Positions 1-64,000 of a DNA stretch of 64,000 bases are shown one piece after another. Source of the DNA: Streptomyces sp. WP-1. Lineage in GTDB: Bacteria; Actinomycetota; Actinomycetes; Streptomycetales; Streptomycetaceae. Within the stretch, counting starts at the first letter, position 1, and every line of letters starts with the position of its first letter. The stretch is taken from contig NZ_CP123923.1 of NCBI RefSeq assembly GCF_030450125.1, positions 434,001-498,000 on the forward strand, written 5' to 3'. The translations under genes were made by a program, and so were the position numbers. A model generated the notes under the pieces. That model had not been told where the DNA came from. It was given only the letters and a program-made list of their open reading frames with translations, and searched no databases.

Positions 1-2785
1 CGGCCTCGACCTTGGACAGGTCGAGGATGTCGTTGATCAGCTGGAGCAGGTCGGAGCCCGCCGAGTGGATGATGCCCGCGTATTCGACCTGCTTCGGGGT
101 GAGGTTGCGGGACGGGTTCTGGGCGAGCAGCTGGGCCAGGATGAGCAGGCTGTTGAGCGGGGTGCGCAGCTCGTGGCTCATGTTGGCGAGGAACTCGGAC
201 TTGTACTTGGAGGCCAGCGACAACTGCTGGGCGCGTGCCTCCAGTTCCTGCCGGGCCTGCTCGATCTGGAGGTTCTTGCCCTCGATGTCGCGGTTCTGCT
301 CGGCGAGCAGTGAGGCCTTCTCCTCCAGTTCCGCGTTGGAGCGCTGGAGTTCCTCCTGCTGGGCCTGCAACTCGGCGGAGCGGGCCTGGAGTTCGCTGGT
401 GAGACGCTGGGACTCTTCGAGCAGTTCGTCGGTGCGGGCGTTGGCGACGATCGTGTTCACGTTGACGCCGATGGTGTCCACGAGCTGCTGGAGGAAGTCC
501 CGTTGCACGGTGGTGAACCGGGTGACGGAGGCCAGTTCGATGACGCCGAGTACCTGCTCCTCGAAGAGGATAGGCAGCAGGAGCAGCGCGGTGGGCTCGA
601 TCTGTCCGAGTCCGGAGGAGATGGTGACGTAGCGGGGCGGCAGCTCGTCGACCGCGATCGTACGGCGGCTGCGCGCGGCCTGGCCGACCAGGGAGCGGCC
701 GAAGGGGATCCGCTCGGGGCGCTCGTCCTGGTCGGGGCGGCCGTAGTCGCCGACGAGCCGCAGCTCGGGGCCGGCGGCGCTGTCCTCGGCGAGGTAGAAG
801 GCGCCGTACTGGGCGGACACCTGGGGTACCAGCTCGTCCATGATCAGCTCGGCCACGACGCGCAGGTCGCGGTGGCCCTGCATGAGGCCGGAGAGCCGGG
901 CGAGGTTGGTCTTGAGCCAGTCCTGTTCCTGGTTGGCCCGGGTGGTCTCGCGCAGGGACTCCACCATGGAGTTGATGTTGTCCTTGAGGTCGGCGACCTC
1001 TCCGGAGGCGTCGACGGTGATGGAGCGGGTCAGGTCGCCCTCGGCGACGGCGCTGGCGACGTCGGCGATGGCGCGGACCTGCCGGGTGAGGTTCCCGGCG
1101 AGTTCGTTGACGTTCTCGGTGAGCCGCTTCCAGGTGCCGGAGACGCCCTCGACCTCGGCCTGGCCGCCGAGGCGGCCCTCGGTGCCGACCTCGCGGGCGA
1201 CACGGGTGACCTCGTCGGCGAACGCGGACAGCTGGTCCACCATCGTGTTGATGGTCGTCTTCAGTTCGAGGATCTCGCCGCGCGCGTCGACGTCGATCTT
1301 CTTCGACAGGTCGCCCTTGGCCACGGCGGTGGTCACCAGCGCGATGTTGCGCACCTGGCCGGTGAGGTTGTTGGCCATGGAGTTGACGTTGTCGGTGAGG
1401 TCCTTCCAGGTGCCGGCCACGTTGGGCACATGGGCCTGGCCGCCGAGACGGCCCTCGGTGCCGACCTCACGGGCGACACGCGTCACCTCGTCCGCGAACG
1501 CCGAGAGGGTGTCGACCATGGTGTTGATGACGTCGGCGAGCGCGGCGACCTCGCCCTTGGCCTCCACCATGATCTTCTGCGAGAGGTCGCCCTTGGCGAC
1601 GGCGGTGGCGACCTGGGTGATGGAGCGGACCTGGCCGGTGAGGTTGGAGGCCATCACGTTGACGTTGTCGGTGAGGTCCTTCCAGGTGCCGGCGACGCCC
1701 CGCACCTGCGCCTGGCCGCCGAGGCGGCCCTCGGTGCCGACCTCGCGGGCGACACGGGTGACCTCGTCCGCGAACGCGGACAGCTGGTCCACCATCGTGT
1801 TGATGGTCGACTTCAGCTCCAGGATCTCGCCCCGGGCATCCACCGTGATCTTCTGCGACAGATCGCCCTGGGCCACGGCGGTGGCCACCTGGGCGACGTT
1901 GCGCACCTGGTTGGTCAGGTTTCCGGCCATGAAGTTGACCGAGTCCGTGAGGTCCCGCCAGGTGCCCTTGACGCCCTTGACGTCGGCCTGGCCGCCGAGG
2001 CGGCCCTCGGTGCCGACCTCACGGGCGACACGCGTCACCTCGTCCGCGAACGCGGACAGCTGGTCCACCATCGTGTTGATGGTCGACTTCAGCTCCAGGA
2101 TCTCGCCCCGGGCATCCACCGTGATCTTCTGCGACAGATCGCCCTGGGCGACGGCCGTCGTCACCTGGGCGACGTTACGCACCTGGGCGGTGAGGTTTCC
2201 GGCCATGAAGTTGACCGAATCCGTGAGGTCGCGCCAGACGCCGGCGACGCCCGGGACCTGCGCCTGGCCGCCGAGCCGGCCCTCGGTGCCGACCTCGCGG
2301 GCGACGCGTGTCACCTCGTCGGCGAAGGCGGAGAGCTGGTCGACCATCGTGTTGACGGTCTCCTTCAGCTGAAGGATCTCGCCGCGCGCCGGGACGTCGA
2401 TCTTCTGCGACAGGTCACCCTTGGCGACCGCGGTGGCCACCTGGGCGATGTCGCGGACCTGGGTGGTGAGGTTGCCCGCCATCGCGTTGACCGAGTCGGT
2501 CAGGTCGGCCCAGGTGCCCGAGACTCCCGGCACCTGCGCCTGGCCGCCGAGGGTGCCCTCGGTGCCCACCTCGCGGGACACGCGGGTGACTTCGGAGGTG
2601 AAGACGGACAGCTGGTCGACCATGCCGTTGAAGACGGTGGCGATGTCGCCCATGAGGCCCGGGGAGTCGTCCGGCAGCCGGGTGCCGAAGTCTCCGTCAC
2701 GGACCGCGGTCAGCCCCGCGAGCAGTCTTCTCAGTTCCTCGTCGCCCGGTACCGCGTCGGTCGTCCCCGTCGCCTTGCCGGCCAT
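1..2785 (-). CDS. multi-HAMP hybrid sensor histidine kinase (C-terminus beyond window)
   Basis: Reads leftward from an ATG at 2785 with TGAGG 6 bases upstream and stays open to base 1, giving 928 codons. About six tandem ~92-residue HAMP-like units span roughly residues 40-610; each carries a variant of [20 protein letters not shown] followed by [15 protein letters not shown] domain follows (about 640-790, [12 protein letters not shown]), then a glutamate/glutamine-rich coiled coil (800-860). The HisKA H-box is SHELRTPLN, with the phospho-acceptor His at about residue 871. No transmembrane segment or N-terminal sensor is visible, so it is a cytosolic stacked-HAMP kinase. Streptomyces relatives continue with HATPase_c and receiver domains, which would lie left of the window. 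The target regulator is not visible. Confidence 0.93.
1000..2640 (-). repeat. six coding tandem repeats of about 276 bp (HAMP units)
   Basis: The DNA of the kinase HAMP array repeats with a ~276-bp period. The block encoding [11 protein letters not shown] recurs near 1175, 1453, 1730, 2008, 2281 and (more divergent) 2557. Central copies are nearly identical over more than 100 bases, so unequal recombination could change the number of HAMP units. Confidence 0.9.
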
Positions 2786-3105
2786 GCGCGCCTCATTCCG
2801 CTCCCCAGGAGCCTCCGGGCATGGGAGAGCTCCGAACCAACGCCGGGCACGCGGCCTGACCCGGCGGTTCAAGTGTGCATTTCCCCAGTTCACGGATTTA
2901 CACGAAGGGAAAATACGCCGAAGGTTAACCCAGTCCCCCGGCCTCGCACAAAAGCCGCCGTCGGCCCCGGACGATCAGGGAATCGATCGGTCGCCAGGTG
3001 GGTACGACCACTTTTCGGGCCCTCGGGATCCAGGCGCGCGGCGCCGGCAGGGCGGGCCGGGGCGTGCGGCCGGACCCTCCGCTTCGCAGTCGTACCGGCA
3101 CCGAC
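2786..3105. other. 320-bp intergenic, no gene seen
   Basis: This gap separates the kinase start from the end of the LacI gene, both on the minus strand. It includes an AT-richer patch at 2880-2930, likely holding the kinase promoter, but no convincing -35/-10 pair or terminator hairpin could be assigned. Confidence 0.5.
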
Positions 3106-4122
3106 TCAGCCGCGCCGCTTAACCGTCGATTCCCGCACCACGAGTTCGAAGCCCGGCAGGATGCGGCGAGGGACCGGTGCGGTGCGGGCGCCGATGCGTT
3201 CCACGACGCAGTCGACGGCGATCTGGGCGATGGCGCGTTTGTCGGGGGCGACGGTGGTCAGGGCGACGGCCGCGTAGCGGGCCTCCTCGATGTCGTCGAA
3301 GCCGGCGACCGCGATGTCCTGGGGGACGCGCAGCCCGCGTCTGGCCAGGACCCGCATGGCGCCCAGGGCGACGAGGTCGTTGAAGGCGAACACGGCGTCC
3401 GGCCGTTCACCGCGGTCCAGGAGGGCGGCCATGGCCACGGCGCCGTCCTGGCGGTCGTAGCCGTCGGTGGCCACGACCAGGGGCTCGGGCGGCCGCAGAC
3501 CGGCGGCGGTGTGTGCCTCGCGCCATCCGCGCAGGCGCAGATGGGCGGGTTCCCGCGCGCTCTCGTGGCGGGCGCCGAGGAAGGCCACGCGGCGGCGGCC
3601 GGTGTCGAGCAGATGCTGCACCGCGGCGCGGGCCGCCGCCACGTTGTCGATGGCGATGTGGTCGAAGGGGGCGTCGTACTCGCGCTCCCCGAGGAGGACG
3701 AGGGGGGAGGTGTCCGTGCGGGCGAGCAGGTCCTCCGTCGCCATCCGGATCGGGCTGAGGATCAGACCGTCGATGATCTGCGCGCGAAAGCCCTGGCAGA
3801 CCAGGATCTCCTTCTCCCGCAGTCCCGCCGTGTGGTCGAGCAGCACCGTGTAGTCGTGCCGGGCGGCCGCGTCGATGACGGCGCCGGCCACCTCGGAGAA
3901 GTACGGGTTGCCCAGTTCGGGGACGGCCAGCGCGATGATGCCGGTGCGGCCGTTGCGCAGATGGCGGGCGACGAGGTTGGGCCGGTAGCCGAGTTCGTCG
4001 ATGGCCCGCTGCACCCGTGCCCGGGTACCGGGGGAGACATGGACATAGTTGTTCACGACGTTCGACACAGTCTTGACGGAAACCCCGGCGCGCTGTGCGA
4101 CGTCCTTCAGGCTGACGCCCAC
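3106..4122 (-). CDS. LacI-family transcriptional regulator (last gene of sugar operon)
   Basis: 338 aa, GTG start at 4122 preceded by AAGGAG. The N-terminal HTH reads [23 protein letters not shown] (residues 3-25), followed by the hinge region with [15 protein letters not shown]. The rest is a periplasmic-binding-protein-like effector domain ([38 protein letters not shown]). It lies 26 bp after the second permease gene, so it is probably co-transcribed with the transporter. It is clearly paralogous to the regulator at 11861-12868 along its whole length. The likely ligand is the imported pentose or furanose, and the likely targets are the AACGTT sites; both are inference. Confidence 0.93.
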
Positions 4123-4148
4123 GGGACTCCTTCGGTAGGTCGGCGGCG

Positions 4149-5168
4149 TCAGTCCGTCTGCCGGGTGCGGCTGAGCAGGGTCTGGACGAGGACCACCACG
4201 GCCAGGAAGGCGCCGTTGACCGTGTCGGTGAACGCGGAGCCGTACTGGGAGAAGTAATGGTCGATCAGGTTGTGGATGACGGCCAGTACCAGTACGCCGC
4301 ACGCCGTGCCGCCGATGGAGCCGCTGCCGCCGGCCAGCAGCGTGCCGCCGATCACCACCGAGGCGATGGCGGTGAGTTCGTAGCCCACGCCGATGGTGGT
4401 GACGCCGGAGCCCAGGCGGGCGCTGCCGAGCGCGCCGGCGGTCGCGGCGAGGGTGGCGGACAGGACGTAGACGAGGACCTTGGTGCGGGCCACGGGAAGG
4501 CCCATGAGGGTGGCCGCGTTCTCGTTGCCGCCCGTCGCGGTGACCGTGGCGCCGAACCGGGTGCGGGTGAGCAGCAGCGCGCCGAGCCCGAAGAGGGCCG
4601 CGACGAGGAGGACGGGCACCCAAGTGCCGTCGCCCAGGCGGCGGAAGGCGGAGTCGGCGGGGACCAGATAGGTGGTGGCCCCTTCGTTGGTCAGCGCCTG
4701 GAGCAGGCCGCGTGCGCCGAGGAGTCCGGCGAGGGTGACGATGAAGGGGGCCATGCGGGCGCGGGCGACGAGGAGTCCCTGCGCGGTGCCCCAGAGCGCG
4801 CCGACGGCCAGGGGCAGGACGACGGCGAGCCAGGTGCCGCCGGTGTGCGCGCCGTAGGCGCCGAGCACCCCGCCCAGCGCGTACACGGAGCCCACGGACA
4901 GGTCGATGCCGCCGGTGAGGATGACGAAGGTCATGCCGAGCGCCAGCAGCCACACGAAGGCGTTGTTGCCGAGGATGCTGGAGATGTTGGACCAGGTGGG
5001 GAAGGTGGCCGAGGTCGCGGAGGCGAGGGCGACCATCAGCACCAGCACGGCCAGCGCGCCCCGGCGCTGGATGTGGGAGGCCAGCCGTTCGCGCGGGGCG
5101 GCCGGCTGCGCGGCATCGGGCGCCGGGCGCGGCGGCCGGGCGGCGGGCCGCAGGGCGGAGGGGGTCAT
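4149..5168 (-). CDS. sugar ABC transporter permease (YjfF/RbsC type)
   Basis: 339 aa, ATG at 5168 overlapping the previous gene by 4 bases. After a Pro/Ala-rich cytosolic N-terminus (about 45 residues) there are 8-10 hydrophobic segments typical of the BPD_transp_2 family. It has the family signature GMTFVILTGGIDLSVGSV (about 90-107) and the conserved loop GGNENAATLMGLPVARTKVLVYV. It forms the membrane channel together with the adjacent permease at 5165-6133. The pairing of two RbsC-like permeases with one double ATPase matches the YtfT/YjfF galactofuranose importer arrangement. Confidence 0.93.
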   Translation of the reverse strand: MTPSALRPAARPPRPAPDAAQPAAPRERLASHIQRRGALAVLVLMVALASATSATFPTWSNISSILGNNAFVWLLALGMTFVILTGGIDLSVGSVYALGGVLGAYGAHTGGTWLAVVLPLAVGALWGTAQGLLVARARMAPFIVTLAGLLGARGLLQALTNEGATTYLVPADSAFRRLGDGTWVPVLLVAALFGLGALLLTRTRFGATVTATGGNENAATLMGLPVARTKVLVYVLSATLAATAGALGSARLGSGVTTIGVGYELTAIASVVIGGTLLAGGSGSIGGTACGVLVLAVIHNLIDHYFSQYGSAFTDTVNGAFLAVVVLVQTLLSRTRQTD

Positions 5169-6133
5169 CGGGTACCTCGCTCCTGTGAGGCGTAGACCGC
5201 GAAGCAGATGATGACGGCCTCCACGAGTTGGGTGTAGGAGGTGTGCACGTTGTGCTGGGTGAGGACGGCGGTGATGAGCTGCATGAACAGCGCGCCGGCC
5301 ACGGTGCCGAGGACCCGGACCCGGCCGCCGGTGAGCGGGGTGCCGCCGACCACGACCGCGGTGATGGCGTTGAGTTCCATGTTGAGGCCCTGGTTGGCGG
5401 GGTCCGCCTCGGCGCCGTGCCCGACGATCATCGCGCCGGCCAGGGCGGCGAGGACGCCGGACAGGACGTAGACGGTGACGAGGACCCGGCGCACCGGCAG
5501 ACCGGCCAGCTTGCTCGCCCGGCGGTTGTCGCCGATGGCCACCAGTTGCCGGCCGAAGGTGGTCCGGCGCACCAGCAGCGCGGTCAGCACCGCGCACGCC
5601 CCGGCGGTCCACGCCATGACCGGGACCCCGGCGAACCCGTCCGAACCGAGGCCCAGCAGCCCGGCGTCGGTGACCGGCTTGGCGGAGTTGCCGTTGATCA
5701 GCTCGGCGACGCCCCGCAGTCCGATCATCAGGGAGAGGGTGGCGACGATCGGCTGGACGCGGGCGAGGGCGACCATGGTGCCGCCGACCGCGCCGGACAC
5801 CGCGCCGCAGACCAGGGCGATCAGCACCGCGAGCGGCGCGCCGTAGCCGAGGTAGAGGGGGACGACCGAGGCGGCCAGGGCGATGACGGCGCCGACCGAG
5901 AGGTCGACGCCCTCCGTGCCGATGACCAGGGCCATGCCGAGGGCGACGATCAGGGTGGGGGCGACCTGGAAGAGCTGGATGCGGACATTGCCCGTGGAGA
6001 GGAACGAGCTGTCCAGGGCGGCGGCCACGACGAACAGGACGAGCAGCGCGGCGTAGACGCCGTACGACTGGAGCAGGCGGGTCAGGCGGGCCCTGTCCAG
6101 CGGGCCGGGGGCGGTCCAGGCCGTGGGAGTCAT
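5165..6133 (-). CDS. sugar ABC transporter permease (YtfT/RbsC type)
   Basis: 322 aa, ATG at 6133 overlapping the ATPase stop by 4 bases (ATGA). It is a BPD_transp_2 protein with about nine hydrophobic segments. The signature is GMALVIGTEGVDLSVGAVIALA (about 75-96), and the cytoplasmic loop is IGDNRRASKLAGLPVRRVLVTVYVLSG. It couples to the ATPase and is the partner of the permease at 4149-5168. Overlaps on both sides show translational coupling within the five-gene operon. Confidence 0.93.
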   Translation of the reverse strand: MTPTAWTAPGPLDRARLTRLLQSYGVYAALLVLFVVAAALDSSFLSTGNVRIQLFQVAPTLIVALGMALVIGTEGVDLSVGAVIALAASVVPLYLGYGAPLAVLIALVCGAVSGAVGGTMVALARVQPIVATLSLMIGLRGVAELINGNSAKPVTDAGLLGLGSDGFAGVPVMAWTAGACAVLTALLVRRTTFGRQLVAIGDNRRASKLAGLPVRRVLVTVYVLSGVLAALAGAMIVGHGAEADPANQGLNMELNAITAVVVGGTPLTGGRVRVLGTVAGALFMQLITAVLTQHNVHTSYTQLVEAVIICFAVYASQERGTR

Positions 6134-8022
6134 CGGGGCTCCTCCTTCGTCACGGCCGGGGCGGTCGGGCGTCCTTGGGCCTGCGTCGGGTTGTCGTCGG
6201 GGGGCGGGGCGGGGTCTTCGCCGTTCGGTTCCCCGGAGGGCGGTTTTGCGGAAAGCGGCTCTGCGGAGGCCAGGTCTTCCGAAGGCAGTTCTCCCGAGGG
6301 CGGTTCTCCTGAAGCCAGTTCTCCCGAGGGCGGTTCTCCTGAAGCCAGTTCTCCCGAGGGCGGGGCGGAGGCGAGCGTGTCCAGCACGGTCTGTTCGGTG
6401 ATGTCCTCGCCCTGGAGGTGGCCGACCGCGCGTCCGTCCTTGAGGACGACGAGCCGGTCCGAGCCCTCGATCAGCTCCTCCAGGTCGGAGGAGATCAGCA
6501 GCACCCCGAGTCCCTGCTCGGCGAGTTCGTCGATGAGCGCCTGCACCTCGGCCTTGGCGCCCACGTCGATGCCCCGGGTGGGTTCGTCCAGGAGCAGCAC
6601 CTTGGGGTCCAGGCACAGCCAGCGGGCCAGCAGCACCTTCTGCTGGTTGCCGCCGGACAGGTCGCTGACCTTCTGGTCCGGGCTGGACGCCTTGATGCGC
6701 AGCCGCTCCATGAAGAAGCGCACGATCTCGTCCTGCTTGGCCCCCGAGACCACACCGGCGCGGGCGAGCCGGGGCAGCAGGGCCAGGGAGATGTTCTCGC
6801 GCACGGAGAGGTTGGGCAGGATGCCCTCGGTCTTGCGGTCCTCGGCGAGCATCACGACACCGGCCTTGATGGCGGCGGCCGGGCTCCGGCGGGCGAGGGG
6901 GACGCCGTCCACCTCGACGGTGCCGCCGTCGGTGGCCAGGGCACCGGTGATCGCCTTGGCCGTCTCGCTGCGCCCGGCGCCGAGCAGCCCGCCGAGCCCC
7001 ACGACCTCGCCGTGGTGGATGTCGAGGCCGACGCCGTGGACCTTGTGGCGGACCGTCAGGCCGGTGGCACGCAGCACGGGACCGGCCGTGTGTCCGCCAT
7101 GCCCGCCGTCTCCGCCGCGTCGACCGAGTTGGCCGCGTTGACCGTGTTGGCCCTGCTGGCCGTGCTGGCCCTGCTGGCCGTGCTGGCCGTGCTGGCCGTG
7201 CTGGCCGTGCTGGCCGTGCTGGCCGTGCTGGCCGTCGCCGAACGCCGTGGCGCCCTTGGCCCGCACGGTGGACATCTCGCGGCCGAGCATCAGTGAGATG
7301 AGCTTCAGCCGCTCCAGTCCGGCCATGTCCCCGGTGTGCACGACCGCGCCGTCGCGCATCACGGTGACGCGGTCGCAGATCTCGTACAACTCGTCGAGGC
7401 GGTGGCTGACGTAGACGACGGCGACGCCCTGGCCGCGCAGGCCGCGGATCACCGAGAAGAGGGTCTCGACCTCGCGGGGTTCCAGCGAGGAGGTCGGCTC
7501 GTCCATCACGACCACGCGGGCGTCGATCCGCATCGCGCGGGCCAGGGCCACCATCTGCTGGGCGCCCAGTCCGAGACTGCCGAGCGGGCGGGTGACGTCC
7601 ACGTCGACGCCGTAGCGTTTCAGCGTCTCGCGGGCCATGCGGTTGACGGCCCGTACGTCGACCAGGCCGAAGCGGCGCGGTTCGCGGCCCAGGCACAGGT
7701 TGCGGGCCACCGACATCAGCGGGACGAGGTTCACCTCCTGGTAGATGGTGGAGATGCCGGCCGCCTGCGCCTCCAGGGGATTGCGGAAGGCGCGGTCCTC
7801 GCCCGCGAGGCTGACCCGCCCCGCGTCGGGCCGGTACACACCGGTCATCACCTTGATCAACGTCGACTTTCCGGCGCCGTTCTCGCCGATGAGCGCGTGC
7901 ACCTCACCGGGGCGCAGGCGGAAGTCCACCCCGCGCAGGGCGTGGACGCCCGCGAAGCTCTTGTCCACCTCGGCGACTTCGAGGATCCAGTCGCTGTGAG
8001 GTGCCCGGCCCTGCTGGACCAA
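6130..8022 (-). CDS. sugar ABC transporter ATP-binding protein, two ABC domains
   Basis: 630 aa from a TTG at 8022, chosen because GAGGAGGAAG precedes it; a TTG at 8118 would add 32 residues but lacks such a site. The first ABC domain has Walker A GENGAGKST and Walker B VVVMDEPTSSL. The second has a degenerate Walker A (GLLGAGRSE), the signature LSGGNQQKVLLARWL and Walker B VLLLDEPTRGID, the usual asymmetry of sugar (RbsA/YtfR) ATPases. Two unusual features are present. The inter-domain linker is a run of Gly-Gln-His triplets encoded by a 9-bp repeat. The C-terminus is a ~75-residue Pro/Ser/Glu-rich tail built from 30-bp DNA repeats. Both are atypical for the family. Confidence 0.93.
   Translation of the reverse strand: MVQQGRAPHSDWILEVAEVDKSFAGVHALRGVDFRLRPGEVHALIGENGAGKSTLIKVMTGVYRPDAGRVSLAGEDRAFRNPLEAQAAGISTIYQEVNLVPLMSVARNLCLGREPRRFGLVDVRAVNRMARETLKRYGVDVDVTRPLGSLGLGAQQMVALARAMRIDARVVVMDEPTSSLEPREVETLFSVIRGLRGQGVAVVYVSHRLDELYEICDRVTVMRDGAVVHTGDMAGLERLKLISLMLGREMSTVRAKGATAFGDGQHGQHGQHGQHGQHGQHGQQGQHGQQGQHGQRGQLGRRGGDGGHGGHTAGPVLRATGLTVRHKVHGVGLDIHHGEVVGLGGLLGAGRSETAKAITGALATDGGTVEVDGVPLARRSPAAAIKAGVVMLAEDRKTEGILPNLSVRENISLALLPRLARAGVVSGAKQDEIVRFFMERLRIKASSPDQKVSDLSGGNQQKVLLARWLCLDPKVLLLDEPTRGIDVGAKAEVQALIDELAEQGLGVLLISSDLEELIEGSDRLVVLKDGRAVGHLQGEDITEQTVLDTLASAPPSGELASGEPPSGELASGEPPSGELPSEDLASAEPLSAKPPSGEPNGEDPAPPPDDNPTQAQGRPTAPAVTKEEPR
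6241..6370 (-). repeat. 30-bp coding repeats in ATPase C-terminal tail
   Basis: Two near-perfect 30-bp units at 6301-6360, plus decayed flanking copies, encode a repeating PPSGELASGE decapeptide. The tail follows the last structured part of the second ABC domain (ending near LDTLASAP). Confidence 0.85.
7129..7236 (-). repeat. 9-bp coding repeat (Gly-Gln-His linker)
   Basis: About twelve copies of a CTGGCCGTG-type 9-mer encode GQH/GQQ triplets between the two ABC domains. Copies in the 3' half of the array (7180-7230) are identical, suggesting recent slippage expansion. Confidence 0.9.
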
Positions 8023-8127
8023 CGTCTTCCTCCTCGTGCGGGCCGCCGGTGGCAGCCGCCGGCCTTGCCGGGCCGGAGCACCGGCGTCCTGGCTCCGGCC
8101 CGTCTGCTGATGGCCCAAGGCCGTGGC

Positions 8128-9246
8128 TCAGTAGACGAGGCCCTGGTCGAGGGCCTGCTTGGCGTTGCCGGCGGTGAAGTGGCCGTCCTTGATGATCACC
8201 TTGGGCTGTACGCCGGTGGTGCCGTAGAAGTCCTTGAGCGCCTGGAAGGCCAGCGGGCCGAAGCGCGGGTTGGTCTCGATGTCGGACACCATCTGGCCCG
8301 CGCCGACGTTCTTGACGGCCTGCTCGATGCCGTCGATGGAGACGACCTTGACGTCCTTGCCGGGCGTCTTGCCCGCGGATCTGATGGCCTGGATCGCGCC
8401 GAGCGCCATCTCGTCGTTCTCCGCGTAGACGGCGTTGATGTCGGAGTGGGACTGGAGCAGCTGCTCCATGACCTTCTGGCCGTCGGTCTGGGCGAAGTTG
8501 CCGGTCTGCGAGGCGACGATCTTCATCTTCGGGTACTTCGCCTTGGCCCGGTCCTCGAAGCCCTTGGTCCGGTCGGTGGTGACGTTGTTGCCGGGGGTGC
8601 CGGTGAGGATGGCGACATGGGCGTCACCGCCCCCGGTGGCGCCGGCGAGGTCGTCGGCCGCGAGTTGCGCCTGGTGGTAGAAGTCCGAGCCGATGAAGGC
8701 CATGAAGTCGGTGCAGGCGGCGCCGCCCACGGTGCGGTCGATGGTGAGCACGGGGACCTTGGCGGACTTGGCCTTGGCGAGGGCGGGGCCGAGGCCGTCG
8801 GAGTTCTCCGGCGCGACGATCAGGACCTTGGCACCCTGCGCGATCATGTCCTCGATCTGCGAGTTCTGGGTGTTGACGTCCGCGTTGGCGTTGCGCTCGA
8901 TGAGCTTCACGCCGAGCTTCTCGGCCTGCTGCTCGATGCTCTTGGTCTCGGTGGCGCGGAAGGGGTTGCTGGTCGACTCCGACTGGGAGAAGCCGACGAT
9001 CGTCTTGCCGTCGGTGATGTCCAGTCGGGGAACGCCGCCGCTGTAGCTCCTGTAGGTACAGCCTGGGCCCGCCGCCGAGGGTGAGGCGACCTGCTGGGAG
9101 GCGGCCGAGTCGTTGTTCGCGGCCGCCGAGGCGCCCGAGCCACCGCCGGAGGAGGAGTCCGACTTGGTGCATCCGGTGGCGGCCAGGCAGAGGCCGGCGG
9201 TGAGCACTGCGGCGGTAAGAGCCTTGGCTCGGGGGGAGACGTTCAC
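8128..9246 (-). CDS. sugar ABC transporter substrate-binding lipoprotein (YtfQ-like)
   Basis: 372 aa, GTG start at 9246. The lipoprotein signal is MNVSPRAKALTAAVLTAGLC followed by the lipobox LAATGC (Cys about 26) and a Ser/Gly/Ala-rich tether. The mature part is a type-1 periplasmic-binding fold: IVGFSQSESTSNPFRATETKS, the repeated binding-lobe motif QIEDMIAQGAKVLIVAPENSDGL, and VYAENDEMALGAIQAIRSAG. The opening GFSQ...NPFR and the NxQxEDM motif resemble galactofuranose-binding YtfQ. It is the first gene of the five-gene importer operon. The adjacent secreted arabinofuranosidase makes L-arabinose (furanose) the most likely cargo, which is inference. Confidence 0.92.
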   Translation of the reverse strand: MNVSPRAKALTAAVLTAGLCLAATGCTKSDSSSGGGSGASAAANNDSAASQQVASPSAAGPGCTYRSYSGGVPRLDITDGKTIVGFSQSESTSNPFRATETKSIEQQAEKLGVKLIERNANADVNTQNSQIEDMIAQGAKVLIVAPENSDGLGPALAKAKSAKVPVLTIDRTVGGAACTDFMAFIGSDFYHQAQLAADDLAGATGGGDAHVAILTGTPGNNVTTDRTKGFEDRAKAKYPKMKIVASQTGNFAQTDGQKVMEQLLQSHSDINAVYAENDEMALGAIQAIRSAGKTPGKDVKVVSIDGIEQAVKNVGAGQMVSDIETNPRFGPLAFQALKDFYGTTGVQPKVIIKDGHFTAGNAKQALDQGLVY

Positions 9247-9347
9247 GCGCCGATCACATCCTCAACGATGCAACGAAGGGGCGGGGCTGAAGAGACGAGG
9301 CCACCTGGACCCTCGATCGCGGAGGGTGGTACGACAGGCGGGCTTTT

Positions 9348-9355
9348 CAACGTTG
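9348..9355. promoter_or_regulatory. putative LacI operator 1 (CAACGTTG)
   Basis: The palindrome CAACGTTG sits in a wider context that, on the minus strand, reads GTCTAC-AACGTT-GAAAAG. It matches the sites at 9621 and 11749 and lies just after the transporter promoter -10. The central-CG 6-mer palindrome is the usual shape of LacI-family half-site junctions. Confidence 0.6.
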
Positions 9356-9359
9356 TAGA

Positions 9360-9388
9360 CATTGAGGGAACGTCAAACCCGGTGTCAA
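9360..9388 (-). promoter_or_regulatory. putative promoter of the ABC transporter operon
   Basis: Read leftward, TTGACA (9388-9383), a 17-base spacer and TCAATG (9365-9360) form a sigma-70-like promoter about 115 bases from the lipoprotein start. The AACGTT operator at 9348-9355 lies immediately downstream of the -10, where a bound LacI protein would block initiation. Confidence 0.55.
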
Positions 9389-9620
9389 CCCGCGGTACGC
9401 AACTCTTCGAGCGGGGCGTTCCGTTCGCGTGCGAGGCGGCCCGGCAGGGGCTCCCGAGCACCCGAACTCTTCGATGACCGCGCGCCCGGCGCCACCAACT
9501 CCCTTGTGAGCTGCGGGTTTACGACTCTCAGCAGGATCGCGGCCATGCGTGCGGCCGGATTCGCGCACGGGGATGGACGCCCCCGTGGGGGCTGTGCTGT
9601 CATGTGGCGGATCCCGTTTA

Positions 9621-9628
9621 CAACGTTG
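9621..9628. promoter_or_regulatory. putative LacI operator 2 (CAACGTTG)
   Basis: CAACGTTG in the context GTTTAC-AACGTT-GGTAGA, 103 bases upstream of the arabinofuranosidase start. It shares the flanking GTNTAC with operator 1 and lies in the 484-bp divergent region between enzyme and transporter. Confidence 0.6.
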
Positions 9629-9730
9629 GTAGAGCCCGGCGCCGTGCAGGCGCCGAGCCGAGCGCGCTCTGCCGCCGTCTCGGCAGTCCGGGCTCCATTC
9701 CCCCCTCTCCCCCAGCACCGGGAGCACACC

Positions 9731-11623
9731 ATGCGCAGAGAGAAATCCACCGCGGGAGGCGGTCTTCGCCGGTCCGCGCGGTGGGCGCACCTCCGTCCCG
9801 TGCGGTATCTGCTGTCCGCCCTCGCGGCGATCGGGCTCGTCCTCGGGGCCCTGATCGCCCTGCCGGGCGTCTCGCAGGCGGCGGGCTCGCTGCCGTGCGA
9901 CATCTACGGCGCCGCCGGTACCCCCTGCGTCGCCGCGCACAGCACGACGCGTGCCCTGCTGTCCTCGTACAACGGCCCCCTGTACCAGGTCACACGCGCC
10001 TCGGACGGGGCCCGCGCGGACATCGGGCTGCTGTCCGCGGGCGGTTACGCCAACGCCGCCCAGCAGGACACGTTCTGCCAGAACACCACCTGCCGTATCA
10101 CCAAGGTCTACGACCAGACCGCGCGGCACAACGACCTGACCCCGGGCCCGGCCGGCACCTCCGGCATGGGCGCCGACCGAGGCGCGGACGCGAGCGAGAT
10201 CGCGGTGACGGCCGGCGGCCACAAGGTGTACGGCATCTGGATCTCGCCGGGCGTCGGCTACCGCTACACCGGGGTGGCCTCCGGCGTCGCGGTCGACGGG
10301 CAGCCCGAGGGCGCCTACATGGTGGCCAGCGGGACGCACGTCGGCTCCGACTGCTGCTTCGACTACGGCAACGCGGAGAGCACCCCGGCGGACACCGGCA
10401 ACGGCCACATGGACGCCGTGTCCATCGCCACCACCTGCTACTTCGCGCCGTGCACCGGGTCGGGGCCGTGGATCGAGGCCGACATGGAGAACGGCATGTT
10501 CCAGGGCGACAACGGCTCCAACACCGCCAACCGGGGGAACAACAGCCCCTTCGTCACAGCCGTGTTGAAGAACGACGGGCAGACCAAGTACGCGCTCAAG
10601 GGGGGCAACTCCCAGTCGGGCGCGCTGAGTACATGGTGGGACGGCGCTCTGCCGACCCGCGGCGGGTACCGGCCCATGCATCAGGAGGGCGGCATCATCC
10701 TGGGCACGGGCGGTGACAACAGCAACTGGAACCGGGGGACCTTCTTCGAGGGCGTGATGGTCGCCGGTTACCCGTCCGACGCCGCCGAGAACGCCGTCCA
10801 GTCGAACGTGGTCTCCGTCGGCTACTCCGGTGAGACGGACGTGCCCAACGGGCCCCAGGGCACGGTCACCGGGCCGGGCGGCAAGTGCGTGGACGTCGCC
10901 GCGGACGACACCGGCACCAACGGCACCGCCGTACAGTTGTGGGACTGCCAGAACTGGGCCGAGGACCAGCACTGGCAGCACAACGCCGACGGTTCCCTGA
11001 GCACGATCGGCCGGTGCCTGGACATCGAGGGCAACGGCACGGCGAACGGCGCCAAGGTCGAGCTGTGGGACTGCGACGGCGTCGGCGGACAGAAATGGAT
11101 CCAGCAGGCCGACGGATCACTCCTCAACCCCCAGTCCGGCCGCTGCCTGGACTCCCCCAGCGGCGCGACCGCCAACGGCACCCGTCTCCAGATCTGGGAC
11201 TGCAACGGATCCGCCGCGCAGAAGTTCTCCGTCAACGGCGGTGCGCCGGTCGTCGGCACGGGGTCGAAGTGCGTCGACGTGGCCGCCGACGACAGCGGCG
11301 GCAACGGTACGGCCGTACAGCTGTGGGACTGCCAGTCCTGGGCCGTCGACCAGCACTGGTACCACAACGCCGACGGCTCGCTGCGCACCCTCGGCCGGTG
11401 CCTCGACATCAACGGCAACGGCACCGCCAACGGCACCCAGGTCGAGCTGTGGGACTGCGACGGCGCCGGTGGACAGAAATGGGTCCAGCAGGCCGACGGA
11501 TCACTCCTCAACCCCCAGTCCGGCCGCTGCCTGGACTCCCCCAGCGGCGCGACCGCCAACGGCACCCGTCTCCAGGTCTGGGACTGCAACGGATCCGCCG
11601 CGCAGAAGTTCAAGCTGAGCTGA
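9731..11623 (+). CDS. secreted GH54 alpha-L-arabinofuranosidase with two CBM13 modules
   Basis: 630 aa. The signal peptide (about 1-50) has a long basic n-region, a hydrophobic core LLSALAAIGLVLGALIALPG and cleavage after SQA. The GH54 catalytic domain spans about 52-380. It has the vicinal cysteine pair in SDCCFDYGN, the Glu of ADMENGMFQGD (position of the known GH54 nucleophile) and the Asp of GTGGDNSNWNRGTFFEGV (position of the known acid/base). Fungal GH54 enzymes carry a CBM42; here two ricin-B-like CBM13 modules follow instead (about 385-500 and 508-630), each with CVDVAADD..., QLWDCQ and CLDSPSGATANGTRLQ repeats. It should release arabinofuranose from arabinan or arabinoxylan outside the cell for the importer encoded divergently. 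Confidence 0.93.
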   Translation: MRREKSTAGGGLRRSARWAHLRPVRYLLSALAAIGLVLGALIALPGVSQAAGSLPCDIYGAAGTPCVAAHSTTRALLSSYNGPLYQVTRASDGARADIGLLSAGGYANAAQQDTFCQNTTCRITKVYDQTARHNDLTPGPAGTSGMGADRGADASEIAVTAGGHKVYGIWISPGVGYRYTGVASGVAVDGQPEGAYMVASGTHVGSDCCFDYGNAESTPADTGNGHMDAVSIATTCYFAPCTGSGPWIEADMENGMFQGDNGSNTANRGNNSPFVTAVLKNDGQTKYALKGGNSQSGALSTWWDGALPTRGGYRPMHQEGGIILGTGGDNSNWNRGTFFEGVMVAGYPSDAAENAVQSNVVSVGYSGETDVPNGPQGTVTGPGGKCVDVAADDTGTNGTAVQLWDCQNWAEDQHWQHNADGSLSTIGRCLDIEGNGTANGAKVELWDCDGVGGQKWIQQADGSLLNPQSGRCLDSPSGATANGTRLQIWDCNGSAAQKFSVNGGAPVVGTGSKCVDVAADDSGGNGTAVQLWDCQSWAVDQHWYHNADGSLRTLGRCLDINGNGTANGTQVELWDCDGAGGQKWVQQADGSLLNPQSGRCLDSPSGATANGTRLQVWDCNGSAAQKFKLS

Positions 11624-11663
11624 CGATTCGTCAAATCATTGTCCGGCGTGCTGTGTTCCAGGG

Positions 11664-11691
11664 GTGCGGGAGCCTGTCACGGCTCCCGCAC
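11664..11691 (+). terminator. intrinsic terminator of arabinofuranosidase gene
   Basis: Perfect 11-bp stem GTGCGGGAGCC/GGCTCCCGCAC with a 6-base loop, 40 bases after the stop codon. There is no long T-run, as is common in Streptomyces. Confidence 0.8.
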
Positions 11692-11722
11692 TGCCTCCCC
11701 CGGCCCTCGCCGGTGACCAGGG

Positions 11723-11756
11723 TTGCCAGGACGGAGCGCGGCCCCGTATAACGTTG
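11723..11756 (+). promoter_or_regulatory. promoter of second lacI gene with overlapping AACGTT operator 3
   Basis: TTGCCA (11723-11728), an 18-base spacer and TATAAC (11747-11752) form a good -35/-10 pair. The operator-like AACGTT (11750-11755, context TAACGTTGGAAAA) overlaps the -10, implying autorepression by the LacI product or cross-repression by its paralogue. Confidence 0.6.
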
Positions 11757-11860
11757 GAAAACCGGCGTCGGCTCCTTGCGGCGCGCCGGGGTTCGGTCCG
11801 GTTGCCGGGCCTGGAGCGGTTCGTCGGCCCGGGGTTCTCGCCCGGACGGGGAGGAACGTC

Positions 11861-12868
11861 GTGCGGGTGAGCCTCAAGGACGTCGCGGCGCACGCGGGTG
11901 TCTCCATCAAGACCGTGTCCAATGTGGTCAACGACCAGCCGCATGTCACCCCCGCGATGCGGGCGCGCGTCCAGAAGTCGATCGACGAGCTGGGCTACCG
12001 TCCCAACCTCACCGCCCGGCATCTGCGCAAGGGCCGGACCGGGATAGTCGCCCTGGCCCTGCCCGAACTGGGCAATCCCTACTTCGCCGAGCTGGCCGCC
12101 GAGGTCGTGGACGCCGCCGCGGCGCACGACTACACCGTGCTGCTCGATCACACGGGCGGCCGTCGTGACCAGGAGACCCTGGTCAGCCAGGGCTTTCGCA
12201 GCCGGGTGATCGACGGGCTGATCCTCAGCCCCATCGAGCTGGAGGCGGACGATCTGCGCGAGCGGGCGCCCGTCCCGCTCGTCCTGCTCGGCGAGCGCGC
12301 GTACGACCTGCCGTACGACCACATCTCCATCGACAATGTCGCCGCGGCCCGCGAGGCGGTGCGCCATCTGATCTCCCTGGGGCGGCGGGACATCGCCTTC
12401 CTGGGCGCCCGGCGCGGTCGCAGCCAGCCCGCCCACCTGCGGCTGCGCGGCTGGCGCGAGGAGCTGGACGCGGCGGGTCTCGTCGCCGACGACCGGCTGG
12501 TGGCCGCGACCGACGGCTGGGGTCACGCCGACGGGGCGGCGGCCATGGCGCGCCTCCTGGACGCGGGCCACCGGCCGGACGCGGTGTTCGCCTACAACGA
12601 CCTCATCGCGATCGGCGCCATGCGCGTCCTGTCCGAACGCGGGCTGCGCGTGCCCGAGGACGTCGCGGTCGTCGGGTTCGACGATGTGGTGGAGGGCCGC
12701 TTCGGCGCCGTCACCCTCACCTCGATCTCCCCCGACAAGGCGTCCATCGCCCGCATGGCGGTCGAGTCGGTCCTCTCCCAACTCGACGGCACCCCACGGC
12801 AGCAGGGTCGCCGCATCCACGCCGGCTACACGCTGGTGCGCCGCGAGAGCACCCTCGGAAACGGCTGA
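11861..12868 (+). CDS. LacI-family transcriptional regulator
   Basis: 335 aa, GTG at 11861 preceded by GGGGAGG (a second GTG two codons later is possible). The HTH is [23 protein letters not shown], followed by the hinge [21 protein letters not shown]. The effector-binding domain contains [26 protein letters not shown] and PDAVFAYNDLIAIGAMRVLSERG. It is a close paralogue of the regulator ending the ABC operon (3106-4122), with the same recognition helix apart from conservative changes, so both may bind the same AACGTT-centred operators. Its own promoter overlaps such a site. It probably controls arabinofuranosidase and importer expression. Confidence 0.93.
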   Translation: MRVSLKDVAAHAGVSIKTVSNVVNDQPHVTPAMRARVQKSIDELGYRPNLTARHLRKGRTGIVALALPELGNPYFAELAAEVVDAAAAHDYTVLLDHTGGRRDQETLVSQGFRSRVIDGLILSPIELEADDLRERAPVPLVLLGERAYDLPYDHISIDNVAAAREAVRHLISLGRRDIAFLGARRGRSQPAHLRLRGWREELDAAGLVADDRLVAATDGWGHADGAAAMARLLDAGHRPDAVFAYNDLIAIGAMRVLSERGLRVPEDVAVVGFDDVVEGRFGAVTLTSISPDKASIARMAVESVLSQLDGTPRQQGRRIHAGYTLVRRESTLGNG

Positions 12869-12888
12869 CCGCCTCCCTTTCGGGGCGG
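12869..12888 (+). terminator. weak hairpin after lacI
   Basis: CCGCC(T)CC and GG(GG)CGG sequences can pair across a 5-base loop directly after the TGA. This is a modest terminator candidate. Confidence 0.35.
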
Positions 12889-13007
12889 CCCCCGCCACGG
12901 TGTCCGCTGCCTCAGGACTGCCGTACGCCTCAGCGCCGGCCCACCGGCATCTGCGCGGGCCGCGCGCGGACCTCCGGGTATGGCTCGTAACCTGGACCGA
13001 TGCCGAG

Positions 13008-13518
13008 GTGGCGGCGGAGCCGTTCCGCACCGATCCGCCGCCCGAGCGGCTGAAGGCGGGCGACGTCTGCCGGGTGGGGGTGCCGCCGACCGTGATCCAT
13101 GTGACGGCCGTCGACCGTCACGACCCTCCCCTGGAGACGGGCTGGCCGCCCCGCCCCGCGCCGACCGTCTCCGTGCTGCCGCGCGGCCTGTCCCGCCGGG
13201 AGTTCCCGGACGGCAGCCATCTCGACGGCACGGGGTACGGCCTTCATCCGGGCGACGGTACGCCGTTCACCTTCGAGCTGTTGATGCGGCCGTACGCATT
13301 CCTTTCGCCCGGCGACGAGGTCGCCGACGCCGCCGGCCGGGCATGGCGAATTCGACGGGCCCTGGAACTGGACGGCGTTCAACGGAGCGGGCCACGGCTC
13401 CGGCCCCGGCCCCGGCCCCGAGTGGCCGCTCGTCTCCGGTCGTTCGTCGGCCGACCCGGCTCGAACACCAGCACCATGGGTGAATCTCCTCCTGCTGGCA
13501 CGCCGTGCGCGCTCGTGA
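13008..13518 (+). pseudogene. hypothetical protein, single-base frameshift
   Basis: From a GTG at 13008 the frame encodes AEPFRTDPPPERLKAGDVCRVG...SPGDEVADAAGRAWR and then degenerates. From 13351 the next frame continues sensibly with FDGPWNWTAFNGAGHG and ...EWPLV, ending at TGA 13516-13518. The break lies at GCGAATTCG (about 13347-13352), where removing one A restores a single frame. I do not recognise the family; it looks like a small soluble actinomycete protein of ~160 residues. It could be a real pseudogene or a sequencing error. The start is uncertain. Confidence 0.55.
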
Positions 13519-13637
13519 GGTGGCAATGTGCCAACTGGTGATCAGCTCATACGCACGCGTCGGGGCGGGGTCCGCCCGGATGGTGGCCAGTCCCTGAGTG
13601 GTGGGCGGCCGTCGTCGCGTGGGGTTGGGGGGAAGGC

Positions 13638-14414
13638 ATGGCGTCTCGGTCGGCCGTCGAGGGCTCGGGCTCCTTACCGGAGAGTTCCGGCAGGCGCCCG
13701 ATCCCTCGGCACGTCGCCTGTGTGATGGACGGGAACGGCAGGTGGGCGGCGCAGCGTTCGTTGCCGCGTACGGCGGGTCACCGGGCCGCGGAGAGTACGG
13801 TGATCGACGTCATCGAGGCCGCGCGGTCGGCCGGGGTCCAGTGGCTGAGCCTGTACGCGTTCTCGACGGAGAACTGGCGTCGGCCCGACGAGGAAGTCAC
13901 CTTCCTCATGGAGCTGGTACGGCGCGCGGTGCGCAAGCACGCCCCGCTGTTGCAGGCGCGGGGGATCCGTTGCCGCTTCCTCGGCGTGACCCACCCGCGC
14001 ATCCCCCCGGCACTGAGTCAGGACTTCGCCGACCTGACGACCCTGACCGGCAGGAACCGGGGCATGACCCTGACCGTCGCCTTCGATCACGGCGGGCGCC
14101 GGGACATCGTCGCGGCGGCGAGATCGCTGATCCGCAGCGGGGTGCCGGCCGAGGCCGTGACCGAGGAGAGCTTCGCCGCGCACCTGCCCTTCCCCGACAC
14201 ACCGGACGTCGACCTGGTCATCCGCACCTCGGGGGAACAGCGCATCTCCAACTTCATGCTCTGGCAGGTCGCCTACGCCGAATGGGTCTTCCCACCGGTC
14301 CTGTGGCCCGACTTCCGTGCACCGCACTTCCTCGAATGCCTGCACACCTATCAGCAGCGCCAGCGCCGCTTCGGCGGACTGCTGCCGAAGCAGAACGGAG
14401 AACCGTCACCGTGA
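13638..14414 (+). CDS. cis-prenyltransferase (undecaprenyl diphosphate synthase family)
   Basis: 258 aa, ATG preceded by GGGGGGAAGG. It has all five cis-prenyltransferase signatures: MDGNGRWA with catalytic Asp31, the TAGHRAA helix, YAFSTENWRRP, and the C-terminal substrate site LVIRTSGEQRISNFMLWQ with AYAEWVFPPVLWPDF. The family condenses isopentenyl diphosphate with a Z-configuration onto an allylic primer. The 15-20 residue N-terminal extension is non-conserved. Its GTGA overlap with the oxygenase downstream implies translational coupling. The coupling and accessory location argue that this is a specialised paralogue making a (Z)-polyprenyl substrate for the partner rather than the housekeeping UppS; that is inference. 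Confidence 0.92.
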   Translation: MASRSAVEGSGSLPESSGRRPIPRHVACVMDGNGRWAAQRSLPRTAGHRAAESTVIDVIEAARSAGVQWLSLYAFSTENWRRPDEEVTFLMELVRRAVRKHAPLLQARGIRCRFLGVTHPRIPPALSQDFADLTTLTGRNRGMTLTVAFDHGGRRDIVAAARSLIRSGVPAEAVTEESFAAHLPFPDTPDVDLVIRTSGEQRISNFMLWQVAYAEWVFPPVLWPDFRAPHFLECLHTYQQRQRRFGGLLPKQNGEPSP

Positions 14415-15868
14415 GCAACGCAGCCGACGACACCGCGCAACCCCCCTTGTTCGGGCCGGGATCGCAGTTCCACGAGCTCTCCGACGACCCGCGCTGGGCA
14501 CTCGCCCTGATCCGGGCCACCGTGCTGGAGGCCGCGCACCCGCAGATCGGCGCCGCGCTGATCGACAACTCGACCTTCGTCACCCATCCTTGGCGCCGGT
14601 TGCGCAATACCCTGCTGAGCCTCCAGCGCATGTTCGGCGGCGACGACCAGGTGCGCGCCAAGGAGGCCGCACGCCTCAATCGCCTGCACACCCGGCTGAA
14701 GGGACGGGACGCGAACGACCGGCCGTACGATGCGATGGACCCCGGCGTACGGGCCTGGGTGGTCGCGACGCTGTTCGAAGGCGCCGTCACCATGTGCCGG
14801 TTGAGCGGTCGGCCGCTGCCGCCCAGTGCCGTGGAGCGGCTGTACGGCGAATTCCGGGCGTACCAGGCTGCCTTCGGTGACGAGACCGGTCAACTACCGC
14901 TGACTCTGCATGAGTTCTGGTCCTACTACGACCGCATGGTGGAGGAGGAGCTGGAGAACACCGAGGCGATGCGCATCATCCTCTACAAGCTCTTCGACCA
15001 CCTCCCCGCTCCCCCGCTGTTCCACGGCCTGCCCACCCTGTGGGCGCTCGGCCGGGCCGTCGTCGGACCCGCCATCGGGGCGATCACGGTGGCCTCCCTT
15101 CCCGAACCCTTCCGGCGCCGGGCCGGTCTGCCGGAGGTGCTCGGCGCGGGAGCCCTGATGCAGGGCGCCTACCTGACCGTCGACCTGGCCCGGTTCCTGC
15201 CCGAGGGCTGGCTGCGGGACCAGAACATCGCCGATCTGCTGGCCCTCTCCCCCGGCAGCGACGACCCCCGGGCCAGGACCGTCACCGCTCTGCACGAGCG
15301 GATGCGGCGGGCCGGCGCCCTGCTCCGCCTCATCACCCCCGCGTCCTTCCCGCCCGCCCCCGCGGCACCGCCCTCGGGTCAGCGCAGCGCGGAGGAGTTC
15401 TTCCGCGACGTACTCGACCAGACCGGCGACGGGTACCTCACCTGGCCCGATCTCGCCGCCATGGCACGGGAGTTGTGCGGCCGCCTCGACCTGGACGAGC
15501 CTGCGGAGACCCGGCTCTACGACGCCTTCGCCGACTGGTGGCGCGAGCTCCAGACGGCCCTCGACACCGACGGCGACGGCCGCGTCAGCGCCGAGGAGTA
15601 CGCCGCGGCCGCGCCCTCCCTGGCCGGACCCGCGCTGATCAGAACCGCAGAGGTCCTCTTCGACGCCGCCGACAAGGACGGCAACCAACACATCGACGAG
15701 GCCGAGTACCGCGCCCTGTTCCGCACCGCGTTCCACCGCGACACCACCGGCGGGGCCGCCACCGGCACCACCGTCTACACCCGTGGCGCGTTCGTGCGGG
15801 ACTTCCTGTCCTTCATGTCCGGCCGCCAACTCTCCACTCCCTACGACCCTCTCCTCGCCGAGGCCTGA
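14411..15868 (+). CDS. MpaB-type (DUF2236) oxygenase with C-terminal EF-hands
   Basis: 485 aa, GTG start overlapping the upstream gene by 4 bases. Residues ~20-300 form the DUF2236/MpaB/Lcp fold: HPWRRLRNTLLSLQRMFGGDD, RLNRLHTRLKGRD, YDAMDPGVRAWVVATLFEGAV. Members include latex-clearing and Mpa-type oxygenases, several of which bind b-type heme. The C-terminal ~150 residues contain three EF-hand loops: DQTGDGYLTWPD (~336), DTDGDGRVSAEE (~385) and DKDGNQHIDEAE (~421). Calcium-responsive EF-hands on such an oxygenase are unusual. Coupling to a cis-prenyltransferase suggests oxidative processing of a (Z)-polyprenyl chain, similar to rubber cleavage by Lcp. The reaction is inferred, not demonstrated. 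Confidence 0.85.
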   Translation: MSNAADDTAQPPLFGPGSQFHELSDDPRWALALIRATVLEAAHPQIGAALIDNSTFVTHPWRRLRNTLLSLQRMFGGDDQVRAKEAARLNRLHTRLKGRDANDRPYDAMDPGVRAWVVATLFEGAVTMCRLSGRPLPPSAVERLYGEFRAYQAAFGDETGQLPLTLHEFWSYYDRMVEEELENTEAMRIILYKLFDHLPAPPLFHGLPTLWALGRAVVGPAIGAITVASLPEPFRRRAGLPEVLGAGALMQGAYLTVDLARFLPEGWLRDQNIADLLALSPGSDDPRARTVTALHERMRRAGALLRLITPASFPPAPAAPPSGQRSAEEFFRDVLDQTGDGYLTWPDLAAMARELCGRLDLDEPAETRLYDAFADWWRELQTALDTDGDGRVSAEEYAAAAPSLAGPALIRTAEVLFDAADKDGNQHIDEAEYRALFRTAFHRDTTGGAATGTTVYTRGAFVRDFLSFMSGRQLSTPYDPLLAEA

Positions 15869-15968
15869 ACTCCCGCCCCGACAGCGGGCGTCACCACCGT
15901 GTCAGCGCCCGCTGCCGCTCTCATCCATGTGAACGGCGGACGGGAGGAACACCCGCCGCCAGGAGCGA
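15869..15968 (+). other. leader of tRNA-like element copy 1
   Basis: Carries the conserved CCATGTGAACGG (15927-15938), present about 30 bases before all three tRNA-like shells, and then a GC-rich hairpin between GGCGG (near 15937) and CCGCC (near 15958). No coding sequence seen. Confidence 0.5.
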
Positions 15969-16066
15969 GGAGAGGTGCCCGGAGTGGTTGATCGGGGACC
16001 AACGAGCATGTCCCGAGGTCGGGCCTCCCGGGGCCCACGCAGGTTCAAATCCTGCCCTCTCCGCCA
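15969..16066 (+). ncRNA. serine-tRNA-like structured element, copy 1
   Basis: Acceptor stem GGAGAGG/CCTCTCC, discriminator G and encoded CCA; T arm GCAGG-TTCAAAT-CCTGC; D-like arm CCCG/CGGG; a 5-bp variable arm GGGCC/GGCCC with a 6-base loop. The place of the anticodon arm is taken by a longer GACC...GGTC hairpin enclosing CGAG-CATGT-CCCG, with no 7-base anticodon loop. The outer shell resembles type-II tRNA-Ser. It shares both leader and shell with copies at 20173 and 29585. It may be a tRNA-like regulatory RNA or a degenerate mobile tRNA copy. Confidence 0.6.
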
Positions 16067-16451
16067 GGTGCCCTACCGCCCGGGGCACGCTGCTCTTCCC
16101 CGCTCACCGGTCAGCCCGAGCCGAAGATTCGGTCCGGCAGGTGGCGATACGGCACCTCGCGGCGGTGCGGTGACCCGGTCCTGTTTCCGTCCCGATCCGG
16201 CACGGTCTCCCGGATCGGATCCCGGGCCGGAGTGCGCCGGCCCGGAACCCGATGGCTTCACTGTGCCGCGCCCGGCCGAGCCGCGCGATTACCTCATAGG
16301 TAATGGCGTATCGAGGGCCGTGTCGGCGACGACTCTTCGGTTGCCACGGGCCACCAGGCCACTGCCGTACCGCCCGACGGCATGTGAGCACGGGCTCGGC
16401 GAGGCCGACGGTCCGTTGGGGCGTCGTACCCCGTGCCCGTCGTCCGGCTGC
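16067..16451. other. 385-bp intergenic, no gene seen
   Basis: High-GC sequence without a convincing coding frame on either strand. The relic of DUF3224 on the minus strand ends just right of it. Confidence 0.4.
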
Positions 16452-16700
16452 CTACAACTCGTAGTCGAACCAGACGCGATGCGGCACCTCACCGTGGTGA
16501 GGAACTCCGCCGTACGATCGCTGCCGGAGGTCGTCGCCGCCGAGTGCACGAAGTTAAAGGAACCCGCCCGGCCGCTCAGCGAGCCTTCGAACGGCTCCAT
16601 GGCCACATAGGTGCCGACGCCGGTCGTCCGGTCGAACGCGGCGGTGAACAGTGTCGCGGAACGACCGACGACCCCACCGTCCCGCCCGTTACCGCCGTCT
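16452..16700 (-). pseudogene. DUF3224 protein remnant
   Basis: Minus-strand sequence encodes FTAAFDRTTGVGTYVAMEPF followed by EGSLSGRAGSFNFVHSA, the DUF3224 core (usually ...GLERVEGTLDGRSGSFVLQHSG). In a shifted frame it ends with a VWFDYEL tail before TAG at 16454-16452, the usual DUF3224 C-terminus. The N-terminal half and the middle (VPGSGTGEL region) are missing and frames are broken. It is therefore a decayed copy. Confidence 0.6.
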
Positions 16701-16866
16701 CCCTCGGCCCCGAAGCACTTCTCCCTCGTCGCGACACCCACTGGAAGCCCGCGCACCCTCCGTCAGCGATCACTCTTTGGCCAATAAACGATCATTGAAC
16801 TCACGCCGGTTGCGCATAGGGTGCCATGAGCATTGCTGCAGTCCCGCGAGCTCTGGGAGCACATCG

Positions 16867-17481
16867 GTGGAGTCGACGCCGCTGCCCGAGACCCTTCGGC
16901 GTCTTGACGCGCTGATCCAGCAGGAGGGTCTCGAACGGTCGGAGTTCCTCGACGCCGGCAGGCTGGCGGTCAGGACCGCGCTGCCCGAGGACGTCGTAGG
17001 CGCACTGCTGCGCGGTGGACGGCCGCCCGCCGAGACGGTCAACGAGCGGGTCCGGTCCCGGATCAGGGCGCTCGCGGACGACCGGCTGGCCCGCGCGGGG
17101 CAGCGGATGTCGGACCTCGCGGGCGCAATTTCCCGGCAGTTGGGGGTCTCCGCGTTCTGGGCCCGGCAGGTCTGCGCGGGCGACAAGGTGCCCAGCGTGG
17201 AACTGCTGCACGGCCTGGTCGACTTCTTCGGGGTCGAGGGAGGCGAGGCGTTCTTCACCGCGCCGGCCGACGAGGCCCTCGATCGAGAGCTGGGCTCCCT
17301 GCTCGCCACGCTTTCCACGCCCGAGAGGCGGACGGCCGTACCGTCGCCCTCGTCCGGCCGGGACGACGTGCGCGGCTTCGCGCTGCGGCAGGCACGGGAC
17401 CTTCCGGAGGAGCGCTGGAACGTCCTCAACGCGACCCTGAAGGCCCTGCTGGAACTCGACGACCAGGAGGGGGACCGGTGA
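16867..17481 (+). CDS. XRE-like HTH regulator of a metallopeptidase/MAB_1171c cassette
   Basis: 204 aa, GTG start. A diverged HTH_XRE domain lies at about 75-135 (ISRQLGVSAFWARQVCAGDKVPSVELLHGLVDFFGVEGG), flanked by charged helices. In Streptomyces such genes precede a small ImmA/IrrE-like protein with an HExxH motif, a MAB_1171c-family membrane protein and an FAD monooxygenase. The same order is found here, with only this gene and the monooxygenase intact. The stop overlaps the start of the next gene (GTGA). It may now be an orphan regulator. Confidence 0.75.
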   Translation: MESTPLPETLRRLDALIQQEGLERSEFLDAGRLAVRTALPEDVVGALLRGGRPPAETVNERVRSRIRALADDRLARAGQRMSDLAGAISRQLGVSAFWARQVCAGDKVPSVELLHGLVDFFGVEGGEAFFTAPADEALDRELGSLLATLSTPERRTAVPSPSSGRDDVRGFALRQARDLPEERWNVLNATLKALLELDDQEGDR

Positions 17482-17940
17482 GCGCGGCGGCGAGGGCGAT
17501 GCGACGGCTCAGCGCCCGGCTCCTGGAAAGTCTGCCGACGCCGGACGGCGACGCGGACCTGATCCCGCTCCTCGGCCAGGCCTTGACCACGGTACGCGGC
17601 CGGACGGTGCGGTTGCCTGCGGCGGCCTTCCCGCCGATGGCCGCCAGCGGGCTGTGGGTGGACCGGACGAGCCACGATCAGATCCTCTACGAGGAGAACA
17701 CCGACCCCGAGCACCAGCTGGTGGTCATCGGGCACGAGGCATGGCACATGTTCCACGGGGATCGTACGGACACGGCCCTTCATCACGGCCCTTCATCACG
17801 CCGCGCGGTCGGACAGCCGAGAGGTGGCCGAGGAGTTCGAGGCCGAGCGTTTCGGCCTGCGGCTCGCCACCGATCTCCAGGCGACCCTGCGGCTGCGGGA
17901 CGCCCCCGTCGATCCCCACGCGGACGGATCTGTCCCCGCT
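17478..17940 (+). pseudogene. ImmA/IrrE-like metallopeptidase gene broken by 13-bp tandem duplication
   Basis: GTG at 17478 opens a protein with the zinc site HEAWH preceded by TDPEHQLVVIG. ACGGCCCTTCATC occurs twice back to back (17772-17784 and 17785-17797). Removing one copy restores a continuous frame reading HHAARSDSREVAEEFEAERF then GLRLATDLQATLRL, the expected family C-terminus. As it stands the frame shifts after HHGPSS, abolishing the C-terminal third. It couples to the XRE gene upstream. Confidence 0.75.
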
Positions 17941-18345
17941 CGCCCGTCGACGGCGCGACCCCCTGCTGCGGTCGGCGTTCACGCAGTTGTTCGCCGGTGG
18001 GTGCATCATGCTGCTCGCCGCCCCGGAGTCCATCACCGCGCTCAACCGGGCCACCGGCGTCACGAATCGCGCGGCCGTGGTCGTCTACGCGGCGCTCACC
18101 GCGTACTCCGGCGCGAGCCTCCTGCTGATCGCCCGCTGGCGCCCGGCGCGCCGCGCGCTGGTGCGTCGCGGCGTACAGCGTGGCCGTACTGACCGTCGTG
18201 CTTCTCTTCCGGGCCGGGAACGCGCCGGTGGAGGAGGTCACGCTTTTCGACTCGTACTGCGCCGGCACACCCTGGATCCGGGAGACGATCCTCACGTATC
18301 TCCTCGCCCCCCCCCGCGAGCGGATGCCGGACGCGCCCGGTTCGA
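17925..18345 (+). pseudogene. MAB_1171c-family membrane protein remnant
   Basis: One frame encodes RRDPLLRSAFTQLFAGGCIM and then PESITALNRATGVTNRAAVV plus a second hydrophobic stretch. After a shift near 18160 another frame encodes VAVLTVVLLFRAGNAPVEEV and the DSYCAGTPWIRETILTYLLA motif. These are two separate segments of the MAB_1171c family (normally ~400 aa). The N-terminal helices, the middle and the C-terminus are deleted. Confidence 0.65.
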
Positions 18346-18451
18346 CGGCCTGGCGTTCCAAGGATCTGGTCCCGCTGTCCCTCGCGTTCGACTCGCTCAT
18401 GGTCCAAGATCTCCGCGCACACCATCGTTTCCCCGCAGAAAGCAGCCGACC

Positions 18452-19873
18452 ATGAGTGAAACCATCCGGCACAGCCCCGCCCGCGCCGTCGTCATCGGGG
18501 GCAGTATGGCCGGCATGCTCGCCGCGGCCGCCGTCAAGGACCAGGTCGGAGCGGTGGAGATCATCGAGTGCCACGATCTTCCCGAGGGGCCGGAGCCGCG
18601 CGTCGGTGTCCCGCAGGCCGTACATATCCATCTCCTCCAGTCCGGTGGCGTGGACGCGTTGGAGGAGTTGCTGCCCGGTGTGATCGACCAGTTGGAGTCC
18701 GCGGGCGCGCATCGCATACCGGTGACCACCAATATGGTCATCTATTCGCCCGAGGGCTGGTACCGGCGCTGGCAACGCGCCACGCACCGGCTTGTGACCG
18801 CGAGCCGGGACCTGACGGACCATGTCGTCCGGGAACGGGTGCTCAAGGAACCTCATGTCAGCGTTCGTACGCGCACCCGGGTGACCGGGTTGCTCGGTGA
18901 CGGGCGCCGGGTCACCGGCGTGCGCGTCCACACCTCGGGCGGGAGTGAGGGCGAGCGTGAGACCGAACTGCGTGCCGATCTGGTGATCGACGCGTCCGGC
19001 CGGGCCTCCCGTATGCCCCAGTGGCTCGCCGAGCTGGGGATCGGCAATCTCGCCGAGGACCGCGTCGACTCCGGTCTCGTCTACGCGAGCCGTATGTACC
19101 GCGCTCCGGTTCCCACCCGCGGCTGGCCGGTGGTCAGCGTGAACGCCGACCCGAGGCTGCCCGAACCCGCCAGTGCCGGTGGCATCCTGCCGATCGAGGG
19201 CGACCGCTGGCATGTCAGCCTGATGGGCGGCCCCGGCGGACAGCCGACCCGGGACGCGGACGCGTTCGAGCCCTTCGCGCGTACCCTGCGGCACCCGATC
19301 ATCGCCGACCTCCTCGAACGTGCCGAGCCGCTCACCGACGTCAGCATCACGCACAGCACGGTCAACCGGCGGTACTACTACGAGCGGCTCAAGTCCTGGC
19401 CCGACGGACTGGTGGCGCTGGGCGACTCGGTCGCGGCCTTCAATCCCATGTACGGACAGGGCCTTTCGGTGATCGCCCGAGGCGCCCTGGCGCTGCGCGA
19501 TCTGGCCCGCGGCGGGCTGGTCCCGGGGTTGTCGCGGCGCGCCCAGCGGGCGATCGCGCGGCCGGTCGAGGCGGCATGGGCGCTGACCATCGGGCAGGAC
19601 ATCCACTTCTCCACGACCACCGGCAGGAACCCGCACTTCGCCGACCGGCTTCTCCAGCGGTACGTCAACCGTCTCTCCCTCGCCGCGACCGGCTCCTTCC
19701 GCACGGCCACGGCCCTGACCGACGTGCTGACCCTCCAGGCCCCGCCCACGTCCCTGGTCCGGCCCGGTGTGCTGCTCTCCGCTCTGGTGGGGCCGCTGCG
19801 ACCGCGGCTGGAGGGGCCGCAGTTCACACCGGAGGAGCTGAGGCTTCTCGACGGCGTGCGTGAGCGGTCGTAG
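18452..19873 (+). CDS. FAD-dependent monooxygenase/oxidoreductase
   Basis: 473 aa, ATG at 18452. The N-terminal Rossmann FAD site is AVVIGGSMAGMLAAAAV (about 11-27). The second FAD motif is LVIDASGRASRMPQWL, and the GD motif LVALGDSVAAFNPMYGQGLSV binds the ribityl chain. This places it with aromatic-type flavin monooxygenases (PF01494-like/2-polyprenyl-6-methoxyphenol hydroxylase-like). It is the last, intact member of the XRE/metallopeptidase/MAB_1171c cassette. Substrate unknown. The ribosome site is weak, so coupling to the now-broken upstream genes may once have driven translation. Confidence 0.85.
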   Translation: MSETIRHSPARAVVIGGSMAGMLAAAAVKDQVGAVEIIECHDLPEGPEPRVGVPQAVHIHLLQSGGVDALEELLPGVIDQLESAGAHRIPVTTNMVIYSPEGWYRRWQRATHRLVTASRDLTDHVVRERVLKEPHVSVRTRTRVTGLLGDGRRVTGVRVHTSGGSEGERETELRADLVIDASGRASRMPQWLAELGIGNLAEDRVDSGLVYASRMYRAPVPTRGWPVVSVNADPRLPEPASAGGILPIEGDRWHVSLMGGPGGQPTRDADAFEPFARTLRHPIIADLLERAEPLTDVSITHSTVNRRYYYERLKSWPDGLVALGDSVAAFNPMYGQGLSVIARGALALRDLARGGLVPGLSRRAQRAIARPVEAAWALTIGQDIHFSTTTGRNPHFADRLLQRYVNRLSLAATGSFRTATALTDVLTLQAPPTSLVRPGVLLSALVGPLRPRLEGPQFTPEELRLLDGVRERS

Positions 19874-19874
19874 A

Positions 19875-20075
19875 CCGGGCAGGTCGTCGACCGGGCAGGT
19901 CGTCGACCGGGCAGGTCGTCGACCGGGCAGGTCGTCGACCGGGCAGGTCGTCGACCGGGCAGGTCGTCGACCGGGCAGGTCGTCGACCGGGCAGGTCGTC
20001 GACCGGGCAGGTCGTCGACCGGGCAGGTCGTCGACCGGGCAGGTCGTCGACCGGGCAGGTCGTCGACCGGGCAGG
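19875..20075 (+). repeat. 16-bp minisatellite, 12.6 copies
   Basis: Unit CCGGGCAGGTCGTCGA repeated 12 full times plus 9 bases, with perfect identity between copies. It starts 2 bases after the monooxygenase stop codon. The perfect identity implies recent expansion. It has no dyad-spacer structure, so it is not a CRISPR array. Confidence 0.97.
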
Positions 20076-20172
20076 GCTCGGGCATGTCAGTGGCGCGTCA
20101 GCCGCCCGTCAGCGGGCCCTGCCACTCTCTTCCATGTGAACGGTTCGGGGCGCCGCCCGGAGCCGGGAATGA

Positions 20173-20271
20173 GGAGAGGTGCCCGGAGCGGTTTATCGGG
20201 GACCACCGAGCCACGCCTCATGGTCGGGTCCTTCGCGGCCCACGCAGGTTCAAATCCTGCCCTCTCCGCCA
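20173..20271 (+). ncRNA. serine-tRNA-like structured element, copy 2
   Basis: Same architecture as copy 1: acceptor GGAGAGG/CCTCTCC, G plus CCA at 20268-20271, T arm GCAGG-TTCAAAT-CCTGC, GACCA...TGGTC extended arm. The variable arm is GGGTC/GGCCC with loop CTTCGC; T pairs G, so the stem is preserved although the sequence differs from copy 1. CCATGTGAACGG lies at 20132-20143, 30 bases upstream. It stands directly before the cpt gene and after the minisatellite. Confidence 0.6.
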
Positions 20272-20329
20272 TGGTGGGTCAGCAGGGAAGTCAGGCTGAA
20301 ACACGTTTCGTCCGTCGCTCCGACGCCTC

Positions 20330-20342
20330 TACTGTGGCGCGG
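20330..20342 (+). promoter_or_regulatory. putative leaderless promoter of cpt
   Basis: TACTGT (20330-20335) is a -10 hexamer ending 6 bases before the GTG start at 20342, the spacing of a leaderless Streptomyces transcript. No ribosome-binding site precedes the GTG. The -35 is not obvious. Confidence 0.45.
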
Positions 20343-20875
20343 TGACGACTCAGGTGATCGTGGTCAACGGCGGTTCCAGCTCCGGGAAGTCCGGGATCAT
20401 CCGGTGCCTCCAGGCGATCCTGCCGGATCCATGGCTGGCGCTCGGCACGGACACCATGGTGGAAGCGCTGCCCGCCGCCATGCGGGCGTCGGACGGCGGG
20501 ATCGAGTTCGCCGCGGACGGGCAGGTCAGCGTCGGGCCCGAGTTCCGGGCGCTGGAGGCGGCGTGGATCGAGGGAATCGCCGCGATGGCCCGTGCGGGCG
20601 CACGGGTCGTCGTCGACGAGGTCTTCCTCGGCGGGTCGTCGTCGCAGCAGCGATGGCAGAAAGCCCTGGAGGGGCTGCGGGTGCTGTGGGTCGGAGTCCG
20701 CTGCGAGGCCGCAGTGGCGGCGGGCCGTGAACTCGCGCGCGGTGACCGGGCGGTGGGGATGGCGGCCTCCCAGGCGGACGTGGTCCACCGAGGCGTGACG
20801 TACGACCTGGAGGTCGACACCACGCACACGGAGGCGCTGGAGTGCGCTCGGGCCATCGCGGCACGGGTCGAGTGA
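20342..20875 (+). CDS. cpt: chloramphenicol 3-O-phosphotransferase-like protein
   Basis: 177 aa, GTG start. Walker [16 protein letters not shown] (about 9-23) follows VIVVNG. Then come [11 protein letters not shown] (catalytic-Asp region), [11 protein letters not shown], and [20 protein letters not shown], the CPT lid/arginine region, with the C-terminus [18 protein letters not shown]. Length and motifs match the CPT family of Streptomyces venezuelae, which inactivates chloramphenicol by phosphorylating its primary hydroxyl. Many homologues have untested substrates. It is preceded by a tRNA-like element and a leaderless promoter. Confidence 0.9.
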
Positions 20876-20969
20876 CTCGCTGGCTCAAGTTCCGCTCAGA
20901 AGGTGCGCGTACGGCGGCGAAACTGGTGCACAATTCCTTCCAGGACCGCGTTCACCTGGGGGAACACGC

Positions 20970-21155
20970 ATGAAGAACTTGCTTGCCCGCGTCATGACTC
21001 GTATTCAGGACACCGTTTCCGGCCGTCGGGACATCAAGGAGTACGAGGCCCGCGAGGCCGAACACCGCAGCGCGCACAACCGTGACGCCAACCTGGCCCA
21101 GCACTACATTCCGACGGCACCGCAGATCCCCACGAGCGGTCCCGGCAACATGTGA
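20970..21155 (+). CDS. small hypothetical protein (61 aa)
   Basis: ATG at 20970 preceded by GGGGG 6 bases upstream. The predicted peptide is basic and amphipathic at the start (MKNLLARVMTRIQDTVSG), then strongly charged with EYEAREAEHRSAHNRDANLA and a Pro-rich end. Codon use is typical of Streptomyces. I do not recognise a family. Its own intergenic region holds a CACAAT -10-like hexamer near 20928. Confidence 0.6.
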   Translation: MKNLLARVMTRIQDTVSGRRDIKEYEAREAEHRSAHNRDANLAQHYIPTAPQIPTSGPGNM

Positions 21156-21228
21156 GTGCTTTTGCAGGAGGGTGGCGGCATGCGCGGGACGGGGCCGCGC
21201 ATCCGCTGTGGAGGAAGGCCCGGCCGGG

Positions 21229-21585
21229 TCAGGGCACCGTCACGGCCTCTGGAGCGGGGGCCGTCAGGTCGGGGCGCAGTCGCGCGCGGAGTTGTTCGAA
21301 CGCCGCCGGGATTGGGCGTCGGGGCAGGAAGGCGCTGATCCGGCGGACGCAGTCCAGGGGGCTCGTCGTGGCTGAGCACATGGTCGACCACGACGTGGTT
21401 GCCGACGGCTGCCATGCTGGCGACCGCGCGGTGGAAGCCCATCCATGTGCGTCTCAGAATGGCGGGCAGCTCTTGCGGGTCGGCCCCCCGGCGGGTGCGC
21501 ATCGCGTGGATGGCGTCCACCGGCAGGTGGAAGCTCGGCTCGGTCAGCATCTCCAGCAGTTCCCTCGCGATGCTGAGCGCGAAGG
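21229..21585 (-). pseudogene. second CPT-like phosphotransferase, truncated and frameshifted
   Basis: Minus strand encodes FHLPVDAIHAMRTRRGADP and ELPAILRRTWMGFHRAVASM, then AAVGNHVVVDHVLS, the central part of a CPT-family kinase. After a deletion and frame change it continues LDCVRRISAFLPRRPIPAAF to a stop at 21229. The Walker A N-terminus is missing, replaced by the IS5-family fragment. It is related to, but clearly distinct from, the intact cpt 350 bp away. Confidence 0.6.
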
Positions 21586-22031
21586 TCCACCTGGCCGCGG
21601 ACGGCGGGGCACGGGCTCTGCTCTTCACCATCACCGCAGGTCACGCTGGTGACGCGCCTGCCTTCGAGACCGTGATGTCCCGCAACCGCGTCCCGCGCAG
21701 CGGCCTCGAAAGACCACGGACCCGGCCCCTCGCCCCGCCGGCCGACCGGGCCTGCTCCTCCCGCGCCGTCCGCAGCCACCTCCGGCGCCGGGGAATCCGG
21801 GCGGTGATCCCGCAGCCTCCCGACCAGATCAGCCACCGCCTGCGGCGGGGCCGCAGAGGCGGCCGCCCACCCGGCTTCGACCGCGAGACATACAAGCAGC
21901 GGAACACCGTCGAGCGGTGCATCAACCGGCTCAAGCAGTGGCACGGCCCGGCCACACGAACCGACAAACTCGCCATCGCCCACCAGGCCGCACTCCACCT
22001 CGCCGGCATCCTCATCTGGATCCGACGCTGA
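21580..22031 (+). mobile_element. IS5-family transposase remnant (C-terminal part)
   Basis: Plus-strand frame encodes SAKVHLAADGGARALLFTIT, then GHAGDAPAFETVMSR, RRRGIRAVIPQPPDQI and the family tail KQRNTVERCINRLKQWHG...LHLAGILIWIRR, the IS5/IS427-like DDE domain. The N-terminal half and terminal inverted repeats are absent, and the usual ADKAYSS motif has become ADRACSS. It is therefore an inactive fragment. It abuts truncated genes on both sides. Confidence 0.8.
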
Positions 22032-22346
22032 CCGAAAAGGCAGCACCTGGGCCCACTTCGCGGCGACGTCGAAGACCTTGAGCAGCGGGCCGCTCCAGGC
22101 CAGCGCCTGCTGGGTGGCGATGTTGTACCGGCGGGCCAGGTATTCGAGCGGTGAGGCGACGTCGTAACGGCGGCGCAGCCGGTTCCGGCGCTGGGCGGAC
22201 AGCCAGGCGCCGACGCCGGTCGCGAGCGCGAGCGGCAGGAAGGCCCAGACGTAGAGCGTGATGCCGTGGCTGTAGGCGACCGCCGCGTAGGCGACGAACA
22301 CCGCGGCGCTGTAAACGGTAGGGCGGTAGGGGTAAGAGGCCGTCAT
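22032..22346 (-). pseudogene. small membrane protein truncated by the IS fragment
   Basis: From ATG 22346 the minus strand encodes ~105 residues. There are two hydrophobic segments (YSAAVFVAYAAVAYSHGITL and YVWAFLPLALATGVGAWL), then a charged region RRNRLRRRYDVASPLEYLAR ending ...LKVFDVAAKWAQVLPF. The reading frame then runs straight into the IS5 remnant. The family is not recognised; the C-terminus is lost. Confidence 0.55.
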
Positions 22347-22392
22347 GAGCGCCGACGGCCCCGGCCTCCATCGACATGGACGGAAGCTCGAC

Positions 22393-22420
22393 TTGACCAA
22401 GCAGTCTGCGTATGTAGACT
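22393..22420 (+). promoter_or_regulatory. promoter and operator upstream of iclR-type gene
   Basis: TTGACC (22393-22398), a 16-base spacer and TAGACT (22415-22420) form a promoter reading toward the IclR gene. The inverted repeat AGTCT-N8-AGACT (22403-22420) overlaps spacer and -10. Its reverse complement matches 15 of 16 bases of the palindrome at 25742-25757. Confidence 0.65.
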
Positions 22421-22598
22421 CAGTTCTCATCCATGCTTTCAGTGCGCACGTTAGCCTTGCGTACAGGGGCGGTCAATGTCGCGGGAGGAGTTCGTTGACG
22501 CGACGGGGAGAGGACGCCTTGTCCGGTAGGTCGGGACGCCGACTGTGGTCAGAGAGGCCCGAGTTGACGGTCGAGAGGTCGGAATGGGGGGGGCACGC

Positions 22599-23390
22599 AT
22601 GACCGGGACAGGTGACACCGGGCGCGGGCCGGTGAAATCGGCGGAGCGCACCGTTCAGCTCATGGAGGTGCTGTCGGCCTCGCCGGAGCGGCTCACCCTG
22701 GGCCGGCTCCAGGAACTCACCGGCTACCCGCGCTCAAGCCTGTACGCGCTGCTGCGCACCCTGGTGGCGCTGAAGTGGATCGAGGTCGAGGAGGGCGGCG
22801 AGGCGGCCGGCTTCGGCATCGGCCCACGCGCCCTGCTGTGCGGCACGGCGTATCTGGACCGGGACCCGGCACTGCCGTACGCGGTGCGCCAGATCGAGCA
22901 GCTGCGCGCGGACGTCGGCTACACCACCCACTACGCCCGCCTGGACGGCTCGAACGTCATCTACCTCGCCACCCGCGAGGCCACGGACTCCCGCCGGCTG
23001 ACCTCCCGCGTGGGCCGCCAACTCCCCGCGCATGCCACGGCCTTGGGCAAGGCACTGCTCTCCGAGCTGACCGCGCGGGAGGTGGACGCACTGCTGTCCG
23101 AGCAGCCTCTGGAGGCGCTCACCCCCCACACGGTCACCCGCCGCCCGGCCCTGCGCGAGGAGCTGGAGCAGACGCGTACCCGCGGCTGGGCGCTGGAGAG
23201 CGAGCAGAACACGCCTGGACTGTGCTGTGTCGCGGCGACGGTGTCGTACCGCATCCCGGCGACCGACGCGATCAGCTGCTCGATCCCGCTGGACCACGCC
23301 ACGGACCAGGAGATCGAACGGGTCGCGGAGGCGGTGACCCGGCACGCCACGGCACTGGCGGGAACACTGCGGCGCAACGGCATCCGCTGA
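22599..23390 (+). CDS. IclR-family regulator of hexuronate catabolism
   Basis: 263 aa, ATG 22599. The winged HTH at about 12-75 has VKSAERTVQLMEVLSASPER, RLQELTGYPRSSLYALLRTL. The IclR effector domain (~85-260) has GSNVIYLATREA, LPAHATALGKALLSEL, RGWALESEQNTPGLCCVAA and IPATDAISCSIPL. The neighbouring uronate genes and the shared palindromes (22403, 25742) indicate it controls its own gene and the gudD/kdgD operon. The effector is probably a pathway intermediate; this is inferred from context. Confidence 0.9.
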   Translation: MTGTGDTGRGPVKSAERTVQLMEVLSASPERLTLGRLQELTGYPRSSLYALLRTLVALKWIEVEEGGEAAGFGIGPRALLCGTAYLDRDPALPYAVRQIEQLRADVGYTTHYARLDGSNVIYLATREATDSRRLTSRVGRQLPAHATALGKALLSELTAREVDALLSEQPLEALTPHTVTRRPALREELEQTRTRGWALESEQNTPGLCCVAATVSYRIPATDAISCSIPLDHATDQEIERVAEAVTRHATALAGTLRRNGIR

Positions 23391-23534
23391 GGCCCGTCAC
23401 GCGCCGCGTCCGGCACGAACCGGGCAGCCCCGGCGCAGGGCATGATGCCCAGCGGTGCGACGCGCAAGGCATGGGTGCCCCGCCGGTCCGACGCGCGGGG
23501 CACCGCCGCTCTCGTTCCTCGCGGCCAGGGGGCC

Positions 23535-24803
23535 TCACCAGCGCGGGACCTTCTTCTCGTACGACGGATCGACGCGCCGCATGTATCCGGTGTCGTCGCG
23601 GTTGCGCAGGCCGCAGGAGACGTACTGCTCGTGCAGCCGGGCCAGCGCGTCGCGGTCGAGTTCGACACCGAGGCCGGGGCTGGTGGGTACGGCGACGGAG
23701 CCGTCGCGGAACTCCAGGGCGCCCGGCGCGACGACCTCCTCGGTCTTCCACGGCCAGTGGGTGTCGCAGGCGTACGTCAGGTTCGGTGTGGCCGACGCCA
23801 GATGGGTCATCGCGGCAAGGCTGATGCCGAGATGCGAGTTGGAGTGCATGGACAGGCCCAGGTCGAAGGTGTCGCAGATCCCGGCGAGCACCTTCGAGCG
23901 CTGGAGGCCGCCCCAGTAGTGGTGGTCGGAGAGGACGACCTGGACCGCGTCCAGGGCCACGGCGGACTTGAGTTCGTCGAAGGCGACCACGCACATGTTG
24001 GTGGCGAGCGGCATGGGCGCCTCGCGGGCGACCCGGGCCATGCCCTCCTGTCCCGGTGTGGGGTCCTCCAGGTATTCGAGGACGCCGTCGAGTTCGCGGG
24101 CGACCATCAGGGAAGTGTCCACCGTCCAGGCCGCGTTCGGGTCGAGCCGCAGCGGCCGGCCGGGGAACGCCTCGCGCAGGGCGCGGACCGCCTCGATCTC
24201 CTCCTCGGGCCGGAAGACGCCGCCCTTGAGCTTGATGGCCGTGAATCCGTAGCCGTCGATCATGCGCCGGGCCTGCGCGACGATGCCCTCGGGGTCGAGC
24301 GCCGCGCCCCAGGCGTCGGGGTCGTCGCCGGGGTGCCCGGCCCACTTGTAGAACAGGTAGGCGCTGAAGGGTACTTGGTCCCGTACGGCGCCGCCGAGCA
24401 GGTCGGAGACCGGCCGTCCGGCGGCCTTGCCCTGGATGTCGAGGCAGGCGACCTCGAACGGCGAGAAGACCCGGTCCACCGTGCCGCTGCTGGTGATCAT
24501 GCCGGTGAGGCCGTGGCCGTCGCTGCCGGTGTCCCCGCCGAGCGCGGCCGCGACCGCGGCGTACATCCGGCCCAGGTGGTGGACGTCCAGGCCCACCAGG
24601 GCGTCGGCGGCCTGCCGCAGCCTGCGCAGATGCCCCTCGTCGGCGTAGGTCTCGCCGAGGCCGGTGATCCCCTGATCGGTGTGCACCTCCAGGACGGCGC
24701 GCAGCGCGTACGGCTCGTGCACGCCGACCGCGTTGAGCAGAGCCTGGTCACGGAAGGCGACGGGGGTGACGGTGACGTCGGTGACGCGGATCGTGTCGCT
24801 CAT
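23535..24803 (-). CDS. gudD: glucarate dehydratase (enolase superfamily)
   Basis: 422 aa, ATG 24803, coupled to the upstream gene by ATGA overlap. Enolase-superfamily architecture: a capping domain up to ~130 (TDQGITGLGETYADEG) and a TIM barrel with TAIKLKGG, metal ligands in RLDPNAAW...YLEDP...TNMCVV, and the late His motif SMHSNSHLG. The length and SPFEVACLDIQGKAAGRPV are characteristic of glucarate/galactarate-type dehydratases. It converts D-glucarate to 5-dehydro-4-deoxy-D-glucarate, the substrate of the neighbouring dehydratase. Galactarate activity is not excluded. Confidence 0.9.
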   Translation of the reverse strand: MSDTIRVTDVTVTPVAFRDQALLNAVGVHEPYALRAVLEVHTDQGITGLGETYADEGHLRRLRQAADALVGLDVHHLGRMYAAVAAALGGDTGSDGHGLTGMITSSGTVDRVFSPFEVACLDIQGKAAGRPVSDLLGGAVRDQVPFSAYLFYKWAGHPGDDPDAWGAALDPEGIVAQARRMIDGYGFTAIKLKGGVFRPEEEIEAVRALREAFPGRPLRLDPNAAWTVDTSLMVARELDGVLEYLEDPTPGQEGMARVAREAPMPLATNMCVVAFDELKSAVALDAVQVVLSDHHYWGGLQRSKVLAGICDTFDLGLSMHSNSHLGISLAAMTHLASATPNLTYACDTHWPWKTEEVVAPGALEFRDGSVAVPTSPGLGVELDRDALARLHEQYVSCGLRNRDDTGYMRRVDPSYEKKVPRW

Positions 24804-25726
24804 CGGGCGGAGTCCTCCACCAGGGCCAGGCCCGCGTCGGTGATCCGGCGCAGGGCGTCGAGGTGTTCGGGGGCCGGGTCGACCAGCGGGGGCCGCACTC
24901 CGCCGACGTCCAGACCCTGTTGGCGTACACCGGCCTTCACCAGTGAGACGGCGTAGCCCGGTACCAGGTCGCGCAGGGCCACGAGCGGGTGGAAGAACTC
25001 CCGCTGGAGCCGCTCCACTGTGGCCGTGTCCCCCTTCTCGACCGCCCGGTAGAAGGCGTTGGAGATCTCGGGGGCGAAGCAGAAGACGGCGGAGGAGTAC
25101 AGGGTGACACCGATGCCGCGGTAGGCGGGGACGGTCACCTCGGCGGTGGGCATGCCGTTGAAGAACTGGAACTCCTTTCCGGTGCCCGCGAGTTCGTGTC
25201 GTACGGCGGTCACGATGCGGGAGAGCCGGTCGAGGTCGCCGACGCCGTCCTTGAAACCGACCACCTTGTCGTGGCGGGCGAGTTCGGCGGCGGTCCCGGC
25301 GTCGAAGCGGGCGTTGGAACGGTTGTAGACGATGAGGGGCAGGTCGCCGGTGTCCGCGACCTCGCGCACGTAGGCGGCGAGTCCGGCCGCCGGGGCCTGG
25401 ACCAGGTAGGGCGGCAGCAGGAGCAGACCGTCGGCGCCCGCGTCCTGGGCGATGCGCGCGTATGCGCGGGCCAGTGGCAGCGGGCCGCCGGTGCCGGCGT
25501 ACACCGGGACGCGGCCGGCCACGGTATCGACGGCGGTGCGCACGGCCGCGCCGTACTCCTCGGGGCTCAGCGCGTGGAACTCGCCCGTACCGCAGGCGAC
25601 GAAGACCCCGCCGGGGACGGCGGCCAGGCCACGGCGCAGGTGCTCGGCAAGCACCTCCCGGTCGACCTGCCCCGACGCCGCGAAGGGCGTCACCGGAAAG
25701 AACAGCACGCCGTCGAACATGGGCAC
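24800..25726 (-). CDS. kdgD: 5-dehydro-4-deoxyglucarate dehydratase (DHDPS superfamily)
   Basis: 308 aa from GTG 25726, preceded by GAGGAG 6 bases upstream; ATG 25720 is an alternative. It has the DapA-like TIM barrel: LFFPVTPFAASGQVD, the GTGEFHALSPEEY loop, GLLLLPPYLV, the conserved Tyr of LPLIVYNRSNARF and the Schiff-base Lys in VVGFKDGVGD. It decarboxylates and dehydrates 5-dehydro-4-deoxyglucarate to 2,5-dioxopentanoate. It is the first gene of the kdgD-gudD operon, and the IclR-type palindrome sits 16 bases upstream of its start. Confidence 0.9.
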   Translation of the reverse strand: MPMFDGVLFFPVTPFAASGQVDREVLAEHLRRGLAAVPGGVFVACGTGEFHALSPEEYGAAVRTAVDTVAGRVPVYAGTGGPLPLARAYARIAQDAGADGLLLLPPYLVQAPAAGLAAYVREVADTGDLPLIVYNRSNARFDAGTAAELARHDKVVGFKDGVGDLDRLSRIVTAVRHELAGTGKEFQFFNGMPTAEVTVPAYRGIGVTLYSSAVFCFAPEISNAFYRAVEKGDTATVERLQREFFHPLVALRDLVPGYAVSLVKAGVRQQGLDVGGVRPPLVDPAPEHLDALRRITDAGLALVEDSAR

Positions 25727-25741
25727 GTGACACTCCTCGTC

Positions 25742-25757
25742 GTCTACATATGCAGAC
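25742..25757. promoter_or_regulatory. IclR-type operator in front of kdgD-gudD
   Basis: GTCTACATATGCAGAC is identical in 15 of 16 positions to the reverse complement of the palindrome overlapping the iclR promoter. It lies between kdgD (minus) and the uronate dehydrogenase gene (plus), so one site could control both transcription units. Confidence 0.7.
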
Positions 25758-25882
25758 AGGCTCCACATTTGCGAACTAGCCTTCGAACTGTAAGACTCGC
25801 CCCGGAGTACGGTCAAGACGCCCATGGACACGCCGGGCCGCCATGGAGCCGGCGCGGAGCCGCCACGAAGGAGATGAGGCGA

Positions 25883-26758
25883 GTGAGTCAGCGCATCGTG
25901 ATCACCGGAGCCGCCGGAGGGGTCGGCACCCTGCTCCGTCCCCGGCTGGCCCGCGCGGACCGGACCCTGCGGCTGCTCGACGTGGCGCCGGTGCCCGAGG
26001 CGGCCGTGGGCGAGGACGTGGAGACCGTCCGGTTGTCGGTGACGGACCTGCCGGGGATGCGCGAGGCCCTCACCGGCGCCGACGCGGTGATCCACCTCGG
26101 CGGACTGAGCGTCGAGGGGCCGTGGGACGAGATCCTCGACATCAACATCAACGGCACCCGCACGGTCCTCGAAGCGGCCCGCCGGGCCGGTGTACCCCGG
26201 GTGATCATCGCGAGCAGCAGCCACGCGGTGGGGTTCTACCCCCGCAGCGAGGACGAGGCGCCCGACTACCTCTTCCCCCGCCCGGACACCTACTACGGTG
26301 TGAGCAAGGTGGCCGCCGAGGCCCTGGGCAGCCTCTACCACGACCGTTACGGCCTGGACGTGGTCTGCGTCCGTATCGGCGGCTGCTTCGAACGCCCCAT
26401 CGCCACCCGCCAGTTGGCCACCTGGCTCTCCCCCGACGACTGCGCCCGCCTGATGGAGGCCCTGATCGCGGCGCCCTCCCCCGGGTTCCGCGTGGTGTGG
26501 GGCGTCTCGGACAACACCCGCCGCTGGTTCTCGCTGGACGAGGCACGCGCACTGGGCTACGAGCCCCAGGACGACGCCGAGCGCTTCGCCGGGGAACTCG
26601 AAGGCCGCCACGACCCGTTGGACGAGATCTACCTGGGCGGGGCCTTCTGCTCGCCTTCACTGGACGCCGATGACGGCGCGGGCGACCCGGCCGACCCCCA
26701 CGGCGCGCACGACACTCACGACTCCCACGACTCCCACGACACGGACACGAACGCCTGA
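25883..26758 (+). CDS. udh: uronate dehydrogenase (SDR/epimerase fold)
   Basis: 291 aa, GTG 25883 after AAGGAG with 9-base spacing. The NAD site is RIVITGAAGGVGTLLRP (4-20). The catalytic YxxxK is TYYGVSKVAAE, with the Ser of IASSSHAVGFY. Substrate region RRWFSLDEARALGYEPQDDAE and the short length are typical of uronate dehydrogenases, which oxidise D-glucuronate/galacturonate to the aldaro-lactone. An odd C-terminal tail of ~25 residues is built from Asp-His-Ser/Thr triplets (AHDTHDSHDSHDTDTNA) and is not a normal part of the family. It is divergent from kdgD-gudD and followed by the aldehyde dehydrogenase. Confidence 0.85.
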   Translation: MSQRIVITGAAGGVGTLLRPRLARADRTLRLLDVAPVPEAAVGEDVETVRLSVTDLPGMREALTGADAVIHLGGLSVEGPWDEILDININGTRTVLEAARRAGVPRVIIASSSHAVGFYPRSEDEAPDYLFPRPDTYYGVSKVAAEALGSLYHDRYGLDVVCVRIGGCFERPIATRQLATWLSPDDCARLMEALIAAPSPGFRVVWGVSDNTRRWFSLDEARALGYEPQDDAERFAGELEGRHDPLDEIYLGGAFCSPSLDADDGAGDPADPHGAHDTHDSHDSHDTDTNA

Positions 26759-26831
26759 AGCCACACGCAACTCCGCTACCGCTTCCGCGAGTTCACCCTC
26801 ACCGCCCCCGCTCGACCCGGAGGTTCGATCG

Positions 26832-28337
26832 ATGACCGAGACCACGTCCGCCCCGCTGCGGGGCGTCAGCCCGCGTACCGGTGAGCCCGTCGGCGATCCG
26901 GTCGCCGTGTCCACCGCGCGGGACGTCGACGCGGCGGCGCGCGCCGCCGCCCGCGCGTTCCCTCTCTGGTCCGCGGTGCCCGCCGCCGACCGGGCGCGGG
27001 CCCTCGACGCCTCCGCCGACGCGCTGGACGCGGCCCGCGACCAACTGGTCGCCGTCGCCGACGCGGAGACCGCGCTGGGCCAGGTCCGGCTGACCGGTGA
27101 GGTGGGCCGCGCCAGTGGTCAGCTCCGCCTGTTCGCCGAGGTGCTGCGCGACGGCGGCCATGTGCAGGCCGTACTCACCCCCGCCGACCCGGCCGCCGGA
27201 CGCCCCGACATCCGCCGGATGCGGCAGGCGATCGGACCGGTGGCGGTGTTCAGCGCCTCCAACTTCCCCTTCGCCTTCTCCGTGGCGGGCGGCGACACGG
27301 CCTCGGCGCTCGCGGCCGGCTGCCCGGTGGTCGTCAAGGCGCACGAGGGCCACCCGGCGACCTCGGCCGCGGTCGCGCGCGTCGTCACCGGGGCGCTGCG
27401 CGAGGCAGGGGCTCCCGAGGGTGTCCTCGGCCTCGTCGCCGGTTTCGAGGCCGGGGTGGCGCTGGTGAACCACCCGGCGGTCAAGGCCGCCGGCTTCACC
27501 GGCTCGCAGTCCGGCGGACGGGCCCTGTACGACCTCGCCGCGGCCCGCCCGGAGCCGATCCCGTTCTACGGTGAACTCGGCAGCGTCAACCCGGTGGTGG
27601 TCCTGCCGGGCGCGGCGGCCGAGCGCACCCGGGAGATCGCGGAGGGGTACACGCAGTCGCTCACCCTGGGCACCGGACAGTTCTGCACCAACCCGGGTCT
27701 GCTGTTCGTCCCCGAGGACGGCGCGCTGTTGGACGCCGTCGCGGCCGCGGTCGGCGCGGCGACGACCGGGGCGATGCTGACGTCCCGGATCCGGGACGGG
27801 TACCAGGCCCGGGTGGCGGAACTGGACGCGGCCGCCGACCTCGTCCCGCTGGCCTCCGGAAACGCGGGCGACGACTCGTTCGCGGTGGTCCCGCGCGTCT
27901 GGCGGCTGCCCCTGAAGTCCTTCGCGGCCCGTCTGGACACCCTGGCCGAGGAGTGCTTCGGCCCGGCCGGACTGGTCGTGACCTACCCGGACCTGGAATC
28001 GCTGACCCAGGTCCTGGCCTCCCTGCCGGGCAGCCTCACCGGCTCGGTGCACGCCACGGCAGACGACGCGGCGGCGGCCGCGCGGGTGGTGACGGCCCTG
28101 CGGCACCGCGTGGGCCGCCTCATCCACAACGGCTGGCCGACCGGCGTCGCCGTCTGCTGGGCCATGCACCACGGCGGCCCCTGGCCCTCGACAACAGCGC
28201 CCCTGCACACCTCGGTCGGCGCGACGGCGATCGACCGCTGGCTGGTCCCGATCGCCTACCAGGACTGGCCCGACGATCTCCTCCCGCCCGAACTCCAGGA
28301 CGCGAACCCGCTGGGGATCCCCCGCCGGTCGGGCTGA
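26832..28337 (+). CDS. 2,5-dioxovalerate (alpha-ketoglutarate semialdehyde) dehydrogenase
   Basis: 501 aa, ATG preceded by GGAGG. Aldehyde dehydrogenase fold: IGPVAVFSASNFPFAFSVAG, the cofactor-binding VVKAHEGHPATS, GFTGSQSGGRALYDLAA, the catalytic Glu in FYGELGSVNPVVV and the catalytic Cys in GTGQFCTNPGLLF. The KAHEGHP and FYGELGSVNP motifs are those of the NADP-linked ketoglutarate-semialdehyde group. It completes the pathway uronate to aldarate to keto-deoxy-aldarate to dioxovalerate to 2-oxoglutarate, with all enzymes in this 5-kb cluster. It lies 73 bp behind udh, so it is likely co-transcribed. Confidence 0.9.
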   Translation: MTETTSAPLRGVSPRTGEPVGDPVAVSTARDVDAAARAAARAFPLWSAVPAADRARALDASADALDAARDQLVAVADAETALGQVRLTGEVGRASGQLRLFAEVLRDGGHVQAVLTPADPAAGRPDIRRMRQAIGPVAVFSASNFPFAFSVAGGDTASALAAGCPVVVKAHEGHPATSAAVARVVTGALREAGAPEGVLGLVAGFEAGVALVNHPAVKAAGFTGSQSGGRALYDLAAARPEPIPFYGELGSVNPVVVLPGAAAERTREIAEGYTQSLTLGTGQFCTNPGLLFVPEDGALLDAVAAAVGAATTGAMLTSRIRDGYQARVAELDAAADLVPLASGNAGDDSFAVVPRVWRLPLKSFAARLDTLAEECFGPAGLVVTYPDLESLTQVLASLPGSLTGSVHATADDAAAAARVVTALRHRVGRLIHNGWPTGVAVCWAMHHGGPWPSTTAPLHTSVGATAIDRWLVPIAYQDWPDDLLPPELQDANPLGIPRRSG

Positions 28338-28366
28338 TCCGCCGGCCTCGGGACAGCCGGCTGCCA

Positions 28367-28403
28367 CGGCGCCGACGGACGTCATCGTAACGACGTGGCG
28401 CCG
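28367..28403 (+). terminator. terminator-like hairpin after aldehyde dehydrogenase
   Basis: CGGCGCC (28367-28373) pairs with GGCGCCG (28397-28403). An inner ACGTC/GACGT stem with an asymmetric bulge extends the hairpin, about 30 bases after the stop codon. Confidence 0.5.
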
Positions 28404-28452
28404 GGGCGGGGGGCGGGGCGGCGGGCCCGTCGGCCTCGCCGCCCGCAAGCTG

Positions 28453-28482
28453 TTGACCGGCGCCGAACGCCCTGGGCACACT
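28453..28482 (+). promoter_or_regulatory. promoter of DUF2804 gene, leaderless
   Basis: TTGACC (28453-28458), an 18-base spacer and CACACT (28477-28482), then exactly 7 bases to the ATG at 28490. Transcription would start at the initiation codon, giving a leaderless mRNA. No Shine-Dalgarno sequence is present. Confidence 0.55.
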
Positions 28483-28489
28483 ACCCGCC

Positions 28490-29500
28490 ATGTCCACCCC
28501 TGAGCGCCTGATCGAGGACGGTCTTCGCCGTTGGGGCCGCCTGCCCGATCGACCCGCCGTCGTCGACCCCCTTGAGGTGTACGGCGGGCTCGCGCGGCGG
28601 CTGAAGAGGATGCGGCTCAAGGAGTGGGTCGGGTTCACGCTGTCGCACCCGGACTGGTACGCGTCGCTGATCATCCAGGACGCGCACTATCTCGCTGGCG
28701 CGGAGATCTACGCCTATGACAGGGCGGTCCGGGTTCTTCACCAGCACGCGGCCCATGCCGCCGGTGGCAGTCCCGTGCTGCCCGCCGAACTGCTGGAGAG
28801 TGCCTGCCGGTTCGAGCGTGTCGGGTATCGGGTCGTCTATTCCTTTTCGCGTGCGTCGGCGCGGCATCGGATCGAGATCGACATCGCCGCGACGGCGAAG
28901 GCCCCGGCCATCCGTGGTGAGTCGGAGCTCGACGCCGTGGAGTCCACCGCTCCGCTCTCGGTGAGTTCACGGTTGCCGGGCGGAAGCATCTACACGCACA
29001 AGGCCGCCTTCCCCGCTGCCGGGGTGCTCCGTGTCGGGGACGCCGAGGTCGTCTTCGAGCCGGATCGCGATCTGGCGGTACTCGACGAACACCGCTCGCT
29101 GCTGCCGTACCGGACCAACTGGGTCTGGGGTACGTTCGCGACGCCGACGGACGCCGGCCCGGTCGTCGGGGCGAACTTCGCGGCGCGGCCCGAACTGGCC
29201 GGGGAGCCCGAGGAGTCCTGTCTGTGGACGCCCGGCAGGTGCGAGCCGCTCGGTGACATCACCTTCGAGCCCGCGGCGGCCGACCCGTCGGCCGCCTGGC
29301 ACATCGCCTCCCGGGACGGCCGCCTCGATGTCGTCTTCGAACCGGAGGGCCGTAAGCAGGTGCGGCACAACCTCGGCCTCTTCGCGGTCGACTACTTCCA
29401 GCTCTTCGGACGCTGTCGCGGTGTACTCCGCGGCGCCGGGGGCGACTTCGAGATCGGGGACGTGCCCGGGGTCTGCGAGAGCATGAAGGCCCGTCTGTAA
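28490..29500 (+). CDS. DUF2804 family protein
   Basis: 336 aa, leaderless ATG. The N-terminal part has KRMRLKEWVGFTLSHPDWYA. Beta-rich segments follow: SSRLPGGSIYTHKAAFPAAG, LLPYRTNWVWGTFATPTDAG, FAARPELAGEPEESCLWTPG. The C-terminus LFAVDYFQLFGRCRGVLRGAG...DVPGVCESMKARL is the characteristic end of DUF2804 (a lipocalin-like/hydroxyneurosporene-synthase-like beta fold). The function is unknown. It is followed after 84 bases by the third tRNA-like element, which may share its transcript. Confidence 0.8.
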   Translation: MSTPERLIEDGLRRWGRLPDRPAVVDPLEVYGGLARRLKRMRLKEWVGFTLSHPDWYASLIIQDAHYLAGAEIYAYDRAVRVLHQHAAHAAGGSPVLPAELLESACRFERVGYRVVYSFSRASARHRIEIDIAATAKAPAIRGESELDAVESTAPLSVSSRLPGGSIYTHKAAFPAAGVLRVGDAEVVFEPDRDLAVLDEHRSLLPYRTNWVWGTFATPTDAGPVVGANFAARPELAGEPEESCLWTPGRCEPLGDITFEPAAADPSAAWHIASRDGRLDVVFEPEGRKQVRHNLGLFAVDYFQLFGRCRGVLRGAGGDFEIGDVPGVCESMKARL

Positions 29501-29584
29501 GCCGTGCGCGTCAGTCCCGCGTCAGCCGGGTCTGCCACTCTTCTTCATGTGAACGGGGCCCGGGAGACCGGGAACCGGGAGCGA

Positions 29585-29681
29585 GGAGAGGTGCCCGGAG
29601 TGGTTGATCGGGGACCGGCGAGCACGTCTCGAGGTCGGATCCGCAAGGGTCCACGCAGGTTCGAATCCTGCCCTCTCCGCA
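29585..29681 (+). ncRNA. serine-tRNA-like structured element, copy 3
   Basis: Acceptor GGAGAGG/CCTCTCC, T arm GCAGG-TTCGAAT-CCTGC, extended GACC...GGTC arm with perfect inner stem CGAG-CACGT-CTCG. The variable arm GGATC/GGTCC (loop CGCAAG) has changed at two positions relative to copies 1-2 while keeping all five pairs. The 3' end reads GCA instead of GCCA, so CCA is not fully encoded. The leader motif TTCATGTGAACGG is at 29544-29556, followed by a hairpin CCCGG-GAGA-CCGGG. A perfect terminator follows 3 bases later. Confidence 0.6.
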
Positions 29682-29684
29682 TCA

Positions 29685-29724
29685 CCTGAGTGTCCCGCGG
29701 CCGTACGGCCGCGGGACACTCAGG
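29685..29724 (+). terminator. perfect 40-bp palindromic terminator
   Basis: A 20-bp uninterrupted inverted repeat (CCTGAGTGTCCCGCGGCCGT and its complement), followed by CTTTT. It ends the tRNA-like RNA copy 3 and, being symmetrical, can also stop the convergent secreted-protein gene at 29743. Confidence 0.9.
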
Positions 29725-29742
29725 CTTTTCCGGCGGTGCCGG

Positions 29743-30246
29743 TCAGGCGCCGCGCTGGACCGGGCCGATCAGGGTGCCGGGGGCCACGGAGAACTTGCCT
29801 TCGGCGAAGGACGTGCCGGGGATCTCACCGCCCGGGGCCTGAAGCGTGAACGACGCCTCGTTCGAGGCCGTGCCGCGGTGCAGGTTCGGCACCTGGATGT
29901 CGAAGTGCACCGGGTGGCCCGGACCGAAGGTCACCTTCGTCTTCTGGTCGCCGTAGTGCCCGGCGGCCACACCGGTCTGCTTGCCGTGGTTCGAGAACCG
30001 TACGCCGGTGGGCGAACCGGCCAGCACGCACGACTCGTACCCGCGCGCGGCGGTCAGGGTCACGCGATAGTGGCTGTGCCCCGAACTGGCGGGCGCCGCC
30101 TTGATCGTCGCCGTGTGGTTGGCCGGACGGCACGCCGAGGGCGCGACGTTCTCGGCCGTCGCGGGTGCGGCCACGGCGATTCCCCCGCCCGCCGTGAACG
30201 CCAGCGCGAGTGCGGCCACCGCGGCGAATGTGTGCTTCTTGCTCAT
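29743..30246 (-). CDS. secreted DUF4232-type protein
   Basis: 167 aa, ATG 30246. Signal peptide MSKKHTFAAVAALALAFTAGGGIAVAAPATA with cleavage near residue 31. The mature domain has the DUF4232 pattern: an N-terminal Cys in SACRPANHTATIKAAP, SHYRVTLTAARGYESCVLAG, HPVHFDIQVPN and a beta-rich C-terminus. It is a small extracellular domain of unknown role, with two cysteines likely forming a disulfide. It stands alone, ended by the bidirectional terminator at 29685-29724. Confidence 0.8.
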   Translation of the reverse strand: MSKKHTFAAVAALALAFTAGGGIAVAAPATAENVAPSACRPANHTATIKAAPASSGHSHYRVTLTAARGYESCVLAGSPTGVRFSNHGKQTGVAAGHYGDQKTKVTFGPGHPVHFDIQVPNLHRGTASNEASFTLQAPGGEIPGTSFAEGKFSVAPGTLIGPVQRGA

Positions 30247-30358
30247 ACGGACACTCCTTGTCGTGCAATGGCCCTGCGGATGTTCTCCGCGGGAACCATG
30301 GTCGACTTGAGCCTGCCCCCGATCTGGCGTTCGGAATGTCTCAGTATGGGTACAGATG

Positions 30359-30975
30359 TCACAGGTCGGTCACGGGGTTGCCGCTCGCCGTGCCGCCGGA
30401 CGGCGTTCGGTGTCCTCCAGCCCGAGCATGGCCTCTTCGTCGCCGGTGCCGGAAGCCCTTCTCTCCGCCGCCGCGTTCGCAGACGTCGTACCGTTCCCAC
30501 AGGCGGGCGAATTCCGGCGATTTGAGGACCAGTTCGCCGACGAGGGTGGTCAGTTCCGGGTTGTCCGGGTCGGCGCCTGCCACTGCCCGCAGGTGCGCGA
30601 CCGAGAGGGCGACGGTGTCCTCCCAGGGTTCGTACAGCGTCCTGCCCGTCGGGTGGAGGAAGAGGTAACGGGTCACATTGCGCTGGTGTCCGGGCCAGTC
30701 CCACAGGCCGGGCAGCAGGCGCCGGCCCGGCGGGTTGGCGGCCAGGACTCGGTTGTAGCGGCTCACGACATAGGCGGGCAGCGGGCGTACCAACTCCAGC
30801 AGGAGCAGGACGGAGTCGCGGACGGTGTGGTCCGCGCAGGCCGGGAGTTCGGAGGTGCGACCGGAGGCCAACTCGGCCAGTTCGTGAAGGCGTTCGTAGC
30901 CGTCGCCGCGCAGGCGCAGCGCCCGGCCGAGGGCGTCGACGACAGCGATCGAGGGGTTGGTCTCGCGGCCGCGTT
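30359..30975 (-). pseudogene. XRE/MmyB-type regulator, N-terminus lost
   Basis: Minus strand encodes the end of an XRE HTH (LERGRETNPSIAVVDALGRALRLRG), then the MmyB-like ligand domain: LPAYVVSRYNRVLAANPPGR, RNVTRYLFLHPTGRTLYEPW and SPEFARLWERYDV. The first ~35 residues of the HTH are missing; the frame enters unrelated DNA at ~30975, where an MFS tail begins on the other strand. The C-terminal ~40 residues after KGFRHR are out of frame, the alternative frame reading GDEEAMLGLEDTERRPAARR. It is broken at both ends. Confidence 0.65.
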
Positions 30976-31104
30976 CCAGGCGGCCTGCTCGCGGGTACCG
31001 ACGGCGGCTTCTCCCTCCACGGGATGCGTATCGGGCTGTTGGCCGTCGCCGCGCTGCTCCTTGTCACGGCGGGGATGACACGGCTGCTGCTGGCGCGGGA
31101 CTGA
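30975..31104 (+). pseudogene. C-terminal fragment of an MFS-like transporter
   Basis: Plus-strand frame LLAGTDGGFSLHGMRIGLLA continues VAALLLVTAGMTRLLLARD to TGA at 31102-31104. It is one transmembrane helix plus a short cytosolic end, as at the terminus of an MFS exporter. Nothing upstream in the same frame continues it, because the XRE remnant begins there. It is probably a deletion or rearrangement scar. Confidence 0.45.
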
Positions 31105-31193
31105 CCGGCGTCGGCGAGGGGCTCCGCGAGCGGGCGGCCGACCGAGTTCCGGCCGACCGGTCGGCCATGGAAGGTGCGGGGTCGGCTTCCTCG

Positions 31194-31751
31194 TCAGCGG
31201 ACCTGGTCGTTCTGCGGCCCGATGCCTTTGATCCTGGTGGGGGTTCCGTCCGGGGCGAACGGGTGGTGGAAGGTGAAGGCGTGCGGCGCGGGGCCGTGCT
31301 CGTGGAGGTGTTCCAGCCTGGAAACCCCGTCCTGCCAGGTGGGTATCTCGCCGTCGGCGACCCACCAGAACACGTAATTCGGGTGTCCGGTCCTCTCGAA
31401 CCAGTCGTAACGCCTGTTCAGCGCGGCACGGTGCAGACCGGTGTAGATGGCGTCGAAGACGGGGCTCAGGTCGGTCCAGAGCGAGAGGGTCGCGGCCAGC
31501 GCGGTGGTCTCCACGGTACGGCCCTTGCCGTACCAGGTCGGTACGGCGAACTCTCCCCACGCACCCCAGTCCGCCCCGAAGAGCATGCCCCGGTCACCGT
31601 CCGCCGCTTCAGCGTGCGCGAGGTACCCGGGGTGCCCGCCGATCTTCCGGTAGACGGCCTCACCGATGTCGTAGAACTCGCGCGTGAGAGGGGCGGGATC
31701 GGCGAGAGGTGACTTCAGGACGCCGAATGTGTACAGAGCAAGATGGGGCAT
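31194..31751 (-). CDS. DUF3291 domain protein
   Basis: 185 aa, ATG 31751. It begins MPHLALYTFGVLKSPLADPA and contains KIGGHPGYLAHAEAADGDRG, FAVPTWYGKGRTVETTALAA, TLSLWTDLSPVFDAIYTGLHRAAL and WFERTGHPNYVFWWVADGEI, the DUF3291 (dimeric alpha-beta barrel, monooxygenase-like) core. The C-terminal AFTFHHPFAPDGTPTRI is also typical. The reaction is unknown. Monocistronic. Confidence 0.75.
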   Translation of the reverse strand: MPHLALYTFGVLKSPLADPAPLTREFYDIGEAVYRKIGGHPGYLAHAEAADGDRGMLFGADWGAWGEFAVPTWYGKGRTVETTALAATLSLWTDLSPVFDAIYTGLHRAALNRRYDWFERTGHPNYVFWWVADGEIPTWQDGVSRLEHLHEHGPAPHAFTFHHPFAPDGTPTRIKGIGPQNDQVR

Positions 31752-31954
31752 GCTTCTCTCCCTGGTTGAGGGTGCCCGGCGTGGTCCCGCGGTCGGTGGC
31801 CCGTGCCTGAAGGAACCCCGGTGCGACCGCGGGTGACCGCCGAGGACGCGATGAAGGTAGCTGTCCCCGCGCGACATGTCGAAGTTGCGATTCCCTTGTC
31901 GAAATGGCTCTCCGCAAAGCGACTTGACCTCGAAGACCGCGCCTGCGTCCGCGG

Positions 31955-32674
31955 TCATGAACCAGCGGGTGTCCCCGCCGATGTGAGGGTTCCACCGCGC
32001 ACCGGCTCTACGGCGGCACACACCGCGGAATGAACCGCGCGGGCCAGACGCGCGCCCCACAGGGAGCGGGGGCCGGCGAAGGACTGCGGCTCCTCGCCGG
32101 GTCGGGGGATCCGGGCGGCGACGCACACCGCGTCCGTGGGGGTGCCGGAGCAGTCGTAGCCGGAGTCGAGGAGGGCCTGGACCTTGGCCTCGGTGGCGGT
32201 GGTGACCGCGTTGACCAGCGCGGCGTCGGTCAGGGCGGTGGGGACGGCGACGACGATGTTGATGGTGCCGGGCGCGGGCGGCGAGAGCGTGCCCGGGGCG
32301 GGGGCGGCGGCCCAGCCGTGGACGCCGAGACCCGCGGTGACCACCGCCTCGACACCGTCGTCGTACCCTCGGCCGTACCGGAGGACGTCGGCGGCCGTCA
32401 TCAGACCGACGCCCGGCCCCCGCGCCCCGGCGTCCTGGGCGAGGCTTGCGAGGTGGCTGTCGGGGTCGGTGCGGCTGTAGCCGTGCGAGACCTGGGCGTT
32501 GAGCACCCAGGAGCGCTCACCGATGCCCCCGCCGAGAACCGCGCTGCTGATCATCCGCCAGCCGGATCCGGCCCGCCACAGCAGGGCCGACAGCTGCTCG
32601 TCGTCCTCGACGCGGGTGAGCGTCCGTATCGGAAGGACGCCGGCGACGGCACGGGGCGGTGGGGCGACGGTCAC
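31955..32674 (-). CDS. cbiZ: adenosylcobinamide amidohydrolase
   Basis: 239 aa, GTG 32674. CbiZ core: WRMISSAVLGGGIGERSWVLNAQV, GVGLMTAADVLRYGRGYDDG, the central GTINIVVAVPTALTDAALVNAVTTATEAKVQAL and SGTPTDAVCVAARIP. CbiZ cleaves the aminopropanol from salvaged adenosylcobinamide to give adenosylcobyric acid. No other cobalamin gene and no B12 riboswitch box are visible next to it, so it is an isolated salvage gene. Confidence 0.85.
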   Translation of the reverse strand: MTVAPPPRAVAGVLPIRTLTRVEDDEQLSALLWRAGSGWRMISSAVLGGGIGERSWVLNAQVSHGYSRTDPDSHLASLAQDAGARGPGVGLMTAADVLRYGRGYDDGVEAVVTAGLGVHGWAAAPAPGTLSPPAPGTINIVVAVPTALTDAALVNAVTTATEAKVQALLDSGYDCSGTPTDAVCVAARIPRPGEEPQSFAGPRSLWGARLARAVHSAVCAAVEPVRGGTLTSAGTPAGS

Positions 32675-32800
32675 TGAGCTGGACTCCTCGGAGCGGATGA
32701 TCCTGATGATCGTACCGAGGGCGTTCTTCGGGGCTTGGGGCCGAGGTTTCCGCCGGAAAGCATCCAGTCGGGTTCATGACGACGTGACTAATGTGACCGG

Positions 32801-33497
32801 GTGACAGAATTCAGCGTTGTCGATGACGGCACGGTGTGGCTGAAGGACTTCGAGCGACGGCTCGTCGCCGCGTATCGCGCGGCCGGGCTCGGCATGGACG
32901 CGGCGGCGGAGTTCGTGTCGAAGGGGCGCGCCACGGTCGGGGACTGGACCGTCGCCGGGATCATGGACGCCGGGGTCCGGGTGGGCTTCGTGGCCGTGAG
33001 CGTGGCCGAGAGGAACGGGCAGCTCGCAGGGCGTATCGGGGATCTGCGCGTAACCACGGAGTATGCCGGGCAGGGGCATGAGGAGGCCGCCCGGGAGTGG
33101 GCGCGGGGATGGTGTGCGGAGCGGGGCGCGCGGCGGGTGAGCGTCCGGTTCACCGAACCCGCCCTGCGTGAGGTGTCCGCCGGTTAACGCGTCAACGGGC
33201 AGCTCAGGGCGCGCCGGGTGGACGCCCCACCGGAGCCGGTCGACGGTGCCACCGCGCGGCCGATGACACCGGCCGGGTCTTCCGACTGGCTCGCCCTCGA
33301 AAAGGCGTCCTACGTCGGTGACATCGTCCGCTCGGGGACCCTGAGCCGCGATGGCGGTCGGCGAACGGGCCACCTTCGCGGCCGGTGAATCGGCGCTGAT
33401 GTTCTCGGTGCGGGGCGGGAACGAGGTGGCCATGAACCTCCACACCAGCGCGGGCTACCGGATCCTGGACGAGGAACGCTCCATCGAGCTGCCCTGA
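32801..33497 (+). pseudogene. GNAT-family acetyltransferase, internally deleted
   Basis: A GTG at 32801, six bases after the -10 TAATGT, opens a frame with TVWLKDFERRLVAAYRAAGL and DWTVAGIMDAGVRVGFVAVS up to a stop at 33187. Further downstream, other frames give VDAPPEPVDGATARPM, SDWLALEKASYVGDIVRSGTL and, after a deletion of the acetyl-CoA site region, AMAVGERATFAAGESALMFS and GNEVAMNLHTSAGYRILDEE to TGA 33495. Together they are the pieces of one two-part GNAT protein with about 80-100 residues lost. Confidence 0.7.
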
Positions 33498-33801
33498 CGG
33501 ATCCTCACGGCGCCAAGTCGCGCCTCGCTCACACCCAGGTGTGGTTCTCGTCGGCGACGGTGGCCAGGGCGGCGGCCTTGCGGTAGTCGACGCGGTAGTC
33601 GACCCATTCGAGTTCGACGCGGTAATCGACCCTTTCGAGGGCATCGGGCCCGACGGCACGGCCCGGGCCTCCTGGGCCCGCCCGGCGCCGGATCCGGACC
33701 CGGGCGGCCCGCCATGGAGGTCCCTCGGCCCCTGTCGGCGCGGGACCCTTGCCAGGCACCGTCGGAGGCAAGGGATTCGGGACGAGGCGGAGGTCTCCGT
33801 G
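33498..33801. other. 304-bp intergenic with short repeats
   Basis: Contains a short imperfect direct repeat around GACGCGGTA(G/A)TCGACCC (33588-33632). A minus-strand frame ends VDYRKAAALATVADENHTWV at 33529, which could be the scrap of a protein C-terminus but has nothing recognisable before it. Confidence 0.35.
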
Positions 33802-34356
33802 ATGAGCGGCAAACGGCATCTGTGGCGGTGGCGGAGCAACCCGCTGCGACGGCGCGAGGACGTCCTGGAGGCGTGGACCGTGCTGGCCGTCTGGGCGGTC
33901 GTGGTGCTCGTCGGCGCGGTCGTCGCACCGCTGGTGTTCCGTGCCGCCGAGCACCGCTTCGCGGAGCAGCGCGCCCAGCGGCATCCCGTGCGGGCGGTCC
34001 TGATGGCCGACGCGCCGCAGGGCGTCGCCGCGCAGTGGTCGGCGGACGGCCGGGTGCGGGACACCGTGCGCTGGGTGGCGCCGGACGGTACGCCCCGTAC
34101 CGGGCACACGCTGGTGGACCCGAGCCTGCCCCGGGGCACCACGGTCCACCTGTGGCAGGACGACCGGGGCCGGCTCGTCACGACCGCGCCCACGGACCTC
34201 GCCGAGGGGCGCATCGAGGCCGGTCTCCTCGCCGCCGGTGCCGCGCTGGTCGCCGCGGCTCCGGTGCTCGGCGCGGGCGCGTTCGCGCGGTCCCGTCTCG
34301 ACCGGCGCCGGCTGGCCCGGTGGGACCGGGAGTGGGATCTGGTGGGGCCCCGCTGA
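33802..34356 (+). CDS. Rv1733c-family transmembrane protein
   Basis: 184 aa, ATG 33802. It has the actinomycete Rv1733c layout: a short basic N-terminus (KRHLWRWRSNPLRRREDVLE), a first helix AWTVLAVWAVVVLVGAVVAP, an extracytoplasmic domain (~65-140) with RWVAPDGTPRTGHTLVDPSLPRGTTVHLWQDDRG, and a second helix AGLLAAGAALVAAAPVLGAG followed by a basic tail. The function is unknown; mycobacterial Rv1733c belongs to the dormancy regulon. It lies 255 bp upstream of a universal stress protein gene, a typical association. Confidence 0.85.
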   Translation: MSGKRHLWRWRSNPLRRREDVLEAWTVLAVWAVVVLVGAVVAPLVFRAAEHRFAEQRAQRHPVRAVLMADAPQGVAAQWSADGRVRDTVRWVAPDGTPRTGHTLVDPSLPRGTTVHLWQDDRGRLVTTAPTDLAEGRIEAGLLAAGAALVAAAPVLGAGAFARSRLDRRRLARWDREWDLVGPR

Positions 34357-34611
34357 GCCGCGCTCGCGAGGGCCGGCCGTCAGCTGTCCGGGAACCGGGA
34401 CGCCGCCGAGTGGGCGTCGCGGGCACCAGTCCGGTCAGTTCCACGATGCCGTCGTACGCGGCTCCCCGCACGGCGTCCCGGACGGTGCCCCGATTCCCTG
34501 TCGTCGTGCCGAGGGGCCCCGCCGGGGGCCGGTGGTCCCCTGGCAGGGCCCCCGGTTCCGGGCTTTCATGGAAGTCGCGGCGGCGCTCCGCCGCAGGGAG
34601 GAGATGGGGCG

Positions 34612-35523
34612 ATGTCCGCTCCCGTACCCGCGAGCAAGGACGACCGGAACCCCGGCTCCGGTCGCCGGCCGATCGTGGTGGGGCTCGATCCCGGCCCCGC
34701 CCGCCGCACGGCACCCGCCTGGGCCGCGGACGAGCCCGCCCGCCGACGGCTGCCACTGCGTCTGGTCCATGTCGAGGGCGTACCGACCCCCGGCGACCGC
34801 AGAACGGCGGTCCCGCCCTCCTGGGAGGGATGGAACGAGGCGCTGCACGAGGCCGGGAAGAAGGTGCTGGAGGAGGCCGCGGAGTTCGTGTCGGCCCGGC
34901 ACCCGGGCCTGGCGGTGGACACGCTGCTCGCGGAGGGCGATCCGGTGTGGACGCTGTGCGAGCAGAGTCGCGACGCCACCTCGCTCGTCCTCGGCTCGCA
35001 CCATCTGAGCCGGCGCCAGGAGGTGTTCGGCTCCGCGTCGATCGCCCTCCCGGTGATGGCCCGTACACACTGTCCCCTGATGGTCGTGCCCGAGCCGGAA
35101 CACACCACCCAGGATCCGCCGTACTACGTCGTCGGCGTCGACGGCAGCGAACGCTCCGCGGCGGCGGTGGACGTGGCGTTCGAGGAGGCGGCGCTGCGCG
35201 GCGCGGGGCTGCGGGCCCTGCTGGTATGGGAGCACGGCCCACTGCGGGTCTTCGACGAGCGCGGGCCGCAGGAGGAGTCCCGCCGCCTCCTCTCCGAGAT
35301 CGTGGCGGGCCGCCACGCCCGCTACCCCGAGGTGGACCTGCACCACGAAGTGGTCGCGGGCCATCCGGTGCAGGTGCTCACCGAGGCCTCGGAACACGCG
35401 CTCGGCCTGGTGGTGGGCACGCGGGGGCGCGGCGGCTTCGCGGGCATGCTGCTGGGCTCGGTGAGCCAGGGCGTGCTGCACCACGCCCGCTGCCCCGTGA
35501 TCGCCGTTCCGACCCACGGGTGA
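34612..35523 (+). CDS. universal stress protein, two Usp domains
   Basis: 303 aa, ATG preceded by GGAGGAG. Tandem UspA domains: residues ~19-160 begin PIVVGLDPGPARRTAPAWAA and end HCPLMVVPEPEHTT; residues ~168-303 begin YYVVGVDGSERSAAAVDVAF. The second domain keeps the ATP-binding pattern GTRGRGGFAGMLLGSVSQGVLHHARCPVIAVP (G-2x-G-9x-G-S). The first is degenerate in the same motif (GSHHLSRRQEVFGSASIAL). It is likely an ATP-binding stress or hypoxia protein, in line with the neighbouring Rv1733c gene. Confidence 0.9.
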   Translation: MSAPVPASKDDRNPGSGRRPIVVGLDPGPARRTAPAWAADEPARRRLPLRLVHVEGVPTPGDRRTAVPPSWEGWNEALHEAGKKVLEEAAEFVSARHPGLAVDTLLAEGDPVWTLCEQSRDATSLVLGSHHLSRRQEVFGSASIALPVMARTHCPLMVVPEPEHTTQDPPYYVVGVDGSERSAAAVDVAFEEAALRGAGLRALLVWEHGPLRVFDERGPQEESRRLLSEIVAGRHARYPEVDLHHEVVAGHPVQVLTEASEHALGLVVGTRGRGGFAGMLLGSVSQGVLHHARCPVIAVPTHG

Positions 35524-35568
35524 GCCGGGGGCTCCGGCGGGTGGTCGGCCTCCGTCCGGAACCGGTGC

Positions 35569-35689
35569 TCACACCCCGGTGAGCGCGTCCCGGGCGTGGT
35601 CCGTCCGGAAGGTGGGGTCCCCGGACACCGACACCACCCCGTCGACCTCGCGGCGCAGCTGCTCGGTGACCCGGCCATCGCGCGCGTCC
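35569..35689 (-). other. short minus-strand coding-like scrap
   Basis: A frame ending with TGA at 35571-35569 reads TEQLRREVDGVVSVSGDPTF and RTDHARDALTGV. It is in the style of a short conserved C-terminus, but nothing upstream is in frame. Family not recognised. Confidence 0.25.
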
Positions 35690-36180
35690 GCCGTCACATC
35701 GCGGGGGTCGGGCCTTCCAGGTTCCGACGCGGTCCACGCGGCGCAGCTGCTGGCGGCCCATAGGCACATCGAGGCCCCCGCCGCGTTTCGATGAGGCGGT
35801 CGGCGACGGTGGTGCGCAGTTCCACGGGCTTCTGGTTGTCGTACTTGAACTTGGCCCGCACCTCGACCACGTCCAGTTCCAGCCGCGGATGCCCGGCAGC
35901 ATCCGGCCGTAGGGCAGCCGGTCGACCTCGACGGGGGCGTGGTCGCCGTCGGGCTGGAAGTGCGCCAGCTGGCGGCGCAGCAGTTCGGCCTTGGCCTCGG
36001 GGCCGTCGATGACGCGGGCGCGGCAGGTGAACTGGACGGCCGCGTAGTAGCTGGTCGGCACGCCGTCGGTGGGCGGAACCCCGGGCGCGGCGCGCCAGGT
36101 GCCCGGGATGAAGGCGTAGTCGCCGCTGACGTCGAAGGTGACGTTCGGGTCGTGCTCGACCGCCTTCCAGACCGGCGTCC
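35690..36180 (-). pseudogene. PaiB-type FMN-binding protein remnant
   Basis: Minus strand encodes DPNVTFDVSGDYAFIPGTWR and TSYYAAVQFTCRARVIDGPE, then KAELLRRQLAHFQPDGDHAP and RLPYGRMLPGIRG; after a one-base shift it continues LELDVVEVRAKFKYDNQKPV and RTTVADRLIETRRG. This is the C-terminal two thirds of a PaiB/FMN-binding split-barrel protein. The N-terminus (start to about residue 60) is missing and one frameshift (near 35890) is present. Confidence 0.7.
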
Positions 36181-36295
36181 CAGGGCTCGGCGGAGGCCGG
36201 ACGGCGGGGCCCGCATAAATCAGTGTCCGGGGCGGGCCCCGGACCACGATCATGGAAAGACCCGTCGCAGCCGAGCCCATCAGGGGGACCCCACC

Positions 36296-36949
36296 ATGCC
36301 CGTACCGGCCGATCCGACCGTCCTGCATCCGATGCCCGGGCAGCCGCGCGTCGCCCTGCTGAAGCCGCTGGTGAAGTCCCCGCTGATCAAGGTCGGGGAG
36401 TACTCGTACTACGACGACCCCGACGACGCGACCGCCTTCGAGACGCGCAACGTGCTCTACCACTACGGGCCGGAGAAGCTGATCATCGGCAGGTTCTGCG
36501 CGCTCGGCACCGGCGTGCGGTTCATCATGAACGGCGCCAACCACCGCATGGACGGCCCCTCGACCTTCCCCTTCCCCACCATGGGCGGCTCCTGGTCCGA
36601 GCACTTCGACCTGCTCACCGGCCTGCCGAACCGGGGGGACACCGTCGTCGGCAACGACGTCTGGTTCGGGCACGGCGCGACGGTGATGCCTGGCGTGCGG
36701 ATCGGCCACGGCGCGATCATCGCGACCGGCGCCGTGGTCACCGCGGACGTCCCCGACTACGGCATCGTCGGCGGCAACCCGGCCCGCCTCATCCGCACCC
36801 GCTACAGCGCCGAGGACACCGCCCGGCTCCTCGCGGTGGCCTGGTGGGACTGGCCTGCGGAGCACATCACCGAGCACATCCGCACCATCATGGCGGGCAG
36901 CATCGCCGGCTTGGAGGCGGCCGCCCCCGCGCGTGCTGGCGGAGAGTAG
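36296..36949 (+). CDS. Vat/CatB-type xenobiotic O-acetyltransferase
   Basis: 217 aa, ATG after AGGGGG. Left-handed beta-helix acetyltransferase: PLIKVGEYSYYDDPDDATAF, VLYHYGPEKLIIGRFCALGTGVRFIMNGANHRMDG with the active-site His in NH, the long loop TFPFPTMGGSW, then hexapeptide repeats TVVGNDVWFGHGATVMPGVRIGHGAIIATGAVVT and GGNPARLIRTRY. The pattern matches streptogramin A acetyltransferases (Vat) and CatB-type enzymes. It is likely self-resistance or detoxification; the actual substrate is unknown. Confidence 0.88.
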   Translation: MPVPADPTVLHPMPGQPRVALLKPLVKSPLIKVGEYSYYDDPDDATAFETRNVLYHYGPEKLIIGRFCALGTGVRFIMNGANHRMDGPSTFPFPTMGGSWSEHFDLLTGLPNRGDTVVGNDVWFGHGATVMPGVRIGHGAIIATGAVVTADVPDYGIVGGNPARLIRTRYSAEDTARLLAVAWWDWPAEHITEHIRTIMAGSIAGLEAAAPARAGGE

Positions 36950-36965
36950 TCCTCAGGCGTAGCGA

Positions 36966-37064
36966 ATGCCTCCAAGGGTCGTCGCGATGTGTGAGGAGCT
37001 GCTCGCAACGCAGGGCGCCTACCAGAGCCTTATCCAGAGGATCCGGGAGATCTACGGGCTTTAA
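36966..37064 (+). CDS. possible 32-aa ORF
   Basis: ATG 36966 to TAA 37064 encodes MPPRVVAMCEELLATQGAYQ SLIQRIREIYGL. Codon use is unlike non-coding GC-rich DNA, and it could be the surviving end of a longer gene. No ribosome site is convincing and no family is recognised. Confidence 0.2.
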   Translation: MPPRVVAMCEELLATQGAYQSLIQRIREIYGL

Positions 37065-37978
37065 GGGGCTCCTGGGGATCTACGCGCCGGTCCGTTCCGG
37101 GGCGTTCGGTCGCGCAGGGCGAGCAGGGTCCAGCCGCGGCCTGCTGGATCGAGTGGTCTGGTCGCGGCGGTGAAGAGTTCCGCGGCTCGGCGGTAGGAAA
37201 GCCGTCCCCGGCCCGTCACCGGGCAGCGGTCGGCTGCCGGTGTGCCGACGGGGGCCCGTCGGTCGGTGACGAACACCGGCCCCGCGGTGCGCCCGGCCAG
37301 CAGCATGGGCAGCAGGTGTGCCGTGCCCGGTCCCCAGCTCAGGGGCCCTACGACATGCTCCTTGGTACGTCGCCGGGGAAGGTCCAGGTGGTCGATGTCG
37401 AGGGCGAGCACCTGCTCGATGGGGGCGCGCGACTCGTGGAGGAGATGCCACAGGGTCAACTCCCTGAGTGCGGCCCGCAGGGCGAGGACGGCACGGGCCC
37501 GATCCTGGCCAGCGGCAGCCGCCCCCGCAGCCGAGGGAGCGTCAGAGGGGACGGGTGCCGGCCCAGGGCCCGGCGTCGGCGGTTCCAGTCCGATCGCTGG
37601 GTCCGTGGCGATCCAGCCCTGTGCCACCCACCATGCCGTGGCTGCTCGGAGGCAGGTCAATTCGCGGGCCAGTGTGCGTGGTTGCGTGGCGGCGGCACGG
37701 TCGTCCAGACCCTGTTGCAGCCGCTGCGGAGCCTCCGGGTCGTCGAGCAGGGCCAGCGGTACGACGGGCGGACGGGCTCCCCTGCGCTCGCGGCCGGTCG
37801 GAGCCCGGCGGTCGACCAGCGGCCAGGCCCAGCCGTGCAGCGAGATGCGGTAGACGCGGCGGGAGGCGCTGCCGAGATCGGCCGCGGCGAGGTAGCGATC
37901 GACGGCGGCGCTGTATTCCACCGGGGCTGGACGGAGCGTGCCCACGTCGCCGGTTTGGCGCTTACCCATGCTGGCCAT
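37061..37978 (-). pseudogene. tyrosine-recombinase-like protein, catalytic C-terminus missing
   Basis: 305 aa from ATG 37978 (ATG 37969 also possible). Residues ~15-120 resemble the core-binding domain of phage integrases (SAAVDRYLAAADLGSASRRV, ELTCLRAATAWWVAQGWIATDPA). Residues ~170-290 resemble the catalytic domain start (RELTLWHLLHESRAPIEQVL, GRGRLSYRRAAELFTAAT). The usual HxLRH...R...Y end is lost; the frame instead ends GWTLLALRDRTPRNGPARRS. With no catalytic Tyr it cannot recombine. A GCAGTAAAT repeat abuts its start. Confidence 0.6.
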
Positions 37979-38045
37979 CCGCAGTAAATGAGTTTCACGA
38001 GGACTGTCTTGCTCTTGCGTAACTGAGCCTACCACCAGGCGTGTT

Positions 38046-38070
38046 GCAGTAAATGAAGGCTATTTACTGC
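38046..38070. promoter_or_regulatory. GCAGTAAAT inverted repeat (operator or att-like site)
   Basis: GCAGTAAAT (38046-38054) and ATTTACTGC (38062-38070) form a 9-bp perfect inverted repeat with a 7-base spacer. A third GCAGTAAAT lies at 37981-37989, just before the recombinase-like start. The block is notably AT-rich for this genome and lies between the divergent recombinase-like and MFS genes. Confidence 0.6.
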
Positions 38071-38167
38071 GCCAATTCAGACAGAAGTGAATTGGCTCGT
38101 TAAAGGCTCGGCTTTATTTCCGGAAACGCTTGCAGGGAATAGCTTGGTGGAGGAAGAGTGCGGCCCC

Positions 38168-39418
38168 ATGACGCTTCGCACTAGCCCTCCCGCTGTCTCC
38201 AGGCCCCGGACGGCTGCTCACCGTCTTCGCGCGCTGCGGCACTCCCGGCTCCGCCGTTTCCTCGTCGGCCAGAGCACGTCGCTGCTCGGCTCCGGGATGA
38301 ACACGATCGCTACGACCTTCGCCGTGCTGCAGCTGCCGGGCGGCGGGGTCGACGCTGTCGGCGTGGTGATGGCGGCCCGGATTCTCGCGGTGCTGGCCGT
38401 ACTGCTGCTCGGCGGAGTGTTCACCGATCGGCTCGGGGCCCGTGCGGTCATGCTGACGGCGGATCTGCTCAGGTTCGCCTCCCAGAGCGTGCTCGCCGTG
38501 CTGCTGCTCACCCACACCGCGAGAATCTGGGAAGTGGTCGCCCTGGCGGTGATCCTCGGAATCGGTGAGGGCGGATTCAGCCCGGGCCTGGCGGCCCTGG
38601 TGCCCGGCCTCGTTCCCGCGGACGACCTTGCGGACGCCAACGCGGTGCTGCAGATCACCCAGGCCGTGGCCTCGGTCGCGGGGCCAGGTCTGGCCGGTCT
38701 GCTCATCGCGGTTTCCGATCCGGGCTCAGTCGTCGCTGTCGACGCGGTCAGCTACGGCGTGAGCGTCGTGGCCCTGGCCGGGCTGCCCCTGTCGCAGTCG
38801 TCGGCACCACGCCGCGGATTGTTCAGCGAACTGGGACGCGGCTGGAAGGAGTTCACCTCCCGCACCTGGTTGTGGGTCACGACCCTCCATATCAGCCTGT
38901 TCAACTTCCTGCTCTGGGCGCCGTTCCTGGTGCTTGGACCGACTCTCGCCCAGCAGCGGCTCGGCGGCGCGCGGGCGTGGGGGCTGGTACTGGCCTTGTA
39001 CGGCACCGGCTCGATCGTCGGCGGCCTGGCGCTGCTCGGCCGGAACCCCAGCCGGGCACTCGCCTGGTCCATGGCCGCGTCCGCCGGCTGGGCCATTCCG
39101 GCGGCCGCGCTGGCCGCGCGGGCGCCCCTGGTTGGGGTGGCAGCCGCCGCTCTTCTCGCGGGCGGCGGCGCGGCGGTATGCAGCACCCTCGTGACGACGG
39201 TCATCCAGCGTGAGATCCCCGCCGAGATCCGCGGACGCATCAGCGCCTTCGACAGCCTGGGCGCCTTCGCTCTGGGGCCGCTCGGACTGGCACTGGCCGG
39301 GCCGGTGTCGGGCGTCGTCGGAGCAGACCGGCTCCTGGGGCTCGGCGTGCTGTGGCAGCTGACCGCGGTCGCGGTGGTACTGGCGCTCCCGTCCGTGCGA
39401 AGGCATGGCGTGAAGTGA
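38168..39418 (+). CDS. MFS transporter (drug-exporter-like)
   Basis: 416 aa, ATG 38168 behind GGAGGAAG; an in-frame ATG at 38087 would add a non-conserved AT-rich leader and is not preferred. Twelve hydrophobic segments. Motif-A-like loop GGVFTDRLGARAVML (~85-99) and GIGEGGFSPGLAALVPGLVPADDLADANAVLQITQAV, the signature of the EntS/macrolide-efflux branch. The central loop is GRGWKEFTSRTWLWV. Membrane exporter of unknown substrate. It is divergent from the recombinase-like gene and 330 bp upstream of a macrolide glycosyltransferase, hinting at a shared antibiotic-resistance role. Confidence 0.88.
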   Translation: MTLRTSPPAVSRPRTAAHRLRALRHSRLRRFLVGQSTSLLGSGMNTIATTFAVLQLPGGGVDAVGVVMAARILAVLAVLLLGGVFTDRLGARAVMLTADLLRFASQSVLAVLLLTHTARIWEVVALAVILGIGEGGFSPGLAALVPGLVPADDLADANAVLQITQAVASVAGPGLAGLLIAVSDPGSVVAVDAVSYGVSVVALAGLPLSQSSAPRRGLFSELGRGWKEFTSRTWLWVTTLHISLFNFLLWAPFLVLGPTLAQQRLGGARAWGLVLALYGTGSIVGGLALLGRNPSRALAWSMAASAGWAIPAAALAARAPLVGVAAAALLAGGGAAVCSTLVTTVIQREIPAEIRGRISAFDSLGAFALGPLGLALAGPVSGVVGADRLLGLGVLWQLTAVAVVLALPSVRRHGVK

Positions 39419-39581
39419 CAGACGAGTCGAGCGCACATCCGACGACCCGCGGGTCTGCGGAGGCCGGGCTCGTGTCCGCGTCGACGCCGCCGGCGTCGTC
39501 CAGCGCTTGTTGCCCTCGCTGCATCAAGTCCGCTCTGCGCGTCCGGAAGATAAATGCGGTGCGGCGATGTCCCGGCACGGC

Positions 39582-39621
39582 TAGAGTCGCGGGCATGTAT
39601 TTCACTCAGATCTACGGCTGA
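39582..39621 (+). CDS. leaderless 8-codon upstream ORF with its promoter
   Basis: TAGAGT (39582-39587) is a strong -10. Exactly 7 bases later ATG (39595) opens MYFTQIYG followed by TGA at 39619-39621. Transcription would begin at the ATG itself, so this peptide is translated from the 5' end of the mgt mRNA. An AT-rich AGATAAAT lies about 27 bases before the -10, as in WblC/WhiB7-type promoters of resistance genes. Aromatic-rich leader peptides typify ribosome-stalling attenuators. Coding span is 39595-39621. Confidence 0.5.
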
Positions 39622-39627
39622 ACGGGT

Positions 39628-39698
39628 CGGGGCCTCGCCCCGGTTCCCCTCCGCATGCCTCAGCGCGCCCGCCACGACGACCGAGTTCCGTCGGCGCG
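39628..39698 (+). promoter_or_regulatory. two leader hairpins between upstream ORF and mgt
   Basis: The first hairpin CGGGGC-CTC-GCCCCG (39628-39642) starts 7 bases after the peptide stop and is terminator-like. The second combines GCGCG (39663-39667)/CGCGC and CGACG (39675-39679)/CGTCG (39689-39693). The arrangement fits transcription attenuation relieved by ribosome stalling on the leader peptide. Confidence 0.45.
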
Positions 39699-39747
39699 CC
39701 GGCCTGCCGTATTCCTGTCGCCGTAGACCAGAAACGAGTGAGTCCTC

Positions 39748-40944
39748 TTGTCTTCCCTGCCTTCCGCCTCGCGCCACCCTGCCCATATCGCCATGGTCGG
39801 CATCCCCCTCGTCAGTCATGTCCTGCCCAGCCTCGCGGTCATCCGTGAACTGGTGGCGCGCGGCCACCGGGTGACGTACGCCAACGACCCGGCGGTCACC
39901 GACCTGGTCACGGGCGCCGGCGCCGAGCTTGTGCCCTACTCGTCCGGGCTGCCGTTCGCCGACAACATCTGGCCGGAGGACCCCATCGCCACGATGGACC
40001 TCTTCCTCTCCGACGCGGTGCGGGCACTCCCCCGGCTGCGCGCCACCTACGACCGGGACCCGGCGGATCTGTATCTGTACGACATCGGCGCCTACGCCGG
40101 GCGCGCCCTCGCCGAGGTGCAGAACCGGCCGCTGCTTCAGCTGTCTCCGACGTTCGTGGCGTGGGAGGGCTACGCCGAGGAAGTCTCGGCACCCATCCGG
40201 CAGTTGCCGGGCGCCGACGCCCACTGGGCGAGGTTCGCCGAGTGGCTCGCCGGGTGCGGGGCGTCCACGACCGATGTGGACTCCTTCTTCGGTCGGCCCG
40301 CGCGTACCCTGGCGCTGATCTCCCGCGCGATGCAGCCGCACTCCGACCGCGTCGACACCGGCACCGTGACCTATGTCGGACCCTGCTTCGACCAGGCCAC
40401 GCCCGCCACGGAGGAGTGGGCCCGACCGGCGGGAGCCGAGAAGGTGCTGCTGGTCTCCCTGGGTTCGGCGTTCACCCGGCAACCGGAGTTCTACCGACAG
40501 TGTCTGGCGGCCTACGGGAATCTGCCCGGCTGGCATGTCGTCCTCCAGATCGGCAAGTACACGGATCCTCACGAACTCGGCACCATCCCGCCCCATGTCG
40601 AGGTCCACTCCTGGGTCCCGCAGCGGGCGATCCTCGACCGGGCGGACGCCTTCGTCACCCACGCCGGCATGGGCGGCTGCGGCGAGGGCCTGCTGGCGGG
40701 GGTACCGATGATCGCCGTACCGCAGGCCGCCGAGCAGTTCATGAACGCCGACCGGCTGGTGGAGCTGGGCGTGGCCCGCCGCATCGACACCGCGGATGCC
40801 ACCGCCGACGCCCTCCGGGCCGCTCTGCTGGACCTGGTCGGGGATCCGGAGGTGGCACGACGCTCGGCGCGGCTGAGTGCCGAGGCGCGGGCCGAGGGCG
40901 GCACCGCGCGGGCCGCCGACCTCATCGAGGAGATGGTGGGCTGA
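39748..40944 (+). CDS. mgt: macrolide-type glycosyltransferase (MGT family)
   Basis: 398 aa from TTG 39748, the only plausible start in frame (next Met is inside the Rossmann fold). GT-B family 1: HIAMVGIPLVSHVLPSLAVIRELVARGHRVTYAN (N-domain), LYLYDIGAYAGRALAEVQNRPLLQLSPTFVAWEGY with the loop motif shared with OleD/Mgt, and the C-domain donor site VHSWVPQRAILDRADAFVTHAGMGGCGEGLLAGVPMIAVPQAAEQFMNADR. Relatives inactivate macrolides by glucosylating the desosamine 2'-OH. It is preceded by a leaderless upstream ORF and hairpins suggesting drug-inducible attenuation. Confidence 0.9.
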   Translation: MSSLPSASRHPAHIAMVGIPLVSHVLPSLAVIRELVARGHRVTYANDPAVTDLVTGAGAELVPYSSGLPFADNIWPEDPIATMDLFLSDAVRALPRLRATYDRDPADLYLYDIGAYAGRALAEVQNRPLLQLSPTFVAWEGYAEEVSAPIRQLPGADAHWARFAEWLAGCGASTTDVDSFFGRPARTLALISRAMQPHSDRVDTGTVTYVGPCFDQATPATEEWARPAGAEKVLLVSLGSAFTRQPEFYRQCLAAYGNLPGWHVVLQIGKYTDPHELGTIPPHVEVHSWVPQRAILDRADAFVTHAGMGGCGEGLLAGVPMIAVPQAAEQFMNADRLVELGVARRIDTADATADALRAALLDLVGDPEVARRSARLSAEARAEGGTARAADLIEEMVG

Positions 40945-40951
40945 CCTTGCG

Positions 40952-40993
40952 GGTCCCCGGGGCGCAGGCCGAGAGCGGGAGGCTCCGGGGGCC
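40952..40993. terminator. bidirectional terminator between mgt and desaturase gene
   Basis: GGTCCCCGG (40952-40960) pairs with CCGGGGGCC (40985-40993), nine pairs including one T-G, with a 24-base loop, between the convergent stop codons. Confidence 0.45.
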
Positions 40994-40998
40994 GTATG

Positions 40999-42078
40999 TC
41001 AGAACTCCTCCCTGCGCTGCCGCCTGATCGGTTCCCCCACCCGGTGCATATGGGTGAGCGCCTCGCGGTAGGACCGGATCAGTCCGGTCTCGTGGTACGG
41101 CACGCCTATCTCCGCGCAGTACGCCCGCACGATGGTCCGGGCCCGGCGCAGATGGGGTGTGGGCATGCTCGGGAACAGGTGGTGTTCGATCTGGTAGTTG
41201 AGCCCGCCGAGCATCACATCGGTGAGCGGACCGCCGCGCACATTGCGGGAGGTGAGCACCTGGCGGCGCAGGAAGTCGGGCCGTTCGCCACCGCTGAGGG
41301 TCGGCATGCCCTTGTGGTTCGGCGCGAAGGTGCAGCCCAGATAGACACCGAACAGGCACTGGTGCACGGCGAGGAACGCCACCGCCTTCCCGGGAGGGAG
41401 CACCAGGAACAGCGCGGACAGATAGGCCGCCATGTGGAGGAAGAGCAGGGAGCCCTCCAGGAGCCGGTTCTTCATCGACGGCGAGCGCAGCGCGCGCACG
41501 CTCGCCACATGCAGGTTGAAGCCCTCCAGGGTCAGCAACGGGAAGAACAGGAATGCCTGGTGACCGCCGATGAACCGGGCCATGCCCTTGCTGTTGCGGG
41601 CCTGGTCGGTGGACCAGACCAGGATGTCCGGGGCGACATCGGGGTCGAGTTCCTCATGGTTGGGGTTGGCGTGGTGGCGGGTGTGCTTGTTCATCCACCA
41701 GCCGTAGCTCATGCCGATGGCGAGGTTGCCGAAGAGCCGGCCCCATGTCTCGCTCGGGCGGCGCCGCCGGAAGACCTGCCGGTGGGCCAGGTCGTGTGCC
41801 ACCAGGGCGACCTGGCCGAAGGCCAGGGCGAGGAAGGCGGCGACCGCGAGCTGCCACCAGGTGTCGCCGAGCACGGCGAAGGTTCCCCAGCCCGCCGACA
41901 GCAGTGCGATCACCAGGCCGAGCCGCACCGTGTAGTAACCGGGGCGCCGCTTCAGCAGACCCGCCTCGGTGATGCGCTGGGAGAGTCCGGCGAAGTCGCT
42001 GCCCGCCCGGGAGGGCGAGGTGCGGGATGGGGCGGCAGATGGTCCCGTGACCACGGACGCGTCGGTGGAAATCGTCAT
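40999..42078 (-). CDS. membrane fatty acid desaturase
   Basis: 359 aa, ATG 42078. The three histidine boxes of acyl-lipid/acyl-CoA desaturases are HDLAH (in VALVAHDLAHRQVFRRRRPS), HTRHH (WWMNKHTRHHANPNHEELDP) and QIEHH (GGLNYQIEHHLFPSMPTPHL). Hydrophobic pairs flank them: LGLVIALLSAGWGTFAVLG, LAVAAFLALAFGQVAL, and GSLLFLHMAAYLSALFLVLP. The QxxHH third box and front-end-like spacing resemble Streptomyces desaturases annotated as linoleoyl-CoA/delta-9 type. It needs an external ferredoxin or cytochrome donor, not encoded here. Confidence 0.9.
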   Translation of the reverse strand: MTISTDASVVTGPSAAPSRTSPSRAGSDFAGLSQRITEAGLLKRRPGYYTVRLGLVIALLSAGWGTFAVLGDTWWQLAVAAFLALAFGQVALVAHDLAHRQVFRRRRPSETWGRLFGNLAIGMSYGWWMNKHTRHHANPNHEELDPDVAPDILVWSTDQARNSKGMARFIGGHQAFLFFPLLTLEGFNLHVASVRALRSPSMKNRLLEGSLLFLHMAAYLSALFLVLPPGKAVAFLAVHQCLFGVYLGCTFAPNHKGMPTLSGGERPDFLRRQVLTSRNVRGGPLTDVMLGGLNYQIEHHLFPSMPTPHLRRARTIVRAYCAEIGVPYHETGLIRSYREALTHMHRVGEPIRRQRREEF

Positions 42079-42229
42079 GCGTCGAGTCTCCCGACGGCCG
42101 TCCGCCCGAGACAGCCTGCCAGCCTCCGGACCGGCCGGGGGCTGCCCCCCGGCCGGGACAGGGGGGCTACCACCCCGAAGCGGCCGTTCGGGCGAGGGCG
42201 GCCCGCTCCGGGGCGGTCGGTGAGGGGCG

Positions 42230-43198
42230 TCAGGAGTCGGACGGGGGCTTGTACAGGCGCACCGTGGCGGCGATCTTCCGTACCGTCTCGTCCGTCACCT
42301 CGCCGGAGACACCCTTGGCGCCGAAGAAGGACCAGGAGACCAGGTCGCCCTGGGCGTTCTTGAAGGCGAAGGTCCACGCCTTGCCGTCCGTCACGCATTT
42401 CTGCGCCTTCTTCACCCCCGTGGACCAGGCGCTGCCCAGATCGCCCTTGAGGCCGGAGGTGGTGGTGAAGGGTTCGACGGTGCCGGACTTCACCTTGGTC
42501 TTGTCGGGCTGGGTGTAGGCGCCGTAGACCCAGGTCCTCGGGTCTGCGCCGGCTATCTCCTGGGTGCTGCGGGCCCCGTTGTCGCGCCTGCTGCCCGCGG
42601 TGGCCAGGGCGGTGTCGTCCACGGTGCCGTTCTTGTCGGTGTCCGCGGAGCACCACTCGGGCTGGAGGGACGCGGGGGCCTGGACCGCGATGAGCGGCTT
42701 GTCGTCGGGGTCGTCGTTCTTGGCGACGTAGGTGACCCAGTCGGGCGTCTGCAGCTTCCACTGCGGCGGGACGTCGAAGGCGATGCCCTGGGCCGGGTTG
42801 GTGACGACCTTCCAGCCCTTGACCGTGGCGGTACGGCCGTCGGGGCTGCGCGGGTTGTCCGTGCTCTGCTGCGCCGCCCCGGTCGGCGCCGGGGTGGGGC
42901 CCGGGTCCACCCGGTCGTGCTTGCCGCCGAGCAGCACGAAGCCGGTGACACCCGCGGCGACGACGACGGCCGCGGCGGCGATGACGGCGACGAGCTTGGT
43001 ACGGTCCCGGCCGCCACCGCCGCCCGTGGGCGGGGGCGCGGGTGCGCCGACCGGCTGAGTGGGCGCGTTCCACTGCTGGGGCTGCTGGTAGGGATTCGGC
43101 TGGTGGTACCCGGCCTGCTGATAGGGGTTCGGCTGATGTTCGACCGGGGGCTGCTGCGGGTTCTGTCCGCCCCCCGGTGGCTGCTCTCCTGGCCACAT
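42230..43198 (-). CDS. membrane-anchored protein with Pro/Gln-rich N-terminus
   Basis: 322 aa, ATG 43198. Cytosolic residues 1-65 are low complexity (QPNPYQQAGYHQPNPYQQPQ, GAPAPPPTGGGGG). One transmembrane helix follows, LVAVIAAAAVVVAAGVTGFVLLGG (~70-93), then an extracytoplasmic domain with KGWKVVTNPAQGIAFDVPPQWKLQ, a pair of cysteines (EWCSADTD..., KKCVTD-like AQKCVTD) and a final FAFKNAQGDLVSWSFFGAKG. This architecture is widespread in Streptomyces. The function is unknown. It is divergent from the methyltransferase gene. Confidence 0.85.
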   Translation of the reverse strand: MWPGEQPPGGGQNPQQPPVEHQPNPYQQAGYHQPNPYQQPQQWNAPTQPVGAPAPPPTGGGGGRDRTKLVAVIAAAAVVVAAGVTGFVLLGGKHDRVDPGPTPAPTGAAQQSTDNPRSPDGRTATVKGWKVVTNPAQGIAFDVPPQWKLQTPDWVTYVAKNDDPDDKPLIAVQAPASLQPEWCSADTDKNGTVDDTALATAGSRRDNGARSTQEIAGADPRTWVYGAYTQPDKTKVKSGTVEPFTTTSGLKGDLGSAWSTGVKKAQKCVTDGKAWTFAFKNAQGDLVSWSFFGAKGVSGEVTDETVRKIAATVRLYKPPSDS

Positions 43199-43373
43199 GC
43201 GAGGCAACGATACGGCGGGTGACCCCCGCCCTCGGACGGGGGTGATCGCCACGAGGGACGGTCTCCACACACGTCCGCCCACGGCCGGGCACACCGGGGC
43301 GAAGGCACGCACATCCGGCTCACCGGATACCTACGATGACGCCGACGACGCTCCCGAGGAAGGGAAGTTGGCC

Positions 43374-44162
43374 ATGAAGGCGGACGAGGGCGGCCAGGCG
43401 CCGAGCATTGCCCGGGTGTACGACTATCTGCTCGGCGGCAAGGACAACTACCCGGTCGACCGGGAGATCGGCGACCACTTCAAGGTGAACCTGCCGGGGT
43501 CGGCCGCCATCGCCCACACCAACCGAGGGGCGTTGATCCGCGCGGTCCGCGCCCTCGGGCGCGGCGGCGTCCGGCAGTTCGTCGATCTGGGGAGCGGGCT
43601 GCCGACCGCCGACAATGTGCACCAGGTCGCGCAGCGCCATCAGCCCGGGGCGGCCGTCGTCCAGGTCGACACGGACCCGACCGTCCTCGCGCACGGCCGG
43701 GCGCTGCTGGCGGAGGACGACACCACGACGATCATCGAGGGCGACGTCCGCGACCCCGGCACCATCCGCCACCACCCGGAGACCGAGCAGCTGATCGGCT
43801 TCGGGCAGCCGGTCGGCGTCATCCTCAGTGCCGTTCCGCACCATCTCAACGACGACGAGGACCCGGCCGGGATCGTCCGCTACTGGGCCGAGCCGATCGC
43901 GCCCGGCGGCTACGTCTTCATCTCCCACTTCCGCTCCGGCCACAACGAGCAGACCGAGGCCGCCCAGGCCAAGCTCATCGGCACCTTCGGCCGTGGCCGC
44001 TGGCGCACGGACGCCGAACCGCGTGCCCTCTTCGGCACCTTGACCCTCCGGCCTCCGGGCATCGTCCCCGCCTTCCAATGGCATCCGGACGCATCGGAGG
44101 AGCCCCGGACACCGACCGTCTGGGAACAACTCATCGCGGCGGGACTCGCCAGGAAGGCGTAG
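43374..44162 (+). CDS. SAM-dependent methyltransferase (PF04672 family)
   Basis: 262 aa, ATG 43374 preceded by GAGGAAGGGAAG. The signature N-terminus is PSIARVYDYLLGGKDNYPVDREIGD. SAM-binding motif I variant VRQFVDLGSGLPTADNVHQVAQ, then VVQVDTDPTVLAHGRALLA, TTTIIEGDVRDPGTIR and the post-III motif AEPIAPGGYVFISHFRSGHN. The family is expanded in Streptomyces and its substrates are unknown. Monocistronic, divergent from the membrane protein gene. Confidence 0.9.
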   Translation: MKADEGGQAPSIARVYDYLLGGKDNYPVDREIGDHFKVNLPGSAAIAHTNRGALIRAVRALGRGGVRQFVDLGSGLPTADNVHQVAQRHQPGAAVVQVDTDPTVLAHGRALLAEDDTTTIIEGDVRDPGTIRHHPETEQLIGFGQPVGVILSAVPHHLNDDEDPAGIVRYWAEPIAPGGYVFISHFRSGHNEQTEAAQAKLIGTFGRGRWRTDAEPRALFGTLTLRPPGIVPAFQWHPDASEEPRTPTVWEQLIAAGLARKA

Positions 44163-44239
44163 CCGCCTTCCTCCCACTCCAGGCACGTCTCCGGCCGGCA
44201 GGCGGGCATTCCCTTGATCCGGCAGCCATACAGGAGAAA

Positions 44240-44261
44240 CTGTACAGGTGAGACTGTACAG
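44240..44261. promoter_or_regulatory. double CTGTACAG operator of marR-MFS operon
   Basis: Two perfect CTGTACAG palindromes (44240-44247 and 44254-44261), 14 bp apart, lie 16 bases before the marR start, within an extended GANACTGTACAG direct repeat. This is the typical position and shape of an autoregulatory MarR site. Confidence 0.65.
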
Positions 44262-44276
44262 ATTAAGGTGCGGAGT

Positions 44277-44723
44277 ATGAGTGAGAATCCGAGTCTGTCG
44301 CCGTCGGCGGTCGAGGCGTCGCGTGAGGTTCGCGCGGTGATCAGCCGGTTGCGGCGGCGCATCCTGAAAGCCTCCGAGACCGAGGACATCACATTGGGGC
44401 AGGCGTCCGTGCTGGCCCGGCTGGCCGACAAGGGCGGTGTCACGGCGAGCGAGCTGGCCACGGCCGAGGGGGTGCGGCACCAGTCGATGACGGCGATGGT
44501 CGCCGCGCTCGTAGCACTGGAGCTGGTGGAACGCGCCCCGGACCCGGACGACGGCCGGCGGCTGCTGATCGAGCTGACCGCGGCGGGCCGGCGCCGGGTG
44601 GAGAAGGGGCGACAGGCCCGCACGGAGTGGCTCGCCGGCCGGTTGCAGGAGCGGTGCACGGAGGAGGAACGCCGCAATGTGATCGCCGCGATGACCGTAC
44701 TGGAGCGGCTGACCCATGACTGA
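44277..44723 (+). CDS. MarR-family transcriptional regulator
   Basis: 148 aa, ATG 44277 with GGAG-like CGGAG just before. Winged helix: DITLGQASVLARLADKGGVTASELATAEGVRHQSMTAMVAALVALELVERAPDPDDGRRLLIELTAAG, with the wing DPDDGRR. The stop overlaps the start of the MFS gene by 8 bases, so the pair is an operon in which the repressor most likely controls its exporter through the CTGTACAG sites upstream. Confidence 0.92.
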   Translation: MSENPSLSPSAVEASREVRAVISRLRRRILKASETEDITLGQASVLARLADKGGVTASELATAEGVRHQSMTAMVAALVALELVERAPDPDDGRRLLIELTAAGRRRVEKGRQARTEWLAGRLQERCTEEERRNVIAAMTVLERLTHD

Positions 44724-46140
44724 AACGGAGCCGGGGGCGATACGGGAGACGGACCGGCCCGGATTCGACCGGCGGCTGCTGCCGCCGATGATGCTGGGCT
44801 CGATCCTGAACCCGATCAACTCCACCATCATCTCGGTCGCGCTCGTCCCCATCGGCAAGGCCCTGGGCGCACCGGCCTCGCAGACCGCGTGGCTGGTCTC
44901 CGCCCTCTATCTGGCCACCTCGCTCGGGCAGCCCGTCGTGGGGCGGCTCATCGACCTCTTCGGGCCGCGCAGGCTCTTCCTCGCGAGCACCAGCCTCGTC
45001 GGGGTCGCCGGTGTCGTCGGCACCCTGGCCCCCAACATGGCGGTACTGATCGTCGCCCGTGTCCTGCTCGGGTTCGGCACCTGCTCCGGTTACCCCGCCG
45101 CGATGGCCCTGGTACGCAGCGAGGCCAAGCGCACCGGGCGGGACAGCCCGGGCGGGGTGCTGACCGCGCTGGCGGTCGCCAACCAGACGATCGCGGTCAT
45201 CGGCCCCCTGCTCGGCGGACTGCTGATCGCGGTGGGCGGCTGGCGGGCCACCTTCGCGCTGAACGTGCCGCTGTCCGTCGCCTCCGTGGTGCTGGGCCTG
45301 CTCTGGCTGCCCAAGTCGGCGCCCGTGGCGGATGATCCGGCCGAGCGGCGCGGCAGCCTGGTCTCCCAGCTCGACCTGCCCGGCATGGCCCTGTTCGCGG
45401 CGACCCTCACCTCGCTGCTGCTGTTCCTGATGAACCCGCATGCGCGCGACTGGTATCTGCTGGTCGTCGCCGCGGCCCTGGGCGCCGGGTTCGCGGTGCG
45501 GGAGCTGCGCGCCGCCGCCCCCTTCATCGACCTGCGGGTGTTCGGCGGGAACATGCCGCTGCTGGCCACGTACCTGCGCGCCCTCGTCGCGTACGTCGTC
45601 GCCTACGCCTTCCTGTACGGCTTCAGCCAGTGGACCGAAGAGGGCTACGGGCTGTCCCCCTTCCGCGCGGGACTGGTGCAGATCCCCACGTTCCTGGTCG
45701 CGATCGGCGTCTCCATCGTCTCCGGGCGGCGGCCGGGCGTGCGCGGCAAGCTGCTGGTCGGCGCGGCGGGGCAGATCGTCGCCTGCCTGCTGATGCTCAC
45801 GCTCGCCGGAAGCAGCCCGCTGTGGACGCTGTTCCTCGTCACGCTGGTCTTCGGTATCCCGCAGGGGCTGAACAATCTGGCCCTCCAGAACTCCGTCTAC
45901 TTCCAGGCCGATCCCGAGCGGATCGCGTCCTCGGCCGGGCTGCTGCGCACCTTCGCCTACATCGGCTCGATGATCGCCTCCTCCGCGGCCGCCGCGTCCT
46001 TCGGGAGGCACATCGACACTGGCGGCATGCACCACCTAGTGTGGATCATGATCGGCGCCGGCGTGCTCTACCTGCTGCTGACCGTCCTCGACCGCTCCCT
46101 CGACCGGGCCCCGGCGCCGGACACCCAGGCGGCGAAGTAG
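44716..46140 (+). CDS. MFS exporter (DHA2, 14-TM type)
   Basis: 474 aa, ATG 44716. It begins PPMMLGSILNPINSTIISVALVPIGKALGAP (TM1 with the DHA2 NP motif), then the motif-A loop VVGRLIDLFGPRRLFLAST, motif C-like VANQTIAVIGPLLGGLLIAVGGWRATFALNVP, and about 13-14 hydrophobic segments to the end. It is a proton-coupled drug-type exporter. Translationally coupled to marR. Substrate unknown. Confidence 0.92.
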   Translation: MTETEPGAIRETDRPGFDRRLLPPMMLGSILNPINSTIISVALVPIGKALGAPASQTAWLVSALYLATSLGQPVVGRLIDLFGPRRLFLASTSLVGVAGVVGTLAPNMAVLIVARVLLGFGTCSGYPAAMALVRSEAKRTGRDSPGGVLTALAVANQTIAVIGPLLGGLLIAVGGWRATFALNVPLSVASVVLGLLWLPKSAPVADDPAERRGSLVSQLDLPGMALFAATLTSLLLFLMNPHARDWYLLVVAAALGAGFAVRELRAAAPFIDLRVFGGNMPLLATYLRALVAYVVAYAFLYGFSQWTEEGYGLSPFRAGLVQIPTFLVAIGVSIVSGRRPGVRGKLLVGAAGQIVACLLMLTLAGSSPLWTLFLVTLVFGIPQGLNNLALQNSVYFQADPERIASSAGLLRTFAYIGSMIASSAAAASFGRHIDTGGMHHLVWIMIGAGVLYLLLTVLDRSLDRAPAPDTQAAK

Positions 46141-46169
46141 CCCCGGAGTCCCCCCTCCCGGGGGCCGAA

Positions 46170-46217
46170 GACCGCACCACCGTAGGACCGCACCACCGTA
46201 AGACCGCACGACCGTAC
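46170..46217 (+). repeat. three 16-bp tandem repeats before isochorismatase gene
   Basis: Units GACCGCACCACCGTAG, GACCGCACCACCGTAA and GACCGCACGACCGTAC lie end to end, just before the start region of the gene at 46231. They may affect its translation initiation; there is no obvious dyad. Confidence 0.8.
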
Positions 46218-46230
46218 GAAAGGCACCACC

Positions 46231-46788
46231 ATGCCCCGCACCGCTCTCCTGCTCATGGACGTCCAGAACTGCCACGTCCCCCAGGTGGCCGACGGCTACC
46301 TCCCCCATGCCGTGCGCGCCCTGCGCACCGCCCGCGACGCCGGTGTCCCGGTCATCCATGTGGCGCTCCAGCTGCGTCCCGGGCATGTCGACGCCCACCC
46401 CTTCAACAAGACCTTCGGCGCCCTGCCGACGCACCTGTTCACGGCGGACGACCCCGGTGCCGCGATCCACCCGGACGTCGCCCCCGCGGACGGGGAGATC
46501 GTCGTGTACAAGAACCGGGTCAGCGCGTTCACCGGGAACAATCTCCAGCAGATCCTGGCCGCCCAGGGCATCGACCATCTCGTCCTGGCGGGCATCGCCA
46601 CCAGTGGGATCGTGCTGTCCACCGCGCTCCAGGCCGCCGACCTCGACTACCGGGTCACCGTTCTGTCCGACGCCTGCGCCGACCCCAAGCCCTCGCTGCA
46701 CGACGCCCTCGTGAGCGGCGTCCTCACCCAGCGCGGCGAGGTCACCACGGTCGAGGCCTGGGGACACACGCTCCGCACCGGGTCCTGA
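46231..46788 (+). CDS. isochorismatase-family hydrolase lacking the usual Cys
   Basis: 185 aa, ATG 46231. Fold markers: ALLLMDVQNCHVP with the conserved Asp (position 10), the Lys in VVYKNRVSAFTGNNL and LVLAGIATSGIVLSTALQAADLDYRVTVLSDACADP. The catalytic Cys of cysteine hydrolases normally lies in the G-x-x-T-x-x-C segment; here it is SGIVLST with Gly, so the classic nicotinamidase or N-carbamoylase nucleophile is absent. True isochorismatases also lack Cys, so a non-nucleophilic hydrolase or a different reaction is likely. Confidence 0.85.
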   Translation: MPRTALLLMDVQNCHVPQVADGYLPHAVRALRTARDAGVPVIHVALQLRPGHVDAHPFNKTFGALPTHLFTADDPGAAIHPDVAPADGEIVVYKNRVSAFTGNNLQQILAAQGIDHLVLAGIATSGIVLSTALQAADLDYRVTVLSDACADPKPSLHDALVSGVLTQRGEVTTVEAWGHTLRTGS

Positions 46789-46803
46789 GCGGTCCCGTCC
46801 GGC

Positions 46804-48129
46804 TCAGGTCTGGCGCATCGGCGCGTACTCCGCCTCCTCCAGGCCGAAGGTCCAGGCGACGCCCTCCCGTGCGGTGCGGGTGCGGGGCGGGACGCGGAGC
46901 CAGTAGGTGCGGTGGGTGCCGTCGGGTTCCGGGGTGGAGTTGACGACCTCGACCATCACCTGCGGCTCGTCGCCCTCCAGTTCGAGGCGCCAGAGCACGC
47001 CCGTCTCGTCCCGCTGGACCGGTGCGGCATCGGACTCCTTGAGGTAGCGGTCGTAGCCGTAGTGCTCCAGCATCACGCGGCGCAGTTCGGCGTTCTTCTC
47101 CTCGCGTATCCGCCGGGGCGTCAACTCGCTGAGGCCATCGAGGAATTCGGGCGGGACGGGCATGCCGCGCCAGGCGTACAGGGCGAAGCCGTCGGGGAAG
47201 GCGAGCGCGGGGCCGTCGCCCCGGTCGAGCCGGCCCGCCTCGTCCAGGTGGAGTTCCACGGGGCGCTCGCAGACGACCGCCGTCTTCTCGTACGGCCACC
47301 ACCAGCCCGCGGCGCGGGCCACCGCGGCGATCCCCGCGAGCCCCTCCGCGCCCTCCTGGCCGTCGAACGCCGCCAGCCACGCGGCGTCGTGCTGGCCCAG
47401 GACGGCGTCGAGGAGTGTCAGGCGGACGGCCTGCTCGGCGGCCGCCGCTTCCTTCGCCGCCTTCCTGGCATCGGCCGGGGTATCGGCCGTACCGTCCGAA
47501 GTGGCCGCGGTTCCGGCCAGTTCCTCGATCAGGCCGGTCCGTATCCGCTCGGTCAGCATCACCAGGCCGTCCCACAATTGAGCCCCGGTCAGGGCCCAGT
47601 GCCCGGCCCAGCCGTCCGGGCCCACCCGGTCGAGGAGGCGTCCGCGTGCGGTCGCCCACGGCCGGGTGCGTACCGCGTCGCGGACGCTGCGCCCGGCCGT
47701 GCCCTCCGCCGTCAGCCGCATGACCACAGCCGCGCCCGCGCGGGGCGAGTCCGCCCAGACGATGTTCTCCGGCTCGGGCAGACCCGCCAGCCGGTAGGCC
47801 AGGCACACGCCCTCCTCGGCGGCCGCGCGGTCCGCGGCACCGGTCGCCGAGGCCACCGCCCGCCAGGTGTGGGCCGTCTCCGCCGTGGCCACCGCGCCGT
47901 CCTCCATCGTCACCGCACCACTCCCGGTCGTCACCGCACCGCTCCCCGCCGTCACCGCACCGCTCCCGGTCATCACCACACCGCTCCCCACCGTCATCGT
48001 CTCCCCGGCTTCCCCGCCGACCGCACTCATCGATCCCTCGACTCCCCCGACAACCGCCGCCATGACAGCCCCGGTCCTCGCTCCGACCGCCACCACGGCT
48101 CCCCCTGCTTCCCCGCCGACCGCCGCCAT
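46804..48129 (-). CDS. DUF6745 domain protein of the STM401x-type locus
   Basis: 441 aa from ATG 48129 (GGGGG 5 bases upstream); GTG 48168 is an alternative. Residues 1-85 are Val/Ala/Gly-rich repeats. The conserved domain begins at ~TAHTWRAVASATGAADRAAA, includes LAYRLAGLPEPENIVWADSP, AAVARAAGWWWPYEKTAVVC, ERPVELHLDEAGRLDRGDGP, RIREEKNAELRRVMLEHYGY and KESDAAPVQRDETGVLWRLE, the DUF6745 pattern. The function is unknown. It is divergent from the leucine-rich/ATP-grasp/radical-SAM genes and shares a mirror-image promoter with them; candidate partner or substrate. Confidence 0.75.
   Translation of the reverse strand: MAAVGGEAGGAVVAVGARTGAVMAAVVGGVEGSMSAVGGEAGETMTVGSGVVMTGSGAVTAGSGAVTTGSGAVTMEDGAVATAETAHTWRAVASATGAADRAAAEEGVCLAYRLAGLPEPENIVWADSPRAGAAVVMRLTAEGTAGRSVRDAVRTRPWATARGRLLDRVGPDGWAGHWALTGAQLWDGLVMLTERIRTGLIEELAGTAATSDGTADTPADARKAAKEAAAAEQAVRLTLLDAVLGQHDAAWLAAFDGQEGAEGLAGIAAVARAAGWWWPYEKTAVVCERPVELHLDEAGRLDRGDGPALAFPDGFALYAWRGMPVPPEFLDGLSELTPRRIREEKNAELRRVMLEHYGYDRYLKESDAAPVQRDETGVLWRLELEGDEPQVMVEVVNSTPEPDGTHRTYWLRVPPRTRTAREGVAWTFGLEEAEYAPMRQT
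47911..47994 (-). repeat. four 21-bp coding repeats in DUF6745 N-terminus
   Basis: Four tandem 21-mers of the form CACCGCACCGCTCCCNGCCGT encode a heptad-like GSGAVTA/GSGAVTT repeat in front of the conserved domain. The expansion is local to this gene. Confidence 0.85.
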
Positions 48130-48185
48130 CGTTCCCCCGTCTTCCTGTTCCTCACCGACCGCCGTCACCGTCGCGCCCCGCCGTC

Positions 48186-48512
48186 TCAGTCCGCCACGAC
48201 GCGGACCGCGCCGGGTACGTACTCGCGCTGGCGCACCACGCGGTACCAGCCCTTGGGCAGCGGTATCGCCGCGTGTTCCTCGTGCACCACCCGTCCGCCG
48301 TCCGGGAGATGGAGGTAGGCGGTGCCGAACGGCCCGGTCTCGCGGACCAGGGTGCCGGGCCCGACCACGGCGTGCGCGTGGCCGGTGACCTCGCCGAGGG
48401 CCAGCACCAGCCGGCCCCGGGCGTCCCGCGGCTGGCGCGGCAGCCGGTCGGTGCCGGGCGGCACGGCCTCCTCCGCCACGGGCACGATCAGGACGTCTCC
48501 TTGCCGGTACAC
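48186..48512 (-). CDS. small conserved partner protein of DUF6745
   Basis: 108 aa, ATG 48512. The sequence starts MYRQGDVLIVPVAEEAVPPG and contains LVLALGEVTGHAHAVVGPGT and LHLPDGGRVVHEEHAAIPLPKGWYRVVRQREY. The H-A-H and E-E-H patterns could hold a metal. It lies next to the DUF6745 gene and both read leftward (48512 to 46804), so they likely form one operon; the combination recurs in other actinobacteria and cyanobacteria as far as I recall. No function is known. Confidence 0.75.
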   Translation of the reverse strand: MYRQGDVLIVPVAEEAVPPGTDRLPRQPRDARGRLVLALGEVTGHAHAVVGPGTLVRETGPFGTAYLHLPDGGRVVHEEHAAIPLPKGWYRVVRQREYVPGAVRVVAD

Positions 48513-48556
48513 AGGTGTCTCCCTTCCCCGTCGGCACCTCGCTGACCGATGACCAC

Positions 48557-48642
48557 GACGCTACGCGGGGGGTCTGACAACGGCCCCGCGAGCGGTTTCC
48601 CCACAGCCCGTCATCCGCGTTGTCAGTGCGGGTTGGTAGAAC
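48557..48642. promoter_or_regulatory. mirror-image TGTCAG-N10-TAG promoters (PafBC-like)
   Basis: CTGACAACG (48573-48581) and CGTTGTCAG (48618-48626) are perfect inverted copies. On each side the half-site TGTCAG is followed by exactly 10 bases and a -10: TAGAAC at 48637-48642 toward the leucine-rich gene, TAGCGT at 48562-48557 toward the 108-aa gene. The spacing fits the actinobacterial PafBC DNA-damage promoter (TGTCRGTG-N8-TANNNT); the rightward copy even has TGTCAGTG. The rightward -10 has C instead of the final T. Confidence 0.6.
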
Positions 48643-48687
48643 TCTTGCAACCACCGCACGATCACGGTCCCAGGAGGCCAGCGCGTC

Positions 48688-49638
48688 ATGTCGAACGTCG
48701 AGCATCTGAAGGAACTGCACGGCCTCCCGGCCTTCGAGTTCGAAACCGGGTCGAAGCGGGAGCTGCCGGAGGCGGGTGCCGTGGCGTGGCGGGTGGCCGT
48801 CGATCCGTACGGGGACTCGGACATCGCGTTCGAGGAACTGTGGGACAGCTTCCTCCAGACCGTGGATCCCGCAGGGATACGCGCGATCATCGTGGGCCCG
48901 TGGGGCGAGGCGTACGACAACGACTCCGAACTCATCGTGAACTGCCTCGTGAAGGACCGGGAGCGGCTGACCGGTCTGCGGGCCGTGTTCATCGGTGACC
49001 TGGAGATGGAGGAGGCGGAGATCTCCTGGATCGAGCAGTCCGACGTCACCCCGGTCCTCGCCGCCTATCCGCAGTTGGCGGAACTCGGGATCCGCGGCGG
49101 CACCGGGCTGCGCTTCCCGGCGGTGCGCCATGAGCACCTGCGCACGCTCCGGTTCGAGACCGGCGGTCTGCCCGGCGAGGTCGTGCGCGGTGTCGCCGGG
49201 AGTGAACTGCCCGCGCTGGCGCACCTCGACCTGTGGCTCGGCGTGTCGGAGTACGGCGGTGACGCGACGGTGGCCGACCTCGCCCCGTTCCTCGCCGGGG
49301 GCGGCTTCCCGGCGCTGCGCCATCTCGGTCTGCGCAACAGCGAGATCCAGGACGAGATCGCCGCCGCCGTCGCGAGCGCCCCGGTCGTCGCCCAGCTGAC
49401 CTCGCTCGACCTGTCCATGGGCGTGCTCACCGACGAGGGCATGGTCGCGCTGCTCGGCGGGCAGCCGCTCACCCATCTGACCAAGCTCGACCTGCACCAC
49501 AACTACGTCACCGAGGCGGTGGCCGAGCGGGTCCGGGCGGCGCTGGAGCCGTCCGGGGTCGAGGTCGACCTGTCCGAGCCGGGCGACACCTGGGAGCACG
49601 AGGGCGTCGTGCACCGCTACACCGCGGTCGCGGAGTGA
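48688..49638 (+). CDS. STM4015-family leucine-rich protein (first copy)
   Basis: 316 aa, ATG 48688 with AGGAGG 10 bases upstream. N-terminal domain HLKELHGLPAFEFETGSKRE then AWRVAVDPYGDSDIAFEELW, followed by ~6 leucine-rich repeat units in the second half (LAELGIRGG, LRTLRFETGGLPGEVVRGV, LAHLDLWLG, LRHLGLRNSEIQDEI, LTSLDLSMGVLTDEGM, LTKLDLHHNYVTEAV). Such LRR arcs usually bind proteins. Homologous to the second gene 8 bases downstream. It is the first gene of the six-gene STM4015-4011-type operon, whose biochemical role has not been worked out. Confidence 0.85.
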   Translation: MSNVEHLKELHGLPAFEFETGSKRELPEAGAVAWRVAVDPYGDSDIAFEELWDSFLQTVDPAGIRAIIVGPWGEAYDNDSELIVNCLVKDRERLTGLRAVFIGDLEMEEAEISWIEQSDVTPVLAAYPQLAELGIRGGTGLRFPAVRHEHLRTLRFETGGLPGEVVRGVAGSELPALAHLDLWLGVSEYGGDATVADLAPFLAGGGFPALRHLGLRNSEIQDEIAAAVASAPVVAQLTSLDLSMGVLTDEGMVALLGGQPLTHLTKLDLHHNYVTEAVAERVRAALEPSGVEVDLSEPGDTWEHEGVVHRYTAVAE

Positions 49639-49645
49639 GGCCGGC

Positions 49646-50611
49646 ATGACCTTCGCCGATCATTTCGAGACCTTTCACGGGCTGCCCGTCTTCACCCTGC
49701 CCGAGCCGGGCGAGGAGCCGCTTCCGGCCGCAAGCGACGTGGCCTGGCGGCTGGACTGCTTCGAGGCCGGGGACATTCCCTTCCCCGAGGTGTGGCAGAG
49801 CTTCACGGAGCGGGTGCCGAGCGCGCGGGTCCGGGCGCTCGTCATCGGGCCCTGGTGGGAGGACGAGTACAGCGAGCTGCGTCCGGTGCTGGAGCTGATC
49901 CTGGCCGACGCCGGGCGCTTCCCGGCGCTGCGCGCCCTGTTCCTCGCCGATGTCACCGGCGAGGAGTGCGAGATCTCCTGGCTCCAGCTCACCGACGTCA
50001 CCCCGGTCCTGGAGACCTTCCCGCTGCTGGAGGAACTGGGGGTGCGCGGCGGCGACTCGCAGGGGCTCGGCGAGGAGCCCCTGTCGCTGCGGCCCGTACG
50101 GCACGAGGCGCTGCGGGTGCTGCGGTTCGAGTCCGGCGGCCTGCCGGGGCAGGTGGTGCGGGCGGTCGGCGCCTGCGAACTGCCCGCCCTGGAGCGGCTG
50201 GAGCTGTGGCTCGGCGTGGCGACGTACGGCGGCGACGCGACGGTGGCCGACCTCGCGCCCGTCCTCGCCGGGGGCCGTTTCCCGGCGCTGCGCCATCTCG
50301 GCCTCCAGGACAGCGAGGTGCAGGACGAGATCGCGGCCGCGATCGCCGCCGCGCCCGTCGTGGCCCAGCTGGAGTCGCTGAACCTGTCCATGGGCATCCT
50401 CACCGACGCCGGCGGCGAGGCCCTGCTGCGCGGCCAGCCGCTCACCCACCTCAAGCGGCTCGACCTGCACCACCACTTCCTCGGCGACGCCGTCGCCGAG
50501 CGGATCAGGACGGCCGTCGGCTCCGCCGGGACCGACGTCGACCTGTCGGGGCGTCAGGAGCCGCGCCGGTGGCGGGACGAGGAGTGGCGTTATGTCGCCG
50601 TCTCCGAGTGA
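49646..50611 (+). CDS. STM4015-family leucine-rich protein (second copy)
   Basis: 321 aa, ATG 49646, only 7 bases after the preceding stop. A tandem paralogue with the same layout: FETFHGLPVFTLPEPGEEP, DVAWRLDCFEAGDIPFPEVW, DVTPVLETFPLLEELGVRGG, LRVLRFESGGLPGQVVRAV and the repeats LERLELWLGVATYGGDATV, LRHLGLQDSEVQDEIAAAI, LESLNLSMGILTDAGG. The last 20 bases overlap the ATP-grasp gene. Duplicated LRR proteins in one operon suggest two recognition specificities or a heterodimer. Confidence 0.85.
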   Translation: MTFADHFETFHGLPVFTLPEPGEEPLPAASDVAWRLDCFEAGDIPFPEVWQSFTERVPSARVRALVIGPWWEDEYSELRPVLELILADAGRFPALRALFLADVTGEECEISWLQLTDVTPVLETFPLLEELGVRGGDSQGLGEEPLSLRPVRHEALRVLRFESGGLPGQVVRAVGACELPALERLELWLGVATYGGDATVADLAPVLAGGRFPALRHLGLQDSEVQDEIAAAIAAAPVVAQLESLNLSMGILTDAGGEALLRGQPLTHLKRLDLHHHFLGDAVAERIRTAVGSAGTDVDLSGRQEPRRWRDEEWRYVAVSE

Positions 50612-51833
50612 GCCGTCGGTCGGCGCGGGCCTCCGGTTCGCCGTCGTCGGCAACCCCGAGAACCGCCGGACGACCATGTTCGCCGACGCCGTACGCGCCG
50701 CGGGACACCCTGCGCCGCGCGTGCTCGCCTGGCGGGACGTGCTGCGCGGCCGGTACGGCTTCGCGCCGGGCGAGCGGGTGCGGATCGACTCCCCCGGTGA
50801 GAACGCCGAGGTCGACCGGCTCCTGCGGGGCGTCGACGAGCCGACCCGGGTCGAGGGCACGGCGCTGTGGTACCGCCGTTTCACCTCCGTGGTAAGGGAG
50901 TTGACTCAGGCGGCGCGCCACGCGGGTGCGGTGCCGAGCGCGGACCCGCAGGAGATCGCCGTGATGTTCGACAAGCGGCGCTGCCATGCCCGGCTCGCCG
51001 CCGCCGGCGTCCCGGTACCGCCCGCGCTGACCGGCCCGTTCGACGGCTGGGGCGGGCTGCGGCGGCAGCTCAAGGAGGCCCGGTTCTCGCGGGTGTTCGT
51101 GAAGGCGGCGCACGGCTCGTCGGCCTCCGGTGTCGTGGCGCTGTCGGTGGCGGGCCCGGGGCGGGTCAAGGCGACGACGTCCGTGGAGCGGACCGAGGAC
51201 GGCCGGCTGTACAACTCGCTGCGGGTGCGGGACTACACCTCGGAGCGTGAGGTCGCCGCCCTGGTCGACGCGCTGGTCCCGGACGGGATCCATGTGGAGC
51301 GGTGGCTGCCGAAGGCCATGCGGGACGGCCGGGCGGCCGATCTGCGGGTGGTCGTGGTCGCGGGCCGTGCCACGCATGCCGTCGTACGGACCAGCCGGCA
51401 CCCCATGACCAATCTGCATCTCGGCGGCGCCCGGGGCGACCTGGACGCGGTCCGCGCGGCGATCCGGGCCGCGGGCGGCGACTTCGCCGAGGTCCTGGAG
51501 GTGGCCGAGCGGGCTGCCGCGTGCTTCCCGGGCACGCTCTGCGTCGGCGTGGACATCCTGCCGGCCACCGGATGGCGTCGCTTCACCGTCGGCGAGGTGA
51601 ACGCCTTCGGGGACCTGCTCCCCCGGCTGACCGGCCTCCCCGGCAGCGGCGCCGAGCACCTGGACACCTACGCCGCGCAGGTCGCCGCGGCCCGGACCGC
51701 CGTACGGCCGACGGAACAGGCCGGCCCCCGGCCCGAGCACGTCGTACAACCTCCGGAATCCGTCGTACGACCTCCCCATCACGTCGCTCGACGGCCGGAA
51801 CACGAGGAGCACCACCATGACATCCCCGCTTGA
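50592..51833 (+). CDS. STM4014-family ATP-grasp protein
   Basis: 413 aa, ATG 50592 overlapping the LRR gene by 20 bases. The N-terminal part LRFAVVGNPENRRTTMFADAV is a Rossmann-like preATP-grasp domain. The ATP-grasp core has MFDKRRCHARLAAAGVPVPP (subdomain entry), RFSRVFVKAAHGSSASGVVAL (ATP lysine), IHVERWLPKAMRDGRAADLRVVVVAG and GVDILPATGWRRFTVGEVNAFGDL (Mg/ATP acidic residues). The RimK-like arrangement suggests ligation of an amino acid or other carboxylate to a protein or peptide. Tail with EEHHHD. Part of the six-gene operon. Confidence 0.8.
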   Translation: MSPSPSEPSVGAGLRFAVVGNPENRRTTMFADAVRAAGHPAPRVLAWRDVLRGRYGFAPGERVRIDSPGENAEVDRLLRGVDEPTRVEGTALWYRRFTSVVRELTQAARHAGAVPSADPQEIAVMFDKRRCHARLAAAGVPVPPALTGPFDGWGGLRRQLKEARFSRVFVKAAHGSSASGVVALSVAGPGRVKATTSVERTEDGRLYNSLRVRDYTSEREVAALVDALVPDGIHVERWLPKAMRDGRAADLRVVVVAGRATHAVVRTSRHPMTNLHLGGARGDLDAVRAAIRAAGGDFAEVLEVAERAAACFPGTLCVGVDILPATGWRRFTVGEVNAFGDLLPRLTGLPGSGAEHLDTYAAQVAAARTAVRPTEQAGPRPEHVVQPPESVVRPPHHVARRPEHEEHHHDIPA

Positions 51834-52641
51834 CATGACCGAGATCGTGGGCAGCCACGATCTGCTGCTGGTCACGCTGGACACCCTGCGCTACGACGTC
51901 GCGCAGGAGCTGGCGGCGGCCGGGCGCATCCCGCATCTGGCCCGGCATCTGCCGGGCGGTGTGTGGGAGCGGCGGCACGCGCCGGGCAGTTTCACCTACG
52001 CCTCCCATCAGGCGATGTTCGCGGGTTTCCTGCCGACGCCGGCCACGCCGGGTCCGCACCCGCGGCTGTTCGCCGCCCGTTTCGCGGGCAGTGAGAGCAC
52101 CGCTACGGGCACCTTCGTCTACGACACCCCCGACCTGGTGACGGGACTGGCCGCCGTGGGCTATCGCACGGTGTGCATCGGCGGGGTGGGCTTCTTCAAC
52201 AAGCAGGGCCCGCTCGGCTCGGTGCTGCCCGGGATGTTCCAGGAGAGCCACTGGGAGCCGGAGTTCGGGGTGGCTTCCCCCACCTCGTTCGAGGCCCAGG
52301 TGGCGTGCGCCGAGAAGGTCGTCGCCGGTCTCCCCGCGGACCAGCCGCTGTTCCTGTTCGTGAACGTGGCGGCGCTGCACCAGCCCAACTGGTTCCATCT
52401 GCCCGGCGCCACCAAGGAGGCGGGCGACACCCGGGAGTCCCACGCGGCGGCCCTGGAGTACGTGGACCGGCACATGGGCCGCCTCCTGGCCGCCGCCTCC
52501 GCGCGCCGCCCGTGCCTCGCGATCGTCTGCTCCGACCACGGCACCGCGTACGGCGAGGACGGCTACACGGGCCACCGCATCGGCCATGACGTCGTCTGGA
52601 CCGTCCCCTACGCCCACTTCTTCGTCGACGAGGCCCGATGA
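51817..52641 (+). CDS. STM4013/SEN3800-family metallohydrolase
   Basis: 274 aa, ATG 51817 overlapping the ATP-grasp stop. Alkaline-phosphatase superfamily: metal Asp and nucleophile region HDLLLVTLDTLRYDVAQELA, the GSFTYASHQAMFAGFLPTPA segment and the second metal site CSDHGTAYGEDGYTGHRIGHDVVWTVPYAHFF. It resembles sulfatase/phosphodiesterase-type hydrolases but is much shorter. The reading frame then overlaps the next radical-SAM gene by 4 bases. The role within the system is unknown; possible cleavage of a modified ester or anhydride. Confidence 0.82.
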   Translation: MTSPLDMTEIVGSHDLLLVTLDTLRYDVAQELAAAGRIPHLARHLPGGVWERRHAPGSFTYASHQAMFAGFLPTPATPGPHPRLFAARFAGSESTATGTFVYDTPDLVTGLAAVGYRTVCIGGVGFFNKQGPLGSVLPGMFQESHWEPEFGVASPTSFEAQVACAEKVVAGLPADQPLFLFVNVAALHQPNWFHLPGATKEAGDTRESHAAALEYVDRHMGRLLAAASARRPCLAIVCSDHGTAYGEDGYTGHRIGHDVVWTVPYAHFFVDEAR

Positions 52642-53996
52642 CCAGCGCCATCGCGACGGCCACCGCCGTCCGCCCGTACCAGCAGTACGTCTACGCCTAT
52701 CCGCACAAGACCGCCTACCGCCCGCTGCCCCGTGCGCGGGCGTCGCTGCGCGATCTGTGGGCGGACGAACCGAAGGGCGCGCTGTCGCTCTACTTCCACA
52801 TCCCGTTCTGCGAGGTGCGCTGCGGTTTCTGCAACCTCTTCACCCGGATCGGCGCGCCGGACGGCCTGACCGGTGCCTATCTGGACGCGCTGGAGCGGCA
52901 GGCGTCGGCGGTGCGCGAGGCGCTGGGCGAGGGGGCGCGGTTCGCGAACGCGGCCTTCGGCGGCGGCACTCCGACGTTCCTGGAGGCGGCGGAGCTGGAG
53001 CGGCTGTGCGATCTGGCCGAGCACGGACTGGGCGCCGATCTGACCGCGATCCCGCTGTCCATGGAGGCCTCGCCCGCCACCGCGACGGCCGACCGGCTGG
53101 CGGTGCTGGCCGAGCGGGGCATAACCCGGCTGAGCCTGGGCGTGCAGAGCTTCGTGGACGCGGAGGCGCGCACCGCCGTACGGCCGCAGCGGCGGGCGGA
53201 CGTGGAGGCGGCCCTCGCCCGGGTCCGCGACGTGGCGATCCCCGTCCTGAACATCGACCTGATCTACGGCATCGACGGCCAGACCGAGGAGTCCTTCACC
53301 CGTTCCCTGGACGCGGCCCTCGCCTGGCGGCCGGAGGAGCTGTATCTGTATCCCCTCTACGTGCGCCCGCTGACCGGTCTCGGCCGGCAGCGCGAGCGCG
53401 CGGTGTCGGCGGACGCCGAGTGGGACGAGCAGCGGCTGCGGCTGTACCGGCACGGCCGCGACCATCTGCTCGCGCACGGCTACGAGCAGGTGTCGATGCG
53501 CATGTTCCGCCGCGCGGACGCCCCGGACACCGGTGCGGGCGACTACGCGTGCCAGACGGACGGCATGGTCGGTCTCGGCTGCGGCGCGCGGTCGTACACC
53601 TCCCGGCTGCACTACTCGTTCGACTACGCGGTGGACATGCACCGCATACGCGGGATCATCGACACGTACACCGCCCGCTCCACCGACGGCTTCCGGCACG
53701 CGGACTTCGGCTGGGAGATGACCGGGGACGAGGCGCGCCGCCGTCATCTGCTCCAGTCGCTGCTCCAGGCCGAGGGCATGCCGGTGGCCGGGTACCGGGA
53801 GCGGTTCGGCAGCGCGCCCGGCGAGGACTTCGCGGCCGAACTGGACCGGTTCGCCGAGCGGGGCTGGCTGGACGGTTCGGCGGGCCCCGGGCTGCTGCGG
53901 CTGAGCCCCGAGGGGCTGGCGCACTCGGACGCGGTGGGTCCCGAGCTGTTCTCCGCCGCCGTGCGGGCGCGGATGGCCGCGTACGAGGTGAAGTGA
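52638..53996 (+). CDS. STM4012-family radical SAM protein (HemW-like)
   Basis: 452 aa, ATG 52638. Radical-SAM [4Fe-4S] motif CEVRCGFC (Cys58, 62, 65) in LSLYFHIPFCEVRCGFCNLF, followed by GGGTPTFL and the barrel strands ITRLSLGVQSFVDAEARTAV and LNIDLIYGIDGQTEESF, as in coproporphyrinogen dehydrogenase-like HemW. The C-terminal HemN-type winged region is ~380-452. HemW relatives bind heme or act as methyltransferases; the function of the STM4012 group is unestablished. Confidence 0.88.
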   Translation: MTSAIATATAVRPYQQYVYAYPHKTAYRPLPRARASLRDLWADEPKGALSLYFHIPFCEVRCGFCNLFTRIGAPDGLTGAYLDALERQASAVREALGEGARFANAAFGGGTPTFLEAAELERLCDLAEHGLGADLTAIPLSMEASPATATADRLAVLAERGITRLSLGVQSFVDAEARTAVRPQRRADVEAALARVRDVAIPVLNIDLIYGIDGQTEESFTRSLDAALAWRPEELYLYPLYVRPLTGLGRQRERAVSADAEWDEQRLRLYRHGRDHLLAHGYEQVSMRMFRRADAPDTGAGDYACQTDGMVGLGCGARSYTSRLHYSFDYAVDMHRIRGIIDTYTARSTDGFRHADFGWEMTGDEARRRHLLQSLLQAEGMPVAGYRERFGSAPGEDFAAELDRFAERGWLDGSAGPGLLRLSPEGLAHSDAVGPELFSAAVRARMAAYEVK

Positions 53997-54006
53997 CGGT
54001 GCGCGC

Positions 54007-54918
54007 ATGGATCTGACGATTCTCTACCGGGGCCCGCTGGCGTCGTGCGACTACGACTGCCCGTACTGCCCGTTCGCCAAGCGGCGCGACAGCCGCGCCC
54101 AGCTGTCCGCCGACCGTGCCGCGTTGGAGCGGTTCGCCGACTGGGTGGCCGCGCAGGAAGGCGACCGGCTCTCGCTGCTGTTCACCCCGTGGGGTGAGGG
54201 CCTGGTGCGGTCCTGGTACCGGCGGGCGCTCGTGGAGCTGAGCCGGTTGCCGCACATCCGCAGGGTGGCGATCCAGACCAACCTCAGCTGCCGCACCGAC
54301 TGGCTCGCGGCCGCCGACCTGGACACGCTCGCGCTGTGGTGCACGTACCACCCGGGGCAGACGCCGTACGACCGTTTCCTCGCCAAGTGCCATGACCTGG
54401 CGGACCGAGGGGTCCGGCACAGTGTCGGCGTGGTCGGCCTGCCCGAGCATCTGGAGCACGCCCGGCGGTTGCGCGCCGAGCTGCCCGAGCAGGTCTATCT
54501 CTGGGTCAACGCCGCCGAGGGGCACACCTACACCGACGGCGAGGCCGACGCTTGGACCGCGCTGGACCCGCTCTTCCCGTACAGCCGCCACCCGCACCGC
54601 AGCGCGGGCCTGCCCTGCCGTACCGGGGAGTCGGTCATATCGGTGGACGGCGAGGGCACGGTGCGCCGCTGCCACTTCGTCCGCGCCGAGCTGGGAAACC
54701 TGTACGACGGCTCGTATCGGGACGCGCTGCGGCCCCGCGCCTGTCCGCTCGCGGTCTGCGACTGCCACATCGGCTATGTCCACCTGGAGACGCTGCCGCT
54801 GTACGACGTTTTCGCGGGCGGGGTGCTGGAGCGGATACCGGCGCCGGGTCCCGGCCGGGGCCCGGTCGGGGGTGGTCGAGGCCGCACCGTCGTCGGAATG
54901 CCGTCGCCACCGCCATGA
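54007..54918 (+). CDS. STM4011-family radical SAM protein
   Basis: 303 aa, ATG 54007, 10 bases after the preceding stop. Cluster motif CDYDCPYC (Cys14, 18, 21) at the very N-terminus. The barrel motif TPWGEGLVRSWYRRALVELS follows, then ALWCTYHPGQTPYDRF. A C-terminal Cys cluster CRTGE...CHFV...CPLAVCDCHIGYVHLE could ligate an auxiliary iron-sulfur site (SPASM/twitch-like). Such enzymes often install thioethers or epimers in peptides. It is the last gene of the operon. Tail PGRGPVGGGRGRTVVG is disordered. Confidence 0.87.
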   Translation: MDLTILYRGPLASCDYDCPYCPFAKRRDSRAQLSADRAALERFADWVAAQEGDRLSLLFTPWGEGLVRSWYRRALVELSRLPHIRRVAIQTNLSCRTDWLAAADLDTLALWCTYHPGQTPYDRFLAKCHDLADRGVRHSVGVVGLPEHLEHARRLRAELPEQVYLWVNAAEGHTYTDGEADAWTALDPLFPYSRHPHRSAGLPCRTGESVISVDGEGTVRRCHFVRAELGNLYDGSYRDALRPRACPLAVCDCHIGYVHLETLPLYDVFAGGVLERIPAPGPGRGPVGGGRGRTVVGMPSPPP

Positions 54919-55108
54919 GCGCGGCCGACACCACCGTGATGCCCAGCGGCAGTCCCAGGTGCGCGGCGCGGGGCTGGCGCACGGAGCGGCCCTCGGTGGT
55001 GGACAGGAAGCCGCTCCCGAGTGACCGCTCGCCCGTCTCCGTACCCGTACCCGCCCCTGTCCCTGTCCCTGTCCTGATGCCAGGACAGACCAGCAACTGT
55101 GGCCCGGC
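54919..55108. other. 190-bp gap with short GT/CCCGT-type repeats
   Basis: A run of (CCCGTA) and (CTGTCC)-like hexamers at 55033-55076. A minus-strand frame (…PRAAHLGLPLGITVVSAALM) is hydrophobic and may be the scrap of a membrane protein; not supported as a gene. Confidence 0.35.
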
Positions 55109-56002
55109 TCAGACCGTCGAGGTGATCGCGCGAAGGACGTCGGCGATCCCCGGGCCCGGTCGGCCGGGGAGGCGGGCCGTGAGGATCCGGCGGACCTCGG
55201 CGGGTACCCCCTCCACACGCAGCAGGCTCACGCCGGGCGGCAGCACGGTGGACATGCGGGCCGGGATGGTCGTCACGCCGAAACCGCCCGCGACCAGCTG
55301 GAGTTTCGTCAGCCAGTCCCGTGTGGTGTGGACGATCCGCGGCCGCCCGGGCAGTCCCGGCCAGACGCCGAGCAGGGGTTCGGCGCCCGTGGACGGGGCG
55401 GCGATCCAGGGGGCGTCCACGAGTTCGTCGATGTGCACCTCCTCGCGGCCGGAGAACGGCCCGTTCGTCGGGGCTCCGAGCAGCAGTTCGGTGTCCTCGA
55501 CCGGCTCGATGCGCAGCCGGGGCGACTCGCCGTCCGAGGGCCGGTGCGGTGGGCGGGACGTCAGTACGGCGATGTCGATCGAGCCCGCGCGCAGGGCCCG
55601 GAGCAGGGCGGGCGTGGTGCCCTCGCGGGTCGTGACGTCGATGTGCGGGGCGGCGGTCGCGAGCCGGGCGAGCACACCGGGGAGGATCACCGCGCCCGCG
55701 CTGGGGACCGTCCCCAGCCGCACCCGTGCCGTCGGCGCGGCAGAGCCGGTGAGCTCCCGCTCGGCCGCCGCGACGGAGCCCAGGATCGTCCGCGCGTGCC
55801 GCAGCAGCGTCAGACCGGCGGGAGTGAGCCGCACCCCGTCGAAGCGGCGCTCGAACAGGGCGGCACCCGCGCTCCGTTCGAGGGCCGCCGCCTGGCGGGA
55901 GATCGCCGACTGGGTGTAGCCGAGCTGGGCGGCGGCCGCGGTGAAGCTCCCCGAGTCGGCGACCTGCCGCAGAACCCGTAGAGCCGTGCTGGAGAAGTCC
56001 AT
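55109..56002 (-). CDS. LysR-family transcriptional regulator
   Basis: 297 aa, ATG 56002 (GTG 56008 is two codons earlier). Winged HTH: MDFSSTALRVLRQVADSGSFTAAAAQLGYTQSAISRQAAALERSAGAALFERRFDGVRLTPAGLTLLRHA. The effector domain includes ARVRLGTVPSAGAVILPGVL, GSIDIAVLTSRPPHRPSDGE and LVAGGFGVTTIPARMSTVLPPG. Divergent from the zinc-type oxidoreductase gene with a 91-bp shared region, the classic LysR arrangement, so it probably activates or represses that neighbour. Confidence 0.92.
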   Translation of the reverse strand: MDFSSTALRVLRQVADSGSFTAAAAQLGYTQSAISRQAAALERSAGAALFERRFDGVRLTPAGLTLLRHARTILGSVAAAERELTGSAAPTARVRLGTVPSAGAVILPGVLARLATAAPHIDVTTREGTTPALLRALRAGSIDIAVLTSRPPHRPSDGESPRLRIEPVEDTELLLGAPTNGPFSGREEVHIDELVDAPWIAAPSTGAEPLLGVWPGLPGRPRIVHTTRDWLTKLQLVAGGFGVTTIPARMSTVLPPGVSLLRVEGVPAEVRRILTARLPGRPGPGIADVLRAITSTV

Positions 56003-56093
56003 GCGCACTACGCATACCAGGTGTGCGAGATCGTCGCTTGGCGCATGCCCTGCGCGTCCCTAGCCTCGGGACAGGCGATCAAGGAGGCCGCAG

Positions 56094-57182
56094 ATGCGAG
56101 CAGCAGTTCTGACCGGGTTCGGTGCCCCGCTGACCGTGCGATCGGTGCCCGAGCCCCGGGCCGGCGGTGGCGAAGTCGTGGTCGACGTCCTGGCCACCTG
56201 TGTCCTGCCGTACACCGAGGAGGTCTTCAGCGGTCGGCGGAACTACCCCCTCGAACCCCCGGTGGTGCCGGGTCCCGGTGGCGTGGGGCGTGTCGTGCGG
56301 GTCGGTCCGGACGCCACCCGGCTGCGCGTGGGTGATCTGGTGTGGTGCGATCCGACGGTGCGTTCGCGTGACGACGCGCTGACTCCCGACATCATGCTCC
56401 AGGGCTTGAGTTCCCGGGGCGAGGGCGGTGCCAGGCTGGCCCGGCATCTGCCCGACGGGGCGTTCGCCGAATCCATGCGGGTGCCCACGGAGAACGTCCA
56501 CCCCCTCCCGCCGGAGGCGCGGGACGACCCGGCCCGCTGGTCCCCCCTCGTCGTCTACGCCATCCCCTACGGAGGGCTGCTGGCGGCGGGTCTCGAAGCC
56601 GGGGAGACGGTGCTCGTCAGCGGGTCGACCGGCAACCTCGGCAGCGCCGCCGTCGCCGTGGCACTCGCCATGGGGGCCGGCCGCGTGGTCGCTCCGGGCC
56701 GCAACCGCGCCGCGCTCGACCTCCTCGCGGACCGGTTCGGCCGACGGGTGCGGCCGGTCGAGCTGACCGGCGACGAGGACACGGACCGCGACGCCATGTC
56801 CGCGGCCGCGCAGGGCCCGGTCGATGTGGTGATCGACCTGCTTCCGCCGTCCGCGCCCACCTCGGTGACCCGGGCGGCGGCCATGACCGTCCGCGAGTAC
56901 GGCCGTGTGGTCCTCATGGGCGGCGTCGGCATGCTCGGCGGCGCGGATCTCTCCCTCCCCTACCCATGGCTCATGCGCAACTCGGTCACCGTGCGCGGCC
57001 AGTGGCTGGGCCCGCGCGCGGCGAACGTCGGCCTGATCCGGCTCATCGCCTCCGGCACGCTCGACCTCGCCCCCGACCGGGTCCGGACCTTCCCGCTCGA
57101 CGCCGTGAACGACGCCATCGCGTACGCGGCCGCGCACGGCGGTCCGTTCGACCGTACGGTCCTCACCCCGCGCGCCGGCTGA
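56094..57182 (+). CDS. medium-chain dehydrogenase/reductase (zinc-alcohol/quinone type)
   Basis: 362 aa, ATG after AGGAGG-like ACAAGGAGG upstream. GroES-like N-domain (APLTVRSVPEPRAGGGEVVVDVLATCVLPYTEEVFSGRR, LRVGDLVWCDP). The NADP Rossmann motif is GETVLVSGSTGNLGSAAVAVALAMGAGRVV. Then VDVVIDLLPPSAPTSVTRAA and GRVVLMGGVGMLGG. The structural-zinc cysteines of alcohol dehydrogenases are absent, so it is more like quinone oxidoreductases. Divergent from and probably regulated by the LysR gene. Confidence 0.88.
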   Translation: MRAAVLTGFGAPLTVRSVPEPRAGGGEVVVDVLATCVLPYTEEVFSGRRNYPLEPPVVPGPGGVGRVVRVGPDATRLRVGDLVWCDPTVRSRDDALTPDIMLQGLSSRGEGGARLARHLPDGAFAESMRVPTENVHPLPPEARDDPARWSPLVVYAIPYGGLLAAGLEAGETVLVSGSTGNLGSAAVAVALAMGAGRVVAPGRNRAALDLLADRFGRRVRPVELTGDEDTDRDAMSAAAQGPVDVVIDLLPPSAPTSVTRAAAMTVREYGRVVLMGGVGMLGGADLSLPYPWLMRNSVTVRGQWLGPRAANVGLIRLIASGTLDLAPDRVRTFPLDAVNDAIAYAAAHGGPFDRTVLTPRAG

Positions 57183-57300
57183 CAGCCGCACGCTCCTCGA
57201 CCCGGGTTGCCGGGAAGGCTGCGCTGCCCTTTCCCCCGGACCAGAGACGCCTGGGTCGGCGTCCGGTACGACGATGTCGGTGCTCTCCTGATGCCGCCCC

Positions 57301-58251
57301 CTATCGTTCGTTGCCCGCGCGCAGCCAGCCGATGTAGTCGGCGGCGGCCGCGGCGGTGTCGTACTCCGGGGTGAAGCCGGTGTCCTCGCGCAGGCGGGTC
57401 GTGTCGAGCCACTGACGCGGTGCCGTGGTGTCCCGGGAGGGCAGTTCGGTGTGGAAGCCGGGCTCGGTGGCGGCGATCGCGGCGATCACCTCGGCGTTGC
57501 TCGTCGCACGGCCCGAGCCGACGTTGTACGTGGTGTGGCGCAGCACCGGCGTGCGCTGGAGGAGGGCGAGGGCGCGGCCGGTGTCCTTGACGTAGCAGAG
57601 GTCGAGGGAGTCCTCGGCGTACGGCTGGTGCGCGAGGCCGGAGAGGTCGGGGACGGTGCGACGCGCTGCGGCGTGGGCGAGCGACGGGGCCGGGAAGAAC
57701 GGGTCGGGCAGGTGGCCGCCCGGGCCCCAGGTGCCGGAGATGCGCGCGGCGACGATCTCGATGCCGGACTCGGCCGCGAGCTGTCCGGCCAGCAGTTCGG
57801 TGACCTTCTTCAGGGTCGGGATGGCATGGAAGTACCCCATCGGCAGCGGCAGATCCTCGCCGAGCGCACCCTCGGCGGCCACGCCGCCGTAGACGCCGAT
57901 GGTGCTGGCGACGACGACACGCCGTACGCCCCATTCCTCGGCGACCCGCACGATGTTGAGGAATCCGTCGAGCGCACGGCCCACGGCCCCGACCGCGTCC
58001 TCGCCGCCCGCCGCCCACGGCGGTGTGATGGCGAGATGGACGATCCCGGCGATGGTGTGCCGACGGCCCACCTCACGCAGGCTCTCCAGGTCGGCGATGT
58101 CGCCCTGAGCCATCGCCGCGGGCACGTCGTGCAGCTGCGGCGGCAGCGCGGGGGTGCGGCGCTGGAGGAGCACGCACTTCTCCCCCGCCGCATGGAGCGC
58201 GCGAACGGTGTGCGAGCCGATGAACCCGGCTCCGCCTGTCACAAGAATCAT
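57301..58251 (-). CDS. NAD-dependent epimerase/dehydratase-type SDR
   Basis: 316 aa, ATG 58251 (an ATG three bases upstream also exists; AAAGAGG gives better spacing to this one). Dinucleotide motif ILVTGGAGFIGSHTVRALHAAGE, IAGIVHLAITPPWAAGGEDA, the catalytic GVYGG and YFHAIPTLKKVTE with Tyr/Lys, then the extended-SDR SGTWGPGGHLPDPFFPAPS. The substrate is not clear. Divergent from the marR gene at 58323, with which it shares two CTGATT palindromes. Confidence 0.88.
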   Translation of the reverse strand: MILVTGGAGFIGSHTVRALHAAGEKCVLLQRRTPALPPQLHDVPAAMAQGDIADLESLREVGRRHTIAGIVHLAITPPWAAGGEDAVGAVGRALDGFLNIVRVAEEWGVRRVVVASTIGVYGGVAAEGALGEDLPLPMGYFHAIPTLKKVTELLAGQLAAESGIEIVAARISGTWGPGGHLPDPFFPAPSLAHAAARRTVPDLSGLAHQPYAEDSLDLCYVKDTGRALALLQRTPVLRHTTYNVGSGRATSNAEVIAAIAATEPGFHTELPSRDTTAPRQWLDTTRLREDTGFTPEYDTAAAAADYIGWLRAGNER

Positions 58252-58274
58252 CATTGCCTCTTTCGTCGGCACAG

Positions 58275-58301
58275 CTGATTGTCAGTTTCGCTGATTATCA
58301 G
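58275..58301. promoter_or_regulatory. double CTGATTNTCAG operator
   Basis: CTGATTGTCAG (58275-58285) and CTGATTATCAG (58291-58301), 16 bases apart, lie between the SDR gene and marR. Each is a palindrome around its central base. This is the likely MarR site controlling both divergent genes. Confidence 0.65.
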
Positions 58302-58322
58302 CCTAGAGATAGGATGGCGGGT

Positions 58323-58775
58323 ATGCCAACCCCCGCCCCGCATGCCAGGGAGCCGCACGACGCGCTCGGATATCTCGTCAAGCACGCTCACCTGCGGCTG
58401 ACGGCGCTGACCGACGCCGCGCTCGCCCCGCTCGGCATCGACAGCAAGGACTTCGGCGTGCTGCGCGTGCTCGTCGGGCGCGAGCCGATGTCGCAGCAGG
58501 CGGTCGCGGCGAAGCTCGGTGTCGACCGCACCACGATGGTCACCCTGATCGACGGCTTCGAGGCCAAGGGCATCGTCACCCGCAAGCCCGATCCGGCCGA
58601 CCGCCGGCGCAACGCGATCGAGCTGACCGAGAACGGGCTCGCGCTCTACAAGAAGGCCGACGCGGCGTACCTCGCGGCCGAGGACGCGTTCCTCGCCCCG
58701 CTCGACGCGCCCACGGCCGCGCTGTTCCGGCAGGCGCTACGGGCCGTACTCGCTCCGCCGGAAGGACGCGATTGA
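58323..58775 (+). CDS. MarR-family transcriptional regulator
   Basis: 150 aa, ATG 58323 (ATG 58314 possible; AGGATGG precedes both). Winged helix: YLVKHAHLRLTALTDAALAP, GIDSKDFGVLRVLVGREPMS, the recognition helix QQAVAAKLGVDRTTMVTLID and the wing KPDPADRRRNAIELTENG. It resembles MhqR/HosA-type redox or phenol-responsive regulators. Divergently transcribed from the SDR oxidoreductase it presumably controls. Confidence 0.92.
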   Translation: MPTPAPHAREPHDALGYLVKHAHLRLTALTDAALAPLGIDSKDFGVLRVLVGREPMSQQAVAAKLGVDRTTMVTLIDGFEAKGIVTRKPDPADRRRNAIELTENGLALYKKADAAYLAAEDAFLAPLDAPTAALFRQALRAVLAPPEGRD

Positions 58776-58808
58776 CGTGACTGTCGGCGCGGGACGATCG
58801 TGGGCGCC

Positions 58809-59756
58809 ATGAACGATCACCGACCGGCACCCACCGACGCCACCGATCCCGTCGCAGCCACCTCCGCGAGCCGCTCCGACGAGGAGGCTGCCGAGGTCCG
58901 CCGATTCTGGGACCGGCTCGGGCTGCCCGGTCTGATCGACGTGCACACGCACTTCATGCCCGAACGTGTCCTGCACAAGGTCTGGGAGTACTTCGACGCG
59001 CAGGGTCCGCTGACCGGCGGGCTGGCCTGGCCGATCAGCTACCGGCAGCAGGAGGCGGAACGCGCGGCACTGCTGCGGCGGTTCGGCGTCCGTGCCTTCA
59101 CCGCCATGCTCTACCCGCACAAGCCCGGCATGGCCCGGTGGCTCAACGGCTGGGCGGCCGGCTTCGCCCGACGGACCCCCGACTGCCTGCACACCGCCAC
59201 GCTGTTCCCCGAGCCTGGCGTCGAGACGTACGTCCGCGAGGCGATCGAGGCGGGCGCGCGTGTGTTCAAGGCGCATGTGCAGGTGGGGGCGTACGACCCG
59301 GCCGACGAGCTGCTTCGGCCGGCCTGGGGAGTCCTTGCCGAGGCCCAGGTACCCGTGGTGATCCACTGCGGGTCCGGGCCCGCGCCCGGGAAGCACACCG
59401 GCCCGGAACCGATCGCGCGGGTGCTGGCGCGGCACCCGAGGCTGCGGCTGATCGTCGCGCACCTGGGGATGCCCGAGTACGAGGATTTCCTCGGCCTCGC
59501 CGAGCGGTACCCGGAGATACGGCTGGACACGACGATGGCGTTCACCGACTTCACCGAGGCGTTGATGCCGTTCCCCGGCCACGCCCTGCCCCGGCTCGCG
59601 GACCTCGGCGACCGCGTCCTGCTCGGCTCCGACTTCCCCAACATCCCCTACCCCTACCTCCACCAACTCCAGGCCCTGGAACGGCTGGACCTCGGAGAGG
59701 AGTGGCTGCGGGCCGTCTGCCACCACAACGCGGCGGAGCTGTTCGAGCTGGCGTGA
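58809..59756 (+). CDS. amidohydrolase-family metalloenzyme
   Basis: 315 aa, ATG 58809. Metal site GLPGLIDVHTHFMPERVLHK (HxH); then VPVVIHCGSGPAPGKHTGPEPI, RLIVAHLGMPEYEDFLGLAE, IRLDTTMAFTDFTE and the late Asp motif DRVLLGSDFPNIPYPYLHQL, the pattern of the amidohydrolase_2 (ACMSD/TIM-like) group. An Ala/Ser/Asp-rich N-terminal ~30 residues precede the fold. It is likely a decarboxylase or hydrolase of a small organic acid or ester. Monocistronic, following marR by 33 bp. Confidence 0.87.
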   Translation: MNDHRPAPTDATDPVAATSASRSDEEAAEVRRFWDRLGLPGLIDVHTHFMPERVLHKVWEYFDAQGPLTGGLAWPISYRQQEAERAALLRRFGVRAFTAMLYPHKPGMARWLNGWAAGFARRTPDCLHTATLFPEPGVETYVREAIEAGARVFKAHVQVGAYDPADELLRPAWGVLAEAQVPVVIHCGSGPAPGKHTGPEPIARVLARHPRLRLIVAHLGMPEYEDFLGLAERYPEIRLDTTMAFTDFTEALMPFPGHALPRLADLGDRVLLGSDFPNIPYPYLHQLQALERLDLGEEWLRAVCHHNAAELFELA

Positions 59757-59940
59757 CGTCGGCGCGGCAGGTTACGGCAGCGTGCGGGATGTCATGTGTC
59801 CCGCGCGGGACGGCCCGGTGGGCAAGCAAGTAGCCCCGGCGGTGGGCGTATCGGCCGGTGATGAGCGTCCTCGGCTCGGCAACGAACACGTCATCCGTCC
59901 GACGGCACCTTGGACTCGGTGTCGTAGGCGCTCCCCCGCC

Positions 59941-60235
59941 ATGAGCGGCGAGACGGTCGGCGAGCGGTTGCGGGTCATGCCGAGCAATGCCAGGTACGGA
60001 GAGGTGGCCGAGGTGTTCGCGCGGCAGTACGAGAGCGTGAGCTTCGCCGAGGCGCACCGGGAGGTTCTGCACCAGTTCCCCTCCCGGCCGGGTTCCGTGC
60101 TGGACGCCGGGGCGGCCAGCGGGCGCGACGCGGCGGCGCCGGTGGCGCGGGGAGGCCGGTTCGACCTGATCCATGGCGGAAGGCCCTGCCACTTACGCCC
60201 TGCGCCGCCCGCCCGGTTCCGGCCACCGGACCGGC
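59941..60235 (+). pseudogene. class I SAM methyltransferase, truncated
   Basis: From ATG 59941 the frame encodes YGEVAEVFARQYESVSFAEA, HREVLHQFPSRPGSVLDAGA with the motif-I region LDAGAASGRDAAAPVARGG, then RFDLI and off into Pro/Arg-rich non-coding sequence that overlaps the next minus-strand gene. The expected middle (about 60 residues between GRDAAA and RFDLIL) and the entire C-terminus are missing. Truncated by deletion. Confidence 0.6.
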
Positions 60236-61168
60236 TCAGAACAGCAGCACGACCTTGCCCGACAGACCGCCCGCCTCGAAGCGTTCATGGGCCGCCCGCA
60301 CCTCCGTGAGGGGATAGTGCGCGGCCACCCGCACCTTCAGCCGCCCCGCGTCGACCAGGTCCACCAGTTCCGCCAGGTCCTTGCTGCTCTCCTGGACGTA
60401 ACTCTTCGCGGCGCCCGCAACATCGGGCAGCGGCGCGTCGGAGACCGAGATGTACGATCCACCGTCGGCGAGCGCCCGGGTGACGTCGACGCCCGCGGTG
60501 TCCAGCACCGCGTCGTACGTGCCCTGGGGAAGCTCCGCGACGGAGTGCGTCACGGCCGCGGCGCCGAACTCCCTCACGACCTCGATGTGTTCGGGGCGGG
60601 AGACCAGCGCGTCGACCGACACGCCCGCCCGGTGGGCCAGTTGGACCGCGAGGCCGCCCACGGCGCCCGCGGCTCCGGTGACCAGGAGCCGGGCGCGGCT
60701 CTCCGGGCGCAGCGCGGCGAGGGCCTGCACCGCCGTGGTCCCGGCGAGCGGCAGCGTCGCGGCCTCGGCCAGGGTGAGCGTCCTCGGGGCGTGGGCGAGC
60801 AGCCGTACCGGCAGGCGGACCAGTTCGGCCCAGGTGCCCAGGCCGGTGGCCAGTTGCGCGGACATCGCGATCACCCGGTCGCCGACCGCGAATTCCGGCG
60901 CCGAACTCGCCACGACGATCCCGGCCAGGTCCCAGCCCAGCGTCACCGGCAGGGCGGGGCCCACGTCCCAGGCCCGGGTCTTCCAGTCCACCGGGTTCAG
61001 ACTGCTCGCGACCGTCCGCACCAGCACCTCACCGGCACCCGGCGCCGACTCCGCGTCCGCACTCGAATCCGCATCCGACGCCGGCCCAGATTCCGGCTCC
61101 GGGTCGGCGATCTCCTCCACGGTGAGCACCTCGGGCCCGCCGTGGGCATGGATCCGAACGGCACGCAT
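60236..61168 (-). CDS. NADP-dependent quinone-oxidoreductase-like protein
   Basis: 310 aa, ATG 61168. MDR fold: GEVLVRTVASSLNPVDWKTR, PVTLGWDLAGIVVASSAPEFAVGDRVIAMSAQ, the nucleotide-binding LLVTGAAGAVGGLAVQLAHRAGVSVDALV and the C-terminus YPLTEVRAAHERFEAGGLSGKVVLLF, as in crotonyl/quinone oxidoreductases. An odd acidic insert ESGPASDADSSADAESAPGAG (~25-45) sits in the first beta-sheet. Its gene faces a divergent MerR regulator whose dyad lies in the shared promoter region. Confidence 0.88.
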   Translation of the reverse strand: MRAVRIHAHGGPEVLTVEEIADPEPESGPASDADSSADAESAPGAGEVLVRTVASSLNPVDWKTRAWDVGPALPVTLGWDLAGIVVASSAPEFAVGDRVIAMSAQLATGLGTWAELVRLPVRLLAHAPRTLTLAEAATLPLAGTTAVQALAALRPESRARLLVTGAAGAVGGLAVQLAHRAGVSVDALVSRPEHIEVVREFGAAAVTHSVAELPQGTYDAVLDTAGVDVTRALADGGSYISVSDAPLPDVAGAAKSYVQESSKDLAELVDLVDAGRLKVRVAAHYPLTEVRAAHERFEAGGLSGKVVLLF

Positions 61169-61250
61169 GGCGTCAACTCCTCATGTTCCGGGCCGCGTTA
61201 CGGCCGGGGCGGCGACCGTCGTGGTGCCGCGTCGGAGCTCACGTCAAAGT

Positions 61251-61266
61251 CTGACACCGATGTGAG
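61251..61266. promoter_or_regulatory. MerR-type dyad CTGACACCGATGTGAG
   Basis: Imperfect palindrome between the oxidoreductase (minus) and merR (plus) genes, 22 bases before the merR start. TTGACT (61273-61268, minus strand) next to it suits a -35 of the oxidoreductase gene. Confidence 0.5.
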
Positions 61267-61287
61267 AGTCAAGCCGGGGAGGCCGCC

Positions 61288-61662
61288 ATGCGGATCGGTG
61301 AGATGGTGCGGCGCACGGGGGTCAGCGAGCGGCTGCTGCGCTACTACGAGGAGCAGGGCCTGCTGTCGCCGGAGCGCCTGCCCAGCGGGTACCGCGTGTA
61401 CGACGAGCAGGATGTCGAGACGGTCCGCCGGGTCCGCGCCCTGCTCGCCGCCGGGCTCACCACGGACACCATCGCGAAGGTGCTGCCGTGTGTCCGCGAG
61501 GAGGGCGAGCGGCTGGTGCCGGTCTGCGCGGACCTCGTCGCGGGGCTGCGCAAGGAACGGGAGCGGATCAGCCGCGCGATCGACGATCTCCAGGCGTCGC
61601 GCGGCCTCCTGGACATCGTCATCGAGGCGGGTCCGCAGCCGGTGGCGGCGGGATCGCGGTAG
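61288..61662 (+). CDS. MerR-family transcriptional regulator
   Basis: 124 aa, ATG 61288, GGGGAGG 8 bases upstream. Classic HTH: MRIGEMVRRTGVSERLLRYYEEQGLLSPERLPSGYRVYDEQDVETVRRVRALLAAGLTTDTIAKVLP. A dimerisation helix follows with one Cys (LVPVCADLVAG), and another sits at LPCVREEG, which might sense metals, thiols or electrophiles. Short effector region, of the type controlling single oxidoreductases. Divergent from the quinone-oxidoreductase gene, the presumed target. Confidence 0.92.
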   Translation: MRIGEMVRRTGVSERLLRYYEEQGLLSPERLPSGYRVYDEQDVETVRRVRALLAAGLTTDTIAKVLPCVREEGERLVPVCADLVAGLRKERERISRAIDDLQASRGLLDIVIEAGPQPVAAGSR

Positions 61663-61670
61663 GACGGGAG

Positions 61671-62957
61671 TCACTCGGGCAGGGGGACGGGCTCCAACTC
61701 CAGCAGTTCACAGTCCAGTTGGTACAGAGCCCGGTCTATCCCCGGCCGGGTGGCGAGCCGGGGTGTGCGGGCCACGTCGTTGACGACGGTGAGGACGGTC
61801 TGCACCCGGACGCGGGCCTCGGCCGGGGTCATGGCCGGGTGGACCGCGTGCAGCAGCTCCAGCCACTCGGCGATGTAGTCCCGCTGGAACTGCCGGGTGC
61901 GCAGCCGGTCCGCCTCCTGGAGGTGCTCGGCCTCGGTGGCGATCACGGTCACCAGGTGCCGGGAGACCAGCGCCATACGGACGTAGCGCCACACCAGGTG
62001 CCGTAGCGCGCCCGCGTGGTCGAGCGCCGAGGCGAGCACCTCGGCCAGGTCGACCCAGAGCCGCTCGGCACCGCGGTGCACGGCGGTGGCGAGGAGGTCG
62101 TGCTTGCTGGCGAAGTGGTGGTAGATGCTCTGCCCGGCGATCCCGACGGCCGCGCCGGTGTCCTCCAGGCTGACCGAGGCGTAGCCGCGCTCGGCGAACA
62201 GCTCGGTGGCGGCGGCGAGCAGCGCCTCCCGGCGGGAGCGGTGGCGCAGGGTGCCCCGGGGCGCGTCGAGCCGGGGCTCGCCGAGTCCGGGCGGGGCCGA
62301 GGTTGCGACGCGGTGCATCAGACGTGCGACGAGGTCCGGCGTCGTCAGTTCCACGTGCTGGTAGGCGAGGCTCGCCGCCACCCCGAGGGTGCCCCAGGAC
62401 AGCAGCTCGGTGTGGGCGGGTCCCAACTCCGGGCGGGCGGCGCTCAGTTGCCCGGCGAGGGTGCGCCGGGCCGCGTGCAGCCGCCGGGTGAGTTCCGCGT
62501 GCTGCTCGGCGGGCAGGTGCCGGGCCTCGCGCTGCCACAGCACGCCCAGTTCGCGCCGGGCCAGCGCGGACGCGGCGAAGTCCTGTACCAGGGCGTCGAG
62601 TTCGCCGGGCCCGGCCGGGTAGAGGCCGGCCAGGCAGGAGTCGAGGGCCTCGGTGACGACGGCGTGCAGCAGCTCCTGCTTGCCGCCGAAGTGCCGGTAC
62701 AGGGCGGAGGGGCCGATGCCCACGGCCGCCGCGATGTCGCTCATCGCCGCGTTGGCGTAGCCGTCCCGGGAGAACAGCTCCCGCGCGGCGGCGATGATCA
62801 GCTCGCGGCGGTTGCGCGGCCGCGTCGCCCGCACGGGCGGGGCGGCGGGCTCCGCCCCGGGTCCCGTCGCCGCCGTACCGCTCGGGGCGACCGTCTCCAC
62901 ACCGGGTCCCATCACCGCCGTACCCCTCCGCGAAACCGTTTCCACACCGGATCCCAC
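61671..62957 (-). CDS. TetR-family regulator with two TetR units fused
   Basis: 428 aa from GTG 62957 (AGGAGGAG upstream); ATG 62912 is an alternative, and a short repeat VETVxxxGTA lies between. Two complete TetR modules are present. The first HTH is RRELIIAAARELFSRDGYANAAMSDIAAAVGIGPSALYRHFGGKQELL, followed by a C-domain. The second HTH (starting ~225) is RREALLAAATELFAERGYASVSLEDTGAAVGIAGQSIYHHFASKHDLL, with its own ligand domain. A tandem fusion could act as a single-chain dimer. It lies 29 bp behind the acyl-CoA dehydrogenase gene and probably belongs to its operon. Confidence 0.88.
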   Translation of the reverse strand: MGSGVETVSRRGTAVMGPGVETVAPSGTAATGPGAEPAAPPVRATRPRNRRELIIAAARELFSRDGYANAAMSDIAAAVGIGPSALYRHFGGKQELLHAVVTEALDSCLAGLYPAGPGELDALVQDFAASALARRELGVLWQREARHLPAEQHAELTRRLHAARRTLAGQLSAARPELGPAHTELLSWGTLGVAASLAYQHVELTTPDLVARLMHRVATSAPPGLGEPRLDAPRGTLRHRSRREALLAAATELFAERGYASVSLEDTGAAVGIAGQSIYHHFASKHDLLATAVHRGAERLWVDLAEVLASALDHAGALRHLVWRYVRMALVSRHLVTVIATEAEHLQEADRLRTRQFQRDYIAEWLELLHAVHPAMTPAEARVRVQTVLTVVNDVARTPRLATRPGIDRALYQLDCELLELEPVPLPE

Positions 62958-62986
62958 CGCGAGCCGTCTCCTCCTGGACCGGCGGT

Positions 62987-64000
62987 CTAGCCGAGTTCCA
63001 GCGAACGGCCGATGATCTCCTTCATGATCTCGGTCGTGCCCGCGTAGATCCGGCTCACCCTACTGTCCTGCCAGGCCCGCGCGATCGGGTACTCCAGCAT
63101 GTAGCCGTACCCGCCGTGCAGCTGCACGCAGGCGTCCATGACCCGGCCTTGCAGCTCGGTGCACCACCACTTGGCCTTGGCGGCGTCGACCACCGTCAAC
63201 TCGCCCGAGTTCAGGGCGAGTACGCAGCGGTCGAGGTAGTGCTGGGCGATCTCGATCTCGGTGTCCAGCTCGGCGAGGCGGTGCCGGATCACCTGGAGGG
63301 AGCCGATCGGCTTGCCGAACGCCTTGCGCTCGCGCACGTACTCGACGGTCCAGTCGAAGGCCGCCACCGCCTGCGCCAGACCGGCGATCGCCACCGACAT
63401 CCGCTCCTGCGCGAGATTGCGCGTCAGGGCGAAGAAGCCCTCGCCCTCCGCGCCGAGCAGGTTGGCCGCCGGCACCCTGGCGCCGGTGAAGACCAGCTCG
63501 GCGGTGTCCTGGGCGTGCAGGCCGACCTTCTCCAGCTTGCGGCCGCGCTCGAAGCCGGGGGTGCCGCGCTCCACGACGATCAGGCTGAGCCCGCGGTGCG
63601 GGTGCTCGCCGGTGCGCACGGCGACGACGACCAGGTCCGCGTTGATGCCGTTGGTGATGAACGTCTTCGCGCCGTCGATGACGTAGTGGTCGCCGTCGCG
63701 GACGGCCTTGGTGCGGATGCCGGACAGGTCGGAACCGGTGCCGGGCTCGGTCATCGCGACCGCTGTGATCGTCTCACCGGAGGCGATGCCGGGCAGCCAG
63801 CGGGCCTTCTGCTCGTCGTTCGTCTGATCGAGGAAATAGGGCAGGACCACGTCCGCGTGCAGGGTCGGGCCGAGGATCGCCGGGATGGCGCCCACCCGCG
63901 CGCCCTCCTCGTGCAGGATCGTGTTGTAGCGGAAGTCCTTGATCCCCGCGCCGCCGAACTCCTCGGGCACCGCGATGCCGAGCGCGCCCAGCTCGCCCAG
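62987..64000 (-). CDS. acyl-CoA dehydrogenase (5' end beyond window)
   Basis: 338 codons open to the right edge. Acyl-CoA dehydrogenase core: IAVPEEFGGAG, ITAVAMTEPGTGSDLSGIRT (FAD/substrate site), YVIDGAKTFITNGINADLVV, LVFTGARVPAANLLGAEGEG, RNLAQERMSVAIAGLAQ and the C-terminal domain RKAFGKPIGSLQVIRHRLAE, KAKWWCTELQGRVMDACVQLHGGYGYMLEYPIARAWQDSRVSRIYAGTTEIMKEIIG. The Glu of the catalytic base would be in the YAGTTEI region. Short/medium- or branched-chain substrate likely. Confidence 0.92.
   Translation of the reverse strand: MGELGALGIAVPEEFGGAGIKDFRYNTILHEEGARVGAIPAILGPTLHADVVLPYFLDQTNDEQKARWLPGIASGETITAVAMTEPGTGSDLSGIRTKAVRDGDHYVIDGAKTFITNGINADLVVVAVRTGEHPHRGLSLIVVERGTPGFERGRKLEKVGLHAQDTAELVFTGARVPAANLLGAEGEGFFALTRNLAQERMSVAIAGLAQAVAAFDWTVEYVRERKAFGKPIGSLQVIRHRLAELDTEIEIAQHYLDRCVLALNSGELTVVDAAKAKWWCTELQGRVMDACVQLHGGYGYMLEYPIARAWQDSRVSRIYAGTTEIMKEIIGRSLELG

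Follow-up and report, generated by a model that had tools for sequence, protein, structure and literature searches.

A gene cluster in the 64-kb window (the whole stretch of Streptomyces sp. WP-1 DNA that was analysed) may encode a protein modification system directed at a C-terminal glutamate, with the leucine-rich repeat (LRR) proteins of the STM4015 family as acceptors; from sequence comparison we give this reading a probability of about 0.47. The sequences themselves establish family membership, the conservation and exclusivity of a C-terminal tail, the pairing of LRR and ATP-grasp genes, the presence of several LRR genes per enzyme set and the linkage to DUF6745. From these we infer the terminal Glu as attachment site, the order of the steps, retention of the attached group, and all that is said below on chemistry and role.

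The first-pass annotation had placed here two leucine-rich proteins, an ATP-grasp enzyme, an AP-superfamily enzyme and two radical SAM enzymes, facing a DUF6745 gene and its partner, and all eight genes were located at its positions (Table 1). Identity on the plus strand was assigned by a score above the curated NCBIfam cut-off (NF038073, NF006067, NF038075, NF038074, NF038076). All six proteins exceed it, which places them in the STM4011-STM4015 families and agrees with the annotated content for every gene. The term leucine-rich also holds as an LRR fold: by profile, the proteins match the solved structure 2ra8 (E 7.8e-78) as well as the LRRs of ribonuclease inhibitor. The plus-strand operon has five junctions, of which three are overlaps (20, 17 and 4 bases) and two are gaps (7 and 10 bases). 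The description of the cluster as fused to the DUF6745 operon was wrong: the two operons diverge, with 175 bp between them, and no match to a sigma-70-like consensus was found within the intergenic region (48513-48687).

Table 1. Features of the two divergent operons, in window positions, with the basis of each assignment.
Feature	Position	Strand	Basis
DUF6745 protein, c. 367 aa	46804..47907	-	PF20530 E 1.7e-115; start codon uncertain (47907 or further upstream)
108-aa partner	48186..48512	-	alignment of 32, model mean pLDDT 89, 1,764 relatives
Divergent intergenic region separating both operons	48513..48687	.	coordinates
STM4015 family LRR protein A, end HRYTAVAE-COOH	48688..49638	+	NF038076 E 6e-119, 396 bits
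C-terminal tail codons of LRR protein A (HRYTAVAE, stop)	49612..49638	+	sequence
STM4015 family LRR protein B, end WRYVAVSE-COOH	49646..50611	+	NF038076 E 6e-113, 377 bits
C-terminal tail codons of LRR protein B (WRYVAVSE, stop)	50585..50611	+	overlap STM4014 gene start
STM4014 family ATP-grasp ligase, LysX/RimK-related	50592..51833	+	NF038074 E 3e-136, 454 bits; profile matches 1uc8, 3vpd, 5zct, 4iwx
STM4013/SEN3800 family, alkaline-phosphatase/sulfatase superfamily, Thr60 at nucleophile position	51817..52641	+	NF038075 E 1e-128, 428 bits; profile match to NPP 2gsn; motif counts
STM4012 family radical SAM enzyme, HemN/HemW/HutW superfamily	52638..53996	+	NF006067 E 9e-192, 638 bits; HutW 1.2e-39, HemN 5e-37
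STM4011 family radical SAM enzyme, SPASM-like C-terminal Cys cluster	54007..54918	+	NF038073 E 2e-127, 424 bits; motif in 80/81; SkfB 6efn C-terminal part, E 4e-4

The last residue is Glu in 105 of the 107 complete STM4015 frames and in 92 of the 94 from the 80 genome loci and the window, a set in which STM4011, STM4012, STM4013 and STM4014 lack a constant last residue. The best 120 of 3,403 STM4015 homologues, all close relatives, end in Glu without exception. The typical ending is an acidic tail with R-[YF]-x-A-V-[SGA]-E-COOH. In its strict form the tail is present in 76/107 STM4015 frames, whereas the remaining 13,534 open frames at these loci contain it in no case; a planctomycete subgroup ends in GDWE, GDYE or GDIE instead. 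As a DNA pattern the tail occurs twice in the strain's own 7.6-Mb genome, in the two LRR genes, and 19 times in 14 other genomes, where 18 matches are LRR C-termini and one is an 11-codon frame. Among 89 aligned STM4015 proteins the terminal Glu has an entropy of 0.09 bits, where the median of all 307 columns is 2.16, and four LRR-core columns exceed it in constancy. These proteins are about 280-560 aa long, of LRR or WGR-LRR type, and strongly acidic (median -8.5 per 100 aa); the N-terminal WGR domain is present in 21/107, and all 21 keep the terminal Glu. Two to six LRR genes are found in 20/66 loci and more than one STM4014 in none. The terminal Glu persists where LRR genes multiply (up to six) next to a single enzyme set, as well as where LRR and ATP-grasp genes sit apart from the other cluster genes.

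An LRR gene adjoins STM4014 on the same strand at less than 200 bp in 61/63 loci, the remaining two distances being 213 and 225 bp. STM4014 and STM4011 lie on opposite strands in 15/65 loci, and in each of the six genomes where STM4014 lies beyond the fetched stretch, its neighbour is an LRR gene with the tail. Judged by gene order, the LRR and ATP-grasp genes form a unit. STM4014 was not found in the Cytophagales genome of locus L071, although STM4011 to STM4013 are present. When a profile of 34 STM4014 proteins was compared with the PDB, LysX (1.8e-6) and RimK (1e-4) were the best solved relatives, the next one following at 0.005; the LysX and RimK matches are remote and span no more than 32 to 92 of the 379 positions in the profile. 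R252, T273, N274 and N337 are invariant among the 34 and shared with RimK, and residues matching them are common to ATP-grasp ligases at large. Given the invariant C-terminal Glu, the tandem copies served by one enzyme set and the RimK/LysX-type ligase with which they are closely paired, the LRR proteins seem, as far as sequence can tell, to be substrates rather than the recognisers of a DUF6745 target that they had been taken for. Their constant C-terminus could also be a recognition tag only.

In the mechanism we propose, STM4014 would activate the terminal Glu of the acidic tail and ligate an amine-bearing group onto it. The HemN-type STM4012 and the SPASM-type STM4011, whose Cys motif is present in 80/81 proteins, would make or elaborate this group, as might STM4013, a putative Thr-nucleophile phospho-transferase or phosphodiesterase. 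The motif F-T-x(2-3)-H-x-A-x(3)-G is present in 72/73 STM4013 proteins, its Thr aligned with the S-x-T stretch of nucleotide pyrophosphatase (profile match, NPP 2gsn), and a HAD phosphatase gene lies just upstream in 15/80 loci. The group would most likely be retained on the LRR protein, whose LRR part (WGR and LRR in some phyla) would bring it to a partner, and DUF6745 with its His-rich small partner may form an optional module by which the modified protein is used, sensed or regulated. Taken further, the ATP-grasp ligase would, together with both radical SAM enzymes and the phospho-enzyme, build a novel prosthetic group at the C-terminal Glu of LRR and WGR-LRR proteins in about a dozen phyla, a protein-bound cofactor or signalling mark with DUF6745 and the His-rich protein as optional reader; this is a tentative extension, well short of even odds.

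The cluster occurs in about a dozen phyla, assigned by us from the names in the sequence records: Actinomycetota, Chloroflexota, Planctomycetota, Myxococcota, Bacteroidota, Verrucomicrobiota, Acidobacteriota, Cyanobacteriota, Armatimonadota (a record with STM4011 and part of STM4012 only on the contig), Deinococcota, Bacillota and Pseudomonadota. The first-pass annotation is supported in that the genes are a conserved set of modification type, and since the cluster spans so many phyla the modification, if real, would be widespread. A scan of ORFs of at least 80 aa within 5 kb, for families common to four or more groups of loci, returned HAD phosphatases, ABC-transporter ATPases in no fixed place and RecQ-type helicases; no peptidase or exporter was recognised among these families, though a releasing peptidase could be encoded elsewhere.

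The LRR protein might instead be a sacrificial, reusable carrier of the LysW kind, on whose terminal Glu STM4014 would load an amino compound for tethered conversion by the radical and phospho enzymes, the small molecule then being cut off. The acceptor residue is the same and the ligase related, as in LysW/LysX, and a phosphodiesterase-type enzyme together with a HAD phosphatase would suit small-molecule steps. According to an excerpt of PMC9303977, the enzymes that act on carriers of this kind contact them through charge, at acidic residues; this matches the acidity of the LRR proteins, and the title of a cited reference indicates that such pathways yield secondary metabolites in Streptomyces. 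We nevertheless consider a carrier rather unlikely: the shared neighbour families hold no recognised peptidase or exporter, LysW ends at residue 54 (excerpt of PMC10433800) whereas the LRR proteins reach about 300 to 500 aa and some carry WGR, and several different LRR genes per cluster would be odd for a carrier.

Alternatively, the radical SAM enzymes could modify residues within the tail, as in a RiPP, with the terminal Glu as part of a recognition motif or as a graspetide-like link. The SPASM type of STM4011 (Cys motif, SkfB match) is consistent with this, as is the frequent combination of ATP-grasp and SPASM enzymes in graspetide loci (PMC8939145), and a short graspetide-type precursor gene could be missed by our neighbour scan because of its 80-aa threshold. 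However, only the last Glu is nearly invariant in the tail; position -6 is Tyr in 74, Phe in 21 and another residue in 12 of 107 proteins, so that an aromatic is not fixed, and the precursor would be an entire LRR protein. We regard this reading as unlikely.

DUF6745 and its partner are an optional accessory of the cluster, since about half of the 62 complete clusters across phyla (32) have no DUF6745 match; of these, L107 is cut by the contig and L081 has a short weak match (E 2e-6). DUF6745 was also absent from all 16 whole genomes searched whose fetched locus had none. PF20530 covers the last 207 residues of the minus-strand frame ending at 46804. The mechanical ORF of 947 aa is an open-frame artefact, homologue lengths putting the start near 47907, and the protein has a helical N-terminal part followed by the DUF6745 domain (AlphaFold model, mean pLDDT 88). 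The 108-aa ORF, with which DUF6745 travels, gave no NCBIfam match at E 0.01 and no Pfam match at E 0.1; its relatives were collected at E<=1e-3, His45, His47, His77, Glu79, His80 and the C-terminal Asp are invariant in the alignment, and the model is all-beta. Cluster-type DUF6745 is present in 57/150 Streptomyces genomes, all 57 of which have STM4011, and in none of 78 Streptomyces genomes without STM4011 (p 9e-28). This bears out the co-occurrence whose absence the first-pass annotation had named as one half of a refutation, and DUF6745 also co-locates with the cluster.

The first-pass annotation went on to suggest DUF6745 or its partner as a target recognised by the LRR proteins and modified by the enzymes, perhaps as a response to stress or in defence. 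The strict linkage in Streptomyces would fit, as would the occurrence of all four arrangements of DUF6745 relative to STM4011 and a last residue that is Thr in 32/33 DUF6745 proteins. This nearly constant last residue and that of the small partner (Asp in 32/32) also weigh against our own reading of the LRR proteins, because constancy alone makes no substrate. Against DUF6745 as target stand the many clusters and genomes that lack it, the DUF6745 pairs that occur without the cluster, and three Deinococcus clusters in which DUF6745 ends in Ala, so that its C-terminus is kept less strictly than in the LRR proteins; we find this reading improbable.

For defence there is one weak hint in the sequences: in 7/80 loci (L038, L065 and five of Actinomadura) the cluster has, no more than 5 kb away, a gene for a PsyrT-like RecQ helicase/phosphoribosyltransferase, and three of the seven were checked against PADLOC, where PsyrT is a defence toxin family. 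The gene is absent from this window. Up to E 0.01 the eight window proteins gave two PADLOC matches and no anti-phage membership, STM4012 matching the candidate PDC-M51A (1.1e-8) over residues 157-254 only and DUF6745 matching Cas6 weakly (E 0.004), and among viral contigs a scan by pattern returned one STM4014 relative. Finally, STM4011 is most improbably a maturase for a sulfatase STM4013, as its SPASM radical SAM gene beside one for a sulfatase-fold protein might suggest, for the signature [CS]-x-[PA]-x-R then [TS]-G is missing from 73/73 STM4013 proteins and the Thr motif is found in its place in 72.

Modification of the LRR proteins at the terminal Glu would turn five families known by Salmonella locus numbers into one system with a named substrate, residue and first reaction, and this single residue makes the hypothesis decidable by mass measurement. 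No description of such a protein modification was found in the literature searched. LysW/LysX and ArgW/ArgX are similar in that LysX (1uc8) is the best solved, if remote and short-segment, relative of the STM4014 profile, and in the acceptor, which is acidic and has Glu as the last residue of a short motif at its C-terminus (EDWGE for LysW, excerpt of PMC10433800). They differ in that the STM4015 acceptor is an LRR or WGR-LRR protein with the tail RYxAVxE, not a 54-aa Zn-binding Cys carrier, and STM4014 is accompanied by a pair of radical SAM enzymes together with one enzyme of the AP superfamily; among the shared neighbour families no peptidase for release was recognised.

RimK and ribosomal protein S6 (RpsF) share with the cluster the ligase relation (5zct, 4iwx) and a C-terminal modification that stays on the protein, known for RimK and proposed for STM4014. 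In Pseudomonas RimK, R189 and N262 contact the last Glu and S212 and N213 contact ADP (excerpt of PMC10092738); if its numbering equals that of E. coli RimK, R189, N262, S212 and N213 align with R252, N337, T273 and N274 of STM4014. The presumed STM4014 target, however, is an LRR protein of its own, with a gene next to that of the ligase, and radical SAM and AP-superfamily enzymes are regular partners. The PEARL ligase of the pearlins is, to our knowledge, unrelated to ATP-grasp. Pearlins offer a parallel in chemistry on a C-terminally extended ribosomal scaffold, with radical SAM methyltransferase among the keywords of PMC9303977, but the PEARL ligase is tRNA-dependent and the scaffold a small peptide, whereas STM4014 is an ATP-grasp enzyme. 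Graspetide loci likewise combine ATP-grasp and SPASM enzymes (PMC8939145); here the acceptor would be a whole LRR protein, with no indication of short-core ester or amide rings. If our reading is true, large repeat proteins would join a small carrier and a ribosomal protein as targets of C-terminal ligation of the RimK/LysX type.

The window lies in a genome of 7.6 Mb whose nearest protein relatives carry Streptomyces names, and the finding comprises eight genes split over both strands, named from NCBIfam and Pfam matches above curated cut-offs. The start of the DUF6745 gene is ambiguous because a GC-rich minisatellite with 21-, 33- and 42-bp units, which separates it from the gene of its 108-aa partner (here denoted the small protein), runs in the DUF6745 frame. 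The DUF6745 homologues listed have 329-434 aa; the 947-aa frame surrounding the window copy is mechanical.

Coordinates of the features (window positions unless preceded by an L number, which denotes a fetched locus)
Feature	Position	Strand	Remark
DUF6745 gene	46804-c.47907	minus	Pfam, over curated cut-off
108-aa gene	48186-48512	minus	
LRR A, LRR B, STM4014, STM4013, STM4012, STM4011	48688-54918	plus	NCBIfam, over curated cut-offs
Minisatellite	47890-48145		
tRNA-like predictions	15969-16066; 29585-29680		four-base anticodon (cgag)
PsyrT-like RecQ helicase/phosphoribosyltransferase gene	L113:14025-16178; L038:2128-4194; L065:1373-3589		best PADLOC match PsyrT; within 5 kb of cluster
Six tandem STM4015 genes, Actinomadura rifamycini	L113:1000-6741		
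Altered STM4015 ends	L050:2701-3684; L093:5606-6568		
Lone STM4013-like gene, S. albidoflavus plasmid	L027:9004-9798		
Small-protein/DUF6745 locus, D. ficus	L032:8117-13605		no STM cluster

Scanning genome contigs with an STM4011 alignment yielded 80 loci across about eleven phyla (taken from record titles); Bacillota is added by a plasmid record. All five families, STM4015 (LRR protein), STM4014 (ATP-grasp ligase), STM4013 (alkaline-phosphatase superfamily) and the radical SAM enzymes STM4012 and STM4011, fall within the fetched stretch in 62 of the 80 loci. The gene system first noticed is real and conserved. Whole-genome search located STM4014 elsewhere for seven of the eight loci lacking it in the stretch, and found none for the sole exception, L071. 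In 61/63 loci the LRR gene and STM4014 are same-strand neighbours less than 200 bp apart; in 15/65, STM4014 and STM4011 are on opposite strands. In six genomes STM4014 lies beyond the fetched stretch, and in all six a tailed LRR gene adjoins it. Three of these are Myxococcus genomes in which the distance exceeds 10 kb; in L087, L099 and L104 STM4014 is on a different contig, for which a contig end may be the reason. The set therefore consists of two units, LRR plus ATP-grasp and STM4013-STM4012-STM4011. A record titled Comamonas sp. (L051), possibly mislabelled, has the cluster in the Myxococcus arrangement. On an S. albidoflavus plasmid, an STM4013-like protein (47% identity) stands alone, the other four families being absent, with a NUDIX hydrolase and a lasso peptide B2 protein encoded nearby, possibly a second use of STM4013; in a Kitasatospora locus (L035) STM4013 is likewise alone.

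The LRR proteins had been cast as recognising the target, a role that their constant C-terminal Glu, a WGR swap and multiplied copies argue against, pointing to a substrate instead. Glu is the last residue in 105/107 complete STM4015 frames and in each of the 120 best homologues. It closes an acidic tail in which, among the 107, R occupies -7 in 79, Y or F -6 (74 and 21), A -4 in 78, V -3 in 78, S/G/A -2 in 97 and E -1 in 105, Asp and Glu being abundant ahead of the motif. In an alignment of 89 STM4015 the entropy of the terminal Glu is 0.09 bits versus a median of 2.16, certain Leu and Gly of the LRR core being as constant or more so. As a control, the C-terminal residue varies in STM4011, STM4012, STM4013 and STM4014; nearly constant ends elsewhere, among L036-L115 and the window, are Thr in DUF6745 (32/33) and Asp in the small protein (32/32). 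The strict tail is absent from all 13,534 remaining open frames in these loci. The DNA pattern for R-[YF]-x-A-V-x-E-stop matched only the two LRR genes in the own genome and gave 19 matches in 14 others, namely 18 LRR C-termini and one 11-codon frame; reversed controls gave zero in both searches. Two STM4015 ends (L050, L093) are altered, one extending four residues beyond the tail and the other having a broken frame. In a planctomycete subgroup (L047, L054) diverged LRR proteins end in GDYE, GDWE or GDIE and STM4014 has diverged too; tail and ligase may change together there.

A WGR domain replaces the N-terminus in 21/107 STM4015 (Pfam detects it in seven of nine tested), with the terminal Glu kept in all 21, and LRR genes reach 2 to 6 copies in 20/66 loci, STM4014 never exceeding one. 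Because the Glu persists through N-terminal swaps and LRR copies multiply beside one STM4014, STM4015 appears to behave like a substrate family rather than a recognition subunit; its solved relative, 2ra8, is labelled uncharacterized. Actinomadura rifamycini has six tandem copies with one enzyme set. We infer that the LRR proteins are acceptors, and that STM4014, a RimK/LysX-type ligase, would modify their C-terminal Glu. Modification of this Glu is the best-supported reading, with a probability of about 0.6; the full statement, in which the group also stays on the LRR protein, falls just short of an even chance, since retention is less sure than modification.

The first-pass annotation had also tied DUF6745 to the cluster, and this association held across genomes. 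Among 61 relatives, 20 carry a strong DUF6745 match (E < 1e-80) together with STM4014 above its cut-off, three STM4014 alone, two DUF6745 alone and 36 neither (Fisher 6e-11); the two DUF6745-only cases are explained by a contig edge inside STM4014 (G028) and an STM4011 fragment retained beside DUF6745 (G039). Among 150 Streptomyces genomes, STM4011 occurs in 72 (three partial) and cluster-type DUF6745 (357 bits or more) in 57, all within the 72, leaving 15 with STM4011 only and 78 with neither (Fisher 9.5e-28). Solo-type DUF6745 (90-108 bits), counted apart, occurs in seven genomes of this sample, one of which (G372) carries the cluster type too. The gene set is patchy, as STM4011 exceeded its cut-off in 6/246 sampled genomes of the phylum. 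The DUF6745/small-gene pair lies upstream and divergent in S. fungicidicus and S. cadmiisoli plasmid records, upstream and co-directional in a Methylobacterium one, and downstream and convergent in three from Deinococcus; Paenibacillus and Salmonella plasmid records have the cluster without the pair. Relative to STM4011, DUF6745 in 32 genome loci is downstream/opposite (14), upstream/opposite (8), downstream/same (7) or upstream/same (3). Among the 80 loci, both genes occur together in 31 of the 33 holding either, the exceptions being L091 (DUF6745 only) and the contig-cut L107 (small gene only), and pairs without the cluster occur in Skermanella, D. ficus and four actinomycete loci. Together, co-occurrence, varied orientations and lone pairs demonstrate that the link is real, arose in several arrangements and is optional. 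In D. ficus the pair is followed by genes for a VWA protein and then a glutathionylspermidine-synthase-family protein; the D. taeanensis cluster has a VWA gene upstream.

The small protein is modelled as an all-beta domain (pLDDT 89) with invariant His and Glu residues, and may hold a metal site. Cluster-linked DUF6745 outside Actinomycetota has LRR-like N-termini, with a profile match to plant NLR LRRs; the N-terminus of the window copy is helical, a type found in Actinomycetota and a Nostoc copy. Fold searches with DUF6745 and the small protein gave no confident match.

In 15/80 loci STM4013 is directly preceded by a gene for a HAD phosphatase, assigned to Pfam HAD_2 in 3/3 tested; the records are from Myxococcota, Bacteroidota, Planctomycetota and Verrucomicrobiota, one MAG titled 'bacterium' and L051. 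Two further neighbour families recur in at least four groups of loci, namely ABC-transporter ATPases at varying positions and RecQ-type helicases. Three of four RecQ-type neighbours tested, from Actinomadura, an Anaerolineae MAG and Serratia, are PsyrT-like (PsyrT being the best PADLOC match) and one (L061) is an ordinary RecQ; similar frames occur in L086, L098, L102 and L112. A link between the cluster and defence islands is possible, and it left the odds given above for the Glu modification and the full statement unchanged because it concerns 7/80 loci, the window not among them.

The sulfatase signature occurs in 0/73 STM4013, for which a sulfatase role is very unlikely. The STM4013 motif F-T-x(2-3)-H-x-A-x(3)-G is present in 72/73, and Thr60 within it, invariant in 31 aligned, lines up with a position of nucleotide pyrophosphatase that we take to be the nucleophile; by sequence, STM4013 is probably a phospho-enzyme. 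STM4012 is a member of the HemN/HutW superfamily; of 81 STM4011, 80 carry a SPASM-like set of Cys residues, and this region matches SkfB. The two radical SAM enzymes and the phospho-enzyme would shape the group. For STM4014, LysX and RimK are the best solved profile relatives. R252 and N337 are invariant in 34 STM4014; residues of this type are common among ATP-grasp enzymes, so they support rather than prove the reaction. They align with R189 and N262 of RimK if the Pseudomonas and E. coli proteins share one numbering. In the Pseudomonas RimK structure these two residues are reported to touch the last Glu, and RimK extends RpsF by Glu at its C-terminal end (PMC10092738).
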